A stretch of DNA of 56,825 nucleotides, taken from the NCBI GenBank assembly GCA_017402445.1, contig JAFPME010000042.1, positions 1 through 56,825 on the forward strand, in the 5' to 3' direction. The notes below the pieces were generated by a model. That model was not told where the DNA came from and did no database searches. It saw nothing but the letters and a program-made list of their open reading frames with translations. Within the stretch, counting starts at the first letter, position 1. The number at the start of each line of letters is the position of its first letter. The DNA comes from Prevotella sp. (GTDB taxonomy: Bacteria; Bacteroidota; Bacteroidia; Bacteroidales; Bacteroidaceae). Made by a program: the position numbers and the translations under genes. Positions 1 through 56,825 of the stretch are shown here, one piece after another.

Positions 1-8
1 CTTATTCG

Positions 9-16
9 TACCTTTG
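9..16 (+). promoter_or_regulatory. -7 promoter box for lysS
   Basis: TACCTTTG matches the Bacteroidetes -7 consensus TAnnTTTG. It lies 18 bp before the ATG at 35, so the leader is very short. It also shows that the in-frame TTG at 14 belongs to the promoter and is not a start codon. Confidence 0.75.
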
Positions 17-34
17 CAGAAAATTTATGACTCC

Positions 35-1795
35 ATGAATATTTTAGAACTGAGTGAACAAGAAATACTGCGCCGACAGTCGCTCGACGCACTGCGACAG
101 ATGGGCATCAATCCCTATCCCGCCGCAGAGTATCCCACCAACGCTTTCTCTACTGAGATACGCGACAGCTTCAGCGACGACGCCGAGCCGCGCGAGGTGT
201 GCATCGCCGGACGCATGATGAGCCGCCGCGTGATGGGAAAGGCATCGTTTGTGGAACTGCAAGACTCGAAAGGGCGCATACAGGTGTACATCACCCGCGA
301 CGACTTGCAAGCCGTCGCCACCGCCTCCGAGAAAACCGTAGAGGGGGCCGAATACTATAACATGGTGTTCAAGAAGCTGATGGACATCGGCGACTTTATC
401 GGTGTGAAAGGTTTCGTCTTCCGCACGCAGACGGGCGAAATCAGCGTCCATGCCAAGGAACTGACACTGCTCTCGAAAGCCCTCAAGCCGCTGCCTATCG
501 TGAAATACAAGGACGGCGTGGCCTACGACAAATTCGACGACCCCGAACTGCGCTACCGTCAGCGCTATGTGGACCTTGTGGTGAACGAGGGCGTGAAGGA
601 CACGTTCCTGCAGCGCGCCACCGTGCTACGCACCATCCGCCGCGTGCTCGACGAAGCTGGCTACACCGAAGTGGAGACTCCGACGCTGCAGATGATTGCC
701 GGCGGTGCTTCGGCCCGTCCGTTCATCACGCATTTCAACGCACTGGATCAGGATATGTACATGCGCATCGCCACCGAGCTCTACCTGAAGCGCCTCATCG
801 TGGGAGGTTTCGAGGGCGTCTACGAGATTGGCAAGAACTTCCGCAACGAGGGCATGGACCGCAACCACAACCCGGAGTTCACCTGCATGGAGCTCTATGT
901 GCAATATAAGGACTACAACTGGATGATGTCGTTCACGGAGAAGCTGCTCGAAGAGGTGTGCATCGCTGTCAACGGCAAGCCAGAACGCGAAATCGACGGT
1001 AACATGATCTCGTTCAAGGCTCCCTATCGCCGTCTGCCCATCCTCGATGCCATCAAGGAGAAGACCGGTTTCGACTGCGACGGGAAGAGCGAAGAAGAAA
1101 TCCGCGCCTTCTGTCTTTCCAAAGGCATGGACGTTGACGAGACGATGGGCAAGGGCAAACTGATCGACGAGCTCTTCGGCGAATTCTGCGAAGGCACGTT
1201 CATTCAGCCTACGTTCATCACGGACTACCCCGTTGAGATGTCGCCGCTGACGAAGATGCACCGGTCGAAGCCCGGACTGACGGAGCGTTTCGAGCTGATG
1301 GTCAACGGTAAGGAGCTGGCCAATGCCTACTCCGAGCTGAATGACCCGATCGATCAGGAGGAGCGCTTCGTGGAACAGATGCGACTGGCCGACAAGGGCG
1401 ACGACGAGGCGATGATCATTGACCAAGACTTCCTCCGTGCGCTGCAGTACGGCATGCCGCCGACCTCAGGCATCGGCATCGGCATCGACCGCTTGGTGAT
1501 GCTCATGACGGGCAAGACGTTCATTCAGGAGGTGCTCTTCTTCCCGCAGATGAAGCCCGAGAAGAAGGTTCCGCAGAGCAGCGTGCAGGAATGGGCCGCC
1601 GTCGGCGTGGGCGAGGACTGGGTTCCCGTGCTGCGCAAGGCTGGTTTCAACCTCGTGAGCAACATCAAGGACGAGAAAGCGCAGGGTTTGCAGCAGAAGA
1701 TCGGCGACATTGTGAAGAAATTCAAGCTCCCGATGCAGAAACCCTCTGTGCAGGAAATCGAAGAATGGATTAAGAATGCCCAACCCTCCCTATAA
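35..1795 (+). CDS. lysS: Lysyl-tRNA synthetase (class II)
   Basis: Cytosolic enzyme that charges tRNA-Lys with lysine using ATP. The 586-residue product has an N-terminal OB-fold anticodon-binding domain (about 55-165, with GRMMSRRVMGKASFVELQD), class II motif 2 (FRNEGMDRNHNPEFT) and motif 3 (GIGIGIDRLVM). It is longer than the roughly 505-residue E. coli enzyme because of a charged C-terminal extension after LFFPQMKPEKK, which I recall as common in Bacteroidetes. I chose the ATG at 35 because the upstream TTG lies in the promoter box. The last codons (QPSL, stop) are read through a CCCTCCC/GGGAGGG palindrome, so the extreme C-terminus appears to come from a repeat. gpsA follows on the same strand. 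Confidence 0.95.
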   Translation: MNILELSEQEILRRQSLDALRQMGINPYPAAEYPTNAFSTEIRDSFSDDAEPREVCIAGRMMSRRVMGKASFVELQDSKGRIQVYITRDDLQAVATASEKTVEGAEYYNMVFKKLMDIGDFIGVKGFVFRTQTGEISVHAKELTLLSKALKPLPIVKYKDGVAYDKFDDPELRYRQRYVDLVVNEGVKDTFLQRATVLRTIRRVLDEAGYTEVETPTLQMIAGGASARPFITHFNALDQDMYMRIATELYLKRLIVGGFEGVYEIGKNFRNEGMDRNHNPEFTCMELYVQYKDYNWMMSFTEKLLEEVCIAVNGKPEREIDGNMISFKAPYRRLPILDAIKEKTGFDCDGKSEEEIRAFCLSKGMDVDETMGKGKLIDELFGEFCEGTFIQPTFITDYPVEMSPLTKMHRSKPGLTERFELMVNGKELANAYSELNDPIDQEERFVEQMRLADKGDDEAMIIDQDFLRALQYGMPPTSGIGIGIDRLVMLMTGKTFIQEVLFFPQMKPEKKVPQSSVQEWAAVGVGEDWVPVLRKAGFNLVSNIKDEKAQGLQQKIGDIVKKFKLPMQKPSVQEIEEWIKNAQPSL

Positions 1796-1804
1796 AGGGG
1801 AGGG
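1784..1804. repeat. GC-rich palindrome overlapping the lysS stop codon
   Basis: CCCTCCC and GGGAGGG form a perfect 7-bp inverted repeat around TATAAAG. It contains the lysS stop codon TAA (1793-1795). It belongs by appearance to the same CCCTC/GAGGG family seen near 1900, 10300 and 13460-13720. It could also act as a weak terminator, though there is no T-run. Confidence 0.7.
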
Positions 1805-1864
1805 AGCAACGACTCTCAAAGGCGTTTTTAACGAGAATACCATTACTTGGCGGGATTATCAATC

Positions 1865-2914
1865 ATGGATATGTTCTCATCACAAAAAGACATCGCCCCC
1901 TCCGCATGGGAGGGCTTAGGTGGGCTGTGCGGACGCATAGCCATCATCGGAGGCGGCAGCTGGGCTACGGCCATCGCCAAGATTGTGGTGGGACATACGC
2001 ACCGCATAGGCTGGTACATGCGCCGCGACGACCGCATCGAGGACTTCCGGCGCATGGGCCACAACCCCGCCTACCTGACGAGCGTGCACTTCGACATAGA
2101 CGAGATTGACTTCTCGAGCGATATCAACCGTATTGTGCAGAATTACGATACGCTTGTCTTTGTCACGCCATCGCCTTATTTGAAGAATCATCTGAAGAAA
2201 CTGAAGACTCGCATCAAGGATAAGTTCGTCATAACTGCTATCAAAGGCATCGTTCCAGACGAAAACCTCGTGTGCTCGGAGTTCTTCCATCAGGTCTACG
2301 ACGTTCCTTACGATAATCTGGCGTGCATCGGTGGCCCGTCGCACGCCGAGGAAGTGGCCCTCGAACGCCTCTCCTACCTTACCATCGGATGCTCAGACCG
2401 CGAAAAGGCACAGGCCTTCGCCGATCTCATCGCCTCCGACTTCATTAAGACGAAGACTTCCACCGACGTCATCGGTATCGAATACGCATCGGTCCTGAAG
2501 AACGTTTACGCTATTGCCGCAGGCATTTGCTCGGGACTGAAGTACGGCGACAACTTCCAGAGCGTGCTGATGTCGAACGCCGTGCAGGAAATGAACCGCT
2601 TTCTGAACACTGTTCATCCCATCGAACGAAACATCAACGACTCCGTCTACATGGGCGACCTGCTCGTCACGGGCTACTCGAACTTCTCGCGCAACCGCAC
2701 TTTCGGCACCATGATCGGCAAGGGCTACTCGGTGAAGTCGGCGCAGATAGAGATGGAAATGATTGCCGAGGGCTTCTTCGGCACGAAGTGCATGAAGGAA
2801 ATCAACCGCCACATGCATGTGAACATGCCTATCCTCGATGCCGTATATAATATATTGTACGAGCGCATATCTCCACAGATAGAAATCAAGCTCCTCACCG
2901 ACTCCTTCCGCTGA
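1865..2914 (+). CDS. gpsA: Glycerol-3-phosphate dehydrogenase [NAD(P)+]
   Basis: Makes sn-glycerol-3-phosphate from dihydroxyacetone phosphate for phospholipid synthesis. The dinucleotide-binding motif GGGSWATAIAKI follows RIAII; the substrate domain carries EYASVLKNVYAIAAGI and a GRNRT-like segment (SRNRTFGTMIGKGYS). The ATG at 1865 gives 349 residues; an in-frame TTG at 1847 is less likely. The first ~23 residues before GRIAII are unusual: family members normally begin a few residues before the glycine motif. Here the extension (..IAPSAWEGLGGLCG) is encoded by a GC-rich palindromic repeat at 1895-1926. No ATG exists between the repeat and the conserved core, so the extension is probably translated. 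Confidence 0.92.
   Translation: MDMFSSQKDIAPSAWEGLGGLCGRIAIIGGGSWATAIAKIVVGHTHRIGWYMRRDDRIEDFRRMGHNPAYLTSVHFDIDEIDFSSDINRIVQNYDTLVFVTPSPYLKNHLKKLKTRIKDKFVITAIKGIVPDENLVCSEFFHQVYDVPYDNLACIGGPSHAEEVALERLSYLTIGCSDREKAQAFADLIASDFIKTKTSTDVIGIEYASVLKNVYAIAAGICSGLKYGDNFQSVLMSNAVQEMNRFLNTVHPIERNINDSVYMGDLLVTGYSNFSRNRTFGTMIGKGYSVKSAQIEMEMIAEGFFGTKCMKEINRHMHVNMPILDAVYNILYERISPQIEIKLLTDSFR
1895..1926. repeat. GC-rich palindromic repeat inside the gpsA 5' end
   Basis: CCCTCC-gcat-GGGAGGG followed by a G-rich arm, like the copies at 10293-10322 and 13566-13720. It is read in frame as APSAWEGLGGL. Confidence 0.65.
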
Positions 2915-2980
2915 TTTTCTATCGCCCTTTCAGACAGACGTCCTCCCCGTTTTCCGTCTTTTGTCTTGTTTTACATGTCA

Positions 2981-3010
2981 TGTCCGAAGCTCTTCCGCAA
3001 GTTTCGGACA
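2981..3010. promoter_or_regulatory. Inverted repeat upstream of the 3102 gene promoter
   Basis: TGTCCGAA and TTCGGACA form a perfect 8-bp inverted repeat with a 14-nt loop, ending just before a TTTG (3015) that could be the -33 element. It could be an operator, or a terminator left behind gpsA; it has no T-run. Confidence 0.4.
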
Positions 3011-3039
3011 AATTGTTTGCGGACTGACCGAAAGCTGTC

Positions 3040-3047
3040 TACCTTTG
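3040..3047 (+). promoter_or_regulatory. -7 promoter box for the 3102 gene
   Basis: TACCTTTG, with a TTTG about 21 bp upstream at 3015-3018. Leader of about 50 nt. Confidence 0.7.
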
Positions 3048-3101
3048 CATTGTCAAAACGACAAAAGGAAAAAAACATAATAAAAAAAAGGAGATAAGAA
3101 A

Positions 3102-3806
3102 ATGAAAAAGATTGCATTTGTATTCGTGTTGATGAGCTGCTTGGTGATGAACGCACAGGCTGAGGTTGCAAAGTACTGCATGAGCTTCAACGATCTGATT
3201 GAAAACAACTGGAAATCGGTCGACGAACTGACACAAGGGCGTGCCACTCAAGTATGCCAGATCAAGACTTCGGAGAAGCAGGTACGCTTCAAGACCGGCG
3301 TGAAGGATGTTGACAAGATGCTCAAGAAGGAAGCTTTCGCCGTGATGGTGGGCAACCAGTTGTACGTCAACTGCCGCAACATGCGCAACAACAGCCAGTC
3401 TCTCGACGTTAACGGCTTCACACCTGCCGTGCGCTACGACAACGATAAGATCTGCATCATGGCCTATAAGGCTGACAAGGCAATGTTCGCACTCAGTCTC
3501 GGCATGGCTTTCGCAGGCGACTTCATCGACAACAAAGCAGTGAGATTCGGAATGTGGACAGGTTCCACCGCAGCGTGGATCACGAGCGACATGCTCAGCG
3601 GAAAGGTGTGTTACCTCGTTGACGGCAACACCGACGACAAGGGAATGCTGTCAGTCACACGCATGAACGACAAGTTCATGGAGAACTTGCTCGCCAACGA
3701 CGCTCCGCTGCTGCAGAAATACAAGGGCATCGGCAACAAGCACAACCGACAGTCGGCCGCCAACGTGCTCCCCATACTCATGGAGAAGGGGCTGGTGAGC
3801 ATGTAA
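3102..3806 (+). CDS. Secreted protein of unknown function
   Basis: The 234-residue product begins with a Sec signal peptide (MKKIAFVFVLMSCLVMNAQA, likely cleaved after AQA). The mature part is soluble-looking, with five cysteines and a hydrophobic Gly/Ala-rich stretch (ALSLGMAFAGDF) that could be a buried helix. I do not recognise a named domain. It has its own promoter and is followed by a strong terminator, so it is monocistronic. A periplasmic or outer-membrane-facing role is inferred only from the signal peptide. Confidence 0.75.
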   Translation: MKKIAFVFVLMSCLVMNAQAEVAKYCMSFNDLIENNWKSVDELTQGRATQVCQIKTSEKQVRFKTGVKDVDKMLKKEAFAVMVGNQLYVNCRNMRNNSQSLDVNGFTPAVRYDNDKICIMAYKADKAMFALSLGMAFAGDFIDNKAVRFGMWTGSTAAWITSDMLSGKVCYLVDGNTDDKGMLSVTRMNDKFMENLLANDAPLLQKYKGIGNKHNRQSAANVLPILMEKGLVSM

Positions 3807-3841
3807 GCCACCGACAGACAGGCAAGACCATAAAAAGAAAA

Positions 3842-3877
3842 AGAGCTGAATCCGTTGAGGATCTCAGCTCTTTTTTT
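3842..3877 (+). terminator. Intrinsic terminator
   Basis: AGAGCTGA / TCAGCTCT stem (8 bp) with a 14-nt loop and a run of seven T. It closes the 3102 gene. Confidence 0.85.
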
Positions 3878-3963
3878 CATATTAATGGCTTCGCCGAACT
3901 TACTTTTCGCTCGGAAATGAAAAGAAAAAGGTGTTTTTCTTTTCGTTTCTCTCACTTATTTCG

Positions 3964-3971
3964 TAACTTTG
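3964..3971 (+). promoter_or_regulatory. -7 promoter box for pgi
   Basis: TAACTTTG, 46 bp before the pgi start codon. Confidence 0.75.
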
Positions 3972-4017
3972 CCGACAAAACTATCAAATTCAACAATCGT
4001 AAAAACAAATCACACAG

Positions 4018-5373
4018 ATGAAGAACATTAGCTTAGACATCACAAAGGCTGCGTGCTTCCTCGCTGAAGGCGCAGTGAAGGCTTTTGAACCACAGGTGAA
4101 AGCAGCTCAAGAAGCTCTTGAGAACGGCACATGCCCGGGTAACGACTTCCTCGGTTGGCTGCACCTGCCGTCGAGTATCTCACGCGAATTCCTGCAGGAG
4201 GTGCAGGACTGCGCCAATGTGCTCCGCGAAAACTGCGAAGCCGTGGTCGTGGCTGGCATCGGCGGAAGCTATCTCGGTGCCCGCGCCGTCATCGAAGCGC
4301 TGAGCAACAGCTTTGCATGGCTCGTGGCCGACAAGAAGAATCCCACCATCCTGTTCGCCGGCAATAACATCGGCGAGGATTATCTCTCCGAACTGACCGA
4401 GTATCTGAAGGACAAGAAGTTCGGCGTGATCAACATCTCGAAGAGCGGAACAACCACCGAGACCGCCCTCACCTTCCGTCTGCTGAAGAAACAGTGCGAG
4501 GAACAGCGCGGCAAAGAAGAGGCCAAGAAGGTCATCGTGGCCATCACCGACGCGAAGAAAGGTGCAGCCCGCACCTGCGCTGACAAGGAAGGCTACAAGA
4601 GTTTCATCATCCCCGACAACGTGGGCGGACGCTTCTCCGTGCTCACACCGGTGGGTCTGCTGCCGATCGCCTGCGCCGGATTCGACATCGTGCACCTCGT
4701 GGCTGGTGCTCAGGCTATGGAGAAAGCCTGCGGCAAGGATGTTCCGTTCGATGAGAACCTCGCAGCTCAGTATGCAGCCGTGCGCAACGGCCTCTATCAG
4801 GCTGGCAAGAAGATTGAGATTATGGTCAACTATCAGCCGAAGCTCCACTTCATGAGCGAATGGTGGAAACAGCTCTACGGCGAGAGCGAAGGTAAGGACA
4901 AGAAGGGAATCTTCCCCGCCAGCGTAGACTTCACCACCGATCTGCACTCCATGGGACAGTGGATCCAGGATGGAGAGCGCACCATCTTCGAGACCGTTAT
5001 CAGCATCGAGGAGCCGAACCGCAAGCTGCTCTTCCCCAGCGATGAGGAGAATCTCGACGGTCTGAACTTCCTCGCAGGCAAGCGTGTAGACGAAGTGAAC
5101 AAGATGGCTGAGCTCGGAACTCGTCTGGCTCACGTCGATGGTGGCGTGCCCAACATCCGCATCAGCGTGCCTCAGCTGAACGAATACTACATCGGACAGC
5201 TCATCTACTTCTTCGAAATCGCCTGCGGCATCAGCGGAAACGTGCTCGGCGTGAACCCGTTCAACCAGCCTGGCGTGGAAGCTTATAAGAAGAACATGTT
5301 CGCTCTGCTCGACAAACCTGGCTACGAGGCTGACTCGAAGGCCATCAAGGAACGTCTGGCCAAGGAAGCATAG
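4018..5373 (+). CDS. pgi: Glucose-6-phosphate isomerase
   Basis: Interconverts glucose-6-phosphate and fructose-6-phosphate in glycolysis. At 451 residues it is the short form seen in Bacteroidetes and Firmicutes, not the ~550-residue proteobacterial form. Visible family features: SIS-type phosphate-binding segment [12 protein letters not shown] (about 139-150), the PGI signature [16 protein letters not shown] (about 201-216), and a C-terminal region with [17 protein letters not shown]. It is the first gene after its own promoter, and a HAD phosphatase gene follows 48 bp downstream. Confidence 0.95.
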
Positions 5374-5421
5374 TCTTTTTACCTGGCTGCAAAGTCCGGA
5401 TAATCGTGTAAAAAGAGCATC

Positions 5422-6144
5422 ATGCAAGAATACATCAACCGATATTTGAAACGAACAGGCTTTGGGACCTTCCGTCCCAAAGCCGTTCTTTTCGATATGG
5501 ACGGCGTTCTCATCAACAGTATGCCCAACCATGCCGTCGCGTGGCAGCGTTCCATGGCCACCTTCGGCATTAGGATGACGGCAGCCGATGCTTATGCCAC
5601 AGAAGGGGCGCGCGGAATCGACACCATCCGTACGATGGTGAAGGCTCAGCAGGGCAAGGAAATCTCGCTTGAAGAGGCGCAACGTATGTATGATGTGAAG
5701 ACTCGGATGTTCGGCGACATGCCCCGAGCCGACGTAATGCCCGGTGCTTACGCCCTCATGGAACAGATTCACCGCGACGGGCTGCAAATCTGCATCGTTA
5801 CGGGCAGCGGACAGCGACCGCTCATCAATCGCTTGACCACAGACTTTGCACCATTTGTTTGCGAAGAAAAAATCATTACGGCTTACGATGTGCAGCGCGG
5901 CAAACCCAATCCCGATCCATATCTGATGGGGATGGAGCGTTGTGCGACGCTTCCCTGGGAGACAATCGTGGTGGAAAACGCACCGCTTGGCGTTCAGGCA
6001 GGACATGCTGCCAAGGCGTTCACCTTCGGAGTAAACACCGGACCACTGCCCGACGATCAGCTTTGGGAAGCCGGAGCCGACTGTGTGCTGCCTTCCATGA
6101 ATGAGCTTTGCGCACGTTGGAAGCGTTTATTCGTCTCTGAATAG
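5422..6144 (+). CDS. HAD-family hydrolase, beta-phosphoglucomutase-like
   Basis: The 240-residue protein has the HAD motifs in order: I, VLFDMDGVLINS (nucleophile Asp at about 28); II, VTGSG; III, the Lys in RGKPNPDPYLMG; IV, VVENAPLGVQAG. A helical cap lies between I and II, as in the beta-PGM/phosphatase subfamily IA. The substrate is probably a sugar phosphate but cannot be assigned. The position 48 bp after pgi suggests co-transcription. The spacer has a 9-bp inverted repeat (TCTTTTTAC / GTAAAAAGA, 5374-5416). The first 20 residues before the HAD core are unusual but intact. Confidence 0.85.
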   Translation: MQEYINRYLKRTGFGTFRPKAVLFDMDGVLINSMPNHAVAWQRSMATFGIRMTAADAYATEGARGIDTIRTMVKAQQGKEISLEEAQRMYDVKTRMFGDMPRADVMPGAYALMEQIHRDGLQICIVTGSGQRPLINRLTTDFAPFVCEEKIITAYDVQRGKPNPDPYLMGMERCATLPWETIVVENAPLGVQAGHAAKAFTFGVNTGPLPDDQLWEAGADCVLPSMNELCARWKRLFVSE

Positions 6145-6182
6145 TCGCCTTTCGTCAAAAGCTCGTGTAAGTTCGGAAGGTC

Positions 6183-7001
6183 TTACTTATCTCTGATGAA
6201 AATGTCCGAGCGGTCGAACGTCTTTAGTTCCTGCCCGTTGTAAGCCCTGAAGTCCAGGTCTATCTTGTTCCAGGGTGCACGGTCGCGATAGAATTCGGGA
6301 TGCGTGACGTGGAGAGTGCACTTTTCCAGTCCGGTGAATGCATCTATGGCGCAGGTCGGAGGCATTTCTGTGCGGACGAGGATGTCGCGCAGGCTCGTGC
6401 AGTTAGCGAAAGCGAGTGCTCCAATCTCCAGCACCCATTTGGGAATACGAATCTGTTCTATGCGCGAACAGTTCATGAAGGCCATCATGTCGATGCTTCT
6501 CAGCTCTTTAGGTAGCGGGATGATTCGGATGCCGGAGTTCATAAACGCGCCCTTTCCAATATGGTCCACGTTGCTGTTGAAGACATCCAGCTTGTCCAGC
6601 TTCTTGCAATCCTTGAATGTGAAGTCGGGAATCACATCCATTCTCCCTGGAAACTCAACGTATTCCAGCTCTGTGCAGCCCTCGAAGGTGCTGCGTCCCA
6701 GCTGTTTCAGCTTCTTCGGCAGGCGAACACTCTCTATCTGGGTCATCCCGAAGAACAGAGAATCACCCAGCTGTTTGTTCTTCACCTTTCGCAGATCAAC
6801 TGTTTCCAGATGCTTCAGCTGGCGCAATGCGGCGAAGTCCGCATTGTTCATTGTCCCTGAAATCACAATTCTCTCCACGTCTCCGGCGCCAGCAAGCCGA
6901 TGGGCAAGTGTACCCGGAGCTTCTAAAGCTACCTTTATTTCCTGCCCTTGTGCGATGAAAGCGAAACAAGTCACGAAAAACGTAAACAGTATTCTTCTCA
7001 T
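6183..7001 (-). CDS. BspA-like leucine-rich-repeat surface protein
   Basis: The 272-residue protein has a signal peptide (MRRILFTFFVTCFAFIAQGQ) and about seven LRR_5-type (BspA/TpLRR) repeats of the form LxxVxLPxxLxxIGxxAFxxCxxL, for example SVRLPKKLKQLGRSTFEGC and IRIPKWVLEIGALAFANC. This family is known for surface-exposed adhesion or ligand binding in oral and gut Bacteroidetes and protists. I chose the ATG at 7001 because it begins the signal peptide; a longer frame upstream adds an implausible leader. It lies 53 bp downstream of mnmA on the same strand. There is no obvious C-terminal sorting domain. Confidence 0.8.
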   Translation of the reverse strand: MRRILFTFFVTCFAFIAQGQEIKVALEAPGTLAHRLAGAGDVERIVISGTMNNADFAALRQLKHLETVDLRKVKNKQLGDSLFFGMTQIESVRLPKKLKQLGRSTFEGCTELEYVEFPGRMDVIPDFTFKDCKKLDKLDVFNSNVDHIGKGAFMNSGIRIIPLPKELRSIDMMAFMNCSRIEQIRIPKWVLEIGALAFANCTSLRDILVRTEMPPTCAIDAFTGLEKCTLHVTHPEFYRDRAPWNKIDLDFRAYNGQELKTFDRSDIFIRDK

Positions 7002-7054
7002 ATTTATGGTGTTAAGGAGTGGTACTCTTGACTTTCGACAGGCTTGCTGTCCCC

Positions 7055-8200
7055 TCAAAGCGTGATTTCTCCCGATCCCCAGCAGGCATGGTGGCGCTCA
7101 TCATAGACCACGCAGAACTGTCCGGGAGCTACGCCGTGGATTTTCTCTTGCGAATGGACGACGTATCGGCCGTCGTCAGTCCGTTCTATCGTGGCCGGAT
7201 GGTACTCCGGCGTATGCCGTATTTTGAAGCTGATCTTGCCTGAGGGCAATCCTTCGTGCTCGTATCGCTGGCCCATTGTGGTGCTTGGCGGTATCAGCGA
7301 GTGGAAGTCGTGTATCAGGAAGTCCTTCTTGTAAGCCGTCTCAGGGTCGTAACCGTGGCTGACATACAGGATGTTGGCCCCCACGTCCTTCTTCACAACG
7401 AACCACGGACCGCCGCCGAAGCCCAGTCCCTTTCGCTGCCCGATGGTGTGGAACCACAGTCCTCGGTGCTCTCCGATGCGCTTGCCTGTCTCCAGTTCAA
7501 TCACATCGCCCGGCTGTTCGCCGAGGTATCGGCGTATGTATTCGTTGTAATTGATCTTGCCAAGGAAGCAGATGCCCTGCGAATCCTTGCGCCGCGCGTT
7601 CACCAGGTGCTCGCGTTCCGCAATCTGTCGTACCTCGTCTTTCACGTAGTGGCCGATGGGAAACAGTGCTTTTGCCAGCTGCCAGCTCTCTATCTGTGCC
7701 AGAAAGTCAGTCTGGTCCTTCACCGGATCGGGGCTTGTCGTGAGCCATTTGCCGCCATCCTTCCACTCCGTCTGGGCGTAATGCCCTGTGGCTATCAGGT
7801 CGTACTCGTGACCTTTCTTCTCATCGAAGGCCCCGAACTTGATGAGTCGGTTGCACATCACGTCGGGATTCGGCGTGAATCCGGCTCTCACCTTGTCCAT
7901 GGTGTAGCGCGTCACCTGCTCCCAATACTCCCGATGACAGTCAACGACCTCCAACCGGCAGCCGTAACGGCGCGCAACGGCGGTCGCCATTTCCAGGTCT
8001 TCCTCCGACGAACAGTCCCATTCTTCCTCCATTCCCGAGCCTTGCTCGCCGACCCGTTGCTTTTCCTCGGGTCCGATTCTGATGTAGAAGCAGTCCGGAT
8101 GCAGCCCCTGTTGTGCCAGTTCGTGCACCACGACCGAGCTGTCCACGCCTCCCGAGAGCAGCACTGCCACCTTCTTATCCTTAATTTCACTTAAATTCAT
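7055..8200 (-). CDS. mnmA: tRNA-specific 2-thiouridylase MnmA
   Basis: Thiolates U34 of Lys, Glu and Gln tRNAs. The 381-residue product has the ATP-pyrophosphatase loop VLLSGGVDSSV near the N-terminus, the first catalytic Cys in TPNPDVMCNR and the second in SQGICFLGK, followed by the C-terminal beta-barrel. The ATG at 8200 is preferred because the promoter box TATCTTTG ends five bases upstream, giving an almost leaderless mRNA; in-frame starts further upstream would lie before the transcription start. A tRNA-Gln gene elsewhere in the window encodes a CTG anticodon, which is not itself a substrate. Confidence 0.93.
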   Translation of the reverse strand: MNLSEIKDKKVAVLLSGGVDSSVVVHELAQQGLHPDCFYIRIGPEEKQRVGEQGSGMEEEWDCSSEEDLEMATAVARRYGCRLEVVDCHREYWEQVTRYTMDKVRAGFTPNPDVMCNRLIKFGAFDEKKGHEYDLIATGHYAQTEWKDGGKWLTTSPDPVKDQTDFLAQIESWQLAKALFPIGHYVKDEVRQIAEREHLVNARRKDSQGICFLGKINYNEYIRRYLGEQPGDVIELETGKRIGEHRGLWFHTIGQRKGLGFGGGPWFVVKKDVGANILYVSHGYDPETAYKKDFLIHDFHSLIPPSTTMGQRYEHEGLPSGKISFKIRHTPEYHPATIERTDDGRYVVHSQEKIHGVAPGQFCVVYDERHHACWGSGEITL

Positions 8201-8204
8201 GCCA

Positions 8205-8212
8205 CAAAGATA
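8205..8212 (-). promoter_or_regulatory. -7 promoter box for mnmA
   Basis: On the minus strand the sequence reads TATCTTTG, four bases before the ATG. This implies a leaderless or near-leaderless transcript. Confidence 0.7.
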
Positions 8213-8244
8213 ATCATTATTTTTCAGCATTCAAATTTTTTCCG

Positions 8245-8252
8245 TATTTTTG
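8245..8252 (+). promoter_or_regulatory. -7 promoter box for the M15 peptidase gene
   Basis: TATTTTTG, 28 bp before the ATG at 8281. It is divergent from the mnmA promoter, about 33 bp away. Confidence 0.65.
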
Positions 8253-8280
8253 TGCCCTGACTTTTTAGCTTGACTTATTC

Positions 8281-8949
8281 ATGAAACAATTTTTGAAGCT
8301 CATGTGCATGAAACGATTTCTCCTCCTGACGCTGTTGTGCCTGCCGTCGGTCCTCGCCATGTCGCAGGCAACGGCCTCGTTCACCATCGACACCATCAGC
8401 AACGAGCTCTTCAGTCGAATGTGGGGAAAGTCGTTCAAGACCGACTGCACGGTACCTCGTTCCGACCTGCGCTATCTGCGTGTGCTCCATGTCGACGCGC
8501 GAGGTAAGACTCACGAGGGCGAAATCGTGTGCAACAAGCGCATTGCCGACGATCTCATCGACATTTTCCGACAGCTCTACGAAGCGCGCTATCCCATCGA
8601 GCGCATCCGTCTCGTCGACGACTACGGTGCCGACGACGAGCTCTCCATGCGCGACAACAACACCAGCTGTTTCAATTTCAGGACCGTTCCCGGCACGACC
8701 AAGCTTTCCAAGCACGCCCAGGGACTGGCCATCGACATCAATACGCGCTACAATCCCTACGTCCGGCCGCGCAAGAACGGGACCACCGAGGTGATGCCAG
8801 CCAATGCGAAAGCATTCACCAACCGCTCCCGTAAGTTCACCTATAAGATAGAGAAGGGCGATCTCCTCTACCGTCTGTTCCTCCAGCACGGCTTCACTTG
8901 GGGCGGATCGTGGCGAAACAGCAAGGACTATCAGCACTTCCAGAAGTGA
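8281..8949 (+). CDS. M15-type peptidoglycan peptidase (exported)
   Basis: The 222-residue protein has a signal peptide; MKRFLLLTLLCLPSVLAMSQA starts at the second in-frame ATG (8308), so the true start may be 8281 or 8308. The C-terminal part carries the zinc-peptidase pattern of the VanY/M15C group: SKHAQGLAIDIN (His and Asp ligands, about 142-153) and GGSWRNSKDYQHFQ (final His ligand). The family cleaves D-Ala-containing or L-Ala-D-Glu cross-bridges in peptidoglycan; the exact bond here is unknown. It has its own promoter, divergent from mnmA. Confidence 0.85.
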   Translation: MKQFLKLMCMKRFLLLTLLCLPSVLAMSQATASFTIDTISNELFSRMWGKSFKTDCTVPRSDLRYLRVLHVDARGKTHEGEIVCNKRIADDLIDIFRQLYEARYPIERIRLVDDYGADDELSMRDNNTSCFNFRTVPGTTKLSKHAQGLAIDINTRYNPYVRPRKNGTTEVMPANAKAFTNRSRKFTYKIEKGDLLYRLFLQHGFTWGGSWRNSKDYQHFQK

Positions 8950-9035
8950 CATCCGTGCTACTTTCGCCTCCCGAAACCGTCTGACCGGACAACGTCGTTT
9001 CCCTCATTGCAAAACCCCACACAACCGAAATACCG

Positions 9036-9788
9036 ATGAAACCCAGGTACACCGTCATCATTTTCTGTCTTATCCTCGCATCGGCCGTGGTCAGCAGCCT
9101 TGGCAGCTACGGCCGGGCCAAGCAGCGAATCGTCGAGGACATGGACCAAGCCCTTCAGCTCACGCTCGCTGCCAAGCAGGACCTCTGGCTCACCCCCGAC
9201 ACCATCCGCGACTACCGCAGCCATCTTCACATCGGCGCACTTCGCCGCGTGTCCTTCATCGGCTACGACATGGCCTACTCCGGACTGTGCACCGACGCGC
9301 GCTCCCGCCGCATCAACGGCAGGGAAGCTACCTACCGCAGCTATGCTGCTTGCTCACCGCTTGTCGTTCTCTCTGTTTCCAATCAGCGGTTGCCTGCTTT
9401 CCTTTGGGCGGCAGTGCTCCTTTGGGGTGCCTTTGCCGTGCATCAGTTCCGTCGGCAACGCCCTCTCGCTGCTGCCGTTCAGCTGCCCTCCGTGGGCACA
9501 TTGAGCTACGATGCGCGCCGCGATCTCTTCCTTGGACAGTGTGCCGAGCCTGTTCATCTGACGCCCATGCAGAGCCAGCTGATGAAACTCTTCTTCCAGG
9601 CCGATGCCAATCGTCTCTCCAAACAGACCATCTGCGACTGTCTGTGGCCCAAGAAGCCTGATGCCAGCGATACGCTCTACACTCTTGTGCGCCGTCTGAA
9701 GCCCATCGTGGAGCAGCACAGCAATCTCCAGATTGTTTCCGACCGTGGTAAAGCTTATCAGCTAACAGTCAGAGAATCAGCAGGGTAG
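9036..9788 (+). CDS. Membrane-tethered winged-helix regulator
   Basis: The 250-residue protein starts with a transmembrane segment (VIIFCLILASAVVSSLG). An extracytoplasmic domain of about 95 residues follows, then a second membrane segment (LPAFLWAAVLLWGAFAVH) and a C-terminal Trans_reg_C-like winged helix (about 155-245: LTPMQSQLMKLFF..LSKQTICDCLWP..DTLYTLVRRLKPIVEQ). This order puts the DNA-binding domain in the cytoplasm and a sensor loop outside. It resembles ToxR/CadC in principle but with the DNA-binding domain at the opposite end. Paired palindromes lie 10 bp downstream in front of the next gene, which makes that gene a candidate target. Confidence 0.75.
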   Translation: MKPRYTVIIFCLILASAVVSSLGSYGRAKQRIVEDMDQALQLTLAAKQDLWLTPDTIRDYRSHLHIGALRRVSFIGYDMAYSGLCTDARSRRINGREATYRSYAACSPLVVLSVSNQRLPAFLWAAVLLWGAFAVHQFRRQRPLAAAVQLPSVGTLSYDARRDLFLGQCAEPVHLTPMQSQLMKLFFQADANRLSKQTICDCLWPKKPDASDTLYTLVRRLKPIVEQHSNLQIVSDRGKAYQLTVRESAG

Positions 9789-9798
9789 GGCTCTGTCG

Positions 9799-9819
9799 GA
9801 CAATTGTCAGACAATTGTC
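9799..9819. promoter_or_regulatory. Two tandem GACAATTGTC palindromes
   Basis: Two identical perfect 10-bp palindromes are separated by one base (11-bp period, one helical turn). They sit 35-55 bp upstream of the TACCTTTG box of the DUF2723 gene and 10 bp after the stop codon of a winged-helix regulator. A paired operator is the natural reading. Confidence 0.55.
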
Positions 9820-9853
9820 AGGCAACTTTTTCTACCTTTCCGAACCTTATCCG

Positions 9854-9861
9854 TACCTTTG
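9854..9861 (+). promoter_or_regulatory. -7 promoter box for the DUF2723 gene
   Basis: TACCTTTG, preceded at 10-11 bp steps by two near copies (ACCTT at 9834 and 9844). The gene starts at 9925. Confidence 0.7.
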
Positions 9862-9924
9862 CTTACCGTTTCCTGCGGTCCATGGCGCGTGTGCCTGAAC
9901 CGCTTCCATTACACGTAAGCAAAG

Positions 9925-12900
9925 ATGAAACACTTCAATCGCATTGACACCCTGTTCGGATGGCTTACTTTCGCCATCGCAGTCACCGTCTACGCGCTCA
10001 CCATCGAGCCCACGGCATCGTTCTGGGACTGTCCCGAATTCATTCTTTCGGGTTATAAACTCGAGGTCGGTCACCCACCAGGAGCACCCTTTTTCATGCT
10101 CACGGCCAATCTTTTTTCGCAGTTTGCCTCCTCGCCCGACGATGTGGCCCGCATGGTCAACCTCATGAGCGCATTGCTTTCAGCACTCACCATCCTCTTC
10201 CTCTTCTGGACTATCAGCCATCTGGTGCGACGGTTGTTGGACCCCATCTCGTCCCACGAGGGGGACACATTAGTCTCCGTTAAAACAAATGAAGCCCCCT
10301 CGGGGGCTGTAGGGGGGGCCTCATTCTCTCTCCGCAAGCTGATTCTCATCGAAGCCTCGGCTTTTGTGGGCTCGCTCATCTACACCTTCAGCGACACCTT
10401 CTGGTTCTCAGCCGTCGAAGGCGAGGTCTACGCCTTCAGCTCAGCCTTCACAGCCGCTGTCTTCTGGCTCGCCCTGAAGTGGGAAGAGCATGCCGACGAG
10501 CCGCAGAGCGACCGCTGGCTGGTGCTCATTGCTTACCTGATGGGGCTTTCCATCGGTGTCCATCTGCTCAACTTGCTGTGTCTGCCTGCCATCGTTCTTG
10601 TGTTCTATCACCGTCGTTACCCCGGCGGACGACGTTTTGGTACGCTTCTGGCCCTCGCTTTCTCTTTCCTTCTCATCGCCGTCATCCTCTTCGGCATCAT
10701 TCCCGGTGTCTGCACCTTGGGCGGATGGTGCGAGCTGCTGCTGGTCAACGGTCTCGGTTTTCGGTTCAACACGGGGCTCATTCTATACCTTATAATATTA
10801 TTCCCGCTGCTCTTTGCTGCCATTGTCTACACGCAGCGTCACTGTATGCGCGTCGCCAACACCTCGCTGCTCTGCCTGCTCATGCTGCTGCTCGGCTACG
10901 GCAGCTACGCCGTCACGTTCGTCCGAGCCTCGGCCAACACGCCGATGAACCAGAATGCGCCGAAGGACATCTTCGCGTTGGGGCGCTACTTGGCGCGCGA
11001 CCAGTACGAACACGGTCCCCTGCTCTACGGACAAGCCTACACCTCGCAGCCCCGTCTGCGCGTGGAGGGCAACTACTGCGTGCCCGACGTCAACGAAGGA
11101 AAGGCCATCTACCAGCGCAAGCCCAAGGAGAGCGAGGGCGAAAAGGACCAGTATATCGTCACCGCCCACCATTCAGACTACCGTTACGAGCAGCAGATGC
11201 TCTTTCCGCGCATGTGGAATCCGCGTCATGCGCAGGCTTACGAGGCTTGGACCGGCGGCAACCACGGCCGCGAGACGTGGTACGACCGCTGCGGCGAGAG
11301 CGTACCCGTGCGCATGCCGTCCCAGTGGGACAACCTGCGTTTCTTCCTTTCTTATCAGTGCAACTTCATGTATTGGCGCTATTTCCTCTGGAATTTCGCA
11401 GGGAGACAGAACGACCTGCAGAGCCACGGCGAGCCTGAACACGGCAACTGGCTCTCGGGATTCGCCCCTCTCGACAACTGGAGGCTCGGCGACCAGCGCC
11501 TGTTGCCCGACGAGCTGCAGCACAACCGCGGTCACAACGTCTACTACTGTCTGCCACTGCTGCTCGGCATCATCGGCATCGTGTGGCAGCTCTGCGCCAA
11601 CGGGCGGAGAGGCGTGCGCCAATGTCACGTCGTAGGGCTGCTCTTCCTCATGACCGGACTGGCCATCGTGGTCTATCTGAACCAGACTCCCGGCCAGCCG
11701 CGCGAACGCGACTACGCTTACGCAGGCTCTTTCTACGCCTTTGCCGTCTGGTGCGGCATGGGTGTCGCGGGGTTGTCGGACCTGTTGCGGCGTGTGTTGT
11801 CATCGGGTCTTTCGCGTCTGCCGGTGCTGAAGCACCGTCATGTCCTGCCGCCGCGGCACGCCAACCTCGCTCTGGCGGTGCTTGCTGCCGTGGCGTCGCT
11901 GTCCGTTCCCCTGCGGATGGTTTCCGAGAACTGGGACGACCACGACCGTTCGGGCCGTTACATCTGCGCCGACGCGGGCCACAACTATCTCGCATCGCTT
12001 CCAGCCGAGGGTAATCCCGTCATCCTGACCAACGGCGACAACGACACCTTTCCGCTCTGGTATGCACAGGAGGTGGAGGGATTCCGCACCGACGCGCGCG
12101 TCTGCAACATGTCGTACCTGCAGACCGACTGGTACATCGACCAGCTGCGACGGCAGGCTTACGACTCACCGGCGCTCCCCATCGAGTGGGATCCTGCCGA
12201 CTACATCACCGGACGCAACGATGCCTACGACCTGCACGACCTGTCGTCCGACACGCTCGAGCTCGGCAACCAGTGGCGAATCCCTCTCCATGGACGCCGC
12301 GTGCTCTACAAACAGGAACTGGCGCTCACCGAACTGCTGCGCCACAGCTCGCAACGGCCGCTCTATGTGGCCACCTCGATGGGCGAGGACGACTACCTGA
12401 ACCTTCAGGACTACACCGTCGTGGAGGGCCTCGCCGCGCGGTTCACGCCCCAGCCCGACTCCGTGCCGCGCATGGACACGGCCAAGACCTACGACCTGCT
12501 GATGCACCACTTCCGCTTCCGCGGCATCAACGACCCTGCCGTCTATCACGACGAGACCGCACGGGGCATGGCCTACCGTTACCGTCGGCTCTTTGTCCAG
12601 CTGGCACTTCACCTTATCAGCGAACACGACGACGACCGCGCCCGCAACGTCTTGCGACGCGCTGACACGGTCGTCCCGCTTTCCACGGTCCCCGCCGACT
12701 TCCTGATGGGCTCCGATCTTGACGTGGCACGAGCCTATGCCCTCATCGGCGACAGCCAGCAGGCCGCCGTGCGCATCAGGCTGTTGTGGCGCTCGGCCGT
12801 GCAGATGCTCTCGTTCTACCTCTCGCCGTCGCCGTCGGCCGTCGCTGCAAGTGCCGAACGCTGTTCGCGCCAGCTCTACTTCATGCGCCGCATCCTCGAA

Positions 12901-12987
12901 GTTGCCGAGGCTACGGGCATGCCCGAGGCCGGTTCGATGCGCTCAACCTTTCAGACACTGGCTGACCAGCTCGCAAATCTTTTCTAA
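9925..12987 (+). CDS. DUF2723 integral membrane glycosyltransferase-like protein
   Basis: The 1020-residue protein is polytopic, with about ten membrane segments in the first 620 residues and a large soluble C-terminal half. The N-terminus (TIEPTASFWDCPEFILSGYKLEVGHPPGAPFF) is the hallmark of DUF2723, a GT-C-like fold related to TMEM260/protein O-mannosyltransferases; the early Asp and the HPPGAP segment are likely catalytic. A role in protein or lipid glycosylation is inferred from the family only. The loop at about residues 108-133 (HEGDTLVSVKTNEAPSGAVGGA) is encoded by two palindromes of the genome's repeat family and looks inserted. The C-terminal 45 bp overlap the convergent sulfoxide reductase gene. 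The gene has its own promoter and likely operator pair. Confidence 0.85.
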   Translation: MKHFNRIDTLFGWLTFAIAVTVYALTIEPTASFWDCPEFILSGYKLEVGHPPGAPFFMLTANLFSQFASSPDDVARMVNLMSALLSALTILFLFWTISHLVRRLLDPISSHEGDTLVSVKTNEAPSGAVGGASFSLRKLILIEASAFVGSLIYTFSDTFWFSAVEGEVYAFSSAFTAAVFWLALKWEEHADEPQSDRWLVLIAYLMGLSIGVHLLNLLCLPAIVLVFYHRRYPGGRRFGTLLALAFSFLLIAVILFGIIPGVCTLGGWCELLLVNGLGFRFNTGLILYLIILFPLLFAAIVYTQRHCMRVANTSLLCLLMLLLGYGSYAVTFVRASANTPMNQNAPKDIFALGRYLARDQYEHGPLLYGQAYTSQPRLRVEGNYCVPDVNEGKAIYQRKPKESEGEKDQYIVTAHHSDYRYEQQMLFPRMWNPRHAQAYEAWTGGNHGRETWYDRCGESVPVRMPSQWDNLRFFLSYQCNFMYWRYFLWNFAGRQNDLQSHGEPEHGNWLSGFAPLDNWRLGDQRLLPDELQHNRGHNVYYCLPLLLGIIGIVWQLCANGRRGVRQCHVVGLLFLMTGLAIVVYLNQTPGQPRERDYAYAGSFYAFAVWCGMGVAGLSDLLRRVLSSGLSRLPVLKHRHVLPPRHANLALAVLAAVASLSVPLRMVSENWDDHDRSGRYICADAGHNYLASLPAEGNPVILTNGDNDTFPLWYAQEVEGFRTDARVCNMSYLQTDWYIDQLRRQAYDSPALPIEWDPADYITGRNDAYDLHDLSSDTLELGNQWRIPLHGRRVLYKQELALTELLRHSSQRPLYVATSMGEDDYLNLQDYTVVEGLAARFTPQPDSVPRMDTAKTYDLLMHHFRFRGINDPAVYHDETARGMAYRYRRLFVQLALHLISEHDDDRARNVLRRADTVVPLSTVPADFLMGSDLDVARAYALIGDSQQAAVRIRLLWRSAVQMLSFYLSPSPSAVAASAERCSRQLYFMRRILEVAEATGMPEAGSMRSTFQTLADQLANLF
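10247..10322. repeat. GC-rich repeat inserted in frame in the DUF2723 gene
   Basis: It contains GTCCC-acgag-GGGGAC and a perfect AGCCCCC-tc-GGGGGCT palindrome (10293-10308), followed by a GTAGGGGGGGCC arm. It resembles the spacer repeats at 13460-13720. It keeps the reading frame open. Confidence 0.65.
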
Positions 12988-13419
12988 CCACACGCGGTCT
13001 GTCTCGTCGAATGTCGACAGCTCCGTGCTGTCAATGTCTAAGACGCCCCAGACGGAGCCCTTGCCGTCGCCAGCCTGCGTCCACAGCGGCACCACAATCT
13101 CCGAACGGCTCAGCGAGCTGCACGCGATGTGTCCCGGGAACGCTTCCACGTCGGGCACCACCAGTGTCCGACGCTCTGCCCATGCGCTGCCGCACACACC
13201 CTTTCCGTAGGGTATGCGGTAGCAGGCCACGCTGCCTTGGAACGGACCCAGCACCAGTTGCTCACCCTCCACCAGGTAGAAACCCACCCAGAAGAAGCCC
13301 ATCTGTTCGCGGATGGCGGCCGAAACGTTGGCCAGCACGCTCACCTCGTTGCTCTCACCGGCAATCAGGCTCTTCACCTGTGCTGCCAGTTCCTCATATT
13401 TTCTTACCTTATCTTCCAT
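12943..13419 (-). CDS. msrC: GAF-domain free methionine-(R)-sulfoxide reductase
   Basis: Reduces free methionine R-sulfoxide in the cytoplasm. The 158-residue protein is a single GAF domain with the fRMsr pattern: FFWVGFYLVEGEQLVLGPFQG, then SVACYRIPYGKGVCGSAW and the segment DVEAFPGHIACSSLSRSEIV. The three cysteines (in VACYR, GVCGS, HIACS) match the conserved redox set; the usual Asp after HIAC is Ser here. The ATG at 13419 is used because the upstream frame only offers a TTG. Its 3' end overlaps the end of the DUF2723 gene by 45 bp in convergent orientation. Confidence 0.88.
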   Translation of the reverse strand: MEDKVRKYEELAAQVKSLIAGESNEVSVLANVSAAIREQMGFFWVGFYLVEGEQLVLGPFQGSVACYRIPYGKGVCGSAWAERRTLVVPDVEAFPGHIACSSLSRSEIVVPLWTQAGDGKGSVWGVLDIDSTELSTFDETDRVWLEKICELVSQCLKG

Positions 13420-13425
13420 CTTCAA

Positions 13426-13787
13426 ATAGTTTCTTAACTCTTAACTGCGGCCCCCTCCATACCTCCCCGAGGGGAAGGCTTTCCAGGAGGTGGTAATTTC
13501 TCCCCCTCGGGGGAGTCGGAAGGGACCTTTAATCCTTAACTCTTCCCCCTTCATTCTCCCTTCTTCAATCCCCCTCTCCTTCGGGGAGGGCCGGGGTGGG
13601 GCTTCTTCATTCCCCCCTCTTCAATCTCCCTCTCCTTCGGGGAGGGCCGGGGTGGGGCTTCTTCATTCCCCCCTCTTCAATCTCCCTCTCCTTCGGGGAG
13701 GGCTGGGGTGGGGCTTCTTCCCCCTTAATTCTTCCCTCTTCCCTTTTATTTCTTAACTCTTAATTCTTAACTCTTAATTATTTTGTC
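13426..13787. repeat. Repeat-filled spacer with three 56-bp tandem copies
   Basis: Three copies beginning CAATC(C/T)CCCTCTCC start at 13566, 13622 and 13678, an exact 56-bp period. Each holds a CCCTC..GGGGAGGG palindrome and a GGGGTGGGGCTTC arm. Related shorter palindromes occur at 13460-13530, and TTAACTCTTAATT-type AT-rich repeats flank both ends (13430-13440 and 13748-13780). The open frame across it (13490-13756) is a repeat translation, not a gene. Confidence 0.85.
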
Positions 13788-13795
13788 TATCTTTG
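13788..13795 (+). promoter_or_regulatory. -7 promoter box for the PAP2 gene
   Basis: TATCTTTG, 21 bp before the ATG at 13817. It rules out the upstream in-frame TTG (13793) as a start. Confidence 0.75.
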
Positions 13796-13816
13796 CACCG
13801 CGATAAACATTCAAGC

Positions 13817-14515
13817 ATGGCATACGAAACACAAAACACCCTCGTCGACTGGGTGCGCGAAGCAGACTACAGTCTGATTTCCGCCATCAATTTTCCGGCC
13901 TCCGACGCCTACAGTCACTTTTGGGTGGACTATACCGACAAGTTCACCTGGATGCCGATGGCCATCGTCGCCGTGTGGTGTCTGCTCAGACACAACACGT
14001 GGCGCGGTGCACTTGTCATGGTGCTCTCCGTGGCACTGCTCTTCCTGCTGAGCGACTTCGTCATCGCCAGCACGCTGAAGCCGTGGATAGCCCGTCTGCG
14101 ACCCAGCCACGACCCGGCCGTCATGGACATGCTGAGCTATGTCAACGGCTATCGAGGCGGTCGATACGGGTTCCCGTCAAACCATGCCAGCAACGGTTTC
14201 GCCGTGGCAACATTTCTCGCCCTGCTCTATCGCAAGCCGTGCATCGCGGCGTGCACCGTGGCGTGGGCCTGCGGCTCCTGCTATTCGCGCATGTTCCTCG
14301 GCGTCCATTTCCCCACCGACATCCTGGTCGGTGCGTTGCTGGGCTGCCTCATCGGAGTCATCGTGTACCGCACATATAATTATATGTACGCGCGTGTGGC
14401 CCTCCGTCACCCGATGCCCGAGCCGCAGGAAATCTACGACAGCGAGCCCTGGCCCGTCATCGCCACCTTCCTTCTCACGCTCGTTCTCCTTCTCCTGGCG
14501 GCACCTTGTGCCTAA
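13817..14515 (+). CDS. PAP2-family membrane phosphatase
   Basis: The 232-residue protein has about six membrane segments and the three phosphatase motifs in order: KPWIARLRP (KxxxxxxRP, about 96-104), YGFPSNHAS (PSGH-like with Asn in place of Gly, about 120-130) and SRMFLGVHFPTDILVG (SRxxxxxHxxxD, about 156-171). Families with this set dephosphorylate lipids such as undecaprenyl pyrophosphate or lipid A precursors in the inner membrane; which one cannot be told. It is monocistronic behind a strong promoter box. Confidence 0.88.
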   Translation: MAYETQNTLVDWVREADYSLISAINFPASDAYSHFWVDYTDKFTWMPMAIVAVWCLLRHNTWRGALVMVLSVALLFLLSDFVIASTLKPWIARLRPSHDPAVMDMLSYVNGYRGGRYGFPSNHASNGFAVATFLALLYRKPCIAACTVAWACGSCYSRMFLGVHFPTDILVGALLGCLIGVIVYRTYNYMYARVALRHPMPEPQEIYDSEPWPVIATFLLTLVLLLLAAPCA

Positions 14516-14625
14516 ATGGCAAATGATAAACGACAAAAAACAAGGCAACCCACAAAAGTCCGGCCCCTGTTCCGTAGGTTGCGGTATCACCGCAACCCCC
14601 TGTTCCTCCTGTCACCCATCACCCA

Positions 14626-15426
14626 TCAACTGTCACCTTTCAGCTCCCCCTCTACCATATTCGTCAGCTCCACAAACTCCGGGATGCTCAGCTGCTCGGG
14701 CCGACGCGTCATGACCGGCTGCTCGTAGAAGCCCGCGAGCGGCTGGCCTGCCGTGAACAACTGGCGCAGGCTGACGCGCAGCATCTTCCGGCGCTGCCCG
14801 AACACAGCCTTCACCACGCGCTTGAAGAGCACCTCGTCGCAGCCTAAGCGCTCCACGCGGTTGCGCGTCAGCCGGATCACCGCGCTCTTCACCTTGGGCG
14901 GTGGGTTGAACACATGCTCGTCGACGGTGAACAGATACTCCACGTCGTACCAAGCCTGCATCAGCACCGACAGGATGCCGTAGGCCTTCGTGCCGGGCTG
15001 CGACGCCATGCGCTGCGCCACCTCGCGCTGGATCATGCCCGTGCAGCACGGGATGAGGTCGCGGTTGTCGAGCATCTTGAAGAAAATCTGCGACGAGATG
15101 TCGTACGGGTAGTTGCCCGTCAGCACGAACGGACGGCCGTCGAACACCTTCGTCAGGTCCATCCTGAGAAAGTCCTCGCCCAGGATGTTCTCGCGCAGAC
15201 GAGGGAAGTGCTCATGCAGGTACTGCACGCTCTCGCGGTCTATCTCCACCACCTTCAGCTCGCGCGGCTTCTCCACCAGATACTGTGTCATCACGCCCAT
15301 GCCCGGACCCACCTCGAGCACGGGCAGCTCCGGACAGGCATCCACCGTGTCGGCGATAGCGCGTGCTATCGACAGGTCGGTCAGGAAGTGCTGTCCCAGA
15401 TTCTTCTTCGGTCTCACTTGTTTCAT
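14626..15426 (-). CDS. rsmA: 16S rRNA dimethyladenosine transferase
   Basis: Dimethylates the two adjacent adenines near the 3' end of 16S rRNA during small-subunit maturation, with SAM as donor. The 266-residue protein begins KNLGQHFLTD, has the SAM loop EVGPGMGVMTQYL (about 39-51), the acidic VVEIDRE and the adenine-binding TGNYPYDISSQI (N-x-P-Y, about 105-116), plus a C-terminal helical domain with FGQRRKMLRVSL. It is transcribed alone from a minus-strand promoter, divergent from frr. Confidence 0.94.
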   Translation of the reverse strand: MKQVRPKKNLGQHFLTDLSIARAIADTVDACPELPVLEVGPGMGVMTQYLVEKPRELKVVEIDRESVQYLHEHFPRLRENILGEDFLRMDLTKVFDGRPFVLTGNYPYDISSQIFFKMLDNRDLIPCCTGMIQREVAQRMASQPGTKAYGILSVLMQAWYDVEYLFTVDEHVFNPPPKVKSAVIRLTRNRVERLGCDEVLFKRVVKAVFGQRRKMLRVSLRQLFTAGQPLAGFYEQPVMTRRPEQLSIPEFVELTNMVEGELKGDS

Positions 15427-15467
15427 GTTCGCAGCTCCTCGTTTTTTGTTTCCTTTCTATCTGGGCA

Positions 15468-15475
15468 CAAAAATA
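15468..15475 (-). promoter_or_regulatory. -7 promoter box for rsmA
   Basis: Reads TATTTTTG on the minus strand, 41 bp before the rsmA ATG. Confidence 0.65.
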
Positions 15476-15596
15476 CAAAAAAAAACGGGAACCGCCAAAT
15501 CTGTGCTCCTTTTCGCTCTTCGGAACCTCCTGATGCTGAATCCTTTCTGTGCGCGAAGGGTTGCAGAAAAGTGCCGCGAAGCTTCGGATTTGCTGC

Positions 15597-15853
15597 CAAA
15601 CGGGCGCGGAAACATTGCCAAACGGGCGTGGACGGGAAGGAATATCAGTGATTTTGCGCAGCAATTTCACTGATATTGCACGGCAATTTCACTGATTTTC
15701 CTGCGCAAAATCAGTGAAATGGCAACAGCTGACGGCTGCTCTGACAACACAACCGCGCCCTTCTGGCAATGCAACCGCGATCTTCTTGCAACACGACTGC
15801 GTCTTTCCGGCAACGCGTCCGCGCCTTTCCGTCAGCCCTCGTGCAGCCCTTCA
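15597..15853. repeat. 22-bp periodic array (about 12 units)
   Basis: Degenerate tandem units with an exact 22-bp step. They can be cut as 15-bp cores plus 7-bp spacers; cores begin at 15597, 15619, 15641 and so on to 15839. Core types change along the array: CAAACGGGCG(C/T)GGA twice, then four TCA-S-TGA odd palindromes such as AATATCAGTGATTTT, then units of the type AACCGCGNNCTT with spacers such as GCAACAC. The first type is close to the reverse complement of the last. It lies between the divergent rsmA and frr promoters. No protein-coding signal. Confidence 0.8.
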
Positions 15854-15943
15854 GAACGACACGGAGCGCACCTGTTCAGTAAAAAATCGGACGTTGTGAG
15901 TCAAAAAAAGTTCCCTTCTGTTGCTCAATTCAAAAAAACTGAC

Positions 15944-15951
15944 TATCTTTG
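15944..15951 (+). promoter_or_regulatory. -7 promoter box for frr
   Basis: TATCTTTG, 83 bp before the frr ATG. Confidence 0.7.
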
Positions 15952-15964
15952 TCAATCAAACGAA

Positions 15965-16027
15965 CGATTTCTTCAAATCGAGCGGGCGATAACCTCAAAA
16001 CGAACAAACGATAACCTCAAAACGAAC
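15965..16027 (+). repeat. Three 22-bp repeats in the frr leader
   Basis: CGATAACCTCAAAACGAAC occurs at 15987-16005 and 16009-16027, exactly 22 bp apart. A diverged copy (CGATTTCTTCAAATCGAGC) starts 22 bp earlier at 15965. All lie between the promoter and the frr start codon, so they would be transcribed. Confidence 0.8.
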
Positions 16028-16033
16028 TGAAAT

Positions 16034-16594
16034 ATGATCGACGTAAAAGCAACACTCAGCGAGGCCGAGGAGCGCATGGAGATGGCGGCTCTCTTCCTCG
16101 AAGAAAGTCTCAACCGCATCCGTGCCGGACGTGCCAACGTCGCCATTCTCGACGGTGTGCGCGTGGACTCTTACGGGTCGAAGGTGCCGCTCAACCAGGT
16201 GGCCAACGTCACCTGCCCCGACGCACGCACCATCGCCATCCGCCCGTGGGACCGCAAGGCCATCCGCGACATTGAGAAGGGCATCATGGACAGCGACGTG
16301 GGCATCACACCCGAGAACAACGGCGAAATCATCCGCCTGAACATCCCGCAGCCCACTGAGGAGCGCCGCCGCGAGCTCACCAAGCAGTGCAACAAGATTG
16401 CCGAGAAGGCCAAGGTGGAAGTGCGCAACGTGCGCGGTGACATCAAGGACAAGCTGAAGAAGGCCATCAAGGACGGTCTCTCCGAGGACAACGAAAAGGA
16501 CGCCGAGCTGGAGCTGCAGAAGTCGCACGACAAGTACATCAAGAAGATTGACGCGCTCATCGAGGCGAAGAACAAGGAAATCATGACCATCTGA
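16034..16594 (+). CDS. frr: Ribosome recycling factor
   Basis: Splits post-termination ribosomes together with EF-G. The 186-residue length is standard. It shows the family pattern [46 protein letters not shown] near the N-terminus (long helix, then beta domain), and the C-terminal long helices with [17 protein letters not shown]. The ATG at 16034 follows a leader with 22-bp repeats. rsgA starts 4 bp after the stop, so the two are co-transcribed; both act on ribosomes. Confidence 0.96.
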
Positions 16595-16598
16595 ACGC

Positions 16599-17600
16599 GT
16601 GCAGGGACTCGTCATCAAGAACACCGGCTCGTGGTACACCGTGCGGACCGACGACGGGCGCACCGTGCCTTGCAAGGTGAAAGGCAACTTCCGCGTCAGG
16701 CAGACGGCCATACGCGCCACCAACCCCGTCGCCGTGGGCGACCGTGTCACCATCGACGTGCCCGACAGCGCGCGTGAAGGGGCACCGGCCTTCATCACCG
16801 ACATTGCCGACCGCCGTAACTACATCATACGCAAGTCGGCAAACCTGTCACGCCAGAGCCACATCCTCGCTGCCAACGTGGACCAGGCGGCACTCGTCGT
16901 CACCGTGGACTACCCGCAGACCAGCACCACCTTCATCGACCGCTTCCTCGCGTCGGCCGAAGCCTATAGCGTGCCGGTGGTGATGCTCTTCAACAAGACC
17001 GACCTGCTCGGGCCCGCTGGGCGCCAGATGCAGGACGAATGGATGCGGCTCTACGGCGACATCGGGTACAACTGTCTGGCCATCTCGGCCGAGACGGGCT
17101 ACGGTCTGGACCGCCTGCGGCCGCTGCTCCGCGGGCGCATCACCCTCTTCAGCGGCAACAGCGGGGTGGGGAAGAGCACGCTGCTGAACAAACTCGTGCC
17201 GGGGCTGCAGCTGCGCACGGCCGCCATCAGCGAGGCGCACAACACGGGCATGCACACCACCACGTTCTCCGAAATGATTCCATACGCCGACGGCGCAGGG
17301 GAAGGGCGCGGACAAGGCGACGACCATGCGGCGGAAAGTGCACCGTCGTGGCTCATCGATACGCCGGGCATCAAGGGCTTCGGCACCTTCGACATGGAGC
17401 CCGAGGAAATCTGCGGCTACTTCAGGGACATCTTCCGCTTGTCCGACGGTTGCCGGTTCTCCAATTGTACGCATACACATGAGCCGGGCTGCGCCGTACT
17501 GGCGGCACTCGAAGCTGGGAAGCTGGCCCCGACGCGCTACGAAAGCTATCTCAGCATGCTCAATGACAAAGAAGAAAGCAAGTACCGTGAAGCGTTTTAA
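16599..17600 (+). CDS. rsgA: Ribosome small-subunit-dependent GTPase A
   Basis: Late-acting 30S assembly GTPase. The 333-residue protein starts with GTG (16599) only 4 bp after frr; [20 protein letters not shown] is the typical N-terminus. It has an OB domain (1-80), a circularly permuted GTPase domain with G4 FNKTDLL, G1 [12 protein letters not shown] and G3 DTPGIKG, and a C-terminal zinc site ([16 protein letters not shown]). Between switch I and G3 there is an insert rich in Gly/Glu/Ala ([20 protein letters not shown]-like) that looks lineage-specific. Confidence 0.95.
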
Positions 17601-17676
17601 AAGATAAAACGAAGTGTTTTATGGCGTGTTAATCATTTTTAACAATGACTGTATCGTAAAAATGGATAAAAAAACA

Positions 17677-17684
17677 TACCTTTG
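17677..17684 (+). promoter_or_regulatory. -7 promoter box for the dockerin-like gene
   Basis: TACCTTTG, 57 bp before the ATG at 17741. Confidence 0.7.
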
Positions 17685-17740
17685 CGCAAGAAACTACGTG
17701 ACTTCCCTAAAATTAGATTAACGTTAATATTATAAGGAAT

Positions 17741-18667
17741 ATGAAGAAAGGATTTTTTAAGTTAGCCCTTGTTTCGGCAATGGCTTTTGTCTGTGCAACG
17801 GCTGACGCGCAGGCACAGGCTCCGCAATGGGCACAAGAGCAGGCAACCGTACAGCAGATTGGTCCTGGAATGACTGTTGGTGCCAAGGGATGGGACGGTA
17901 ATAATGAAATTCTATACCAAATCGTCGCCGTGAATCCCGAGTTTGAATTAGTGCAGGAAGAGTTCGGAGAGACAACAAAATCGTTCGACTATGAGGTGAA
18001 GGTGATCGGCGTGAGCCCTGCATTTGCGTCCAAGACGGGCGATGCTGCAGCCATCAATATCTTGTTCGAAGATCAAATCAAGACCACTACTGTAAAGATT
18101 ACTTCTATAGAAAAGATTGAGTGCCTCGACTTAATGAAGATGAAGCCTACTACCGATGCCCTGACAAACATCACCAAGCTTACCGTCGGTTATAGCAAAA
18201 GAGCTAATCAGCCCGAATACAATCAGTGCAAAGCTGGTATCACCTCCATTGCTGATGGAGCTCTTACTGGGCTGACGGGACTCACGGATATCGTTACTTA
18301 TAACACTGAGCCTATTACTGTTTCTGAAACATCTTTTCCTGAAGATGCATTCGCCAATATCAAGGTAACGGTTCCAAAAGATGCAAAGGGTATCGGAACG
18401 GTAGGAGGAAAGTTTGTTAAGAATGATGTTTGGAGACAATTCGCAAAAGAAAAGAATATTTATGTCAATGGAGCTCTTTCCTTCTTCTGTGATTTCAACT
18501 GTGACAATAGGTTTAACACTACAGACAATAAAAAGCTTGTTGATTACTATAACAGCGATGATGAATACACAGGTAAGGCAAATCTCCTCTCAAGAGACAT
18601 AAACGGAGATGGCAGATTTAATTTAAGCGATGCAAAAAAATTACTTGATTATTATAACGAAGAATAA
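17741..18667 (+). CDS. Secreted protein with C-terminal dockerin-like repeats
   Basis: The 308-residue protein has a signal peptide (MKKGFFKLALVSAMAFVCATADAQA), an unidentified middle part with a short LRR-like stretch (ITSIADGALTGLTGLTDI), and two C-terminal calcium-loop repeats. These are DFNCDNRFNTTDNKKLVDYY (about 251) and DINGDGRFNLSDAKKLLDYY (about 286). The D-x-N-x-D-G/N-x-x-N-x-x-D spacing is that of type I dockerins or EF-hand-like loops. The next gene, 23 bp downstream, looks cohesin-like, which fits a binding pair. The gene is AT-richer than the housekeeping genes around it. The function of the mature N-terminal part is unknown. Confidence 0.7.
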   Translation: MKKGFFKLALVSAMAFVCATADAQAQAPQWAQEQATVQQIGPGMTVGAKGWDGNNEILYQIVAVNPEFELVQEEFGETTKSFDYEVKVIGVSPAFASKTGDAAAINILFEDQIKTTTVKITSIEKIECLDLMKMKPTTDALTNITKLTVGYSKRANQPEYNQCKAGITSIADGALTGLTGLTDIVTYNTEPITVSETSFPEDAFANIKVTVPKDAKGIGTVGGKFVKNDVWRQFAKEKNIYVNGALSFFCDFNCDNRFNTTDNKKLVDYYNSDDEYTGKANLLSRDINGDGRFNLSDAKKLLDYYNEE

Positions 18668-18690
18668 ATAAACCAGAAAAGATTATAATT

Positions 18691-19809
18691 ATGAAAAAAA
18701 TCTATGCATTTTTCGGATTTATAGCCCTATTCGCACTTTTGGGTTCGACAAAGGCTTATTCGATGAATTTTACAGTTGACCCTTTCGAAATTGGTCCGGG
18801 AAAGGTTGTGACAGTAAGATTCATGGTTAGCAACTCTGATCCTAAAACAGACGTTATTGAATTGCACTTTAACTTACCTGAAGGTGTTCATGTAAAGGGT
18901 GTTGATCCGACTTCTACAACAAAACAGACCATAACTGATTATACGTCTGACCTTGAAGTGGGAACAAATGGAAGTGAAAACTTTGATTATAAAAAGGATC
19001 GTAAGAAGGGAGAATATTATACCTATTTTATTGCAGATACGGGCGTCTTTCTCTTTGAAGGAAAAGGAAATGATTCAGAACCTTACTGTTTTCTAGCTTT
19101 TGATGTAGTATGTGACGAAAATGTTACAGCAGGTTCTGGCTCAATCGAATTCACAGATCTTGAAGACGGAACACATTTCGAGAATACAACACAAGAAGTA
19201 ACGTATTATCAATCTGATGATGCAAATTTATTTACAGAAGTATCAGTTACTGTTCACGATAAATTTCCAGCCACTATTTCCGCCAGTGGTTTTTGCACCA
19301 TTTGCCCGACAGTAGGTCTGGATGTTTCTGGTGTTGAGGCTTACATCGTTACAGCCGTGGAAGGCAAGACCGCTACGCTGACTCAGATTCAACAGTTGTC
19401 AGCCAACGAAGGTGCCATCATTAAGGGTGATGCAGGCAAAACCGTGGAGATTCCTCTGCTGAGCACTGCCAAGACCGATGTCAGCGGCAACATGCTGACA
19501 GGCGTGACAGAGTACACACTCATCGACAACACATCTGGTACCATCTTCTTCCTGTCTGAAGGCAAGTTCAAGAAGGCTGCTGCCAGCACTTTCCTGCCCG
19601 CAGGCAAGGCTTATCTGACTGCATCAATCAGCAGCGCAAAGGAATTCGACTTCATCGAGTTCGATCTCCCCGGCGACGAGACTTCTATCCAGGGTGTCAG
19701 CGAGAACGCAGAGCAGAGCAGCGTTCTGTACAACCTGAACGGCATGCGCGTGAGCAAAGCTGAGAAGGGTGTGTACATCCAGAACGGTAAGAAATACGTT
19801 GTGAAATAA
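18691..19809 (+). CDS. Secreted cohesin-like surface protein with GVYI-type C-terminal tail
   Basis: The 372-residue protein has a signal peptide (KIYAFFGFIALFALLGSTKAYS). A beta-rich domain follows (about 24-195) whose start, FTVDPFEIGPGKVVTVRFMV, and LHFNLPEGV resemble cohesin modules. A second beta domain covers about 196-330 (ISASGFCTICPTVGL..), and the C-terminus ends YNLNGMRVSKAEKGVYI..GKKYVVK. That tail recurs in the remnant at 26691 and is known to me from Prevotella surface proteins. The first two-thirds are AT-rich; base composition becomes host-like from about 19300, at the domain boundary. The cohesin call is tentative. Confidence 0.65.
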   Translation: MKKIYAFFGFIALFALLGSTKAYSMNFTVDPFEIGPGKVVTVRFMVSNSDPKTDVIELHFNLPEGVHVKGVDPTSTTKQTITDYTSDLEVGTNGSENFDYKKDRKKGEYYTYFIADTGVFLFEGKGNDSEPYCFLAFDVVCDENVTAGSGSIEFTDLEDGTHFENTTQEVTYYQSDDANLFTEVSVTVHDKFPATISASGFCTICPTVGLDVSGVEAYIVTAVEGKTATLTQIQQLSANEGAIIKGDAGKTVEIPLLSTAKTDVSGNMLTGVTEYTLIDNTSGTIFFLSEGKFKKAAASTFLPAGKAYLTASISSAKEFDFIEFDLPGDETSIQGVSENAEQSSVLYNLNGMRVSKAEKGVYIQNGKKYVVK

Positions 19810-19828
19810 CCTTCTAAACCTGAAAGAC

Positions 19829-19996
19829 ATGAATAAGAAAGAATACATGGCTCCTGTCATGGAGGAAATGGAGCTGGAGATGGAAGCTCTGATGTTTGAA
19901 GTATCTGTAACCGAAGAAGAAGAAGTAACGGGCGATGAGGCCGAATCAAGGCTGCTCGACCTGTGGGTCTTCGACGATGACATTGAAGGACAATAG
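19829..19996 (+). CDS. Small acidic peptide, 55 residues
   Basis: ATG at 19829, stop TAG at 19994. The product starts MNKKEYMAPVMEEMELEME and ends SRLLDLWVFDDDIEGQ. It is highly acidic with no membrane segment. I recall short Prevotellaceae peptides of the form M-K-K-x-Y-x-x-P-x-M-E..E, often with a C-terminal SR..W..DD motif, downstream of surface-protein genes; their function is unknown to me. It lies 19 bp after the cohesin-like gene and before a terminator, so it is in that operon. Confidence 0.65.
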   Translation: MNKKEYMAPVMEEMELEMEALMFEVSVTEEEEVTGDEAESRLLDLWVFDDDIEGQ

Positions 19997-20024
19997 TTTT
20001 TTCAATTACATATTTGCATGTTGG

Positions 20025-20057
20025 GTGGGTGCGGATTCGTCTGTACCCACTTTTTTT
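20025..20057 (+). terminator. Intrinsic terminator
   Basis: GTGGGT / ACCCAC stem with a 14-nt loop followed by seven T. It ends the dockerin/cohesin/peptide operon. Confidence 0.7.
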
Positions 20058-20123
20058 ATGAGTCGTTCGCTGAGCAATCCACTGGTTTCGCTGAACTTTT
20101 TTGCTGTGTTTGTCGGCTTGTGC

Positions 20124-20131
20124 TACCTTTG
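20124..20131 (+). promoter_or_regulatory. -7 promoter box for the lipoprotein gene
   Basis: TACCTTTG, 94 bp before the ATG at 20226. Confidence 0.7.
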
Positions 20132-20225
20132 CACTTGTCATCGGGGACGCGCGTTGCGTCGCCGTAGCCCCCGACCTCAACAACAGGAATTCGTTAAACA
20201 TCAACATAAAGAAAGGGAAAACAGC

Positions 20226-22061
20226 ATGAAGAAGTGGATATATGCAGCCACCATGGCCGCGACCATCGCGACAACAGCCTGCTCGACGGATGATCCGTGG
20301 AGCGATTTGACACAGTACGACAACAGCATGCAGCCCTCAGCAGGCCCAAGCACAAACGGCAGCGGCACGGCAGCGGCTGGAACAGCGCTGACCAGCATCC
20401 TCGGCACGTTCGACGTGACGCTGAACGACGCCGCGCTGACCGAAACGGAGACACTGCCCGGCACGGACGACGCCTACTACGAGGACTACGTGGAGACCTA
20501 TTCGCCCACGGCGACTGTCCGCATCCACTACGACGGCACGCAGGCCATGGTGGACGGCGCGGTGGACGGTGTGACAGTGACAACGGAAGGTGCCCACGTG
20601 ACGGTGCGCTCCGAGTCGAAGGGCCTGACCTACGAGCTGAGCGGCACGACTACGGACGGCTCGCTGAAGGTGTACAGCGAGAAGAAATTCGCACTCGTCC
20701 TGAACGGTGTCAGCATCAGCAACCCCTCGGGCGCGGCCATCAACAATCAGGGAAAGCGCATGTACGTGGTGCTGGCCGACGGCACAACGAATACACTGAG
20801 CGACGGGGCCACGTACACCATGACGGAGAACGAGGACCAGAAAGGGACACTCTTCAGCGAGGGTAAACTGGCATTCAGTGGCAGCGGCAGCCTCGTGGTG
20901 ACGGCGCAGGGCAAGAACGGCATCGTGAGCGATGACTATGTGCTCATCCGTCCGAACACAAACATCAGCGTGAAAGCAACAGCCTCGAACGGCATCAAGA
21001 CGAACGACGGCATCGTGATACGCGGCGGCGTGGTGAACATCGAGACAACGGCAGCCGCCTCGAAAGGTCTGAAGACCGACGGCTGCCTGCTCGTGGAGGG
21101 CGGCCGCACCACCATCATCACCAAGGGCGGTACGGAATACGACACGGACGACCGTGAATACAAGGGCTGTGTTTGCGTGAAGGCAGACAGTACCATCACC
21201 ATCCGCGGCGGCGAGCTGTACGTGAAGAGCACGGGTGGCGGCGGCAAAGGCATCAGCGGAGACCAGCAGCTCTGCATAGAGGGCGGAACGGTGCGCGCCA
21301 TCGCTTCCGGTGCGAACAGTAACGACGTGTCGGCGAAGGCCATCAAGGTGGACGGCGACCTGACGGTGGCAGGCGGTGACGTGATGGCACGCGCTTCGTC
21401 GCACGAAGCCATCGAGACAAAGGGTCGTCTGACGATGACTGCCGGCAGCGTGGCCGCTTGCAGCAGCGACGACGCGGTGAACTCGGCGAAGGAAATGACC
21501 ATCGACGGCGGCTATCTCTTTGCCTACTCGACGGGCAACGACGGCATCGACGCGAACGGAAACCTCACGGTGAACGGCGGACTGGTGATCGGTTGCGGTG
21601 CAATGTCGCCCGAGGAGGGCATCGATGCGGCCGAGGGAAAGACGCTGGCCTTCAACGGCGGCACGGTGATCGGACTGGGCGGCGGTGCTGAAACGACGAG
21701 CGGCACGCAGCAGAAGGCGGCCGTCAGCGGCGTGAGCGTCGCCAGCGGGCAGTATTTGGTGGTCAGCGACGGCAGCGGTAAGACGCTCTTCGCCTTCCAG
21801 TCGCCCCGCACCTACAGCGGAGCCACACTGCAGGTGAGCACGCCGGAGCTGAAGTCGGGCGTCAGCTATACGCTGAGCACGACCACGACGGCCACGGGCA
21901 ACGATGACTTCTACGGCTTTCTGACCTCCGCCACGACGGGCGAGCTGACAAAGATGACCACCTTCACCACCTCGACAACCACCACCGGCGGCATGGGAGG
22001 CGCCGGCGGCGGGTTTCCCGGCGGGTCTGGCGGCGGTGGCGGCCGTCCTGGCGGCTGGTAA
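20226..22061 (+). CDS. Carbohydrate-binding (DUF4353/Cthe_2159-like) lipoprotein with Gly-rich tail
   Basis: The 611-residue protein has a lipoprotein signal (MKKWIYAATMAATIATTACS; Cys is the likely lipid site). The body is built of many short repeats such as GSGSLVVTAQGKNGIVSDDYVLI and ASKGLKTDGCLLVEGG, which suggest a right-handed beta-helix. This is the pattern of the Cthe_2159-like carbohydrate-binding family, known to bind cellulose or acidic sugars with calcium. The last ~20 residues are Gly/Pro-rich (GGAGGGFPGGSGGGGGRPGG). The start was chosen at the lipoprotein signal, not at an upstream in-frame codon. A LytS/LytTR pair follows, so its surface state may be monitored or regulated by that pair. 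Confidence 0.8.
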   Translation: MKKWIYAATMAATIATTACSTDDPWSDLTQYDNSMQPSAGPSTNGSGTAAAGTALTSILGTFDVTLNDAALTETETLPGTDDAYYEDYVETYSPTATVRIHYDGTQAMVDGAVDGVTVTTEGAHVTVRSESKGLTYELSGTTTDGSLKVYSEKKFALVLNGVSISNPSGAAINNQGKRMYVVLADGTTNTLSDGATYTMTENEDQKGTLFSEGKLAFSGSGSLVVTAQGKNGIVSDDYVLIRPNTNISVKATASNGIKTNDGIVIRGGVVNIETTAAASKGLKTDGCLLVEGGRTTIITKGGTEYDTDDREYKGCVCVKADSTITIRGGELYVKSTGGGGKGISGDQQLCIEGGTVRAIASGANSNDVSAKAIKVDGDLTVAGGDVMARASSHEAIETKGRLTMTAGSVAACSSDDAVNSAKEMTIDGGYLFAYSTGNDGIDANGNLTVNGGLVIGCGAMSPEEGIDAAEGKTLAFNGGTVIGLGGGAETTSGTQQKAAVSGVSVASGQYLVVSDGSGKTLFAFQSPRTYSGATLQVSTPELKSGVSYTLSTTTTATGNDDFYGFLTSATTGELTKMTTFTTSTTTTGGMGGAGGGFPGGSGGGGGRPGGW

Positions 22062-22113
22062 CGGCTTGTTCGTGTGGCTGAACGGCCTCCGTCGCCGTCG
22101 GCAGCGCGAGCGT

Positions 22114-22131
22114 GCGGAGTGTTTTCTCCGC
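22114..22131 (+). terminator. Hairpin after the lipoprotein gene
   Basis: GCGGAG-tgtttt-CTCCGC perfect 6-bp stem in a larger imperfect hairpin (about 22072-22141). No T-run, so termination is uncertain. Confidence 0.35.
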
Positions 22132-22224
22132 CGTGTTGCCACGTGTCTGGAACCATGACAGCTGCACTTTGTGTCGGACAACTATAATAAAAACCTCGGA
22201 ACAGCGTTATTCTAAATAAGAACC

Positions 22225-23508
22225 ATGACCTTGAAAAGTTCTGAAAAAAAAGAGAATCTGGTTTACCTGCTGCTATGGGCGCTGCTGTTCATAGCACCCG
22301 TGGTGGCTATCTATGTGCACACACAGTCGGTGGAACCGAGCGAAGAGTTTCCATGGCACGACGTGATGCGCGTGTGGAGACTGAACCTTGTCTTCTTCGT
22401 CGTGTTCGTCGTGCACAACTTCTTCATTGCGCCGCTGCTCATCTACAAGCATCGGAAGACGCTCTACGTGGGGGCGGTTGCGCTGCTGCTCTCGGCCTTC
22501 GTGCTCTGGCAGTGCCAAAGCGGTCCCGCACGGCCGCTTTTCAGCGACCCGAATGCTCCCTATGTGCACAACGAGTGGAAACATGAACCGCCACATGAGG
22601 GCCGTGCGGCCGACTCGGCCTTCATGACATCAGCGGAAAAGGATTCCATGGAGCCCTTCAGGGAGCCTCCGGAGGCAGGCAGGCCACCGGGTGAGCCACC
22701 GTTCGGCGGGCCTGATGGGCACGGAGAGGTGGGTCCCGGCGACCCACACCACCATGACAGTCCGCCTCCTATGATGCAGATGGAGCGTGTGTTCTCCATT
22801 GTCGTGCTCTTCCTGATGTTAGGCATGAACCTCGGCGTGAAGTATTTCTTCAAGTCGGAGGAAGACAACAAGCAGATGGAGGAGCTGGAACGGAAGAACC
22901 TGGAGCAGCAGCTGGCCTATCTGAAGTACCAGATCAACCCGCACTTCTTCATGAACACGCTGAACAACATCCATGCGCTGGTGGACATCGATCCGGCAAA
23001 GGCGCAGGAGACCATCGTCATCTTGTCGAAAATCATGCGGCACGTGCTCTACGAGGGCGACCGCAGCCTCATTCCGATGAAGCACGAGGTGGACTTTCTG
23101 GACAACTACGTGAAGCTGATGCGCATCCGCTGCGCCGACCAGGTGCGCATCGACATGGACGTGCAGCGCAATCTGCCCGATGCCGGCATTCCGCCGCTGC
23201 TGCTCATCACGTTCGTTGAGAACGCCTTCAAGCACGGCATCAGCTACGAGCAGGACTCGTTCATCAGCGTCAAGCTGAGCGTAATGGAGGAACGGCTGAA
23301 GTTCGTGTGCCGAAACAGCAAGGTGAAGCGCGACGAGAGCCTCGGCGGCACAGGTGAGAAGAAGAGTGGGGGAGTAGGTTTGACAAACGTTAAGAAAAGA
23401 TTGGAGCTGATATATGGTAACAGTTATACTTTAGATATCGAGGACGGCGAGGCAGCCTACGAAGTGTTGCTGCTGCTGCCGCTGCTCAAGGATGAGAAGA
23501 AAACGTAA
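22225..23508 (+). CDS. LytS-type sensor histidine kinase
   Basis: The 427-residue protein has three N-terminal membrane segments (about 10-32, 52-75, 80-97). A Pro/Gly/His-rich loop of about 85 residues (with PHHHDSPPPMMQM) leads to a fourth membrane segment (VFSIVVLFLMLGMNLGV). The kinase core carries the His_kinase box YLKYQINPHFFMNTLNNIHA (phospho-His in NPHFF, about 249) and an ATPase N-box FVENAFKHGIS. The topology places the Pro/His-rich loop outside the cytoplasm. A response regulator gene begins 12 bp downstream. The stimulus is unknown. Confidence 0.9.
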   Translation: MTLKSSEKKENLVYLLLWALLFIAPVVAIYVHTQSVEPSEEFPWHDVMRVWRLNLVFFVVFVVHNFFIAPLLIYKHRKTLYVGAVALLLSAFVLWQCQSGPARPLFSDPNAPYVHNEWKHEPPHEGRAADSAFMTSAEKDSMEPFREPPEAGRPPGEPPFGGPDGHGEVGPGDPHHHDSPPPMMQMERVFSIVVLFLMLGMNLGVKYFFKSEEDNKQMEELERKNLEQQLAYLKYQINPHFFMNTLNNIHALVDIDPAKAQETIVILSKIMRHVLYEGDRSLIPMKHEVDFLDNYVKLMRIRCADQVRIDMDVQRNLPDAGIPPLLLITFVENAFKHGISYEQDSFISVKLSVMEERLKFVCRNSKVKRDESLGGTGEKKSGGVGLTNVKKRLELIYGNSYTLDIEDGEAAYEVLLLLPLLKDEKKT

Positions 23509-23520
23509 AAAAGGAAGCTG

Positions 23521-24300
23521 ATGATAAAAGTATTGGCAATCGATGACGAACCGTTGGCACTGCAACAGCTGGCATCGTACATCGGGAAAATGCCGTATCT
23601 GGAACTGGTGAAGACGTGTCGCAGTGCTGCCGATGCGCTCCGGGTGATGGAAGAAGAGGTGATCGACGCCATTTTCGTGGACATCAACATGCCCGACCTG
23701 AACGGCATGGAGTTCGTGAAGTCGCTGCGGGTGCCACCCTTGGTGGTGTTCACCACGGCTTACTCGGAATATGCGGTGGAGGGTTTCCGCGTGGATGCGG
23801 TGGACTACCTGCTGAAACCATTCGGCCTGCAGGACTTCCAGCATGCGGCGGAGCGAGTGAAGGAACGCTACGAGGCGAAGCACCGTACGTGGACCGAAGA
23901 CCGCCCTGCCAGCGGTGATGAACTGATGGGCCCTGCAGCTGCTGAGCTGTCGGCCGGCGAGACGGACGAGGACGCACTGTTCCTGAAGACAGACTACAAG
24001 ACGGTGCGCATCTCGATGAGCGACATCCGCTACGTTGAGGCGATGAGCGAGTACCTGAAAATCTACTTGGAAGGCCAGACAAAACCGTTGGTGGTTCTGC
24101 TGAGCATGAAGAAACTGGAGGAACGGCTTCCGTCGCAGGTGTTCATGCGCATTCACCGTTCGTACATCATCAACCTGACGAAGATCCGTGAGGTGAACAA
24201 GAACCGTGTCATCATGGACGCGGACACCTATCTGCCCGTCGGCGACAACTACAAGGATGCGTTCCAGAGCTATCTCGGCTCGAAGTTCCTCGGAAAGTGA
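23521..24300 (+). CDS. LytTR-family response regulator
   Basis: The 259-residue protein has an N-terminal receiver domain (KVLAIDDEPLALQQL; phosphorylatable Asp in VDINMPDLNGM at about 59; conserved Lys in YLLKPFG) and a C-terminal LytTR DNA-binding domain (about 160-257: IRYVEAMSEYLKIYLEG..FMRIHRSYIINLTKI). It is the partner of the adjacent LytS-type kinase. Target genes cannot be read from sequence; the neighbouring lipoprotein gene is a candidate. Confidence 0.93.
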   Translation: MIKVLAIDDEPLALQQLASYIGKMPYLELVKTCRSAADALRVMEEEVIDAIFVDINMPDLNGMEFVKSLRVPPLVVFTTAYSEYAVEGFRVDAVDYLLKPFGLQDFQHAAERVKERYEAKHRTWTEDRPASGDELMGPAAAELSAGETDEDALFLKTDYKTVRISMSDIRYVEAMSEYLKIYLEGQTKPLVVLLSMKKLEERLPSQVFMRIHRSYIINLTKIREVNKNRVIMDADTYLPVGDNYKDAFQSYLGSKFLGK

Positions 24301-24335
24301 GGCTGACGGAGCGCGTGCGCCTTGTGCGATCTTGA

Positions 24336-24518
24336 CTATCTGCGGAGGATAAGCAGGACGATGGTGGAGGAGAAAAATGCTATGGTGAGAACGATTCCGA
24401 CGTATATCCTCATGCTGATGGTTTGCCTGAAGTAGAGCATGGTGAGTATCACCAAGAGCATGGTTTCGAATGCTGTAAGCAGGAGGATGGCTTTCTTCTT
24501 GTTGCTGTTCATGTACAT
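24336..24518 (-). CDS. Small two-helix membrane protein
   Basis: The 60-residue product has a basic N-terminus (MNSNKKK) and two hydrophobic segments (AILLLTAFETMLLVILTMLYF and IYVGIVLTIAFFSSTIVLLIL). It starts 6 bp after the upstream RHH gene on the same strand, which supports a real gene. The start could be the Met at 24518 or 24512. Function unknown. Confidence 0.6.
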   Translation of the reverse strand: MYMNSNKKKAILLLTAFETMLLVILTMLYFRQTISMRIYVGIVLTIAFFSSTIVLLILRR

Positions 24519-24524
24519 TGGGGT

Positions 24525-24731
24525 TTAAAGAGTTGTGTCGTCTTGGGGCGCGCTCTGCGCAGGGCGCTTCTTGGGCAGCCTCCCAGCTTTGCGCAGCGCT
24601 TCTGTGATGATCCATTGCAACTGACCGTTTGTGCTGCGGAACTCGTCGGCAGCCCATGCTTCAATTGCGCTCATCGTTTCGTTGTCAACGCGGAGAATGA
24701 AACTTTTTGATTTGTTTTTTTCTTTTGGCAT
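24525..24731 (-). CDS. Ribbon-helix-helix (Arc-like) DNA-binding protein
   Basis: The 68-residue protein has a central RHH segment: SFILRVDNETMSAIEAWA, then a second helix QLQWIITEALRKAG, with a basic/Pro-rich tail. Arc-like RHH proteins bind DNA as dimers. In Bacteroidetes I recall this small protein beside SPFH-domain genes, as here. It may autoregulate the operon; the 180-bp spacer to the SPFH gene carries inverted TTAACTCTTAA repeats. Confidence 0.75.
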   Translation of the reverse strand: MPKEKNKSKSFILRVDNETMSAIEAWAADEFRSTNGQLQWIITEALRKAGRLPKKRPAQSAPQDDTTL

Positions 24732-24740
24732 AGGCTTTGA

Positions 24741-24900
24741 AGTTAAGAGCCAGCTTTGAATGAAGAGTTAAGAATTAAGAGTCAGGAATATGCTTCCCCT
24801 GCGTATCTGTTATTGTGGCGAGGCTGCTTCGTTCTTTCCTCTTCATTCTTATTTCTTCATTCACTTCTTGACTCTTAACTCTTAACTCTTAATTCTTGTC
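24741..24900. repeat. Inverted TTAAGAGTTAAG repeats between SPFH and RHH genes
   Basis: AGTTAAGAATTAAGAGTCA (24766-24784) and TGACTCTTAACTCTTAACT (24869-24887) are near inverted copies that could fold into a long hairpin in the mRNA. The same motif family flanks the repeats at 13430 and 13750. Confidence 0.7.
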
Positions 24901-24912
24901 ACTTAATAACTC

Positions 24913-25863
24913 TTAGTGGTTCAGCGTTCCGGTGTTCACGACGGGCTGGGCGCTCTCGTCGCCGCAGAGCACAACCATGAGATTGCTCACCATGGCTGCC
25001 TTCTTGTCGTCGTCGAGCTCCACCACGTTCTCGTCGGAGAGGCGCTTCAGAGCCATCTTCACCATGGAGACGGCGCCTTCGACAATCTTCTCGCGGGCCG
25101 TGATGATGGCCGAAGCCTGTTGGCGACGCAGCATGACGGCTGCAATCTCGGGAGCATAGGCCAGATAGTTGATGCGTGCCTCGACGACCTCGATGCCCGC
25201 CATGTCGAGGCGCTCGTCGAGTTTCTGCTCCAGTTCCTTGTTGATTTCGTCGCTGCCGTCGCGCAGGGTGAGCTCGTTGTCAGCGGCATCGTCGGTGTTG
25301 TCGTAGGCATACTGCCCGGCCACCTGGCGCAGGGCAGCGTCGCTCTGCACGCGCACGAAGCGCTCGAAGGCAGCCATGAGGCTCTTCGTGTCGTTGCTGC
25401 CAACGGAAGCGGAGCCAGGAGAAGCCATCGTCTGCGAGTCAATCTCGAACATAGCCTTGTAGGTATCCTTCAGTCTCCACACGAGCACGAGGCCAATCAT
25501 GACGGGGTTGCCAGTCTTATCGTTCACCTTGATGGGCTCGGCGTCCATGTTTCGTGCGCGCAGTGAGAGCTTTTTCGATGAGCAGAAGGGGTTGATCCAG
25601 TAGTATCCGGTCTTGGTGAACGTGCCGCGGTACTTTCCGAAGAAGGTGATGACGCGTGCCTCGTTGGGTTCGAGCAGTAGGAATCCGCACCATAGAATGG
25701 TAGATACAATCATCAACAGAATGCCGACGACGATCCATGGGATGCTGACAGCAATGCCGTAGCAGATGATTGCCAGGCTTCCGAATGTGAGCAAAAGATT
25801 GAGAAACAACATGAGAAAACCGTTCATTGTGGTTCCTGCATAAGCAAATTCTTTCTTTTCCAT
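24913..25863 (-). CDS. SPFH/Band 7 domain membrane protein
   Basis: The 316-residue protein has two N-terminal membrane segments (about 12-32 and 38-58). An SPFH domain follows (NEARVITFFGKYRGTFTKTGYYWINPF..KLSLRARNMDAEPIKVNDKTGNPVMIGLVLVWRLKDTYKAMF). A helical tail is rich in Ala/Glu/Asp (LDMAGIEVVEARINYLAYAPEIAAVMLRRQQASA). SPFH proteins oligomerise at membranes and organise partners. ATG at 25863 is preferred over an upstream TTG. First gene of an operon with an RHH protein and a small membrane protein. Confidence 0.88.
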   Translation of the reverse strand: MEKKEFAYAGTTMNGFLMLFLNLLLTFGSLAIICYGIAVSIPWIVVGILLMIVSTILWCGFLLLEPNEARVITFFGKYRGTFTKTGYYWINPFCSSKKLSLRARNMDAEPIKVNDKTGNPVMIGLVLVWRLKDTYKAMFEIDSQTMASPGSASVGSNDTKSLMAAFERFVRVQSDAALRQVAGQYAYDNTDDAADNELTLRDGSDEINKELEQKLDERLDMAGIEVVEARINYLAYAPEIAAVMLRRQQASAIITAREKIVEGAVSMVKMALKRLSDENVVELDDDKKAAMVSNLMVVLCGDESAQPVVNTGTLNH

Positions 25864-25901
25864 AATCAATTCAATATTTATATGATATCATTTTGATATT
25901 G

Positions 25902-25909
25902 CAAATGTA
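25902..25909 (-). promoter_or_regulatory. -7 promoter box for the SPFH operon
   Basis: Reads TACATTTG on the minus strand, 38 bp before the ATG. Confidence 0.65.
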
Positions 25910-26148
25910 CATATTTTCTCTCAATAGTGGTACAACGGACTGTGATTTTTAAAGATTATTTACCTTTTGCGGTTGTCATGCGCCTTTCGGAACAGTGAAA
26001 AGTTCGTAATAGCCGTTTCCCAAGTACTTGTGCATGAGAATGTTGTGTGTTTCTTGTAATAGTCTTAAAATAGTGATGTCGTTTCGTATGAAATATTCTA
26101 AAAAGTGCGGTTGGTCTAATAGGTTTATGTGTTTTGTAATTTTTTAAT

Positions 26149-26156
26149 TACCTTTG
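26149..26156 (+). promoter_or_regulatory. Orphan -7 promoter box
   Basis: TACCTTTG in front of a broken surface-protein gene. It may be the original promoter of that gene. Confidence 0.5.
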
Positions 26157-26228
26157 CATGTTGATAATTACTGGCTGCACTTTGTCGGCTACAAACTGAT
26201 GATGCATGTTGGCTTAGTGCCAGACCTA

Positions 26229-26691
26229 ACATATTGACAGACTATATGGTTGGATTTCATCCGACCTTTTCTCTCCAAGGCAAAACCCGAATGAATTCGG
26301 CTCTGCCCTTATGGCTTATCGAAAACGTTTTTATTGGATATTCTCGGCTGTTGAGATTCATCAGGATGATGCCAAGACCCAACTCTATCTGGGTAATAAC
26401 AGCAAACTATATTACACCACGAACAAGGACTTCAAGGTGAACGCCTGCCGAGGCTACTTCCAGTTGAGAGGCAATCTCGTTGCTGGCGACCCCATCTCTA
26501 TAGAGCAAATGGCAGCAAAAGCCTTCATCCTCGACTTTGATGAGGATGAACCGGTCGTCAGTAGCATCCAACAGCCAACATCCATCACGCAACAACCAGA
26601 CTGGTACACGCTTGATGGCCGACGACTCAGTGGAAGCCCGACGACAAAGGGCGTCTATATACATGATGGCAAAAAGTTTGTGATTAAGTAG
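26229..26691 (+). pseudogene. C-terminal remnant of a surface protein
   Basis: An open frame of about 153 codons has no good start: the first ATG in it is at 26311. It ends YTLDGRRLSGSPTTKGVYI..GKKFVIK, the same C-terminal tail type as the cohesin-like protein at 19809. A lipoprotein-like signal fragment with stop codons precedes it (26160-26200). It is best read as the 3' end of a gene whose 5' part was lost. A small real protein starting at 26311 (126 residues) is less likely. Confidence 0.6.
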
Positions 26692-26749
26692 TCATATTTC
26701 TGTGACATGTGTTCCCGCGTGGCGGGATGATAGTCATCAGGTAAAAGTA

Positions 26750-26783
26750 AGAGGTCGTGTCAGTTTGTTTTGACACGACCTCT
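26750..26783. terminator. Strong bidirectional hairpin
   Basis: AGAGGTCGTGTCA / TGACACGACCTCT perfect 13-bp stem, 8-nt loop. It separates the plus-strand remnant from the minus-strand micro-ORFs and can end transcription from both sides, though the T-runs are short. Confidence 0.75.
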
Positions 26784-26816
26784 CTGATTTATTACCATTG
26801 AACTGTTTGTCGAAAT

Positions 26817-26915
26817 TTATTTGGCACTGTCGATTTTTGTGCCGATGTATGCACCATAACCTACTGAGAATGCACATACGATGGTGGCTGCTGCCAATAC
26901 TGCAAAATAACCCAT
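26817..26915 (-). CDS. Micro-ORF B, 32-residue membrane peptide
   Basis: ATG at 26915, stop at 26817. The product starts MGYFAVLAAATIVCAFSVGY and ends GTKIDSAK: one hydrophobic helix with a short polar tail. It is preceded by CAGGATAACACAATTAA and an AAAGAAAGGAAA ribosome-binding-like stretch. Nearly the same leader precedes micro-ORF A, 108 bp upstream on the same strand. The strong hairpin at 26750 lies downstream. I do not recognise a family. Confidence 0.6.
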   Translation of the reverse strand: MGYFAVLAAATIVCAFSVGYGAYIGTKIDSAK

Positions 26916-27023
26916 AATCGTTTCCTTTCTTTAATTAATTGTGTTATCCTGTGTTTTGCGTTTTTTTCGGCCCTCTGGCCATTGTCTTCCTGAGAAGAAC
27001 CTCTCGGTGGAGGCAGTGTTTTT

Positions 27024-27104
27024 TTACTTTGAGGTCAGTCCGTAAGAACTTGCAAGTACCAAAACAACTGCTGAGAGGATTACCATTAATGAAATCATTG
27101 TCAT
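27024..27104 (-). CDS. Micro-ORF A, 26-residue membrane peptide
   Basis: ATG at 27104, stop at 27024. The product starts MTMISLMVILSAVVLVLASS and ends YGLTSK: one hydrophobic helix and a short polar tail, like micro-ORF B. A GAGAAAGGAAAA stretch lies before the ATG and a good promoter box is 102 bp upstream. The leader holds a GGAGCC/GGCTCC hairpin (plus coordinates about 27151-27168) and the shared CAGGATAACAAATTAA. Function unknown. Confidence 0.6.
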   Translation of the reverse strand: MTMISLMVILSAVVLVLASSYGLTSK

Positions 27105-27205
27105 CTTTTTTTCCTTTCTCTGCTTTAATGTTAAACTTAATTTGTTATCCTGGGAGCCCCTTTGGCTCCAATCCTTTTACCTTAATCTTTTTCTTTTTGA
27201 CGATG

Positions 27206-27213
27206 CAAAGTTA
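27206..27213 (-). promoter_or_regulatory. -7 promoter box for the micro-ORF pair
   Basis: Reads TAACTTTG on the minus strand. It gives a leader of about 100 nt before micro-ORF A. Confidence 0.65.
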
Positions 27214-27433
27214 CGAGGTTTTCGGTCTCCGGCAATAGGTTTGGCCCTTTTTGGTTATAAAAACAACGTTTATTTGACAAGCGTCAAACCGTTTGATTTC
27301 CATCAATCAAAGGCTTTTTCCCTACACCTATTTATATATATAAGACTGCGATGTTGACTGGGGACTGTGAAGATTGGTCAGTTAATTCTTTAAAATTCTC
27401 TCTCAAAACGGACGGTATCTCGGGATTTTGTTG

Positions 27434-27441
27434 TATTTTTG
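27434..27441 (+). promoter_or_regulatory. -7 promoter box for the flippase-like gene
   Basis: TATTTTTG, 8 bp before the ATG at 27450. The transcript would be nearly leaderless. Confidence 0.7.
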
Positions 27442-27449
27442 CGCTTGCT

Positions 27450-28478
27450 ATGGATTGGAAGAAAGTCGGCAGCGAAGGACTGAGAATACTTTTCCCACTC
27501 GTATTGGGCGGCGCAATACTCTACTGGATGTACCGAGAAAGCGACATTCAGCAGATTAAGCACGTGCTGATGCACGAAATGGACTGGACGTGGATGATCC
27601 TGTCAATGCCGTTCGGACTGCTGGCGCAGCTGATGAGGGGATGGCGATGGCGTCAGACCCTGGAACCGACGGGCGAGCCTTGCCGCCAGAGCACATGTGT
27701 GCATGCAGTGATGCTCTCGTATGCCGCCAGTCTGGTGGTGCCGCGCATCGGTGAGTTTACGCGTTGCGGCGTGCTGAAGCGCTACGACGGTGCGTCGTTC
27801 TCGAAAGCTTTGGGTACCGTGGTGATGGAGCGCGCGATTGATTCGCTGCTGATACTGATATTCACGGGGCTGACGCTGCTGTGGCAGATGAGCATGTTCG
27901 GCACGTTCTTTGAGAAGACGGGTACGAGCTTAGATACCATTCTGCATAAGTTCTCCGCCACGGGTTACTGGGTGACAGCGCTTTGCGGGCTGGTGGCCTT
28001 GATGTTTCTGGTGTGGCTGGTGCGGAAACTGTCTATATATAGTAAGGTGAAGGCAACGGTCGGCGGTCTCTGGGAGGGCATCATCTCGCTGAAAGGAGTG
28101 CGCAACATTCCGCTGTTCGTGTTCTTCTCCGTCGGCATATGGGTCAGCTACTTCATTCACTACTACCTGACGTTCTTCTGTTTTGAATCGACCATGCACC
28201 TGGGACTCTCGTGTGCGATGGTGACTTTCATCGTCGGAAGCATCGCCGTCATCGTTCCGACACCAAACGGAGCGGGTCCGTGGCACTTCGCTGTGAAGAC
28301 GATGCTGATTCTCTACGGCGTGCAGGAAGAACCTGCGCTGAGCTTCGTACTCATTGTCCACACGTTGCAGACGGGGCTGGTCGTGCTGTCGGGCGTCTAC
28401 GCTTGGATAGCTCTGAGCCTGACGAAGGTGATGAGAACGAAGGATGCAGAAGAAGTGGCGGTGGCACAGGAAGTATGA
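27450..28478 (+). CDS. Lysylphosphatidylglycerol synthase-TM-like flippase protein
   Basis: The 342-residue protein has about eight membrane segments and the LPG_synthase_TM/UPF0104 pattern: RGWRWRQTL after the second helix, YAASLVVPRIGEFTRCGVLKRYDG (about 85-108), VVMERAIDSLLIL, and near the end VGSIAVIVPTPNGAGPWHFAVKTML. Related proteins move or modify lipids in the inner membrane; no catalytic domain is attached. ATG at 27450 is chosen because the promoter box ends 8 bp upstream. Longer in-frame starts would lie before transcription begins. Confidence 0.85.
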   Translation: MDWKKVGSEGLRILFPLVLGGAILYWMYRESDIQQIKHVLMHEMDWTWMILSMPFGLLAQLMRGWRWRQTLEPTGEPCRQSTCVHAVMLSYAASLVVPRIGEFTRCGVLKRYDGASFSKALGTVVMERAIDSLLILIFTGLTLLWQMSMFGTFFEKTGTSLDTILHKFSATGYWVTALCGLVALMFLVWLVRKLSIYSKVKATVGGLWEGIISLKGVRNIPLFVFFSVGIWVSYFIHYYLTFFCFESTMHLGLSCAMVTFIVGSIAVIVPTPNGAGPWHFAVKTMLILYGVQEEPALSFVLIVHTLQTGLVVLSGVYAWIALSLTKVMRTKDAEEVAVAQEV

Positions 28479-28537
28479 AAAAGAACGAGAAAACCATTCA
28501 ATAATCACAATCAGGTGCCGATGGGGGTGCTGTTGCG

Positions 28538-28556
28538 GAGGCGCAAGCCTCTTTTT
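28538..28556 (+). terminator. Intrinsic terminator
   Basis: GAGGC-gcaa-GCCTC followed by five T, between the flippase-like gene and pepD. It is only ~36 bp before pepD, so it may also act as an attenuator. Confidence 0.6.
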
Positions 28557-28591
28557 GTTCCCGTCGTGCACTGCACAAACAAACAACAACT

Positions 28592-30049
28592 ATGAGTGAA
28601 ATTAAGAATCTGAAACCAGCGTGCATCTGGAAAAACTTCGATGCACTGACTCAGGTACCGCGTCCGAGCGGACATTTGGAAAAAGTTCAGCAGTTCCTGC
28701 TCGACTTTGCTAAGCAAGCAGGTGTGGAAGCATTCAAGGATGCTGCCGACAACATCGTCATGCGCAAACCGGCCAGTGCGGGGATGGAAAAGAAGAAAGG
28801 CGTGATTCTGCAAGCCCACATGGACATGGTGCCGCAGAAGACGCCAGAGTCGAAGCACAACTTCGAGACTGACCCCATCGAGACGTGGATAGACGGCGAA
28901 TGGGTGAAGGCAAAGGGAACGACGCTCGGTGCAGACAACGGTCTGGGCGTGGCTGCCATCATGGCCGTGATGGAAGACAAGACACTGGTGCATGGCCCTG
29001 TGGAAGCACTGATTACGGCTGATGAGGAGACGGGCATGTTTGGCGCCAACGGTCTGCCGACAGGCGAGCTGAACGGCGATATCCTTCTGAATCTGGATTC
29101 GGAGACGTGGGGAAAATTTGTCATCGGCAGTGCTGGCGGCATTGATGTGACCGCAACATTGGAATATAAAGAGGTGGAGACCGACAGTGAGGACGCTGCC
29201 GTTCGTGTGACGCTGAAGGGGCTGCGTGGCGGTCACAGCGGATTAGAGATTCATGAAGGCCGCGGCAATGCGAACAAACTGATGGTGCGTTTCGTGCGTG
29301 AGGCCATCGAAGAACTGGATGCCCGACTGGCCAGCTGGCACGGCGGCAACATGCGCAACGCCATTCCGTTCAAGGCTGAGGTGGTCTTAACGTTGCCGAA
29401 AGACAATTTGGACGAACTGAAAGAGCTGGTAGCCGACTGGAAGGCAGATTTCGCAGACGAATACAAGCAGATAGAGAGCGGCATTGAGTTCTATGCTGAG
29501 GAGGTGGAGACGCCGAAGACTGAGGTTCCCGTGGAGATTCAGGATAATCTTGTGAATGCTATTTATGGCTGTCACGACGGTGTACTTCGCATGATTCCCA
29601 GCTATCCGAGTGTCGTGGAAACGAGTTCTAACCTTGCCATCATCGACGTAGAGGACGGAAAGGCCGTGTTGAAGATCTTGGCCCGTTCGAGTCGAGAAGA
29701 CATGAAGGAATATATCGTGAAGACACTGGAGAGTTGTTTCAACATGGCTGGCATGAAAGTGGAGACGGCTGGCGGCTATGGTGGTTGGGATCCGAATCCT
29801 GACTCTGAAATCCTGCACTTGTTGCTGAAGGAGTACAAGGAGCTCTTCGGTAAGGAGGGCATTATTCAGGTGGATCATGCCGGTTTGGAGTGCTCTGTGA
29901 TCTTGGGTAAGTATCCGCATCTCGACGTGGTGAGTCTCGGCCCGACGATGAAGTCGCCGCATACGACAACCGAACGCGCACTCATCGAGACCGTGGAGCC
30001 GTTCTGGCAGTTGCTGAAGAAGACGCTGGAGGACGTGGCTGAGAAGTAG
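28592..30049 (+). CDS. pepD: Cytosol non-specific dipeptidase (M20C)
   Basis: Aminoacyl-histidine/non-specific dipeptidase that hydrolyses cytosolic dipeptides with two zinc ions. The 485-residue length fits. The metal and catalytic motifs are in order: LQAHMDMVPQK (His ligand and Asp), LGADNGLGVA (bridging Asp), TADEETGMFGA (Glu-Glu, base and ligand) and GPTMKSPHTTTER (final His). RGGHSGLEIHEGRGNANKL marks the lid domain. Transcribed alone; a terminator-like hairpin precedes the gene. Confidence 0.94.
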   Translation: MSEIKNLKPACIWKNFDALTQVPRPSGHLEKVQQFLLDFAKQAGVEAFKDAADNIVMRKPASAGMEKKKGVILQAHMDMVPQKTPESKHNFETDPIETWIDGEWVKAKGTTLGADNGLGVAAIMAVMEDKTLVHGPVEALITADEETGMFGANGLPTGELNGDILLNLDSETWGKFVIGSAGGIDVTATLEYKEVETDSEDAAVRVTLKGLRGGHSGLEIHEGRGNANKLMVRFVREAIEELDARLASWHGGNMRNAIPFKAEVVLTLPKDNLDELKELVADWKADFADEYKQIESGIEFYAEEVETPKTEVPVEIQDNLVNAIYGCHDGVLRMIPSYPSVVETSSNLAIIDVEDGKAVLKILARSSREDMKEYIVKTLESCFNMAGMKVETAGGYGGWDPNPDSEILHLLLKEYKELFGKEGIIQVDHAGLECSVILGKYPHLDVVSLGPTMKSPHTTTERALIETVEPFWQLLKKTLEDVAEK

Positions 30050-30064
30050 TAGGAGGAAGCCGAG

Positions 30065-30169
30065 CTGGGACGAACTGGGAGATTCTGAGAGGGACCGGGA
30101 CCATTTTCCCCGGAAGAACTGTTACAACGCCTTTTTTTACCAGTCGCTCTCTTTCCCAGTCCGTCCCAG
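30065..30169. repeat. Large inverted repeat after pepD
   Basis: CTGGGACGAACTGGGA (30065-30080) and TCCCAGTCCGTCCCAG (30154-30169) pair at 15 of 16 positions across a 73-bp loop. It may be a terminator-like structure or a mobile-repeat remnant. The loop contains a run of seven T (30132-30138). Confidence 0.65.
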
Positions 30170-30300
30170 TTGTTCCCGAAAACGTGGCTCTTTATGGCCA
30201 TCTGCGATATTACCAACAGATTTACCACAGTTTTCATAGTGATTTCACCTCCTGTCGGAAACTTTTCCGCACAGTTGTTTTGAATCTGCGTTTTTTTTCT

Positions 30301-30308
30301 TACCTTTG
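30301..30308 (+). promoter_or_regulatory. -7 promoter box for corA
   Basis: TACCTTTG. It gives a leader of about 165 nt before corA, unusually long for this window. Confidence 0.7.
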
Positions 30309-30338
30309 CAGTCGTAAAACCAAAATCATATAAAAGAT

Positions 30339-30374
30339 ATGGACGATTACCCGGCGGATAGTAATTATTATTAG
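30339..30374 (+). CDS. Leader mini-ORF upstream of corA (MDDYPADSNYY)
   Basis: ATG at 30339, TAG at 30372-30374; product MDDYPADSNYY. It is the first start codon after the promoter box. The acidic and proline residues right after the start resemble the Mg2+-sensing leader peptide MgtL in enterobacteria, where such codons destabilise ribosomes at low Mg2+. The homology is functional analogy only. Confidence 0.4.
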   Translation: MDDYPADSNYY

Positions 30375-30479
30375 GCGGGGGATGGTGGCAAGGCTGCTAA
30401 TCCCTTTGCCACGGATTATTTTACATTATTCCATCAGAAGTTCCTGACGGTGCTTCGGAAGGACCAAAAGGATTAGCGA
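30375..30479 (+). promoter_or_regulatory. corA leader with possible regulatory hairpins
   Basis: Contains GTGGCAAGG (about 30385) that can pair with CCTTTGCCAC (about 30403-30412) and a TTCC/GGAA arm near 30441-30460. A second overlapping mini-ORF (ATG 30382 to TGA 30447, 21 codons) also lies here. Likely a translational or transcriptional control region; no known riboswitch class is recognised. Confidence 0.4.
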
Positions 30480-31406
30480 ATGAAGACATACTGGAACACA
30501 ACAGGTTGCCTTAGTACACTTGATGAATGGCAGCCAAACTGCTGGATACAGGTGACGTGTCCAACAGACGACGACCAGCAATCGCTGGAAGAACGCTTTA
30601 AAATACCCGATTATTTCTTCAGTGACATCAGCGATACGGACGAGCGTGCCCGCTACGAATACGATGACGGTTGGATGCTCATCATCCTTCGTATACCTTA
30701 TGTGAAGGAAATACGATCGCGTACACCCTATACGACGGTGCCGCTGGGTATCATCCACAAGCGCGACGTGACCATTACCGTCTGCTATTACGAGACGAAC
30801 ATGATGATAGATTTCGTCAGTTTCCAGCAGAAAAGAGGCGTGGGATTCACTGACTATGTAGACATGATATTCCGCTTGTTCCTGTCTTCTGCCGTATGGT
30901 ATCTGAAACGGCTGAAGCAAATCAACCTGCTCATCGACAAAGCTAAACGCAACCTTGACCATGACGTGGACAATGAAAGCCTTATCGGACTGTCGCGCTT
31001 GCAGGACTCGCTTACCTATTTCCAGACTTCCATTCGAGGCAATGAGAACTTATTGGCTAAACTGAAATTCAAATTGCAGGTGGACGAACTGGATGCCGAC
31101 CTCATCGAGGACGTGAACATCGAGATGACACAGGCTCGCGAGACGACCAACATCTATTCGAACATCTTGGAATCGACCATGGACACGTACCAAAGCATCA
31201 TCAATAACAACATGAATAACGTGATGCGAACGCTGACGGTTGTCACTATCATCATGATGTTTCCGACACTGGTGGCGGGTCTCTTCGGTATGAACCTCAT
31301 CAATGGCATGGAGGAGAGTAACGTCGGTTTTGTCGTCGCTCTGATTATTTCTGTGGGTGGAAGTGCTTTGACATGGTTGTTTTTAAAGTATAAGCGACTG
31401 ATTTAA
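30480..31406 (+). CDS. corA: CorA-family magnesium/cobalt transporter
   Basis: Inner-membrane pentameric divalent-cation channel. The 308-residue protein has a cytoplasmic N-terminal domain with acidic surface (CPTDDDQQSLEERF, SDISDTDERARYEYDD). A long stalk helix follows (about 130-245), then two C-terminal membrane segments with the signature GMN in TLVAGLFGMNLINGME, and a Lys/Arg-rich end (KYKRLI). It is preceded by a long structured leader, so expression is probably controlled after transcription starts. It is the only gene of its transcript. Confidence 0.93.
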   Translation: MKTYWNTTGCLSTLDEWQPNCWIQVTCPTDDDQQSLEERFKIPDYFFSDISDTDERARYEYDDGWMLIILRIPYVKEIRSRTPYTTVPLGIIHKRDVTITVCYYETNMMIDFVSFQQKRGVGFTDYVDMIFRLFLSSAVWYLKRLKQINLLIDKAKRNLDHDVDNESLIGLSRLQDSLTYFQTSIRGNENLLAKLKFKLQVDELDADLIEDVNIEMTQARETTNIYSNILESTMDTYQSIINNNMNNVMRTLTVVTIIMMFPTLVAGLFGMNLINGMEESNVGFVVALIISVGGSALTWLFLKYKRLI

Positions 31407-31459
31407 TGGAAAAAGTAAAGAAATCTTCAAAAAAAATAGGTTTATTCATTTTTTTTCAG

Positions 31460-31467
31460 TAAGTTTG
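31460..31467 (+). promoter_or_regulatory. -7 promoter box for the DUF349 gene
   Basis: TAAGTTTG, 42 bp before the ATG at 31510. Confidence 0.6.
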
Positions 31468-31509
31468 CAGTCCATAAATCTTTGAATTACGAACTAAACA
31501 TCATTGAAA

Positions 31510-33393
31510 ATGATTGACTCTCAAGAAAATGTCCTCGAACAAGAGGCACAGTTGGAAGGAAAGAGTGTGGAAGAAAATGTGGTGAACGAAGCAAAGGAAA
31601 CTGCTGACAAGGCAACGGAAGGGGCTCAGAGCGATTCTTCTGCTGCTGGGGAAGAAGACATCCGCCGCAGCTATGCTTCCAAGAAAGAAGTAGTAGACCG
31701 TCTCAGGGAAATCGCACATGGCGAGAATGCTCCTGAGAAAGAGGAGGTGGACTACCTGAAAACCATCTTCTACAAACTGCATTTCGCAGAGCGAGAAGCC
31801 GCACAGAAAGCATATCTGGATGCTGGCGGCGACCCGGAGAAGTATTCTGTTCTTCCCGACGAGGACGAAGAAGTCTTCAAGGCAGAAATGGGTATCATCA
31901 AAGAACGCCGTGCGAAGTTGTTCCAGGAGCAGGAAGCCGAGAAGCAGGAAAACCTGAAGAAGAAACTCGACATCATAGAGAAAATCAAGAATATGGCCAC
32001 TTCGCCTGAGGAGGCTAACAAATCATATCAGGAATTCAAGAAGTTGCAGCAGGAATGGAAAGACATCAAGTCTGTTCCAGCTGAGAAGGCAAACGAGCTC
32101 TGGCGCAACTATCAGTTGTACGTTGAGCAGTTCTACGACCTGCTGAAGCTGAATAGTGAAGCCCGCGAGTATGATTTCAAGAAGAATCTGGAAATCAAGA
32201 CGCGCTTGTGCGAGGCTGCTGAGAAACTGGGTGATGAAGAAGATGTCATCAGTGCATTCCATCAATTGCAGAAACTACATCAGGAATTCCGTGAGACTGG
32301 ACCAGTTGCCAAGGATTTACGTGAGGAAGTGTGGGCACGTTTCAAGGCTGCTTCAACTGTCATCAACAAGAAACACCAACAGCACTTTGATGAAATACGT
32401 TCTCGCGAAGAAGAAAATCTTCAGAAGAAAACAGCTCTCTGTGAAAGAGTGGAGGCTATTTCGAAAGAAGAAAACAAGAATTCTGCCGAGTGGGAACGGC
32501 ATACGAAAGAGATCATCGAAATACAGTCGGAGTGGAAAACCATCGGTTTTGCTCCGCAGAAGATGAATGTCAAGATATTCGAGCGCTTCCGTGCTGCTTG
32601 CGACGACTTCTTCGGCCGTAAGGCAGAGTTCTTCAAGGATATGAAGGCGAAGTTCAATGAGAATGCGGACAAGAAACGCGCACTCGTTGAACAGGCCAAA
32701 GCCCTGCAGGACAGCACTGAATGGAAGGCAACAAGTGACAAGCTCATCGCCCTTCAGAAAGAATGGAAAACCATCGGAATGGTGCCCAAGAAACTGGGAG
32801 ACCAATTGTGGAATGAGTTTCTCGGTGCATGTAACAAGTTCTTCGAAGCCAGAAATGCTGCCAATGCAGGTACCCGAAGTGCAGAGCGTGAGAACTTGGC
32901 ACAGAAACGTGACATCATTGCGCAACTGAAAACTCTTGCAGAAGAAGGAAGCGAGAACGTTCAGGAAAAAGTTCAGGAGCTTGTGGAAAAGTATCAGGGC
33001 ATCGGTCATGTGCCATTTAAAGACAAGGATAAACTCTATAAGGAATACCATGAAGTACTCGATAAATTGTATAAGGATCTGAATGTCAATATAGCACGCA
33101 AACGACTGGATAATTTCAAGAGTAATTTGAAGTCGATGGCAGAGCATGGCACGGACGTACTTGACAATGAACGTAGCCGTATGCTGCGCCGTTACGAGGC
33201 TATGAAGCAAGAGATTCAGACTTATGAAAACAATCTTGGATTCCTGAATGCAGCCAGCAAGAAGGGTAATTCCCTTATCGATGAGATGAACCGAAAGGTG
33301 CAGAAACTCAAGGATGAATGTGAACTCGTGCGCCAGAAGATAAAGGCCATAGACGCTGAGAATCGCGAGTCCAAGGAAGAGAAAAATGATTAG
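31510..33393 (+). CDS. DUF349 repeat protein
   Basis: The 627-residue protein is highly charged and helical. After an acidic, low-complexity N-terminus (about 1-60) it has five DUF349 repeats of ~70-75 residues, each with a core like LQxEWKxIGxxPxxxxxxLWxxF: LQQEWKDIKSVP, LHQEFRETGPVA, IQSEWKTIGFAP, LQKEWKTIGMVP and the diverged VEKYQGIGHVPFKD. Coiled-coil segments lie between and after them. The family is widespread in Bacteroidetes and Actinobacteria without a firm function. ATG at 31510 is chosen over an upstream TTG. A terminator follows. Confidence 0.85.
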   Translation: MIDSQENVLEQEAQLEGKSVEENVVNEAKETADKATEGAQSDSSAAGEEDIRRSYASKKEVVDRLREIAHGENAPEKEEVDYLKTIFYKLHFAEREAAQKAYLDAGGDPEKYSVLPDEDEEVFKAEMGIIKERRAKLFQEQEAEKQENLKKKLDIIEKIKNMATSPEEANKSYQEFKKLQQEWKDIKSVPAEKANELWRNYQLYVEQFYDLLKLNSEAREYDFKKNLEIKTRLCEAAEKLGDEEDVISAFHQLQKLHQEFRETGPVAKDLREEVWARFKAASTVINKKHQQHFDEIRSREEENLQKKTALCERVEAISKEENKNSAEWERHTKEIIEIQSEWKTIGFAPQKMNVKIFERFRAACDDFFGRKAEFFKDMKAKFNENADKKRALVEQAKALQDSTEWKATSDKLIALQKEWKTIGMVPKKLGDQLWNEFLGACNKFFEARNAANAGTRSAERENLAQKRDIIAQLKTLAEEGSENVQEKVQELVEKYQGIGHVPFKDKDKLYKEYHEVLDKLYKDLNVNIARKRLDNFKSNLKSMAEHGTDVLDNERSRMLRRYEAMKQEIQTYENNLGFLNAASKKGNSLIDEMNRKVQKLKDECELVRQKIKAIDAENRESKEEKND

Positions 33394-33420
33394 AATGGAC
33401 TAAGAATCAACTTGAATAGG

Positions 33421-33456
33421 AGGCTGACAAGGATTTATTCCGAGTCAGCCTTTTTT
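33421..33456 (+). terminator. Intrinsic terminator after the DUF349 gene
   Basis: AGGCTGAC / GTCAGCCT 8-bp stem with a 15-nt loop and six T. Confidence 0.85.
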
Positions 33457-33565
33457 ATAAGGTGAAAATGTTGAACGAAGGAAGCTTGTTTTGATTGACA
33501 AAGGTTGAACAATGTTTGACAAACTAGGTTTATCCGCTGCCCCCAAAACTACGGGAAAATTGATC

Positions 33566-33603
33566 AAAGAAAAAGCCAACCGCCTTATTTTCAAGCGATT
33601 GGC
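33566..33603 (-). terminator. Terminator of the tRNA-Gln gene
   Basis: On the minus strand GCCAATCGC pairs with GCGGTTGGC (one wobble) and is followed by TTTTTCTTT. It lies 11 bp beyond the tRNA 3' end. Confidence 0.75.
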
Positions 33604-33613
33604 ATTTAAAATG

Positions 33614-33684
33614 TTGGGGTACTCGGACTCGAACCAAGAATGACAGGACCAGAATCTGTAGTGTTACCATTACACCATACCCCA
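33614..33684 (-). tRNA. tRNA-Gln (anticodon CTG)
   Basis: A 71-nt cloverleaf on the minus strand: acceptor TGGGGTA pairs with TACCCCA plus discriminator A; the D arm contains AATGGTAA; the T arm contains GGTTCGAGTCC. The anticodon loop is TTCTGGT, giving CTG, which reads CAG. The base pair next to the loop is an A-C mismatch. CCA is not encoded. It has its own promoter and terminator. Confidence 0.9.
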
Positions 33685-33727
33685 ATTCCTTGCAACCGTC
33701 ATCTCCTCAACGACTGAATTGCGGGTG

Positions 33728-33735
33728 CAAAGGTA
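33728..33735 (-). promoter_or_regulatory. -7 promoter box for tRNA-Gln
   Basis: Reads TACCTTTG on the minus strand, 43 bp before the tRNA 5' end. Confidence 0.7.
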
Positions 33736-33850
33736 CTGTTTTTTTTTGAACTACAAACATTTTTCGGAAAAAAAATGTCTTGCATTTGAAAAAAAGTGCG
33801 AAAATTCCCAAATTCTTACAGAAAATGCGTTGTTTTAGGAGAATTCAACG

Positions 33851-33858
33851 TATCTTTG
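33851..33858 (+). promoter_or_regulatory. -7 promoter box for rsfS-ftsH-cdsA
   Basis: TATCTTTG. It gives a ~97-nt leader that contains two crossing 6-bp complementarities (33901-33942). Confidence 0.7.
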
Positions 33859-33961
33859 CATCTTGTTAAATACATTGAACGTTTAGGACAAAATCTTTCT
33901 TGAGCCGCGTTATCCCGGATTCAAGGCTCACGAACAGGATAAAGATTAAGAATCAAGATAA

Positions 33962-34321
33962 ATGACAAAACAGAAAGAACTGGTAAAGACTATTATTGAC
34001 GGTATCCAGGAGAAAAAGGGAAGAAGCATCTCCGTGATCAATCTCAGTGGTATTGAGGGCAGTATTTGTAACTACTTCGTCGTTTGCCAAGGCAATTCTC
34101 CCCAACAAGTGGATGCCATCACAGATTCAGTAGAAGATATGGTACGCGAAAACGCAGGTGAGAAACCTGTGCGCATCATTGGCAGAGAAAACTCTTTGTG
34201 GGTTGCAATGGATTATACGGATGTGATGGTACATATCTTTGTGCCCGATGCCCGAGCCTACTATAATCTTGAAAATCTTTGGGAAGATGCTCCAACAGAG
34301 CATATTCCTGATTTAGACTAA
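33962..34321 (+). CDS. rsfS: Ribosomal silencing factor RsfS
   Basis: Binds L14 on the 50S subunit and blocks subunit joining when nutrients are short. The 119-residue length is standard. The nucleotidyltransferase-like fold shows ISVINLSGIEGSICNYFVVCQGNSPQQVDAI, the segment ENSLWVAMDYTDVMVHIFVPDARAYYNLENLW and a final acidic stretch. Its stop codon overlaps an ATG that begins the longer ftsH frame, so rsfS, ftsH and cdsA form one operon. Confidence 0.95.
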   Translation: MTKQKELVKTIIDGIQEKKGRSISVINLSGIEGSICNYFVVCQGNSPQQVDAITDSVEDMVRENAGEKPVRIIGRENSLWVAMDYTDVMVHIFVPDARAYYNLENLWEDAPTEHIPDLD

Positions 34322-34362
34322 TGTCTTTTAGCCTTTATAACCATTACATATCATCCGAAAGA

Positions 34363-36408
34363 ATGGACAATAAAGATTTAAAAAACAAGAACAATAACTC
34401 GCCGAAGATGCCTCGCTTCAACGTGGGATGGATTTATATCCTGGTGCTCGTAAGTCTGGTGACCGTTTATTTCATGGGAGGCGACAGCGTCTCTGGCAGT
34501 GCCAGTCGAACCACATCTTACAAGCAGTTCAAGATTTATGTAGAAAAGGGCTTTGCTTCGAAAATCGTCGTGAACAAGACCGAAAGCAAGGTGAAGATGT
34601 TCGTCAAGCCCGAACACATCCGCGATGTTTTTGGTAAAGGTACGGAGCAGACAGGTCCTGAACCGTTTGTCGCCGTAGAAATCGGCAGCGTGGATCAGGT
34701 GGAGAGTTTTATCACCGAAAAGCAGAAAGAAGGAAAGTTCTCTGGCGACTTTGCTTATGACAACAAGCAGAGCAATGATTTGTGGAATATTCTGAACTTG
34801 CTCTTTCCCATCTCCATGATAGTTCTCTTTCTCTACTTCATGTTTGGCCGTTCCGGTATGGGTGGAGGTGTAGGCGGCGGTATCTTCAACGTCGGAAAGT
34901 CTAAGGCTAAGATGTACGAAAAGGGAGGAGACCTTGGCATCACGTTCAAGGATGTAGCCGGACAGGCAGGTGCCAAACAAGAGATTCAGGAGATTGTTGA
35001 ATTTTTGAAGAACCCTCAGAAATACACCGATTTGGGTGGAAAGATTCCCAAGGGTGCCTTGTTGGTTGGACCTCCGGGAACAGGTAAGACGTTGCTGGCG
35101 AAGGCTGTCGCCGGTGAAGCCGGTGTCCCGTTCTTTTCAATGAGTGGTTCCGACTTTGTTGAGATGTTCGTCGGTGTGGGAGCCAGCCGTGTCCGCGACT
35201 TGTTCCGTCAGGCCAAGGAGAAGTCTCCCTGCATCATTTTCATCGACGAAATCGACGCCGTAGGCCGTGCCCGATCCAAGAATCCGTCCATGGGCGGTAA
35301 CGATGAGCGCGAGAACACGCTGAATGCCCTGCTCACCGAGATGGATGGCTTCGGAACCAATAGCGGTGTCATTATCCTTGCTGCCACCAACCGTGTGGAT
35401 ATGCTTGACAATGCCCTGCTGCGTGCCGGCCGTTTCGACCGTCAGATACATGTTGACCTGCCCGACCTGAGCGAGCGCAAGGAAATCTTCAAGGTACATT
35501 TGAAACCTATCAAGGTAGACGATACTGTCGATATAGACTTCCTCTCGCGCCAGACACCAGGATTCTCGGGTGCAGACATAGCCAACGTGTGCAACGAGGC
35601 AGCCCTGATTGCTGCCCGTCACGACAGCAAAAAGGTGGGAAAACAGGACTTCCTCGATGCCGTCGATCGTATCATTGGCGGTTTGGAGAAGAAGACCAAG
35701 GTGATGACAGCCGAGGAAAAGCGGTCTATCGCTCTCCACGAGGCCGGTCATGCCACCATCAGCTGGTTCTGCGAACATGCCGCGCCGTTGGTGAAAGTGA
35801 CCATTGTGCCACGTGGACAGGCACTCGGGGCAGCTTGGTACCTGCCCGAGGAGCGCCAGATTACCACCAAGGAGCAGATGCTCGACGAAATGTGTGCATT
35901 GCTTGGCGGTCGTGCCGCCGAGGAGCTTTTCACCGGACACATCTCAACGGGTGCTATGAACGACCTGGAACGCGCCACGAAGAGTGCCTACGGCATGATT
36001 GCCTATGCCGGAATGAGCGACCGTCTGCCCAACATCTGTTATTACAACAACCAGGAGTACTCGTTCCAGCGTCCATATTCTGAGACCACAGCAAAAGTCA
36101 TTGACGAAGAAGTGCTGAAGATGATCAATGCGCAGTACGAGCGAGCTAAGCAAATCCTCACAGAACACAAGGAAGGACACAACCAGTTGGCCGAACTACT
36201 CATCTCGCGCGAGGTCATCTTTGCTGAGGACGTGGAGCGCATCTTTGGCAAGCGTCCATGGACCAGCCGTTCACAAGAAATCATGGCTGAGAACGAGAAG
36301 CTGCAGGAGCAGCAACGACGCCTGTTGGCAGAGAAAATGGCAGAGGAGCGCCGTCCTAAGAACGAGGACGATCAGCCCGAGGCGTCAGAATCCGAATCGA
36401 ACGTATAA
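34363..36408 (+). CDS. ftsH: ATP-dependent zinc metalloprotease FtsH
   Basis: Membrane-anchored hexameric AAA+ protease that removes misfolded membrane and regulatory proteins. The 681-residue protein has an N-terminal membrane segment ([20 protein letters not shown]), a periplasmic domain and a second membrane segment ([18 protein letters not shown]). The Gly-rich linker leads to the AAA domain: Walker A GPPGTGKT, Walker [30 protein letters not shown]. The zinc site is HEAGH (His ligands, catalytic Glu). I prefer ATG 34363 ([12 protein letters not shown]); an ATG at 34321 overlapping the rsfS stop would add 14 residues. The C-terminal tail is charged. Confidence 0.95.
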
Positions 36409-36491
36409 ACACAAGCCAATCCCCTCATCCTGAACCAAGCGTGTCTGCTACGGTCAGGATAGAGGGGATTTCTTATTTCTACATTATCATT

Positions 36492-37379
36492 ATGAAAAAC
36501 CTGATAATAAGAGCTATCACCGGCATCATCTTCGTTGCTGCCATCGTCACTTGCTTCCTTCGCCCGGAAGCCATGCTTTTTCTTTTCGCCGTTGTCACCG
36601 GACTTACGGTCTGGGAGTTCTGCGGACTGGTGAACGACCATATCGCTGCTGTCAGCACCAATCGTTTCATCTGCACTGTGGCAGGCGTTTATTTCTTTTT
36701 GGCCATGGGAGGTTATGTCAGTGGTTTGACCCCGTCGGCAGGCGTGTTCATTCCCTATCTGCTGACCATAGTATATCTTTTCGTGAGCGAGCTCTACCTG
36801 AAACAGGAGAACCCTATCAATGACTGGGCCTACACCATGCTGTCGCAGATGTATGTCGCACTGCCTTTCTCCATGATTCCTGTTCTCGCTTTCAACGGCG
36901 GGTCCGACGGACAGGTGCACTTCAACACCATAATGCCACTCTCGGTGTTCATCTTCTTATGGGTAAGCGACACCGGGGCCTACTGCGTCGGCTCCCTCCT
37001 CGGCCGTCACAAGCTCTTCCCGCGCGTATCGCCGGGGAAATCATGGGAGGGAAGCATCGGCGGAGGCGTCTTCGTACTCATAGCGGCAGCCGTCGTGGCG
37101 TGGTACGACCACTTGCAGTTTGAAGACCTGACAGCAGCCGGAGAGCTTTATCCTCCCGTGCTCACCACGCTGCAATGGCTCGGACTGGGACTCGTGGTGT
37201 GTGTCTTCGGAACGTGGGGCGACCTCGTGGAGAGCCTCTTCAAGCGCACCATCGGCATCAAGGATAGCGGCACGATTCTGCCTGGTCACGGCGGTATGCT
37301 CGACCGTTTCGACTCTTCGCTGATGGCGTTTCCCGCTGCGGTTGTATATATATATTCGCTTTCGCTGCTTTCTGCATGA
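36492..37379 (+). CDS. cdsA: Phosphatidate cytidylyltransferase
   Basis: Makes CDP-diacylglycerol from phosphatidate and CTP in the inner membrane. The 295-residue protein has about eight membrane segments and the C-terminal signature ESLFKRTIGIKDSGTILPG, then HGGMLDRFDS, with the Asp residues that bind metal. ATG at 36492 gives the usual MKNLIIRAITG start; the upstream in-frame extension is not conserved-looking. It lies 83 bp after ftsH with no terminator seen between. Confidence 0.94.
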   Translation: MKNLIIRAITGIIFVAAIVTCFLRPEAMLFLFAVVTGLTVWEFCGLVNDHIAAVSTNRFICTVAGVYFFLAMGGYVSGLTPSAGVFIPYLLTIVYLFVSELYLKQENPINDWAYTMLSQMYVALPFSMIPVLAFNGGSDGQVHFNTIMPLSVFIFLWVSDTGAYCVGSLLGRHKLFPRVSPGKSWEGSIGGGVFVLIAAAVVAWYDHLQFEDLTAAGELYPPVLTTLQWLGLGLVVCVFGTWGDLVESLFKRTIGIKDSGTILPGHGGMLDRFDSSLMAFPAAVVYIYSLSLLSA

Positions 37380-37479
37380 TTCTTTTGCTGTCAAAGTGGA
37401 CGTGAATCAGTGTATATGAGTGCTGCCTGAAGACGCAATCGTCATATTATGTCCCATCAATAACAGATCTTTTTAGAAC

Positions 37480-38430
37480 ATGAAAAAACTACTGACCACC
37501 CTCATGATTGCTCTGGCACTTGCCGGTGCGAAAGCTGCCGGCCCCGTGAAGCAATGGGGACAGCTGCAGGTGAAAGGTACTCAGCTCTGCGACCAGCAGG
37601 GCAACCCCGTCGTCCTGCGTGGTGTCAGCTTCGGCTGGCATAACATTTGGCCGCGCTTCTACAACAAAGGAGCTGTGAAAACACTCGTCAACGACTGGCA
37701 TGCTACGGTCTTACGTGCTGCCATGGGCATTAAAATCGAAGATAATTATTTGGAGAATCCTGAGTTTGCCAAGAAGTGCGTCGAAGCTGTCGTCGATGCC
37801 GCCATCAAGAACGATGTCTACGTTATCATGGACTGGCACGCCCACGATACCTACACACGCGAAGCAAAGGAATACTTTGGCTACTTTGCAAAGAAATACG
37901 GCAAGTATCCGCACATTATCTATGAGATTTTCAACGAACCCGTGGAGCAGTCGTGGGAGAGTCTGAAGGAATATGCCACAGAAGTGATTGGCGAGATACG
38001 CAAATACGACCCGGACGGAGTCGTCCTCGTGGGCTGTACGCATTGGGACCAGGACATCGACGTCGTGGCCAAGTCGCCCCTTCAGGGCTTTTCAAATATC
38101 ATGTACACCGTCCACTTTTACGCCGCCACCCACGGTGACTATCTGCGCAACAAAATGGTGGAAGCCCACAAGACGCTCCCCATCTTCGTTTCCGAATGTG
38201 CCGGCATGGAGGCCAGTGGCAACGGCCCGCTGAACCTTCCCGAATGGCAGAAATGGATCGACGTCATGGAGGCAGAAAAGATCAGCTGGGTGAACTGGTC
38301 TGTGTCCGACAAGGACGAAACCTGCTCCATGCTGCTGCCTCGTGCCACCGCAAAAGGGCCTTGGGCCGACGATGTCATTAAGGCTTATGGCAAGAAAGTG
38401 AAGGAGAATCTCCTGAAATACAATCGCTGA
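37480..38430 (+). CDS. Secreted GH5-family endoglucanase
   Basis: The 316-residue protein has a signal peptide (MKKLLTTLMIALALAGAKAA) and a single GH5 catalytic domain, typical of subfamily 2: KGTQLCDQQGNPVVLRGVSFG at the start, HATVLRAAMG, the acid/base Glu in YEIFNEP (about 152), the His/Tyr in MYTVHFYAATHG, and the nucleophile Glu in IFVSECAG (about 236). It should cut beta-1,4-glucan chains. A sugar symporter gene follows 22 bp downstream, so the pair likely serves beta-glucan breakdown and uptake. No dockerin or CBM is present. Confidence 0.9.
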   Translation: MKKLLTTLMIALALAGAKAAGPVKQWGQLQVKGTQLCDQQGNPVVLRGVSFGWHNIWPRFYNKGAVKTLVNDWHATVLRAAMGIKIEDNYLENPEFAKKCVEAVVDAAIKNDVYVIMDWHAHDTYTREAKEYFGYFAKKYGKYPHIIYEIFNEPVEQSWESLKEYATEVIGEIRKYDPDGVVLVGCTHWDQDIDVVAKSPLQGFSNIMYTVHFYAATHGDYLRNKMVEAHKTLPIFVSECAGMEASGNGPLNLPEWQKWIDVMEAEKISWVNWSVSDKDETCSMLLPRATAKGPWADDVIKAYGKKVKENLLKYNR

Positions 38431-38452
38431 AATCATCCTAACTAACAGTATT

Positions 38453-39922
38453 ATGCAACAGAATCAAACAGGTTCGAGAGCCTATCTCATCTCGATTGTG
38501 ATGGTCGCCGTCCTTGGCGGCCTTCTCTTCGGCTACGACACAGCCGTCATTTCCGGAGCTGAAAAAGGTCTTCAGGCTTTCTTTATCGGTGCCGGCGACT
38601 TCCAGTATTCCGATTACATGCACGGGTTCACCTCGTCGAGTGCCCTCATCGGATGCATCATCGGTTCGGCCATCTCCGGACTGCTCGCTTCTAATCTCGG
38701 ACGCAAGAAGTCACTTGTCGTGGCAGGTGTCCTTTTCTTCGTCTCCGCCCTGGGAAGCATGGATCCCGAATTCTTGTTCTTTGAATACGGTAAGCCAACC
38801 TTTTCACTGCTTGTCATGTTCAACATCTACCGCGTCATCGGAGGCATCGGCGTAGGTCTCGCCTCAGCCATCTGCCCGATGTACATAGGCGAAGTAGCTC
38901 CGTCGAATATCCGAGGCATGCTCGTATCATGGAACCAGTTCGCCATCATCTTCGGTCAGCTCGTTGTCTACTTTGTCAACTTCCTCATTCTCGGCGAGCA
39001 CACCAACCCCATCATCGAGAGCATCGGAAAGGGCTTCAATGCAGTGGCTCCGGGCAGCGATCCATGGACCATCTCGACAGGTTGGCGCTACATGTTCGGC
39101 TCCGAGGCCGTTCCTGCCGGGCTCTTCACCATACTCATCTGTTTCGTACCCGAGACGCCGCGCTATCTTGTCATGGTTGGACAGGACGATAAGGCACTGG
39201 GCATCCTCAGCAAGATTAACGGCAGTGAGAAAGCCCGTCAGATTCTCTCCGACATCAAGGAGACCATCACTGTGAAGACCGAACGGCTGATGACCTACGG
39301 TTTCCTCTGCATCTTCGTCGGCATCATGCTCAGTGTCTTCCAGCAGGCTGTCGGTATCAATGCAGTGCTCTACTATGCACCGCGCATCTTCGGCGACATG
39401 GGCATGACCAACCCGATGGTGAACACCGTCGTGATGGGTGTCGTCAACATTCTCTTCACGCTCGTTGCCGTGTTCACGGTGGAAAAGCTCGGACGCAAAC
39501 CGTTGCTCATCTGGGGTTCACTTGGCATGGCTGTGGGAGCTTTCGGTGTGGCCTTCACGTTCGGACATGCCGGCTTGGAGATTGTCACCATGCTCAGCAT
39601 CATGGTCTACTCCGCTGCCTTCATGTTCTCATGGGGCCCCATCTGCTGGGTGCTCATTGCCGAGATCTTCCCCAATACCATCCGTGGAACAGCTGTGGCC
39701 ATCGCTGTGGCGTTCCAGTGGATATTCAACTTTATCGTCTCTTCCACCTTTTTGCCACTGTTCAACATGCACCTCACCGAGGGCGATGACTTCGGCCACT
39801 GGTTCACCTATGGCCTCTACGGCATTATTTGCATCGTGGCTGCTATCTTCGTCTGGAAGCTGGTGCCCGAAACCAAGGGCAAGACGCTTGAGGACATGAC
39901 CAAGCTGTGGAAGAACCAGTAG
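38453..39922 (+). CDS. Sugar:H+ symporter (MFS, XylE-like)
   Basis: The 489-residue inner-membrane protein has twelve segments and sugar-porter signatures in order: GGLLFGYDTAVISGAEKG, NLGRKKSL, MYIGEVAPSNIRGMLVSWNQ, VPETPRYLV, FQQAVGINAVLYYAPRIF, KLGRKPLLIWG, WVLIAEIFPNTIRGTAV and VPETKGKTLEDM. Substrate may be xylose or glucose. Its position after a GH5 glucanase favours a hexose from beta-glucans, but this is inference. Confidence 0.9.
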   Translation: MQQNQTGSRAYLISIVMVAVLGGLLFGYDTAVISGAEKGLQAFFIGAGDFQYSDYMHGFTSSSALIGCIIGSAISGLLASNLGRKKSLVVAGVLFFVSALGSMDPEFLFFEYGKPTFSLLVMFNIYRVIGGIGVGLASAICPMYIGEVAPSNIRGMLVSWNQFAIIFGQLVVYFVNFLILGEHTNPIIESIGKGFNAVAPGSDPWTISTGWRYMFGSEAVPAGLFTILICFVPETPRYLVMVGQDDKALGILSKINGSEKARQILSDIKETITVKTERLMTYGFLCIFVGIMLSVFQQAVGINAVLYYAPRIFGDMGMTNPMVNTVVMGVVNILFTLVAVFTVEKLGRKPLLIWGSLGMAVGAFGVAFTFGHAGLEIVTMLSIMVYSAAFMFSWGPICWVLIAEIFPNTIRGTAVAIAVAFQWIFNFIVSSTFLPLFNMHLTEGDDFGHWFTYGLYGIICIVAAIFVWKLVPETKGKTLEDMTKLWKNQ

Positions 39923-39937
39923 CTTTTATTCCTTTTA

Positions 39938-39997
39938 CAAGCAGTCAGGCCCACTCGTTTCTGCCCGCAAGGTCAGGACGAGTGGGCCGCTGTTTGT
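39938..39997 (+). terminator. Long hairpin after the symporter gene
   Basis: GGCCCACTCGT (39948-39958) and ACGAGTGGGCC (39978-39988) form a perfect 11-bp stem, extended by ACAAGCAG/CTGTTTGT with one mismatch. No T-run follows. Termination is likely but not certain. Confidence 0.6.
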
Positions 39998-40129
39998 ATG
40001 CCCGACGCCACCTGCTGCGTAGCCTGCGCCAGCTCTATGGTTTCCTGTCGGACCTGTCTTTAAACGCGTCTATTGTGTAAAATTATACAAATAATGGAGC
40101 TGTCCGAGCTGTGTAAACGATATTTTTTG

Positions 40130-40137
40130 TATTTTTG
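40130..40137 (+). promoter_or_regulatory. -7 promoter box for the men operon
   Basis: TATTTTTG, 19 bp before the thioesterase ATG at 40157. Confidence 0.7.
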
Positions 40138-40156
40138 CAGGAAATTGTATAAGACG

Positions 40157-40600
40157 ATGAATGTAGAAAGTATCAAAGAAATTATCGAAAAACAGCCCAA
40201 TCTCTCCACAGCGTTGGGCATGGAGTTCATATCAACCCCCGAAGAAGACACATGCAAGGCCATCATGCAGGTGGACGAACGAAACCGTCAGCCATTCGGA
40301 TTCCTCAGCGGCGGTGCATCGTTGGCACTGGCCGAGAATCTGGCAGGAGTCGGTTCTTCGGCACTCTGTCCTGGAAAAATCTGTGTGGGCATCAGCGTCA
40401 GCGGCGAGCATGTGAAGGCCGTGGCCGAAGGCGACACCGTGACGGCTACTGCTCACCTGGTGAGCCGCGGTCGTAAGCTCCATGTGTGGGATGTTCATAT
40501 CAACGATTCACTGGGCGACCTGATCAGCACCGTGCATGTGACGAACTACATCATTTCTCCCAAGCACAAGGACGACGAACCCTTAACGGCTGAAGACTGA
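40157..40600 (+). CDS. Hotdog-fold thioesterase, likely DHNA-CoA hydrolase
   Basis: The 147-residue protein has the PaaI-type pattern: RNRQPFGFLSGGASLALAENLAGVGS (helix after a Gly-rich turn) and VGISVSGEHVKAVAEGDTVTATAHLVSRGRKLHVWDVHI. It overlaps the menF start by one base (TGATG), so it is translationally coupled to the menaquinone genes. That context points to hydrolysis of 1,4-dihydroxy-2-naphthoyl-CoA (the MenI role). The start at 40157 fits the promoter 19 bp upstream. Confidence 0.85.
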   Translation: MNVESIKEIIEKQPNLSTALGMEFISTPEEDTCKAIMQVDERNRQPFGFLSGGASLALAENLAGVGSSALCPGKICVGISVSGEHVKAVAEGDTVTATAHLVSRGRKLHVWDVHINDSLGDLISTVHVTNYIISPKHKDDEPLTAED

Positions 40601-41808
40601 TGGGAGGATTTGCTGTTTACCGTTTGCCCAATCAGACAGAGTGCACGTTAGTGGTGCAACATGAGGGAGACCCCGAGGAATTGCATTCTCCTTCCGAACT
40701 CAATGGACGTAGTGGATACGTGGTGGCGCCGTTTGCGGTGACCGAACGCGAACCGCTGTTGCTGATTCGTGCCGACGAGGTGGTGCGTATCCCGCTGTTT
40801 ACGTCCGACATGAGCAAGATGCTCGAACTGACTTCCGAGCGTCTCCGAGGCTTGGTGCGTTCGCTCAACGGAGAGGGAGAACGAATTTTTGAAGGTCTCG
40901 TCTCTGAAAAGGTGGAGGGACGGCCGTCCTCCGAAAGCTTGCGATGTCATGAGCAGAAGCAACCGCGCGAACAGGCATCGGCCAAGCTGCGCTATCACAT
41001 CGATTTTGCCAACTTCCATGCTCATCTGTTGACGGGAGAATTCCAGAAAATCGTCCTTTCGCGATGCTCGTACGAGCCGTTGCCCGTCGGTGTATCGCCA
41101 TTGCAGTTGTTTCAGAAAGCCTGCGAACGCTATCCCCGCATGTTTGTCACGCTGGTCAGCACCCGACGTTCCGGTCTGTGGCTGATGGCCACTCCTGAAA
41201 TCCTGCTCGAAGGCAGCGGACGGCAGTGGCGCACCATTGCACTGGCTGGTACCATGGAGATTCCTGAGCAGCAGCAGACTCCCGACTGGAGCACGAAGAA
41301 CATACAGGAGCAGCGTTTCGTGGCAACCTATATCACGGAGTGCTTAGAGCAGTTCCTACTCGGCGAGGCTGCGGCGGACGATTTCTCACACGACATCGAT
41401 GAGGACGGACCGTACACGACACAGGCTGCCAACGTTCTGCACCTGCGCAGCGATTTCAATTTCTCGCTGCCCGAACATGCGCGCATCGGCAACCTGCTCA
41501 GGCGCCTCCATCCTACACCTGCCGTCTGCGGATTGCCCAAACAGCAGACGTTCGACTTCATCCGTCGTAACGAATCAATCTCACGCAGCTACTACAGCGG
41601 GTTCACCGGACCCCTTTTCCTGAACGGCGAGACCCACCTGTTTGTCTCTCTCCGCTGCATGCAGATTGCTGCCGACGGCTGCCATCTGTATGCAGGAGGA
41701 GGCTTGTTGCGCGACAGCGTGGAGGAACAGGAGTGGCAAGAGACGGAGTCGAAGCTTGAAGCCATGCGCGCGTTGCTTGTCCCCCATTCATCATTCACTG
41801 TTGGGTAG
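40600..41808 (+). CDS. menF: Isochorismate synthase MenF
   Basis: Converts chorismate to isochorismate, the first step of menaquinone synthesis. The 402-residue protein is a chorismate-binding domain protein with KIVLSRC, the middle segment WLMATPEILLEG, IALAGTM, TKNIQEQRFVATYI, LHPTPAVCGLPKQQ and SRSYYSGFTGP, and the C-terminal metal-binding Glu in the WQETESKLEAM helix. It begins inside the stop codon of the thioesterase gene. The N-terminal third is divergent, as usual for this family. menD follows 15 bp downstream. Confidence 0.92.
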   Translation: MGGFAVYRLPNQTECTLVVQHEGDPEELHSPSELNGRSGYVVAPFAVTEREPLLLIRADEVVRIPLFTSDMSKMLELTSERLRGLVRSLNGEGERIFEGLVSEKVEGRPSSESLRCHEQKQPREQASAKLRYHIDFANFHAHLLTGEFQKIVLSRCSYEPLPVGVSPLQLFQKACERYPRMFVTLVSTRRSGLWLMATPEILLEGSGRQWRTIALAGTMEIPEQQQTPDWSTKNIQEQRFVATYITECLEQFLLGEAAADDFSHDIDEDGPYTTQAANVLHLRSDFNFSLPEHARIGNLLRRLHPTPAVCGLPKQQTFDFIRRNESISRSYYSGFTGPLFLNGETHLFVSLRCMQIAADGCHLYAGGGLLRDSVEEQEWQETESKLEAMRALLVPHSSFTVG

Positions 41809-41823
41809 TCGAAAAACCAATCT

Positions 41824-43401
41824 ATGTATAGCAATAAAGAAAACATCAACATACTGACAGCATTGTTGGTGGCACATGGCGTCCGGCATGCCGTGGTGTG
41901 TCCCGGCAGCCGCAATGCGCCCATCGTGCACAATCTGAACGAGTGTCCCGACATCAAGTGCCACCCCGTCACCGACGAACGGTCGGCCGGATTCTATGCC
42001 ATGGGCATGTCGTTGGCTACCGACGGGCCGGTGGTGGTCTGCGTCACCAGCGGAACGGCACTGCTTAATCTTGCCCCTGCGGTGGCCGAAGCGTTCTATC
42101 AGCATGCACGGCTGATCGTCGTTTCCGCCGACCGCCCGCTGCAATGGATCGATCAGCTCGACGGACAGACGCTCCCTCAGGCAGATGCGTTAGGGCGTTT
42201 CGTGGGGAAGGCAGTTTCCCTTCCTCTGCTTTCGGCTGCTGCCGAAAGCTCCGATGCGGCCGAGGAACGCTGGTTCTGCAACCGGTTAGTGAACGAAGCA
42301 CTGCTCTGCGACCACGCACCCGTCCACATCAATGTCCCCATTGCCGAACCGCTCTTCGAGTTCACCGTGCCCTCGTTGCCTGTGGAACGCAAGATAGAGT
42401 GGGTTCCTGCCGACGTGTCGCCGGCGATGCTGAGTCACATCACACGTATGTTCATGCTTTCCAAGCGACCGATGCTCATCAGCGGACAGCCCATGAATCC
42501 GAACTTGGACGAAGCGGTAGCCCTCGTTGCTGACGACGAACGCTATGTTCCCGACTTCGTCCTGTACATTGGCGGATCAGTTGTCAGCAAGCGTGTCAAG
42601 CGTTTCTTGCGGAAAGCGCGCGAGACGTGGATTGTCAACCGCTCGGGAGAGGTCTGCGACACGTTCATGAACCTTACAAGGCTCATTCAGGGTGACGGCA
42701 GACTCGTCGCAGACCACATTCGGTTCATGACGGAGACAGAGCCGCATCCCTTTATACAGCTTTGGGACGAATTGCTGGCGCGGGTGCGGCGCCATGCTGC
42801 CGCCTACGAGCCGCCTTTCTCCAAGATGGCCGTCGTAAAGCTGTTCGAGCAGCGGGCTGAGCTTGCATGTGCTGGCTCCGCTGTCTTCCACTATGCCAAC
42901 AGCTCGGCCATCAGGCTGGCCAACATCTATGCACACCACCCTGTGTTCTGTAACCGTGGCGTGAACGGCATTGAAGGCTCGCTCTCCACGGCGGCCGGTT
43001 TTTCCGTTGTAACCGATGAACGAGTGTTCTGTGTCATCGGTGACCTCAGCTTCTTCTACGACCAGAATGCCCTGTGGAACCAGAACCTGCGGGGCAACCT
43101 GCGCATCCTGCTGCTCAATGACGGTGGGGGCGGCATCTTCAACATGCTGGAAGGACTGGAGCAGAGTGCAGCGCGCGACCGCTTGGTGTCGGCAGGGCAC
43201 CAGGCCACAGCTGAGGGTGCCTGTCTGCAAAATAACATCACTTATCTGAAGGCTGCCAACTGGGAGGAGACCGAACGCGGACTGACCACTTTGGTACAGG
43301 CGGACAGCAGCCGACCCATTGTGCTGGAGGTCTTTACCGACAGCAATGAGGACAGGCTCGCACTGAAAAACTACTATCGACAGTTGCTTGACGAAAGGTA
43401 A
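41824..43401 (+). CDS. menD: SEPHCHC synthase MenD
   Basis: ThDP-dependent enzyme that adds succinyl-semialdehyde from 2-oxoglutarate to isochorismate. The 525-residue protein has N-terminal HGVRHAVVCPGSRNAPIVHN and DERSAGFYAMGMSLAT (with the catalytic Glu-like ER), SAGRPL-like VVSADRPLQWID, a middle domain, and the ThDP site GVNGIEGSLSTAAGF and GDLSFFYDQNALWN. Part of the men operon. Confidence 0.94.
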   Translation: MYSNKENINILTALLVAHGVRHAVVCPGSRNAPIVHNLNECPDIKCHPVTDERSAGFYAMGMSLATDGPVVVCVTSGTALLNLAPAVAEAFYQHARLIVVSADRPLQWIDQLDGQTLPQADALGRFVGKAVSLPLLSAAAESSDAAEERWFCNRLVNEALLCDHAPVHINVPIAEPLFEFTVPSLPVERKIEWVPADVSPAMLSHITRMFMLSKRPMLISGQPMNPNLDEAVALVADDERYVPDFVLYIGGSVVSKRVKRFLRKARETWIVNRSGEVCDTFMNLTRLIQGDGRLVADHIRFMTETEPHPFIQLWDELLARVRRHAAAYEPPFSKMAVVKLFEQRAELACAGSAVFHYANSSAIRLANIYAHHPVFCNRGVNGIEGSLSTAAGFSVVTDERVFCVIGDLSFFYDQNALWNQNLRGNLRILLLNDGGGGIFNMLEGLEQSAARDRLVSAGHQATAEGACLQNNITYLKAANWEETERGLTTLVQADSSRPIVLEVFTDSNEDRLALKNYYRQLLDER

Positions 43402-43432
43402 GAAAGCTCCGTCAACCGTAATCGAATGAGAC

Positions 43433-44464
43433 ATGATGACCTTACAGGCTTTTCTTGACGAGTGGAACAACGACAGCGACCGCGTGCTGGTGCACACAAG
43501 CGGGTCGACGGGCGAGCCGAAGGCGCTGTGGGTGGAGAAGCGGCGCATGGAAGCTTCGGCACGCATCACGTGCGACTTCTTGGGGCTGCAGGCGGGCGAC
43601 ACGGCCTTGCTGTGCATGCCGCTCGACTTCATTGCAGGCAAGATGATGGTGGTGCGCGCGTTGGTGCGCGGGTTGCAGCTGATCAGTGTGGATCCGAGTG
43701 GAAGACCTTTCTCTGTCAACAGCTTGCAGTTAACGGCCGGAAAGCGTCATCCCGACATTGATTTTGCCGCCATGGTGCCGCTGCAGGTGTGGAACACCGT
43801 GCGCGTGGCGGAGGAGCGCGAGCGGCTGATGGCCGTGCGGCACCTCATCATCGGTGGCGGTGCCATTGACGACGAGCTGGCCCGCGAGCTGCGGCAGTTC
43901 CCCAACGCTGTGTGGAGCACGTATGGCATGACGGAGACTCTGTCGCACATCGCCCTCCGGCGGCTCAGCGGCCCCGAGACGAGCGAGTGGTACACGCCCT
44001 TCGAGGGTGTGGAAGTGATGACGGACGGCGACGGCTGTCTGGTCATTGATGCGCCGCAGGTGTGCGCAGAGACGCTCGTGACGAACGACATCGCCGAGGT
44101 GGTTACGACGACGGCCGCCGACGGTCGGCGGGTGGTCAGGTTCCGCATCGTCGGGCGCCGCGACAACGTGATCTGTTCGGGTGGTCTGAAGATACAGATT
44201 GAGGAGGTAGAGCGCCTTCTGCGCCCTCATCTTGGCTCCGATTTCCTCATCACGAAGCGCGCTGACACGAAGTATGGCGAGGCCGTCGTGTTATTATATA
44301 AGAAAGGAGAATGCCGGGAGGAAGACCTGCGCGCGGTTTGTCGGCGCGTTCTTCCGAAGTATTGGGTTCCCCGCTTCTTTGTCGCTGCCGACGAGCTTCC
44401 ATACACTGCGACAGGGAAGCCCGCCCGACAGCAGGCGATGCTTCTCGCCCAAGATGTCCGATAG
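43433..44464 (+). CDS. menE: o-Succinylbenzoate-CoA ligase-like AMP-forming enzyme MenE
   Basis: Activates o-succinylbenzoate with ATP and CoA. At 343 residues it is the short Bacteroidetes form. ANL motifs are visible: VHTSGSTGEPKALWVEK (P-loop, near the N-terminus), HLIIGGGAIDDEL, VWSTYGMTETLSHIALR, RFRIVGRRDNVICSGGLKIQ and the C-terminal catalytic Lys in YTATGKPARQQ. The start may be the ATG at 43433 or the next one at 43436. It follows menD by 31 bp; menB and menC, which often lie between menD and menE, are absent here. Confidence 0.88.
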   Translation: MMTLQAFLDEWNNDSDRVLVHTSGSTGEPKALWVEKRRMEASARITCDFLGLQAGDTALLCMPLDFIAGKMMVVRALVRGLQLISVDPSGRPFSVNSLQLTAGKRHPDIDFAAMVPLQVWNTVRVAEERERLMAVRHLIIGGGAIDDELARELRQFPNAVWSTYGMTETLSHIALRRLSGPETSEWYTPFEGVEVMTDGDGCLVIDAPQVCAETLVTNDIAEVVTTTAADGRRVVRFRIVGRRDNVICSGGLKIQIEEVERLLRPHLGSDFLITKRADTKYGEAVVLLYKKGECREEDLRAVCRRVLPKYWVPRFFVAADELPYTATGKPARQQAMLLAQDVR

Positions 44465-44652
44465 CCCTTCATGCTGCTATTCTGATGTGAATATGCTCTG
44501 TGAATTATGCTTACAAAATAACATTTATTATACGAAATTACGGTGGGTTTTCCAAAATAAAAGTCAGACGGACGCGTACACGCGAAATATGAGAAAGTTA
44601 TAAAACGCTGGAAACAAACGACTTGTGTTTTCTTTACATTTTTTGCGCTTTC

Positions 44653-44755
44653 AAAATGACTCATTTTACACTTCAAAATGGGCCGTTTCCGCGCGCAGAA
44701 TGATTCATTTTGGCGAGCAAAACGGGCCGTTTCGTGATGTAAAATGGGCCATTTT
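44653..44755. repeat. 22-bp periodic array of five odd palindromes
   Basis: Five 15-bp palindromic cores are centred at 44660, 44682, 44704, 44726 and 44748, an exact 22-bp step, separated by 7-bp spacers. Cores: AAAATGACTCATTTT, AAAATGGGCCGTTTC, AGAATGATTCATTTT, AAAACGGGCCGTTTC and AAAATGGGCCATTTT. Two core types (TGA-N-TCA and GGGCC) are mixed. The first and last are perfect odd palindromes. A possible weak sixth unit is CGGAA..TTCCG, centred at 44771. No coding potential. Confidence 0.9.
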
Positions 44756-45093
44756 GAAAAACGGAAAGAAAAATCTTCCGGTTTTGTCCGATTCTTTTAT
44801 CAAAACAAGCGCTTCCGTCTTCGTAGAATGAAAGAAAATGTGTACCCGTTTTTTCGGTATGAAATATTTACAATCATGGCGTGATTTCCTGCCGTTATAC
44901 CGGTACAGGATCCTATTCGGTTAATTCGCTTACATCGAACTCACGTGGCCGTCATTGCGCCGCGCGGCCTCTTTGTTGACGAGGAGGCGTTCGCAGGATG
45001 CCAGAACCCGAGGGAGTTTATCATGATGTTCTATAACAACAAGGACACGAAGCGGGAAACGCTGATTCTCAAAACGTTTCTTCTTGGCGTAAG

Positions 45094-45130
45094 AAAAGGG
45101 CTGACACCAAACTGTGGTATCAGCCCTTTT
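45094..45130. terminator. Terminator of aroB (bidirectional)
   Basis: AAAAGGGCTGA / TCAGCCCTTTT 11-bp stem with an inner ACC/GGT pairing and flanking A/T runs, 50 bp beyond the aroB stop. Confidence 0.8.
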
Positions 45131-45179
45131 ACCCGTATTTCTCTGTTGTCGGGAAATCGCAATGGAGGGGAAGTGCGTG

Positions 45180-46325
45180 TCAGCCTTCGCGATAGAAGTC
45201 GAGACTCTGGCGGATGTCCTCGTCGGTGACGCTCTGGTTGATGCGGATGTCGCCGATGTCGGAGAGCAGCGTGAAGTTGATGATGCCGTCGCGGTTCTTC
45301 TTGTCGTGGCGCATGAGGTTGATGAGCGCGGGATAGTCGTCGCAGGTGATGGCCATCTGCCCGTAGTTCTCGCGGATGAGGCTGACGGTCTGGCGCAGTT
45401 TGTCGGTGGGAAATCCGCACTTCACCGCGCTGAGCCACAGTTCGCAAACGAGTCCGTAGGCCACGGCATAACCGTGGAGCACGGGGCGTCCCTGCTGCAT
45501 GGCAAAGCTCTCGAAGGCATGTCCTGCGGTGTGGCCGAGGTTCAGGGCCTTTCGCAGTCCTGTTTCCTTCGGGTCTTCGGTGACGATGCGTTCCTTCACT
45601 TCCACGCTTTTTTTCAGTTGAGAGCTGAGAGCTGAGAATTGGCTGGCGTTGATGCCGCTTTGTTCCGATTGGTTGTTCCTGTCGCTGCATTCGCCGGCCG
45701 TTTGTCTCGACAGGTAATCACACCTACTGTCGGTCAGCGGCAGACTGTCAGCCAGCAGCAAGGTCTCACTCCAGGTGGCCTCGTCGGCAATGAGGCTGTG
45801 CTTCAGCATCTCCGCATAACCTGAGAGTATGTTCTCGCGATCAAGCGTCTTGAGGAACAGTGTGCTCAGAATCACGGTGTGGGCTTCGCTGAAGACGCCG
45901 ATTTCGTTCTTCAGTCCGTTGAAGTTGATGCCCGTCTTGCCGCCGACGCTGGCGTCGACCATGGCGAGCAACGTGGTGGGAATATTGATGAAGTTGATGC
46001 CTCGCTTGAAAGTGCTGGCTGCGAATCCGCCCAGGTCGGTCACCATTCCGCCGCCCAGATTGATGAGCAGCGAATGGCGTGTGGCTCCGTTTGCGCTCAG
46101 TTCCTTCCATACGTGTGCGATGCTCTGCAGGTCTTTGTGTGTGTCACCTGCCGGAATGGTGATGGTCTTGGCTCCGCGCAGACAGAGGAAAGAAGCAATC
46201 AGTGGCCAGCATGCCCGTTCTGTGTTTTCGTCCAAGACTACGAAAATCTTGTCGTGCTCGCATTCTGAGATGGCAATGGTTAGTTCTTGTTGCAGGTTCT
46301 TCGAAATAATAATGCTCTGTTTCAT
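45180..46325 (-). CDS. aroB: 3-Dehydroquinate synthase
   Basis: Second step of the shikimate pathway, using NAD+ and a divalent metal. From ATG 46325 the product has 381 residues, longer than the usual ~350. Family motifs: INLGGGMVTDLGGFAASTFKRG (NAD site), PTTLLAMVDASVGGKTGIN, SGYAEMLKHSLI, EKERIV-like VKERIVTEDPKETGLRKALNLGHTAGHAFE (metal ligands). An insert of about 40 residues (with SRQTAGECSDRNNQSEQS and SQFSALSSQLKKS) sits between SGYAEMLKHSLI and VKERIVTED. Its DNA (45610-45750) contains CAGTTGAGAGCTGAGAGCTG, typical of intergenic repeats. An upstream ATG at 46346 could add seven residues. Confidence 0.9.
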   Translation of the reverse strand: MKQSIIISKNLQQELTIAISECEHDKIFVVLDENTERACWPLIASFLCLRGAKTITIPAGDTHKDLQSIAHVWKELSANGATRHSLLINLGGGMVTDLGGFAASTFKRGINFINIPTTLLAMVDASVGGKTGINFNGLKNEIGVFSEAHTVILSTLFLKTLDRENILSGYAEMLKHSLIADEATWSETLLLADSLPLTDSRCDYLSRQTAGECSDRNNQSEQSGINASQFSALSSQLKKSVEVKERIVTEDPKETGLRKALNLGHTAGHAFESFAMQQGRPVLHGYAVAYGLVCELWLSAVKCGFPTDKLRQTVSLIRENYGQMAITCDDYPALINLMRHDKKNRDGIINFTLLSDIGDIRINQSVTDEDIRQSLDFYREG

Positions 46326-46361
46326 ATCCCTCAATCTTTCTGACATACTTGGTTTCGGTTG

Positions 46362-46369
46362 CAAATATA
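46362..46369 (-). promoter_or_regulatory. -7 promoter box for aroB
   Basis: Reads TATATTTG on the minus strand. It lies upstream of both candidate aroB starts. Confidence 0.65.
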
Positions 46370-46517
46370 CGCATTTTTTCGCTATCAGGCATAAAAAAAT
46401 CGTAAAAACGCCCCCGTTTTTGTCGTTTCTTCATATTTTTCGCCGTTTTCTTTGTCGGCGACTTAAACCAAAAGTGTACTTTTAACGTCCAAAAATCATA
46501 AATCACACAATCGTTTT

Positions 46518-49484
46518 ATGAAGAGATCATTGTTCATATTGCTGCTGACAGCAATCTCGGTTCTTTCGTTTGCCCAGAGTAAAAAGATTTCAGGACAAAT
46601 CACCGACAAAGAGACAAATGAAGGCATGGTGCAGGCAACGGTGCATCTGCTGAAGACAGACAGCACGTTCGTCAAAGGCGTGCTCACCGACCTGGAGGGC
46701 AACTTCACGATCGAAGCCCCCGAGGACGGCAAGTACATCGTCAAGCTGACGAACGTGGGCTACATCACCGCTACGAAGAATGTCACCATCAGCGGCGGCA
46801 AGGACGTGAAGCTGGGTGTCATTTCCCTGACGCCTGACGCCATCCTGCTGAAGGAAGCCACGGTGACGGCGCAGGCTGCGAAGGTGACGGTGCGCAAGGA
46901 CACCTTCGTCTACAATGCCGATGCCTATCGCACGGCCGAAGGTTCGGTGGTGGAGGAGCTGGTGAAGAAGCTGCCGGGAGCGCAGGTCGACGACGACGGC
47001 AAGATAACCATCAACGGTAAGGAAGTGAAGAAAATCCTGGTGGACGGCAAGGAGTTCATGACCGGCGACACGAAGACGGCCATGAAGAACCTCCCCACCT
47101 CTATTATTAATAACATCAAGGCCTACGACCAGCAGAGCGACCTGGCACGTATCACCGGCATCGACGACGGCAACGAGGAAACGGTGCTCGACTTCAGCAT
47201 ACGTCCGGGCATGAACAAGGGTACATTTGCCAATATCGACCTCGGCATCGGTACGAAGAAACGCTATGCCGAGCGCATCATGGGGGCATACTTCGCCAAT
47301 AAGTGGCGTCTGATGGCCTTCGTCAACGCCAACAACACCAGCGACCAGGGATTCGGTGGCGGTGGCGGCGGCCGGTGGGGCGGCGCTCGCAATGGTCTGA
47401 ATGCCTCGAAGATGGTGGGTCTGAACTTCAACTACGAGGAGAAGAACAAGCTGAAGTGGGATGCCTCGGTGCGATGGAACCACCGCGACGGCGATGTGTG
47501 GTCGAAGTCTTCTGTAGCCCATTTCAACGGTGCCTTCAACTCATACGAGAACTCGCTGAGTCAGAACTATTCACGCTCGAACAGCTGGAACGCCAACATG
47601 CGCATTGAATGGCAGCCAGACTCGATGTGGACCATCTCGTTCCGACCGACATTCAGCGTCACGACGAACGACGGTAACAACGGACGCACCTCGCGCATGT
47701 TCAACAATGACCCGTACCTCGTCGCTGCTGACCCGCTGAACATCGACGTGGGGCAGTTCGTGGCTGACAGCATCATCGTGAACCAGAGCACCAACGGCAG
47801 CCTGAGCTACAGTAAGAACAAGTCTGGATCGGCCATGCTGCAGTTGAACCGCAGGCTGAACAACAACGGTCGTAACGTGACGTTGCAGGGAAATGCCAGC
47901 TTCGGAGACAATGAAAGTAAGAGTCTCTCCACAAGCGATGTCATCCTGTACCAGATGAAGAATGCTGCCGGTAACGATTCCACGTACTACACCAACCGTT
48001 ACAGCCTGACACCGACAGACAACTGGCGATACTCCATTCAGGCAACATACTCCGAGCCGCTCTGGAAACGCACTTATCTGCAGTTCAGCTACCAGTACAC
48101 CTACAGCTACAACAAGAGCGACCGCTCCACCTACGACTTTTCCAGCTTCGATATGAACCCGTTCTCGGGCATTACACGTGAATATCGCGGATGGGACAGT
48201 TATCTCTCACGGCTGCCGATGGACTATACCAACTACCTCACCCCTGAACTGAGCCGCTTCTCAGAATATAAGAACTACATCCATGAGTTCAACGTGATGT
48301 TCCGACTGATACGCGACAAGTATCGTCTGAACGCAGGTGTGATGTTCCAGCCGCAGAAGTCGGACTTCGTACAGAACTATCTGAACGTGCATACTGACAC
48401 AACGCGCAGTGTCTTCAACTTCACCCCGACGCTTGACTTCCGCTACAACCCGAACGATGTGACCGAGCTCAGACTGAACTACCGCGGAACAACGTCGCAG
48501 CCATCGATGAGCGACCTGCTCGACATCACCGACAACAGCGACCCGATGAACATCACCAAGGGTAACCCGGGGCTGAAGCCGTCGTTCACTAATCGTTTTC
48601 AGCTGTTCTACAACACGTACCTGACAAGTCATCAGCGCAGTATCATGACGTTTGCCAACTTCAGTACCACGCGCAACAGCATCTCGAACATGGTGACCTA
48701 CGACCCCGTATCACTGAGTAAGACCACAAGGCCCGAGAATATCAACGGTAACTGGAACGCAGGAGTGGGCTTGATGTTCAATACCGCCATCGACTCTGCC
48801 GGCGTGTGGAACATGAACACGTTCACCATGCTCAACTACAACAACTACGTGGGCTACCTCTTTGATAACAAACTGAAAGAGTCGCAGAAGAACACTACGC
48901 GCTCGACGAGCGTCATGGAGCGCCTGCAGTTCAGTTACAGAAAGGACTGGTTCGAGATCGCTCTCGATGGTTCGGTGAACTACCAGCACACGCGCAACCT
49001 GCTGCAGAGCAGTGCCAACGTAGACACCTGGCAGTTCTCATACGGCGGAAGCATCAATATCTTTGCACCGTGGGGCACCAGTATTTCTACCGACATGCAC
49101 AACCAAAGCCGTCGTGGCTACCAGGATGCGTCGATGAACACGAACGAGCTGTTGTGGAATGCGCAGATCTCGCAGAGCTTCCTCAAGGGGAAACCGCTCA
49201 CCGTGTCCGTTCAGTTCTACGACATCCTGCGCCAGCAGAGCAATCTCACGCGTACTATCAACGCCATGCAGCGCAGCGATACCGAGTATAACAGCATCAA
49301 CTCGTATGTTATGCTTCATGCCATCTACCGCTTCAACGCCTTCGGCGGCAAGGATGCCCGCCAGATGATGGGACGAGGCTTCGGTGGCCGTGGCGGAGGC
49401 TTCGGTGGTGGCCGTCCGGGAGGTCGTCCTGGTGGGTTCGGCGGCGGTCGTCCCGGTGGGTTCGGCGGCGGTCGTCCGAGGTGA
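46518..49484 (+). CDS. Outer-membrane beta-barrel receptor with carboxypeptidase-like N-domain and Gly/Arg-Pro tail
   Basis: The 988-residue protein has a signal peptide (MKRSLFILLLTAISVLSFAQ). A CarboxypepD_reg-like domain follows (about 23-110: ISGQITDKETNEGMVQATVHLL..GNFTIEAPEDGKYIVKLTNVGY). Next is a plug-like region (VEELVKKLPGAQVDDDGKITINGKEVKKILVDGKEF) and a long C-terminal beta-barrel rich in Tyr/Asn (OMP_b-brl_3 type). It lacks a recognisable SusD partner, so the substrate is unknown; related proteins are often annotated TonB-dependent receptor. The C-terminus is a Gly/Arg/Pro repeat (GGRGGGFGGGRPGGRPGGFG..), unlike the usual terminal beta-strand. Transcribed divergently from aroB. 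Confidence 0.88.
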   Translation: MKRSLFILLLTAISVLSFAQSKKISGQITDKETNEGMVQATVHLLKTDSTFVKGVLTDLEGNFTIEAPEDGKYIVKLTNVGYITATKNVTISGGKDVKLGVISLTPDAILLKEATVTAQAAKVTVRKDTFVYNADAYRTAEGSVVEELVKKLPGAQVDDDGKITINGKEVKKILVDGKEFMTGDTKTAMKNLPTSIINNIKAYDQQSDLARITGIDDGNEETVLDFSIRPGMNKGTFANIDLGIGTKKRYAERIMGAYFANKWRLMAFVNANNTSDQGFGGGGGGRWGGARNGLNASKMVGLNFNYEEKNKLKWDASVRWNHRDGDVWSKSSVAHFNGAFNSYENSLSQNYSRSNSWNANMRIEWQPDSMWTISFRPTFSVTTNDGNNGRTSRMFNNDPYLVAADPLNIDVGQFVADSIIVNQSTNGSLSYSKNKSGSAMLQLNRRLNNNGRNVTLQGNASFGDNESKSLSTSDVILYQMKNAAGNDSTYYTNRYSLTPTDNWRYSIQATYSEPLWKRTYLQFSYQYTYSYNKSDRSTYDFSSFDMNPFSGITREYRGWDSYLSRLPMDYTNYLTPELSRFSEYKNYIHEFNVMFRLIRDKYRLNAGVMFQPQKSDFVQNYLNVHTDTTRSVFNFTPTLDFRYNPNDVTELRLNYRGTTSQPSMSDLLDITDNSDPMNITKGNPGLKPSFTNRFQLFYNTYLTSHQRSIMTFANFSTTRNSISNMVTYDPVSLSKTTRPENINGNWNAGVGLMFNTAIDSAGVWNMNTFTMLNYNNYVGYLFDNKLKESQKNTTRSTSVMERLQFSYRKDWFEIALDGSVNYQHTRNLLQSSANVDTWQFSYGGSINIFAPWGTSISTDMHNQSRRGYQDASMNTNELLWNAQISQSFLKGKPLTVSVQFYDILRQQSNLTRTINAMQRSDTEYNSINSYVMLHAIYRFNAFGGKDARQMMGRGFGGRGGGFGGGRPGGRPGGFGGGRPGGFGGGRPR

Positions 49485-49545
49485 TTCTGTCTCAGATTGT
49501 CTCCGTCTTCACGAAGAGAGTTTTTCAATTAGTTAGTTATATGAA

Positions 49546-49584
49546 AAAGCCCCGTCAGAATGGTTGCTCATTCGACGGGGCTTT
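49546..49584. terminator. Bidirectional terminator
   Basis: AAAGCCCCGTC / GACGGGGCTTT perfect 11-bp stem with 17-nt loop. It lies between the converging receptor gene and purN. Confidence 0.85.
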
Positions 49585-49695
49585 GATATTGTTATCAGGA
49601 AGGACGGCAGTGAACGACTACCTATTGTGTGAAAACGGCTGCTTACTGATTGTCTCCAATTGGCAGCTGGCGTCGGCTGCTGTTTTACTGATTGA

Positions 49696-50274
49696 CTATA
49701 GCTGACGGCTGATGACCTCCTCAATGACTTGTGGGAAGTGGGCCTGTTCCAGTTCGTGAATCTTGGCAGCGATATCGTCAGGCGTGTCATCGGGAGCCAG
49801 GGCAGTGTGGAACTGGGCGATGATTTCGCCGCCGTCGCACACTTCCGATACGTAGTGGATGGTGATGCCGCTCTCTTTTTCGCCTGCCGCCTTCACTGCT
49901 TCGTGCACATGGTGGCCCCACATGCCGCGTCCTCCGTATTTAGGCAGCAGCGAGGGATGGATGTTGACGATGCGGTGTGGATAAGCTTGCAGCAGGAAGT
50001 CGGGGACCATCAGCAGGAATCCTGCCAAGACGATGAACTGAACATCATGCTCTTGCAGCAGGGGCATCAGCTTGCTTTCGTCGTTGAAGTCGGCTTTGGA
50101 CATGACGGAACGGTCGACACCGAGCCGTTCTGCACGCACAAGGGCGTAGGCATCGGCTTTGTTGCTCAGCACGAGCGAAACGTTTACTTCCGGTTTGTCG
50201 GCAAAGTAGCGGATGATGTTCTCACAGTTGGTGCCGCTGCCGGAGACCAAGATGGCGATGTTTGTTGTTGGCAT
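49696..50274 (-). CDS. purN: Phosphoribosylglycinamide formyltransferase
   Basis: Third step of purine synthesis; transfers formyl from 10-formyl-THF. The 192-residue length is standard. The substrate loop NIAILVSGSGTNCENII is at the N-terminus. The formyltransferase signature IVNIHPSLLPKYGGRGMWGHHVHEAVKAAGEKESGITIHYV contains the catalytic Asn-His and the family Asp lies in SEVCDGGEII. The gene is first in the window's minus-strand group to end at the bidirectional terminator; the S4 protein gene lies upstream. Confidence 0.94.
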   Translation of the reverse strand: MPTTNIAILVSGSGTNCENIIRYFADKPEVNVSLVLSNKADAYALVRAERLGVDRSVMSKADFNDESKLMPLLQEHDVQFIVLAGFLLMVPDFLLQAYPHRIVNIHPSLLPKYGGRGMWGHHVHEAVKAAGEKESGITIHYVSEVCDGGEIIAQFHTALAPDDTPDDIAAKIHELEQAHFPQVIEEVISRQL

Positions 50275-50309
50275 GGTTCTCTGTTGTTTTGCAGGTGGTG
50301 GTGATTCTC

Positions 50310-50792
50310 TTAGAACGATTCGTCGAAGTCGAATTCATCTTCATCATCGAATCCGAAAAGGATGGGGTCCGTGAAGTCGTCGAGGGCGCGCCGCTCTTTC
50401 TTCGTGGGACGTCCTGTGCCGCGAGCACGGTCGACGAAACCGCTGATACGGCTCATCTCCAGCAGTTCGTACTGCCTCGGATCGGTGACGTTCTCGTAGA
50501 TTTCAGGTACAAGCTTCGCTCCTACGCGCTGTTCGATGCACTTTAGCACGCGGAAGGAGTAGGTGATGGGCGGTTTCTTCACGCTGACCACTTCGCCTAC
50601 CTTCAGCGGACGCGAGGGCTTCGCGTTGGCGGAATCGATGGTGACACGCCCGTTCTTGCAGGCATCGGCGGCGATGCTGCGTGTCTTGAAGATACGCGAA
50701 GCCCACAGCCATTTGTCGAGTCTGGCTGTCGTAGCGGTCCCTTTCTCGGTGGGAGCTGTTTGTCCGTTCTTGTTGTCCGACTTGTTCTTCAT
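50310..50792 (-). CDS. S4-domain RNA-binding protein (HslR-like)
   Basis: The 160-residue protein has an S4 domain (about 30-90: ARLDKWLWASRIFKTRSIAADACKNGRVTI and VGEVVSVKKPPITYSFRVLK) and a polar/acidic C-terminus ending DDEDEFDFDESF. The S4/Hsp15 group binds 50S subunits carrying nascent chains. ATG 50792 is preferred over a longer upstream frame because the Lys-rich start MKNKSDNKNG fits. pth lies 38 bp upstream and purN 35 bp downstream. Confidence 0.85.
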   Translation of the reverse strand: MKNKSDNKNGQTAPTEKGTATTARLDKWLWASRIFKTRSIAADACKNGRVTIDSANAKPSRPLKVGEVVSVKKPPITYSFRVLKCIEQRVGAKLVPEIYENVTDPRQYELLEMSRISGFVDRARGTGRPTKKERRALDDFTDPILFGFDDEDEFDFDESF

Positions 50793-50830
50793 TGTTTTTT
50801 TTATTGAGCCGATGTGCAGCCGTAGCCCCG

Positions 50831-51433
50831 TCACGCTTCATGAACTGTGTTTTGTGGCTTCGGTGCAGTCTTTTTCTTGTTGAACTGGTTCATCGTGATG
50901 TCGATGCCAGCAAGAACAAAGCTTTTGATCACCTCGACGGCTGTGTCAATAGCGGGCTGAAGCGTCTTCATTTCCTCCTCCGAGTAGTGTCCCAGCACGT
51001 AGTCAATCTGACCGCCGCGAAGGAATTCGTTTCCGATACCCATGCGCAGACGCGGGTATTGCTGTCCGATGAGTTGCTGGATGTGCCCCAGTCCGTTGTG
51101 CCCACCGTTGCTGCCGCTGCCTTTCAGCCGAAAGGTGCCCAGCGGAAGAGCCAGTTCGTCGGCGATGACGAGCAGACGGCTTTGTTCAATATTCTCTTTT
51201 TGAAGCCAATAGCGCACGGCATTGCCACTGAGATTCATGTAGGTGGTTGGTTTCAGCAAGATGATTTTCCTGCCTTTGAGCGTCGTCTCTGCCACAAATC
51301 CATAGCGTTTGTCCTCAAAACAAATATTGGACGCCTTGGCAAAGGCGTCCAATACCATATATCCTGTGTTGTGGCGTGTCCCTTCGTATTCGTTTCCGGG
51401 GTTGCCCAGGCCAACAATCAGATACTTGTCCAT
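50831..51433 (-). CDS. pth: Peptidyl-tRNA hydrolase
   Basis: Frees tRNA from peptidyl-tRNAs that drop off ribosomes. The 200-residue protein begins [31 protein letters not shown], with catalytic His in RHNTG, and has [34 protein letters not shown] (conserved His-Asn) and [13 protein letters not shown] 51433 is the family start; the longer frame upstream is not conserved. It follows rplY on the same strand; the rplY-pth pairing is common in bacteria. Confidence 0.95.
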
Positions 51434-51519
51434 TTGTTCGGTTGTGCGATGCTCGTCGCGGGCAGCTGCCAACTGGTTCCAGAGCACGCCAAGCCAGCGT
51501 CCAAACATCAGTCAGATTC

Positions 51520-52122
51520 TTATGCCTCCTCAGCAGCTTCCTGAGCAGCGGCGTTAGACTTACGTGTTGCCTTGATGGTGCAAACCACAACCTCTTTACT
51601 TGTTGCCATTTCAAGTCCGGGGAAGCTCAGGTCGCCCACCTTGATGCTCTTGCCAATGTTGAGGTTGGTCACGTCGATGTCGAGAGTCTCAGGAATATCC
51701 TGGAACTTGGCGGTGACGTTCACCTTGCGGACAATGAGAGACAGACGGCCACCGTCGCGCACACCCTGTGCCAGACCGTTCAGCTTCACGGGGATGCCGA
51801 TAGTGATAGGCTTGCTCTCGTTGATTTCGTAGAAGTCAACATGCAGCAGAGCGTCGCTTACGGGATGGAACTGGAGCTCCTTGATGATAGCGGGATGTGA
51901 CTCGCCGTCAATGTTGAGGTTGATGACATAGATGTGGGGAGTGTAGACAATCTTGCGCAGCTCAGTCATGGGAACAGAGAAAGCCATTGCCTCAGGCAGG
52001 CCGTTCTCACCGCGCTTCTCGCCGTAGATGTTGCAGGGAACGAGTCCCTCTTTACGCATTTGCTTCGTTGCCTTCTTGCCAGTTTCTGTTCTCTTCTGGC
52101 CGTTTACTACGATTTCTTTCAT
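51520..52122 (-). CDS. rplY: 50S ribosomal protein L25 (CTC form)
   Basis: Binds 5S rRNA in the central protuberance. The 200-residue CTC-type protein has an N-terminal L25 domain (about 1-95: MKEIVVNGQKRTETGKKATKQMRKEGLVPCNIYG) and a C-terminal TL5/CTC extension (VIRLVNVTAKFQDIPETLDI-like). It heads a minus-strand group with pth, the S4 protein and purN, from a promoter at 52203-52210. All but purN act on ribosomes or tRNA. Confidence 0.94.
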   Translation of the reverse strand: MKEIVVNGQKRTETGKKATKQMRKEGLVPCNIYGEKRGENGLPEAMAFSVPMTELRKIVYTPHIYVINLNIDGESHPAIIKELQFHPVSDALLHVDFYEINESKPITIGIPVKLNGLAQGVRDGGRLSLIVRKVNVTAKFQDIPETLDIDVTNLNIGKSIKVGDLSFPGLEMATSKEVVVCTIKATRKSNAAAQEAAEEA

Positions 52123-52202
52123 ACTGTTGTGTTACTCTAAATTAAGTTGTAAATGAAAATAATTATGTGTACTTAATTCGCCATCACACGAAAAAAGCGG
52201 TG

Positions 52203-52210
52203 CAAAGGTA
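52203..52210 (-). promoter_or_regulatory. -7 promoter box for rplY
   Basis: Reads TACCTTTG on the minus strand, 80 bp before the ATG. Confidence 0.75.
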
Positions 52211-52294
52211 TTACTTTTTTACCACATGAGCAACGATTCTCTTAAAAAAAGTAGAAAATGTGTGCGATTTCTTGCATGAAATACATATTTTTTT

Positions 52295-52302
52295 TACTTT
52301 TG
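52295..52302 (+). promoter_or_regulatory. -7 promoter box for nusB
   Basis: TACTTTTG, 35 bp before the ATG at 52338, divergent from rplY. Confidence 0.65.
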
Positions 52303-52337
52303 CATCGTAATAACATGTGGAAAAAGATTTGATATCG

Positions 52338-53315
52338 ATGATTAATAGGGAATTAATTCGCATCAAGATAGTTCAGTTAACCTACGCATACTATCAAAAC
52401 GGAAACAAGAACATGGATACGGCCGAAAAGGAACTCCTTTTCAGCTTGTCAAAAGCGTATCACCTTTACAACTATTTGCTCTTGCTCATGGTTGCACTCA
52501 CCAAAGAGGCACGCAAACATTACGATGTTGAATGTGCGCGTGCTAAGCGTGAGGGGGGCGAAATGCCGTCGGACAAGTTTGCTTACAACAAGTTCGCCCT
52601 GCAGCTGGAAGAGAACCTGATGCTTTGCGAGTTCCAGGAAACGCAGAAAGTGACGTGGGACGATGACATCGAATACGTCAGGAAACTGTATGGACAGATC
52701 GTTCAGAGCCAGGTTTATCAAGATTATATGGCCAGCAGTGACGACAGCTATGAGGCAGACCGCGAGGTATGGCGGAGAATCTACAAGGACCTCATCACCG
52801 ACAACGACGATTTGGATGCCTTGCTTGAAGAGAAATGCATCTTCTGGAACGACGACAAGGAAGTCGTTGACACCTTTGTGCTGAAGACCATCAAGCGCTT
52901 CGATCCCAAGACGAAGAAGAATCAGGAGTTGCTTCCGGAGTACAAGGACGAGGAGGACAAGGATTTCGCGCGGAAGTTGTTCCGTTCCACTATCCTCAAT
53001 GCTGACCAGTATCAGCGCTATATGAGTGAAGCATCTCGTAATTGGGACTTTTCACGGTTGGCTTACATGGATGTTGTCATCATGCAGATAGCCATTGCTG
53101 AGATGATGACCTTTCCGGGCATCCCACTGAATGTGACCATTAACGAGTACGTTGACTTAGCCAAAGTGTATAGTACGCCCAAGAGTGGAGGGTACATTAA
53201 CGGCATGCTTGATGCCATTGCGCGTCATCTTTCAGCCACAGGTGTGCTGTTGAAGCCTGTTCCTGAGGTCCGTAATGGCCGTGATATTCGTCATCAACAG
53301 GAAGAAAAACATTAA
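52338..53315 (+). CDS. nusB: Transcription antitermination/rRNA factor NusB (long form)
   Basis: Binds boxA RNA with NusE and supports rRNA transcription. At 325 residues it is the Bacteroidetes long form: an extra N-terminal region (about 1-215, starting INRELIRIKIVQLTYAYYQNG) precedes a NusB-like C-terminal domain (about 215-305: FRSTILNADQYQRYMSEASRNWDFSRLAYMDVVIMQIAIAEMMTFPGIPLNVTINEYVDLAKVYSTPKSGGYINGMLDAIA). I preferred the ATG at 52338 over a GTG at 52317. yajC follows after 14 bp. Confidence 0.92.
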   Translation: MINRELIRIKIVQLTYAYYQNGNKNMDTAEKELLFSLSKAYHLYNYLLLLMVALTKEARKHYDVECARAKREGGEMPSDKFAYNKFALQLEENLMLCEFQETQKVTWDDDIEYVRKLYGQIVQSQVYQDYMASSDDSYEADREVWRRIYKDLITDNDDLDALLEEKCIFWNDDKEVVDTFVLKTIKRFDPKTKKNQELLPEYKDEEDKDFARKLFRSTILNADQYQRYMSEASRNWDFSRLAYMDVVIMQIAIAEMMTFPGIPLNVTINEYVDLAKVYSTPKSGGYINGMLDAIARHLSATGVLLKPVPEVRNGRDIRHQQEEKH

Positions 53316-53329
53316 ACAATTCAATCAAT

Positions 53330-53662
53330 ATGACTTCAATTTTATTAGCATCGCAGGCGCAAGGCAGCGGAGGCGGTATGAGTATGATTATCATGATGGT
53401 GGCCATTTTCGCCATCATGTGGTTCTTTATGATTCGTCCTCAGCAGAAGAAACAAAAAGAAATACGTGCATTCCAGAATGCGCTGACCGAAGGAACGAAA
53501 GTGATTACCGGCGGCGGCATCTATGGCACAGTGAAGCGCATCGACCTTGCTGCTAATGTCGTGGAGGTAGAAATCGCAAAAGGCACTGTGATCCGGGTGG
53601 ATCGCGGATATGTCTTTGCTGACACCAGCTCGGCAATGCAAGCAGCTCAGACAGGGAAATAA
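53330..53662 (+). CDS. yajC: Preprotein translocase subunit YajC
   Basis: Accessory subunit of the Sec/SecDF membrane machinery. The 110-residue protein has one membrane segment (MSMIIMMVAIFAIMWFFMI) followed at once by RPQQKKQKE and a small beta domain (GTKVITGGGIYGTVKRID..VVEVEIAKGTVIRVDRGYV). Start and length fit the family. Between nusB and the YbbR-like gene in the same operon. Confidence 0.94.
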   Translation: MTSILLASQAQGSGGGMSMIIMMVAIFAIMWFFMIRPQQKKQKEIRAFQNALTEGTKVITGGGIYGTVKRIDLAANVVEVEIAKGTVIRVDRGYVFADTSSAMQAAQTGK

Positions 53663-53691
53663 ACGTTGTCCAGCCTGATAGCATTGCTCTC

Positions 53692-54669
53692 ATGAACGAG
53701 TCATCGCGCATCTCCCGTATCGTCAGGAATTTCCTGTTCGGCATCGTAAACAAGGAGTTCCTGATTTTTTTGTTCTTTCTCTTCGTGAGTGGAGCATTCT
53801 GGCTCATGATGACACTCAACGAGGATGCTGAGAAGGAACTGAAGATACCCGTAAGGCTCACGGGAGTGCCGCGCAATGTCGTCATCACAAGCGACGTGAC
53901 CGATACGGTGCGCGTCAACTTGAAGGATAAGGGCTACATGTTGCTGCCTTACGTTTACGGCGAGGTGCTGCAGCCGGTGTCACTTACTTTCAAAAACTAC
54001 GACAAAGGCAACGGACGGGCTTCCGTTACGTCGTCGGAACTGCTGAAGCTCATCAAGCCCATGCTGTTCAAGTCGACGGTTGTCACCTCCGTCAAGCCCG
54101 ATCGTTGGGACATCACGTACAATTTTGGTGAAAGCAAGAAAGTGCCGGTGCGGCTGAAAGGTTCCATTGTGCCGAACGAGAGCTATTTCCTCTCGAATGT
54201 CATCATCGAACCAGAGATGGTAACGGTCTATGCCAGTCGTCAGAAACTAGACAGCATCCGCAGCATCTACACGAACCACGTGAAGCTGAAGAATCTCAAC
54301 GACACCATCGTAAAGGACATTTCGCTGCACACCATGAACGGCGTGAAGATTGTTCCGTCGGAAGTGAAGGTTACGTTCTGTCCTGACGTGCTCACAGAAG
54401 AGAGCGTAGAGGTGCCCATACGGGCTGTGAACATGCCGCAGGGTAAGGTGCTCCGCACTTTCCCCTCGAAGGTAAGGGTGATCTTTACAACAGGAGCCAG
54501 CATGTTCCGCAACATTCAAGTGGCTAACTTCAGCGTCATTGTTGACTATGAAGACATCAAGAATCACCCGTCCGAAAAGTGTACTGTCCGTCTGAAAGCT
54601 GTTCCGCACGGAGTGCGCAACGCGCGGACAGAAGTCGAGACGGTAGACTATCTGATCGAGGAACAATGA
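53692..54669 (+). CDS. YbbR-like domain protein
   Basis: The 325-residue protein has an N-terminal membrane segment (FLIFLFFLFVSGAFWLMMTL) and about three extracytoplasmic YbbR-type repeats of ~80 residues: KELKIPVRLTGVPRNVVI, SKKVPVRLKGSIVPNESYFLSNVIIEPEMVTVYA and VEVPIRAVNMPQGKVLRTFPSKVRVIF. Relatives such as CdaR act with diadenylate cyclase, but no dacA gene is here. The stop overlaps the coaE start (ATGA), so they are coupled. Confidence 0.88.
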   Translation: MNESSRISRIVRNFLFGIVNKEFLIFLFFLFVSGAFWLMMTLNEDAEKELKIPVRLTGVPRNVVITSDVTDTVRVNLKDKGYMLLPYVYGEVLQPVSLTFKNYDKGNGRASVTSSELLKLIKPMLFKSTVVTSVKPDRWDITYNFGESKKVPVRLKGSIVPNESYFLSNVIIEPEMVTVYASRQKLDSIRSIYTNHVKLKNLNDTIVKDISLHTMNGVKIVPSEVKVTFCPDVLTEESVEVPIRAVNMPQGKVLRTFPSKVRVIFTTGASMFRNIQVANFSVIVDYEDIKNHPSEKCTVRLKAVPHGVRNARTEVETVDYLIEEQ

Positions 54670-55250
54670 GTGGCGGCTTGAAAATCGGCATCACTGGAGG
54701 AATTGGCAGCGGAAAGAGCTTTGTCTGCCGTCGTTTGGCCAGCCGTGGCCTCGCTGTTTACGATTGCGACTCAGCAGCCAAGCGGCTGATGCGTGACTCC
54801 GTCGAGTTGCGTTCCGCTCTGACTCAGCTCATCGGTGCTGACACTTATCGTGAAGGCGTGCTGAACAAACCGGTCGTGGCTGCCTTCATGATGCAGTCAG
54901 AAGAGAACACGTTGGCCGTCAACCGAATCGTTCATCCGGCTGTCTTCCGCGATTTTGAGGCTTCCGGACTGCATTGGGTGGAGAGTGCCATCATTTTTGA
55001 AAGCGGACTGTGGCGCTACGTAGACCGTGTGCTGTGCGTCACGGCTCCCGTTGAAGTCCGCATCCGGCGAGTGATGGAGCGCGATGGCATCAGCCGTGCA
55101 AAGACTCTTGAGTGGATTGGCAGACAAATGCCGCAGGAGGAAGTGCTCGCCCGCAGTGACTACGAAATCGTCAACGACGGCGTGTGCGACCTTGAAGGGC
55201 AGATAGACCGTCTGCTCGAACGAATAAAGACTGAAAATATACATATTTAA
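54666..55250 (+). CDS. coaE: Dephospho-CoA kinase
   Basis: Final step of CoA synthesis; phosphorylates the 3'-OH of dephospho-CoA. The 194-residue protein has the P-loop GITGGIGSGKSFVC near the N-terminus, the CoA-site YDCDSAAKRLMRD, HPAVF, a Glu-containing ESAIIFESGLWRYVDRVLCVT lid region and ISRAKTLEWIGRQMPQEEVLARSDY. It starts in the stop of the YbbR gene. Confidence 0.94.
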   Translation: MSGGLKIGITGGIGSGKSFVCRRLASRGLAVYDCDSAAKRLMRDSVELRSALTQLIGADTYREGVLNKPVVAAFMMQSEENTLAVNRIVHPAVFRDFEASGLHWVESAIIFESGLWRYVDRVLCVTAPVEVRIRRVMERDGISRAKTLEWIGRQMPQEEVLARSDYEIVNDGVCDLEGQIDRLLERIKTENIHI

Positions 55251-55275
55251 TATAATAGAAACAAGAAAGAAAACC

Positions 55276-55722
55276 ATGCAACTTACAATTCTATCAATTG
55301 CCGGAAGGCCCGGTTTGTATAAGCTCGTTTCCAGAGGAAAGGCTAATCTCATTGTTGAATCGCTCGACGAAGCTCACAAACGAATGCCGGCTTTCGCCAC
55401 CGACCGTGTGACGTCGCTTGCAGATATCGCTATGTATACCGATGCTGAGGATGTTCCTCTGATGACGATACTCGCTTCCTTGCGCGACAAGGAAGAAGGA
55501 AAGCCCGTCAGCATCAATTTCAAAAAAGTGTCAAGCAAGGAGCTCCGTGAGTATTTTTCCACAATCCTGCCCGACTTCGACCGCGAACGTGTGCACGACA
55601 GTGACATCCGCAAGCTCTTCACCTGGTACGACATCCTCATCAAAAACGGCATCACCGATTTTGAAAGCGACATGAGACCTACAGAAGGCGACAATATCGA
55701 CGACAGAATGCAGGAGGAATAA
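55276..55722 (+). CDS. DUF5606 conserved Bacteroidetes protein
   Basis: The 148-residue protein starts LTILSIAGRPGLYKLVSRGKANLIVESLDEAHKRMPAFATDRVTSLADIAMYT, the pattern I recall for DUF5606, conserved in Bacteroidetes. No signal peptide or membrane segment. It ends with an acidic tail. Often found beside coaE and yajC, as here. Function unknown. Confidence 0.85.
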   Translation: MQLTILSIAGRPGLYKLVSRGKANLIVESLDEAHKRMPAFATDRVTSLADIAMYTDAEDVPLMTILASLRDKEEGKPVSINFKKVSSKELREYFSTILPDFDRERVHDSDIRKLFTWYDILIKNGITDFESDMRPTEGDNIDDRMQEE

Positions 55723-55785
55723 AGACGTCCTGCAGCGCGATAACCAGTAGGAACGGCGCGTCCTGCTTCAAGAAGCCGCAAACCC

Positions 55786-55849
55786 AATCCGGGAATCCAG
55801 ACGATCTGCACCGTAGAAAGGCAGAAGTCCGGATTCCCGGATTCTTTTT
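55786..55849 (+). terminator. Long structured hairpin with T-run
   Basis: TCCGGGAATCC (55788-55798) and GGATTCCCGGA (55831-55841) form a perfect 11-bp stem, 13 bp with the flanking AA/TT. The loop holds two more nested pairings (GAC/GTC and TCTGC/GCAGA). TTCTTTTT follows. It probably ends the nusB-DUF5606 operon. Confidence 0.75.
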
Positions 55850-55940
55850 CCCCCTTTGTTCCGCAGCGCAGTTCCGAAACCGCCGTTGCCCTGTTTCGGT
55901 TTGTATATCCCCATTTTTGGCTGCTGATGCAGCTTGTTTG

Positions 55941-55966
55941 TGTCAAACTGACGCTCCGTTTTGACA
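55941..55966. promoter_or_regulatory. Inverted repeat upstream of hsp20
   Basis: TGTCAAA / TTTGACA perfect 7-bp arms around a 12-bp spacer, 128 bp before the hsp20 start. It is a candidate operator; no clear -7 box was found for hsp20. Confidence 0.35.
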
Positions 55967-56093
55967 AAATGGCACGTTTTTGCGCGTGGTACACAAATTG
56001 CAAATGAATAGGTGAAGCCGAAGAATGAAAACGGAGGCGAAACAAAAAGCATTAACAGAACAGTAAAACAAAAAATAACAGGAGGTAAAAATT

Positions 56094-56525
56094 ATGATGT
56101 ATCCTACATTTGCAAGAAGTAATCAGTGGCTGCCGACAGTGTTCAACGATCTTTTCGATGACAACTTCATGCCACGAACCAATGCAACGGCCCCGGCCAT
56201 CAACGTGAAAGAAAGCGACAAACAATACACCGTGGAGCTTGCAGCCCCCGGTATGAAGAAGGAGGACTTCGATGTGAACATCAACCATGATGGCAACCTC
56301 GTCATCAAGATGGAGCACAAACAGGAGGCGAATGAAGAGGACAAGAAGGCTCGCTATTTGCGTCGCGAGTTCAGTTACACCAAGTACGAGCAGACGTTGA
56401 TACTGCCCGAGGACGTGAACAAGGAGAAGATAGCAGCCCGTGTGGCCGACGGAGTACTCACTGTCGAATTGCCCAAGATTGTGAAAGAAGAGGTCAAGGT
56501 GGCCCGTCAGATTACGGTGGGTTAA
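56094..56525 (+). CDS. Hsp20/alpha-crystallin small heat-shock protein
   Basis: ATP-independent holdase chaperone in the cytoplasm. The 143-residue protein has an N-terminal arm with NQWLPTVFNDLFDDNFMP and an alpha-crystallin domain (about 38-135: APAINVKESDKQYTVELAAPGMKKEDFDVNI..GNLVIKMEHK..GVLTVELPKIVKEE). The A-x-x-x-G-V-L motif (ARVADGVLTVELP) is clear. The gene is followed by AT-rich DNA and then a terminator and intron. Confidence 0.93.
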   Translation: MMYPTFARSNQWLPTVFNDLFDDNFMPRTNATAPAINVKESDKQYTVELAAPGMKKEDFDVNINHDGNLVIKMEHKQEANEEDKKARYLRREFSYTKYEQTLILPEDVNKEKIAARVADGVLTVELPKIVKEEVKVARQITVG

Positions 56526-56652
56526 TCCTCACCTCCCTTCACAGGGCTTTCCCCACAGGAAAAGAAGGTATTTAGATTTTTTCAGGATAGTGCTTAGATT
56601 CATTAGTTATTAGTTAGTTTTTATTAGATTGTGTGATTGTTAGATTATCTAC

Positions 56653-56681
56653 ACCCCGAGTGCGTGAGCATTCGGGGTTTT
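56653..56681 (+). terminator. Terminator directly before the group II intron
   Basis: ACCCCGA / TCGGGGT 7-bp stem with an inner TGC/GCA pair, then TTTTC. Group IIC introns are known to insert just after such hairpins. Confidence 0.8.
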
Positions 56682-56685
56682 CTGG

Positions 56686-56825
56686 GTACGCCCAGCATGG
56701 GCGTACGCTATAGGGTGCAAGTCCCGAACGAGCCCTGATAGTGGGAATCGTTAGCCAAGAGCAAGGGTGTCCGTGGCGACGCGGAATCTGAAGGAAGCTG
56801 GCGGCAAACACTCGGCCTTACGTAC
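56686..56825 (+). mobile_element. 5' part of a group IIC intron (cut by the window end)
   Basis: The sequence GTACGCCCAGCATGGGCG followed by CTATAGGGTGCAAGTCCCGAAC, TCGTTAGCC, GCAAGGGTGTCCGTGG and CGGAATCTGAAGGAAGC matches domain I of bacterial group IIC introns, most clearly the Oceanobacillus iheyensis intron as I remember it. The likely 5' splice end is the G at 56686, 5 bases after the terminator T-run. The reverse transcriptase would lie beyond the window. Confidence 0.9.

Follow-up and report, generated by a model that had tools for sequence, protein, structure and literature searches.

Arrays of 15-bp palindromes phased at 22 bp in Prevotella: families of unrelated sequence and their spacing along the chromosome

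Repeats dispersed through a genome, sites set in phase and sites that organise the chromosome are all known separately. In the accessible part of its description, the BrickBuilt MITE of Porphyromonas gingivalis has a core set between a leader and a tail, with predicted long stems (PMC4596501), and the element reported here resembles it in being dispersed and intergenic, in belonging to the Bacteroidales and in having a repeat core of about 22-23 nt between flanks. REP and BIME sequences, as presented in the available portion of PMC3733652, are likewise short intergenic palindromes with many copies. Lrp-type dimers bind 13-17-bp sites whose centres lie two or three helical turns apart, and their oligomers wrap DNA (PMC2995911, in excerpt); our locus is like the multi-site operators of these Lrp/AsnC (feast-famine) proteins in dyad size and centre spacing, with 15-bp dyads whose centres are 22 bp apart. 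A further likeness is to the SegB sites of Sulfolobales, which, in the excerpted text of PMC12284271, are many, specific and scattered, and where SegB compacts and loops the DNA, a role that would be putative here.

The window array and the F1 element

The window, by which we mean the whole 56,825-nucleotide stretch of Prevotella sp. DNA analysed, contains the following features around the array.

43433..44464, + strand: menE-like AMP-binding gene, left neighbour (Pfam PF00501/PF13193)
44501..44873, + strand: whole F1 element, about 373 bp, with a left flank carrying a CTTGTNTTTTCTTTACA motif, the five-unit array and a right flank
44653..44667, no strand: F1 unit 1, AAAATGACTCATTTT, perfect odd dyad of 15 bp, centre 44660
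44675..44689, no strand: F1 unit 2, AAAATGGGCCGTTTC, 2 mismatches, centre 44682
44697..44711, no strand: F1 unit 3, AGAATGATTCATTTT, 1 mismatch, centre 44704
44719..44733, no strand: F1 unit 4, AAAACGGGCCGTTTC, 1 mismatch, centre 44726
44741..44755, no strand: F1 unit 5, AAAATGGGCCATTTT, perfect odd dyad, centre 44748
45180..46325, - strand: aroB-like 3-dehydroquinate synthase gene, right neighbour (Pfam PF01761/PF24621, codon-model call)

An earlier note on this DNA had read five 15-bp odd palindromes at 22-bp steps with centres from 44660 to 44748, and our re-reading bore out all of these positions. The step is exactly 22 bp, and the mismatches are 0, 2, 1, 1 and 0 out of the seven pairs of each 15-bp dyad. 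When the window was scanned for in-register palindrome triples with at most two mismatches, four were found at period 22 and 0-1 at each of the 32 other periods in the range 12-44; the mean over 20 shuffled windows was 0.15 triples at period 22, against the four real ones. The array lies between the menE-like gene (+) and the aroB-like gene (-), which are convergent. The name menE is that of the earlier note, and Pfam supports the AMP-binding family only; the start of the aroB-like gene falls at 46325 by codon score and at 46364 by longest ORF.

The window array is the core of a dispersed intergenic element of about 373 bp, which we call F1. Its edges were read by eye (left about CTGAATTATGCTT..., right ...TTTACAA) and are accurate to a few bases; the element model matches the window at 44513-44874, and 26 of the 40 forward BLAST matches that were scored begin at query position 12, which is 44501. 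The genome to which the window belongs is a MAG of 1.87 Mb in 44 contigs, 51% complete. Searching it with the first core returned 93 sites, against 0 with the reversed-pattern control, and a search with the flank motif returned 72 places. Once the core search, the BLAST search (40 of 95 candidates scored) and the flank motif had been merged by hand, at least 78 F1 places remained; these are matches, the arrays themselves having been viewed in the 61 own copies that were fetched. An additional, more diverged copy lies at C27:17874, beyond the 78.

The set of copies comprised 64 loci, 61 from the own genome (window included) and three from Prevotella sp. UBA2756. Five units with at most three mismatches were present in 63 of the 64 copies and four units in the remaining one; the positions next outside the arrays pass the same threshold in 13 of 128 cases, close to the 7% that chance would give. 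All 64 copies match the element model and 63 of them cover at least 334 model positions. The exception (L009) matches model positions 1-247 only, where its contig runs out, and was excluded from alignment A2 and from the length, conservation and duplication counts, which leaves 60 own copies. Over the model, 48 of these 60 are exactly 361 nt long, almost without indels. No reading frame is consistently open across 48 copies: the most open one has a mean of 2.3 stops per copy and is fully open in single copies. F1 as a protein-coding element was rejected on this ground.

Unrelated families, their spacing and their gene context

A second array of the same geometry is found elsewhere in the window.

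15641..15721, no strand: F2 array, four units AATATCAGTGATTTT, AATTTCACTGATATT, AATTTCACTGATTTT and AAAATCAGTGAAATG at 22-bp steps

Its units start at 15641, 15663, 15685 and 15707, with 1, 1, 2 and 3 mismatches. The earlier note had placed this array at 15597; the array and its 22-bp geometry are real, but the palindromes start at 15641, and what begins at 15594 is a direct repeat of 22 bp that has no dyads. Two more 22-bp direct repeats lie ahead of the F2 array, at 15594-15632, and four more follow it at 15740-15829 (consensus TCTGGCAACACAACCGCGCCCT).

The F2 core is AATNTCANTGANATT, with four units in the copies read, and a third family, F3, has the core GACC-N7-GGTC and forms three five-unit arrays in the own genome. 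A de novo scan of six own contigs and the window (753 kb, with a similarity filter applied) gave 43 arrays at period 22, against two in total across 24 other periods. The families represented, at least three in number (F1, F2 and F3), have the geometry in common and are unrelated in sequence. When the same 753 kb were scanned with family profiles, we found 33 F1, 10 F2 and two F3 arrays, and no F1 or F2 profile array at any of nine other periods. The idea of the earlier note that such arrays form an undescribed class, alike in geometry and unlike in sequence, thus gains support from the three families at period 22 and from the arrays of relatives described below, and its proviso that shuffled DNA might do the same did not come true, the shuffles and control periods lying far below the period-22 counts. 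A-tract curvature was rejected as the common factor of the arrays, since F3 is without A-tracts.

The arrays form a quasi-regular lattice in which non-F1 arrays avoid F1. Between the arrays of all families in the profile scan of 753 kb there are 38 gaps, with a minimum of 7.7 kb and a median of 14.2 kb; none is below 6.5 kb, where uniform placement would give 12.9, and the coefficient of variation is 0.40, with 0 of 20000 simulations equally regular. For F1 alone, the 49 gaps on all contigs with at least two places have a minimum of 6.6 kb, and among the 47 gaps on contigs of known length none is shorter than 6.5 kb, against 15.2 expected. A null drawn from real intergenic gaps predicted 11-14 gaps below 7.5 kb, and none was observed; gene spacing was therefore rejected as the origin of the lattice, as sampled real intergenic gaps do not reproduce it. 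None of 11 non-F1 arrays lies within 7.68 kb of F1, against 5.3 expected (P=3.8e-4), a P value that is somewhat post hoc because the threshold is the observed minimum, and one of the 11 arrays is doubtful. The lists differ in some members. C27:35349, counted as a non-F1 array in the de novo scan and in the F1-avoidance and intergenic-null lists, is doubtful, being an 11-bp tandem repeat, and is absent from the profile scan; the F2 arrays C15:24346 and C15:7891, the latter degenerate (mismatches 2, 2, 3 and 3), are present in the profile scan and missing from the F1-avoidance and intergenic-null lists. A two-unit F2-like stretch near C27:39605, in none of the array lists, would split a gap of 34.9 kb; its distance from the doubtful C27:35349 is about 4.3 kb.

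The spread of these sites over the chromosome is non-random, as is that of chromosome-organising sites such as matS, parS and SegB sites. Since unrelated sequences exclude each other, we infer that homologous recombination between copies cannot explain the exclusion. The same exclusion between unrelated sequences weighs against the possibility, in our view unlikely, that F1 (with F2 and F3) is a non-autonomous mobile element, spread by a transposase and showing target immunity, so that a bound array would block insertion within several kb. Target immunity is a property of some transposons, and the minimum spacing would fit it, as would the many near-full-length intergenic copies of about 0.4 kb, almost without indels, and the 84-89% identity to the window copy at 23 of the 40 forward matches that were scored. 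However, no signal of target-site duplication was found in 60 copies (mean match 1.17, against 1.07 +-0.17 with shuffled partners), with the proviso that a short one could escape detection because the F1 ends are uncertain by a few bases. Terminal inverted repeats were not seen by eye in the 64 copies, F1 was not found by blastn in phage and plasmid collections, nor its pattern in viral contigs, and in a comparison of eight sites, one (L023/L094) proved to be common to two species over its whole length.

Own arrays of all families lie in called intergenic gaps in 42 of 44 cases. These 42 classified arrays comprise 18 in convergent, 11 in divergent and 13 in tandem gaps, and the convergent share is enriched over background gaps of at least 100 bp (18/42 vs 30/241, p=1.2e-5). 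Convergent gaps are also enriched in the congener G235 (8/19 vs 19/125, p=0.01), and strand switches of both kinds combined are not enriched there (p=0.21). The 64 F1 loci (61 own, three of UBA2756) are convergent in 15 cases, divergent in 17, tandem in 26 and unclassified in six, orientations that, like the other counts, rest on our own codon-model gene calls. Convergent placement is thus an enrichment and not a rule. The earlier note had argued that an array between convergent gene ends is not a promoter operator; the window array is indeed convergent, but as 17 of 58 F1 loci and 11 of 42 own arrays are divergent, the argument does not hold generally.

A BIME-like topoisomerase-loading element would also be expected to prefer convergent gaps, in which the arrays are enriched in these two genomes: gyrase, which binds BIMEs, would wrap the phased dyads where convergent transcription piles up positive supercoils, at about one element per supercoil domain. 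The phased array of about 80-110 bp, the spacing of about 14 kb and the geometry common to unrelated sequences agree with such loading, but the near-invariant half-site letters are stricter than a reader of shape only needs, and the own F1 units are without the GTAG/CGTC tag of REPs. We regard this explanation as distinctly unlikely.

Arrays in related genomes

The earlier note had allowed that absence from all close relatives would speak against its reading; this did not come true, as arrays occur in UBA2756 and in other congeners. Prevotella sp. UBA2756 has at least 38 F1 places, some of them partial (e.g. C57:17924 and C7:81634), from a BLAST search in which 40 of 53 candidates were scored and the short match C62:19255 was left out. 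Twenty places were viewed: 19 have five in-register units by reading, and one (L099) is interrupted by two N. The outer half-sites are kept (AAAATG...CATTTT), and in many units self-complementarity is lost in the middle (AAAATGACGCATTTT, AGAATGCGTCATTTT). No gap between places, of 14 measured, is shorter than 10.1 kb, the minimum. The F1 pattern was found in seven stretches of the named genome collection, of which the three of UBA2756 match the element model; the stretches of Gottfriedia, Photobacterium, Algoriphagus and Lacrimispora fail it and were dropped as chance.

The sequence-only F1 model (R1) matches at least 90 of 299 genomes of the genus (E<=1e-3) and at least three of 295 genomes across the order (E<=1e-4), the own genome included in both, and these counts are lower bounds because 10 candidates per genome were scored, with F1-like cores favoured. 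Among the order-level matches, G557 is without a three-unit array at periods 15-39 and G494 has a 21-bp array. At 20 model-selected loci from 12 congeners, 17 show at least three consecutive dyads, with 22 as the best period (of 18-27) in all 17; the other three (L128, L130 and L140) have no three-unit array at two mismatches or fewer. The cores of these congener arrays differ between species (GAAACGGCCCATTTC, AATATGACTCATATT, AAAATAGCCTATTTT). Beside a six-unit array in L137, at about 1670-1770, we noticed a run of motifs resembling AGGACTTATGGGACTAATAGGACATATAGGCC, each about 11 bp long, which is half of the 22-bp period.

Because selection by the model favours period 22, an array-blind sample was drawn from five congeners, consisting of 20 stretches, each 20 kb long and taken at preset coordinates. 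It contained 11 triples at period 22, against 1.6 when shuffled; the next periods were 33 (7 vs 2.6 shuffled) and 42 (6 vs 1.8 shuffled). All four stretches of G235 held arrays, the four stretches (80 kb) of each of G016 and G024 held none, and G102 gave only three arrays in 198 kb. The layout is therefore present in several species of the genus and is not universal. Three outgroup genomes of other families (102,171 bases) gave one weak match only. Locus L249 of the same order and another family has, at 1308-1475, dyads at 21-bp steps (AAAATGCTTCATCTTTGATAC with its variants), in runs of four and three units, which is perhaps the same two-helical-turn principle in a distant relative.

The lattice was re-examined in G235, where a profile scan of 396 kb with the core RAAACGGNCCGTTTY gave 19 arrays at period 22 and none at periods 17-21 or 23-28. 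The minimum gap is 6.8 kb, and no gap is below 5 kb, against 3.9 expected (P=0.0009, or P=0.00125 with the intergenic null). The overall regularity was not significant (gap CV, P=0.20; P=0.10 in a stricter scan), and gaps of 62 and 43 kb are present. Thus the 22-bp geometry and the minimum distance replicate in G235 and the overall regularity does not.

Eight pairs of own and UBA2756 loci have a matching neighbour gene. In one (L023/L094) the site is shared throughout, element and flanks being 96% identical; in two the similarity breaks off at the element or close to it, and the remaining five have the gene in common and not the site. The two breaks would be expected if the arrays were junctions of segment exchange, where DNA transferred horizontally among related species would recombine. 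Indeed, the left flanks of L022/L100 are 94-100% identical per 50 bases up to a break inside F1, beyond which the right flanks are unrelated; in L072/L105 the left flanks are unrelated and the right flanks have 76-88% identity in windows at the element end, rising to 98-100% some 90 bases further on. However, these are only two of eight pairs, both between MAGs, and chimeric assembly at a repeat looks alike. Of the 72 F1 copies on contigs of known length, eight are also less than 1 kb away from a contig end (on own contigs C3, C5, C9, C17, C26, C27, C29 and C33), where 2.5 would be expected, and so the element may break short-read assemblies. The breaks in L022/L100 and L072/L105 may thus reflect segment exchange or chimeric MAG assembly, and as a general account of the arrays we hold segment exchange to be very unlikely.

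A putative homodimer site on duplex DNA, and known systems

When the five units of the 60 own F1 copies were compared, the information per position was mirror-symmetric about the unit centre (left half 1.7, 1.1, 1.9, 2.0, 0.9, 1.9 and 1.0; centre 0.3; right half 1.0, 1.9, 0.9, 1.9, 1.9, 1.2 and 1.5). In units 2, 3 and 5, Watson-Crick pairing within the unit equals or nearly equals that of shuffled columns; in unit 1 it is about 3 s.d. higher and in unit 4 about 3 s.d. lower. Mismatches of the A.C and G.U kinds are about equal (157 vs 145), and no per-array strand bias of mismatches was found in the 60 own copies. Since pairing is close to that of independent columns and A.C and G.U are about balanced, each half-site would count alone, as for a dimer on duplex DNA. 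By eye, half-site variation at unit positions 1, 5, 11 and 15 consists largely of CpG to TpG/CpA transitions (Y before G, R after C).

An RNA-level role, in which transcripts of the arrays would form hairpins, either of single units or of the array as a whole, and act as terminators or processing sites, appears most improbable to us. The window element does fold better than shuffles, with z of -4.6 and -3.6 on the two strands, but this is expected of any palindromic DNA; and the convergent enrichment, which speaks for such a role, has to be set against the 11 of 42 own arrays in divergent gaps. Covariation among 21 copies was below shuffles both for the mirror hairpin (57 pairs) and for five local hairpins, and the RNAalifold structure has one compensated pair out of 36; the mismatch balance and the missing strand bias point the same way. 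An Rfam search with four F1 copies (L006, L012, L017 and L018) returned only sub-threshold microRNA and lncRNA matches. Conservation that is mirror-symmetric and shows neither covariation nor strand bias thus speaks for a homodimer bound to duplex DNA and against RNA hairpins.

The earlier note had proposed a test for linked protein families across genomes, and we looked at the Lrp/AsnC family for such a link. AsnC-domain proteins are not tied to F1, as judged from eight genomes and a genus search: all eight genomes have two or three, whether F1 is present or absent (three in the two F1 genomes, two in the six others). The third Lrp/AsnC paralogue of the own genome, L046 490-954 (G000:C42:5189-5653), has its end some 200 bp short of an F1 element. 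It was rejected as the F1 partner because close relatives are widespread in genomes of the genus without an F1-model match, e.g. G254 (98% identity) and G007.

The reading we prefer, tentatively and with slightly more doubt than belief, is that the arrays are rows of homodimer sites acting as chromosome nodes or insulators that divide segments of about 14 kb. Each array would be a row of sites for a homodimeric protein binding duplex DNA. Centres 22 bp apart would correspond to two helical turns and would place four or five dimers on one face of the DNA, where they might join into one oligomer and bend or wrap about 80-110 bp, presumably cooperatively. Sitting in intergenic gaps, preferably convergent ones, and kept about 7-10 kb or more apart, the arrays could then cut the chromosome into segments of about 14 kb, for example supercoil or loop domains, which would be the reason for their spacing. 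As the three families agree in geometry and differ in sequence, either paralogous proteins of one oligomer geometry or a single protein reading mainly shape would be expected. F1 is conserved as a whole element of about 373 bp, and the array may therefore ride on something else.

More broadly, Prevotella may possess a sequence-flexible and geometry-strict system in which unrelated, equivalent and mutually exclusive families mark the chromosome about every 14 kb, a proposition for which we find belief and doubt evenly balanced. The chromosomes of E. coli and Salmonella have topological domains of the order of 10 kb, according to the part of PMC10642903 that was available. The array spacing of about 14 kb is close to this scale, and the two might be the same thing. 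To our knowledge, what determines the borders of topological domains is an open question. A lattice of domain-like scale that can be read from sequence, if true, would give a direct handle on these borders and allow a test of whether they are encoded, and F1, F2 and F3, with their common layout and different sequences, would be natural swap experiments. In a literature search largely outside subscription journals and preprints, none of the titles and opening lines of abstracts listed describes arrays that differ in sequence, keep to a single strict geometry, exclude one another and are evenly spaced.

Compared with BrickBuilt, as far as the accessible part of PMC4596501 describes it, F1 differs in several respects. 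BrickBuilt has direct repeats in variable number, from 1 to 22.8, whereas 63 of 64 F1 copies hold exactly five dyads; BrickBuilt has IS5-like terminal inverted repeats (GAGACCTTTGCA), of which none were seen by eye in the F1 copies; and, unlike BrickBuilt, F1 has a geometry and a spacing lattice in common with unrelated families and gives no duplication signal. REPs, in the portion of PMC3733652 available, are palindromes of 20-40 bp, most of them GTAG- or CGTC-tagged, the GTAG kind being tied to RAYT transposases. F1, in contrast, has odd dyads of 15 bp phased at 22 bp, with a pattern of conservation that agrees with duplex DNA. By eye, neither tag occurs in the own F1 units, and CGTC is present inside many UBA2756 cores. 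The RAYT family (Y1_Tnp, PF01797) has one match in the own MAG (51% complete), none in UBA2756 (76% complete) and matches in four of eight genomes overall. The operators of Lrp/AsnC proteins belong to the control regions of particular genes, in the excerpts of PMC2995911, whereas the present arrays number in the tens, are chromosome-wide and are putative binding sites. SegB sites, finally, are mostly intragenic and lie mainly near segAB in the excerpted PMC12284271, and the arrays described here are intergenic and spread out.
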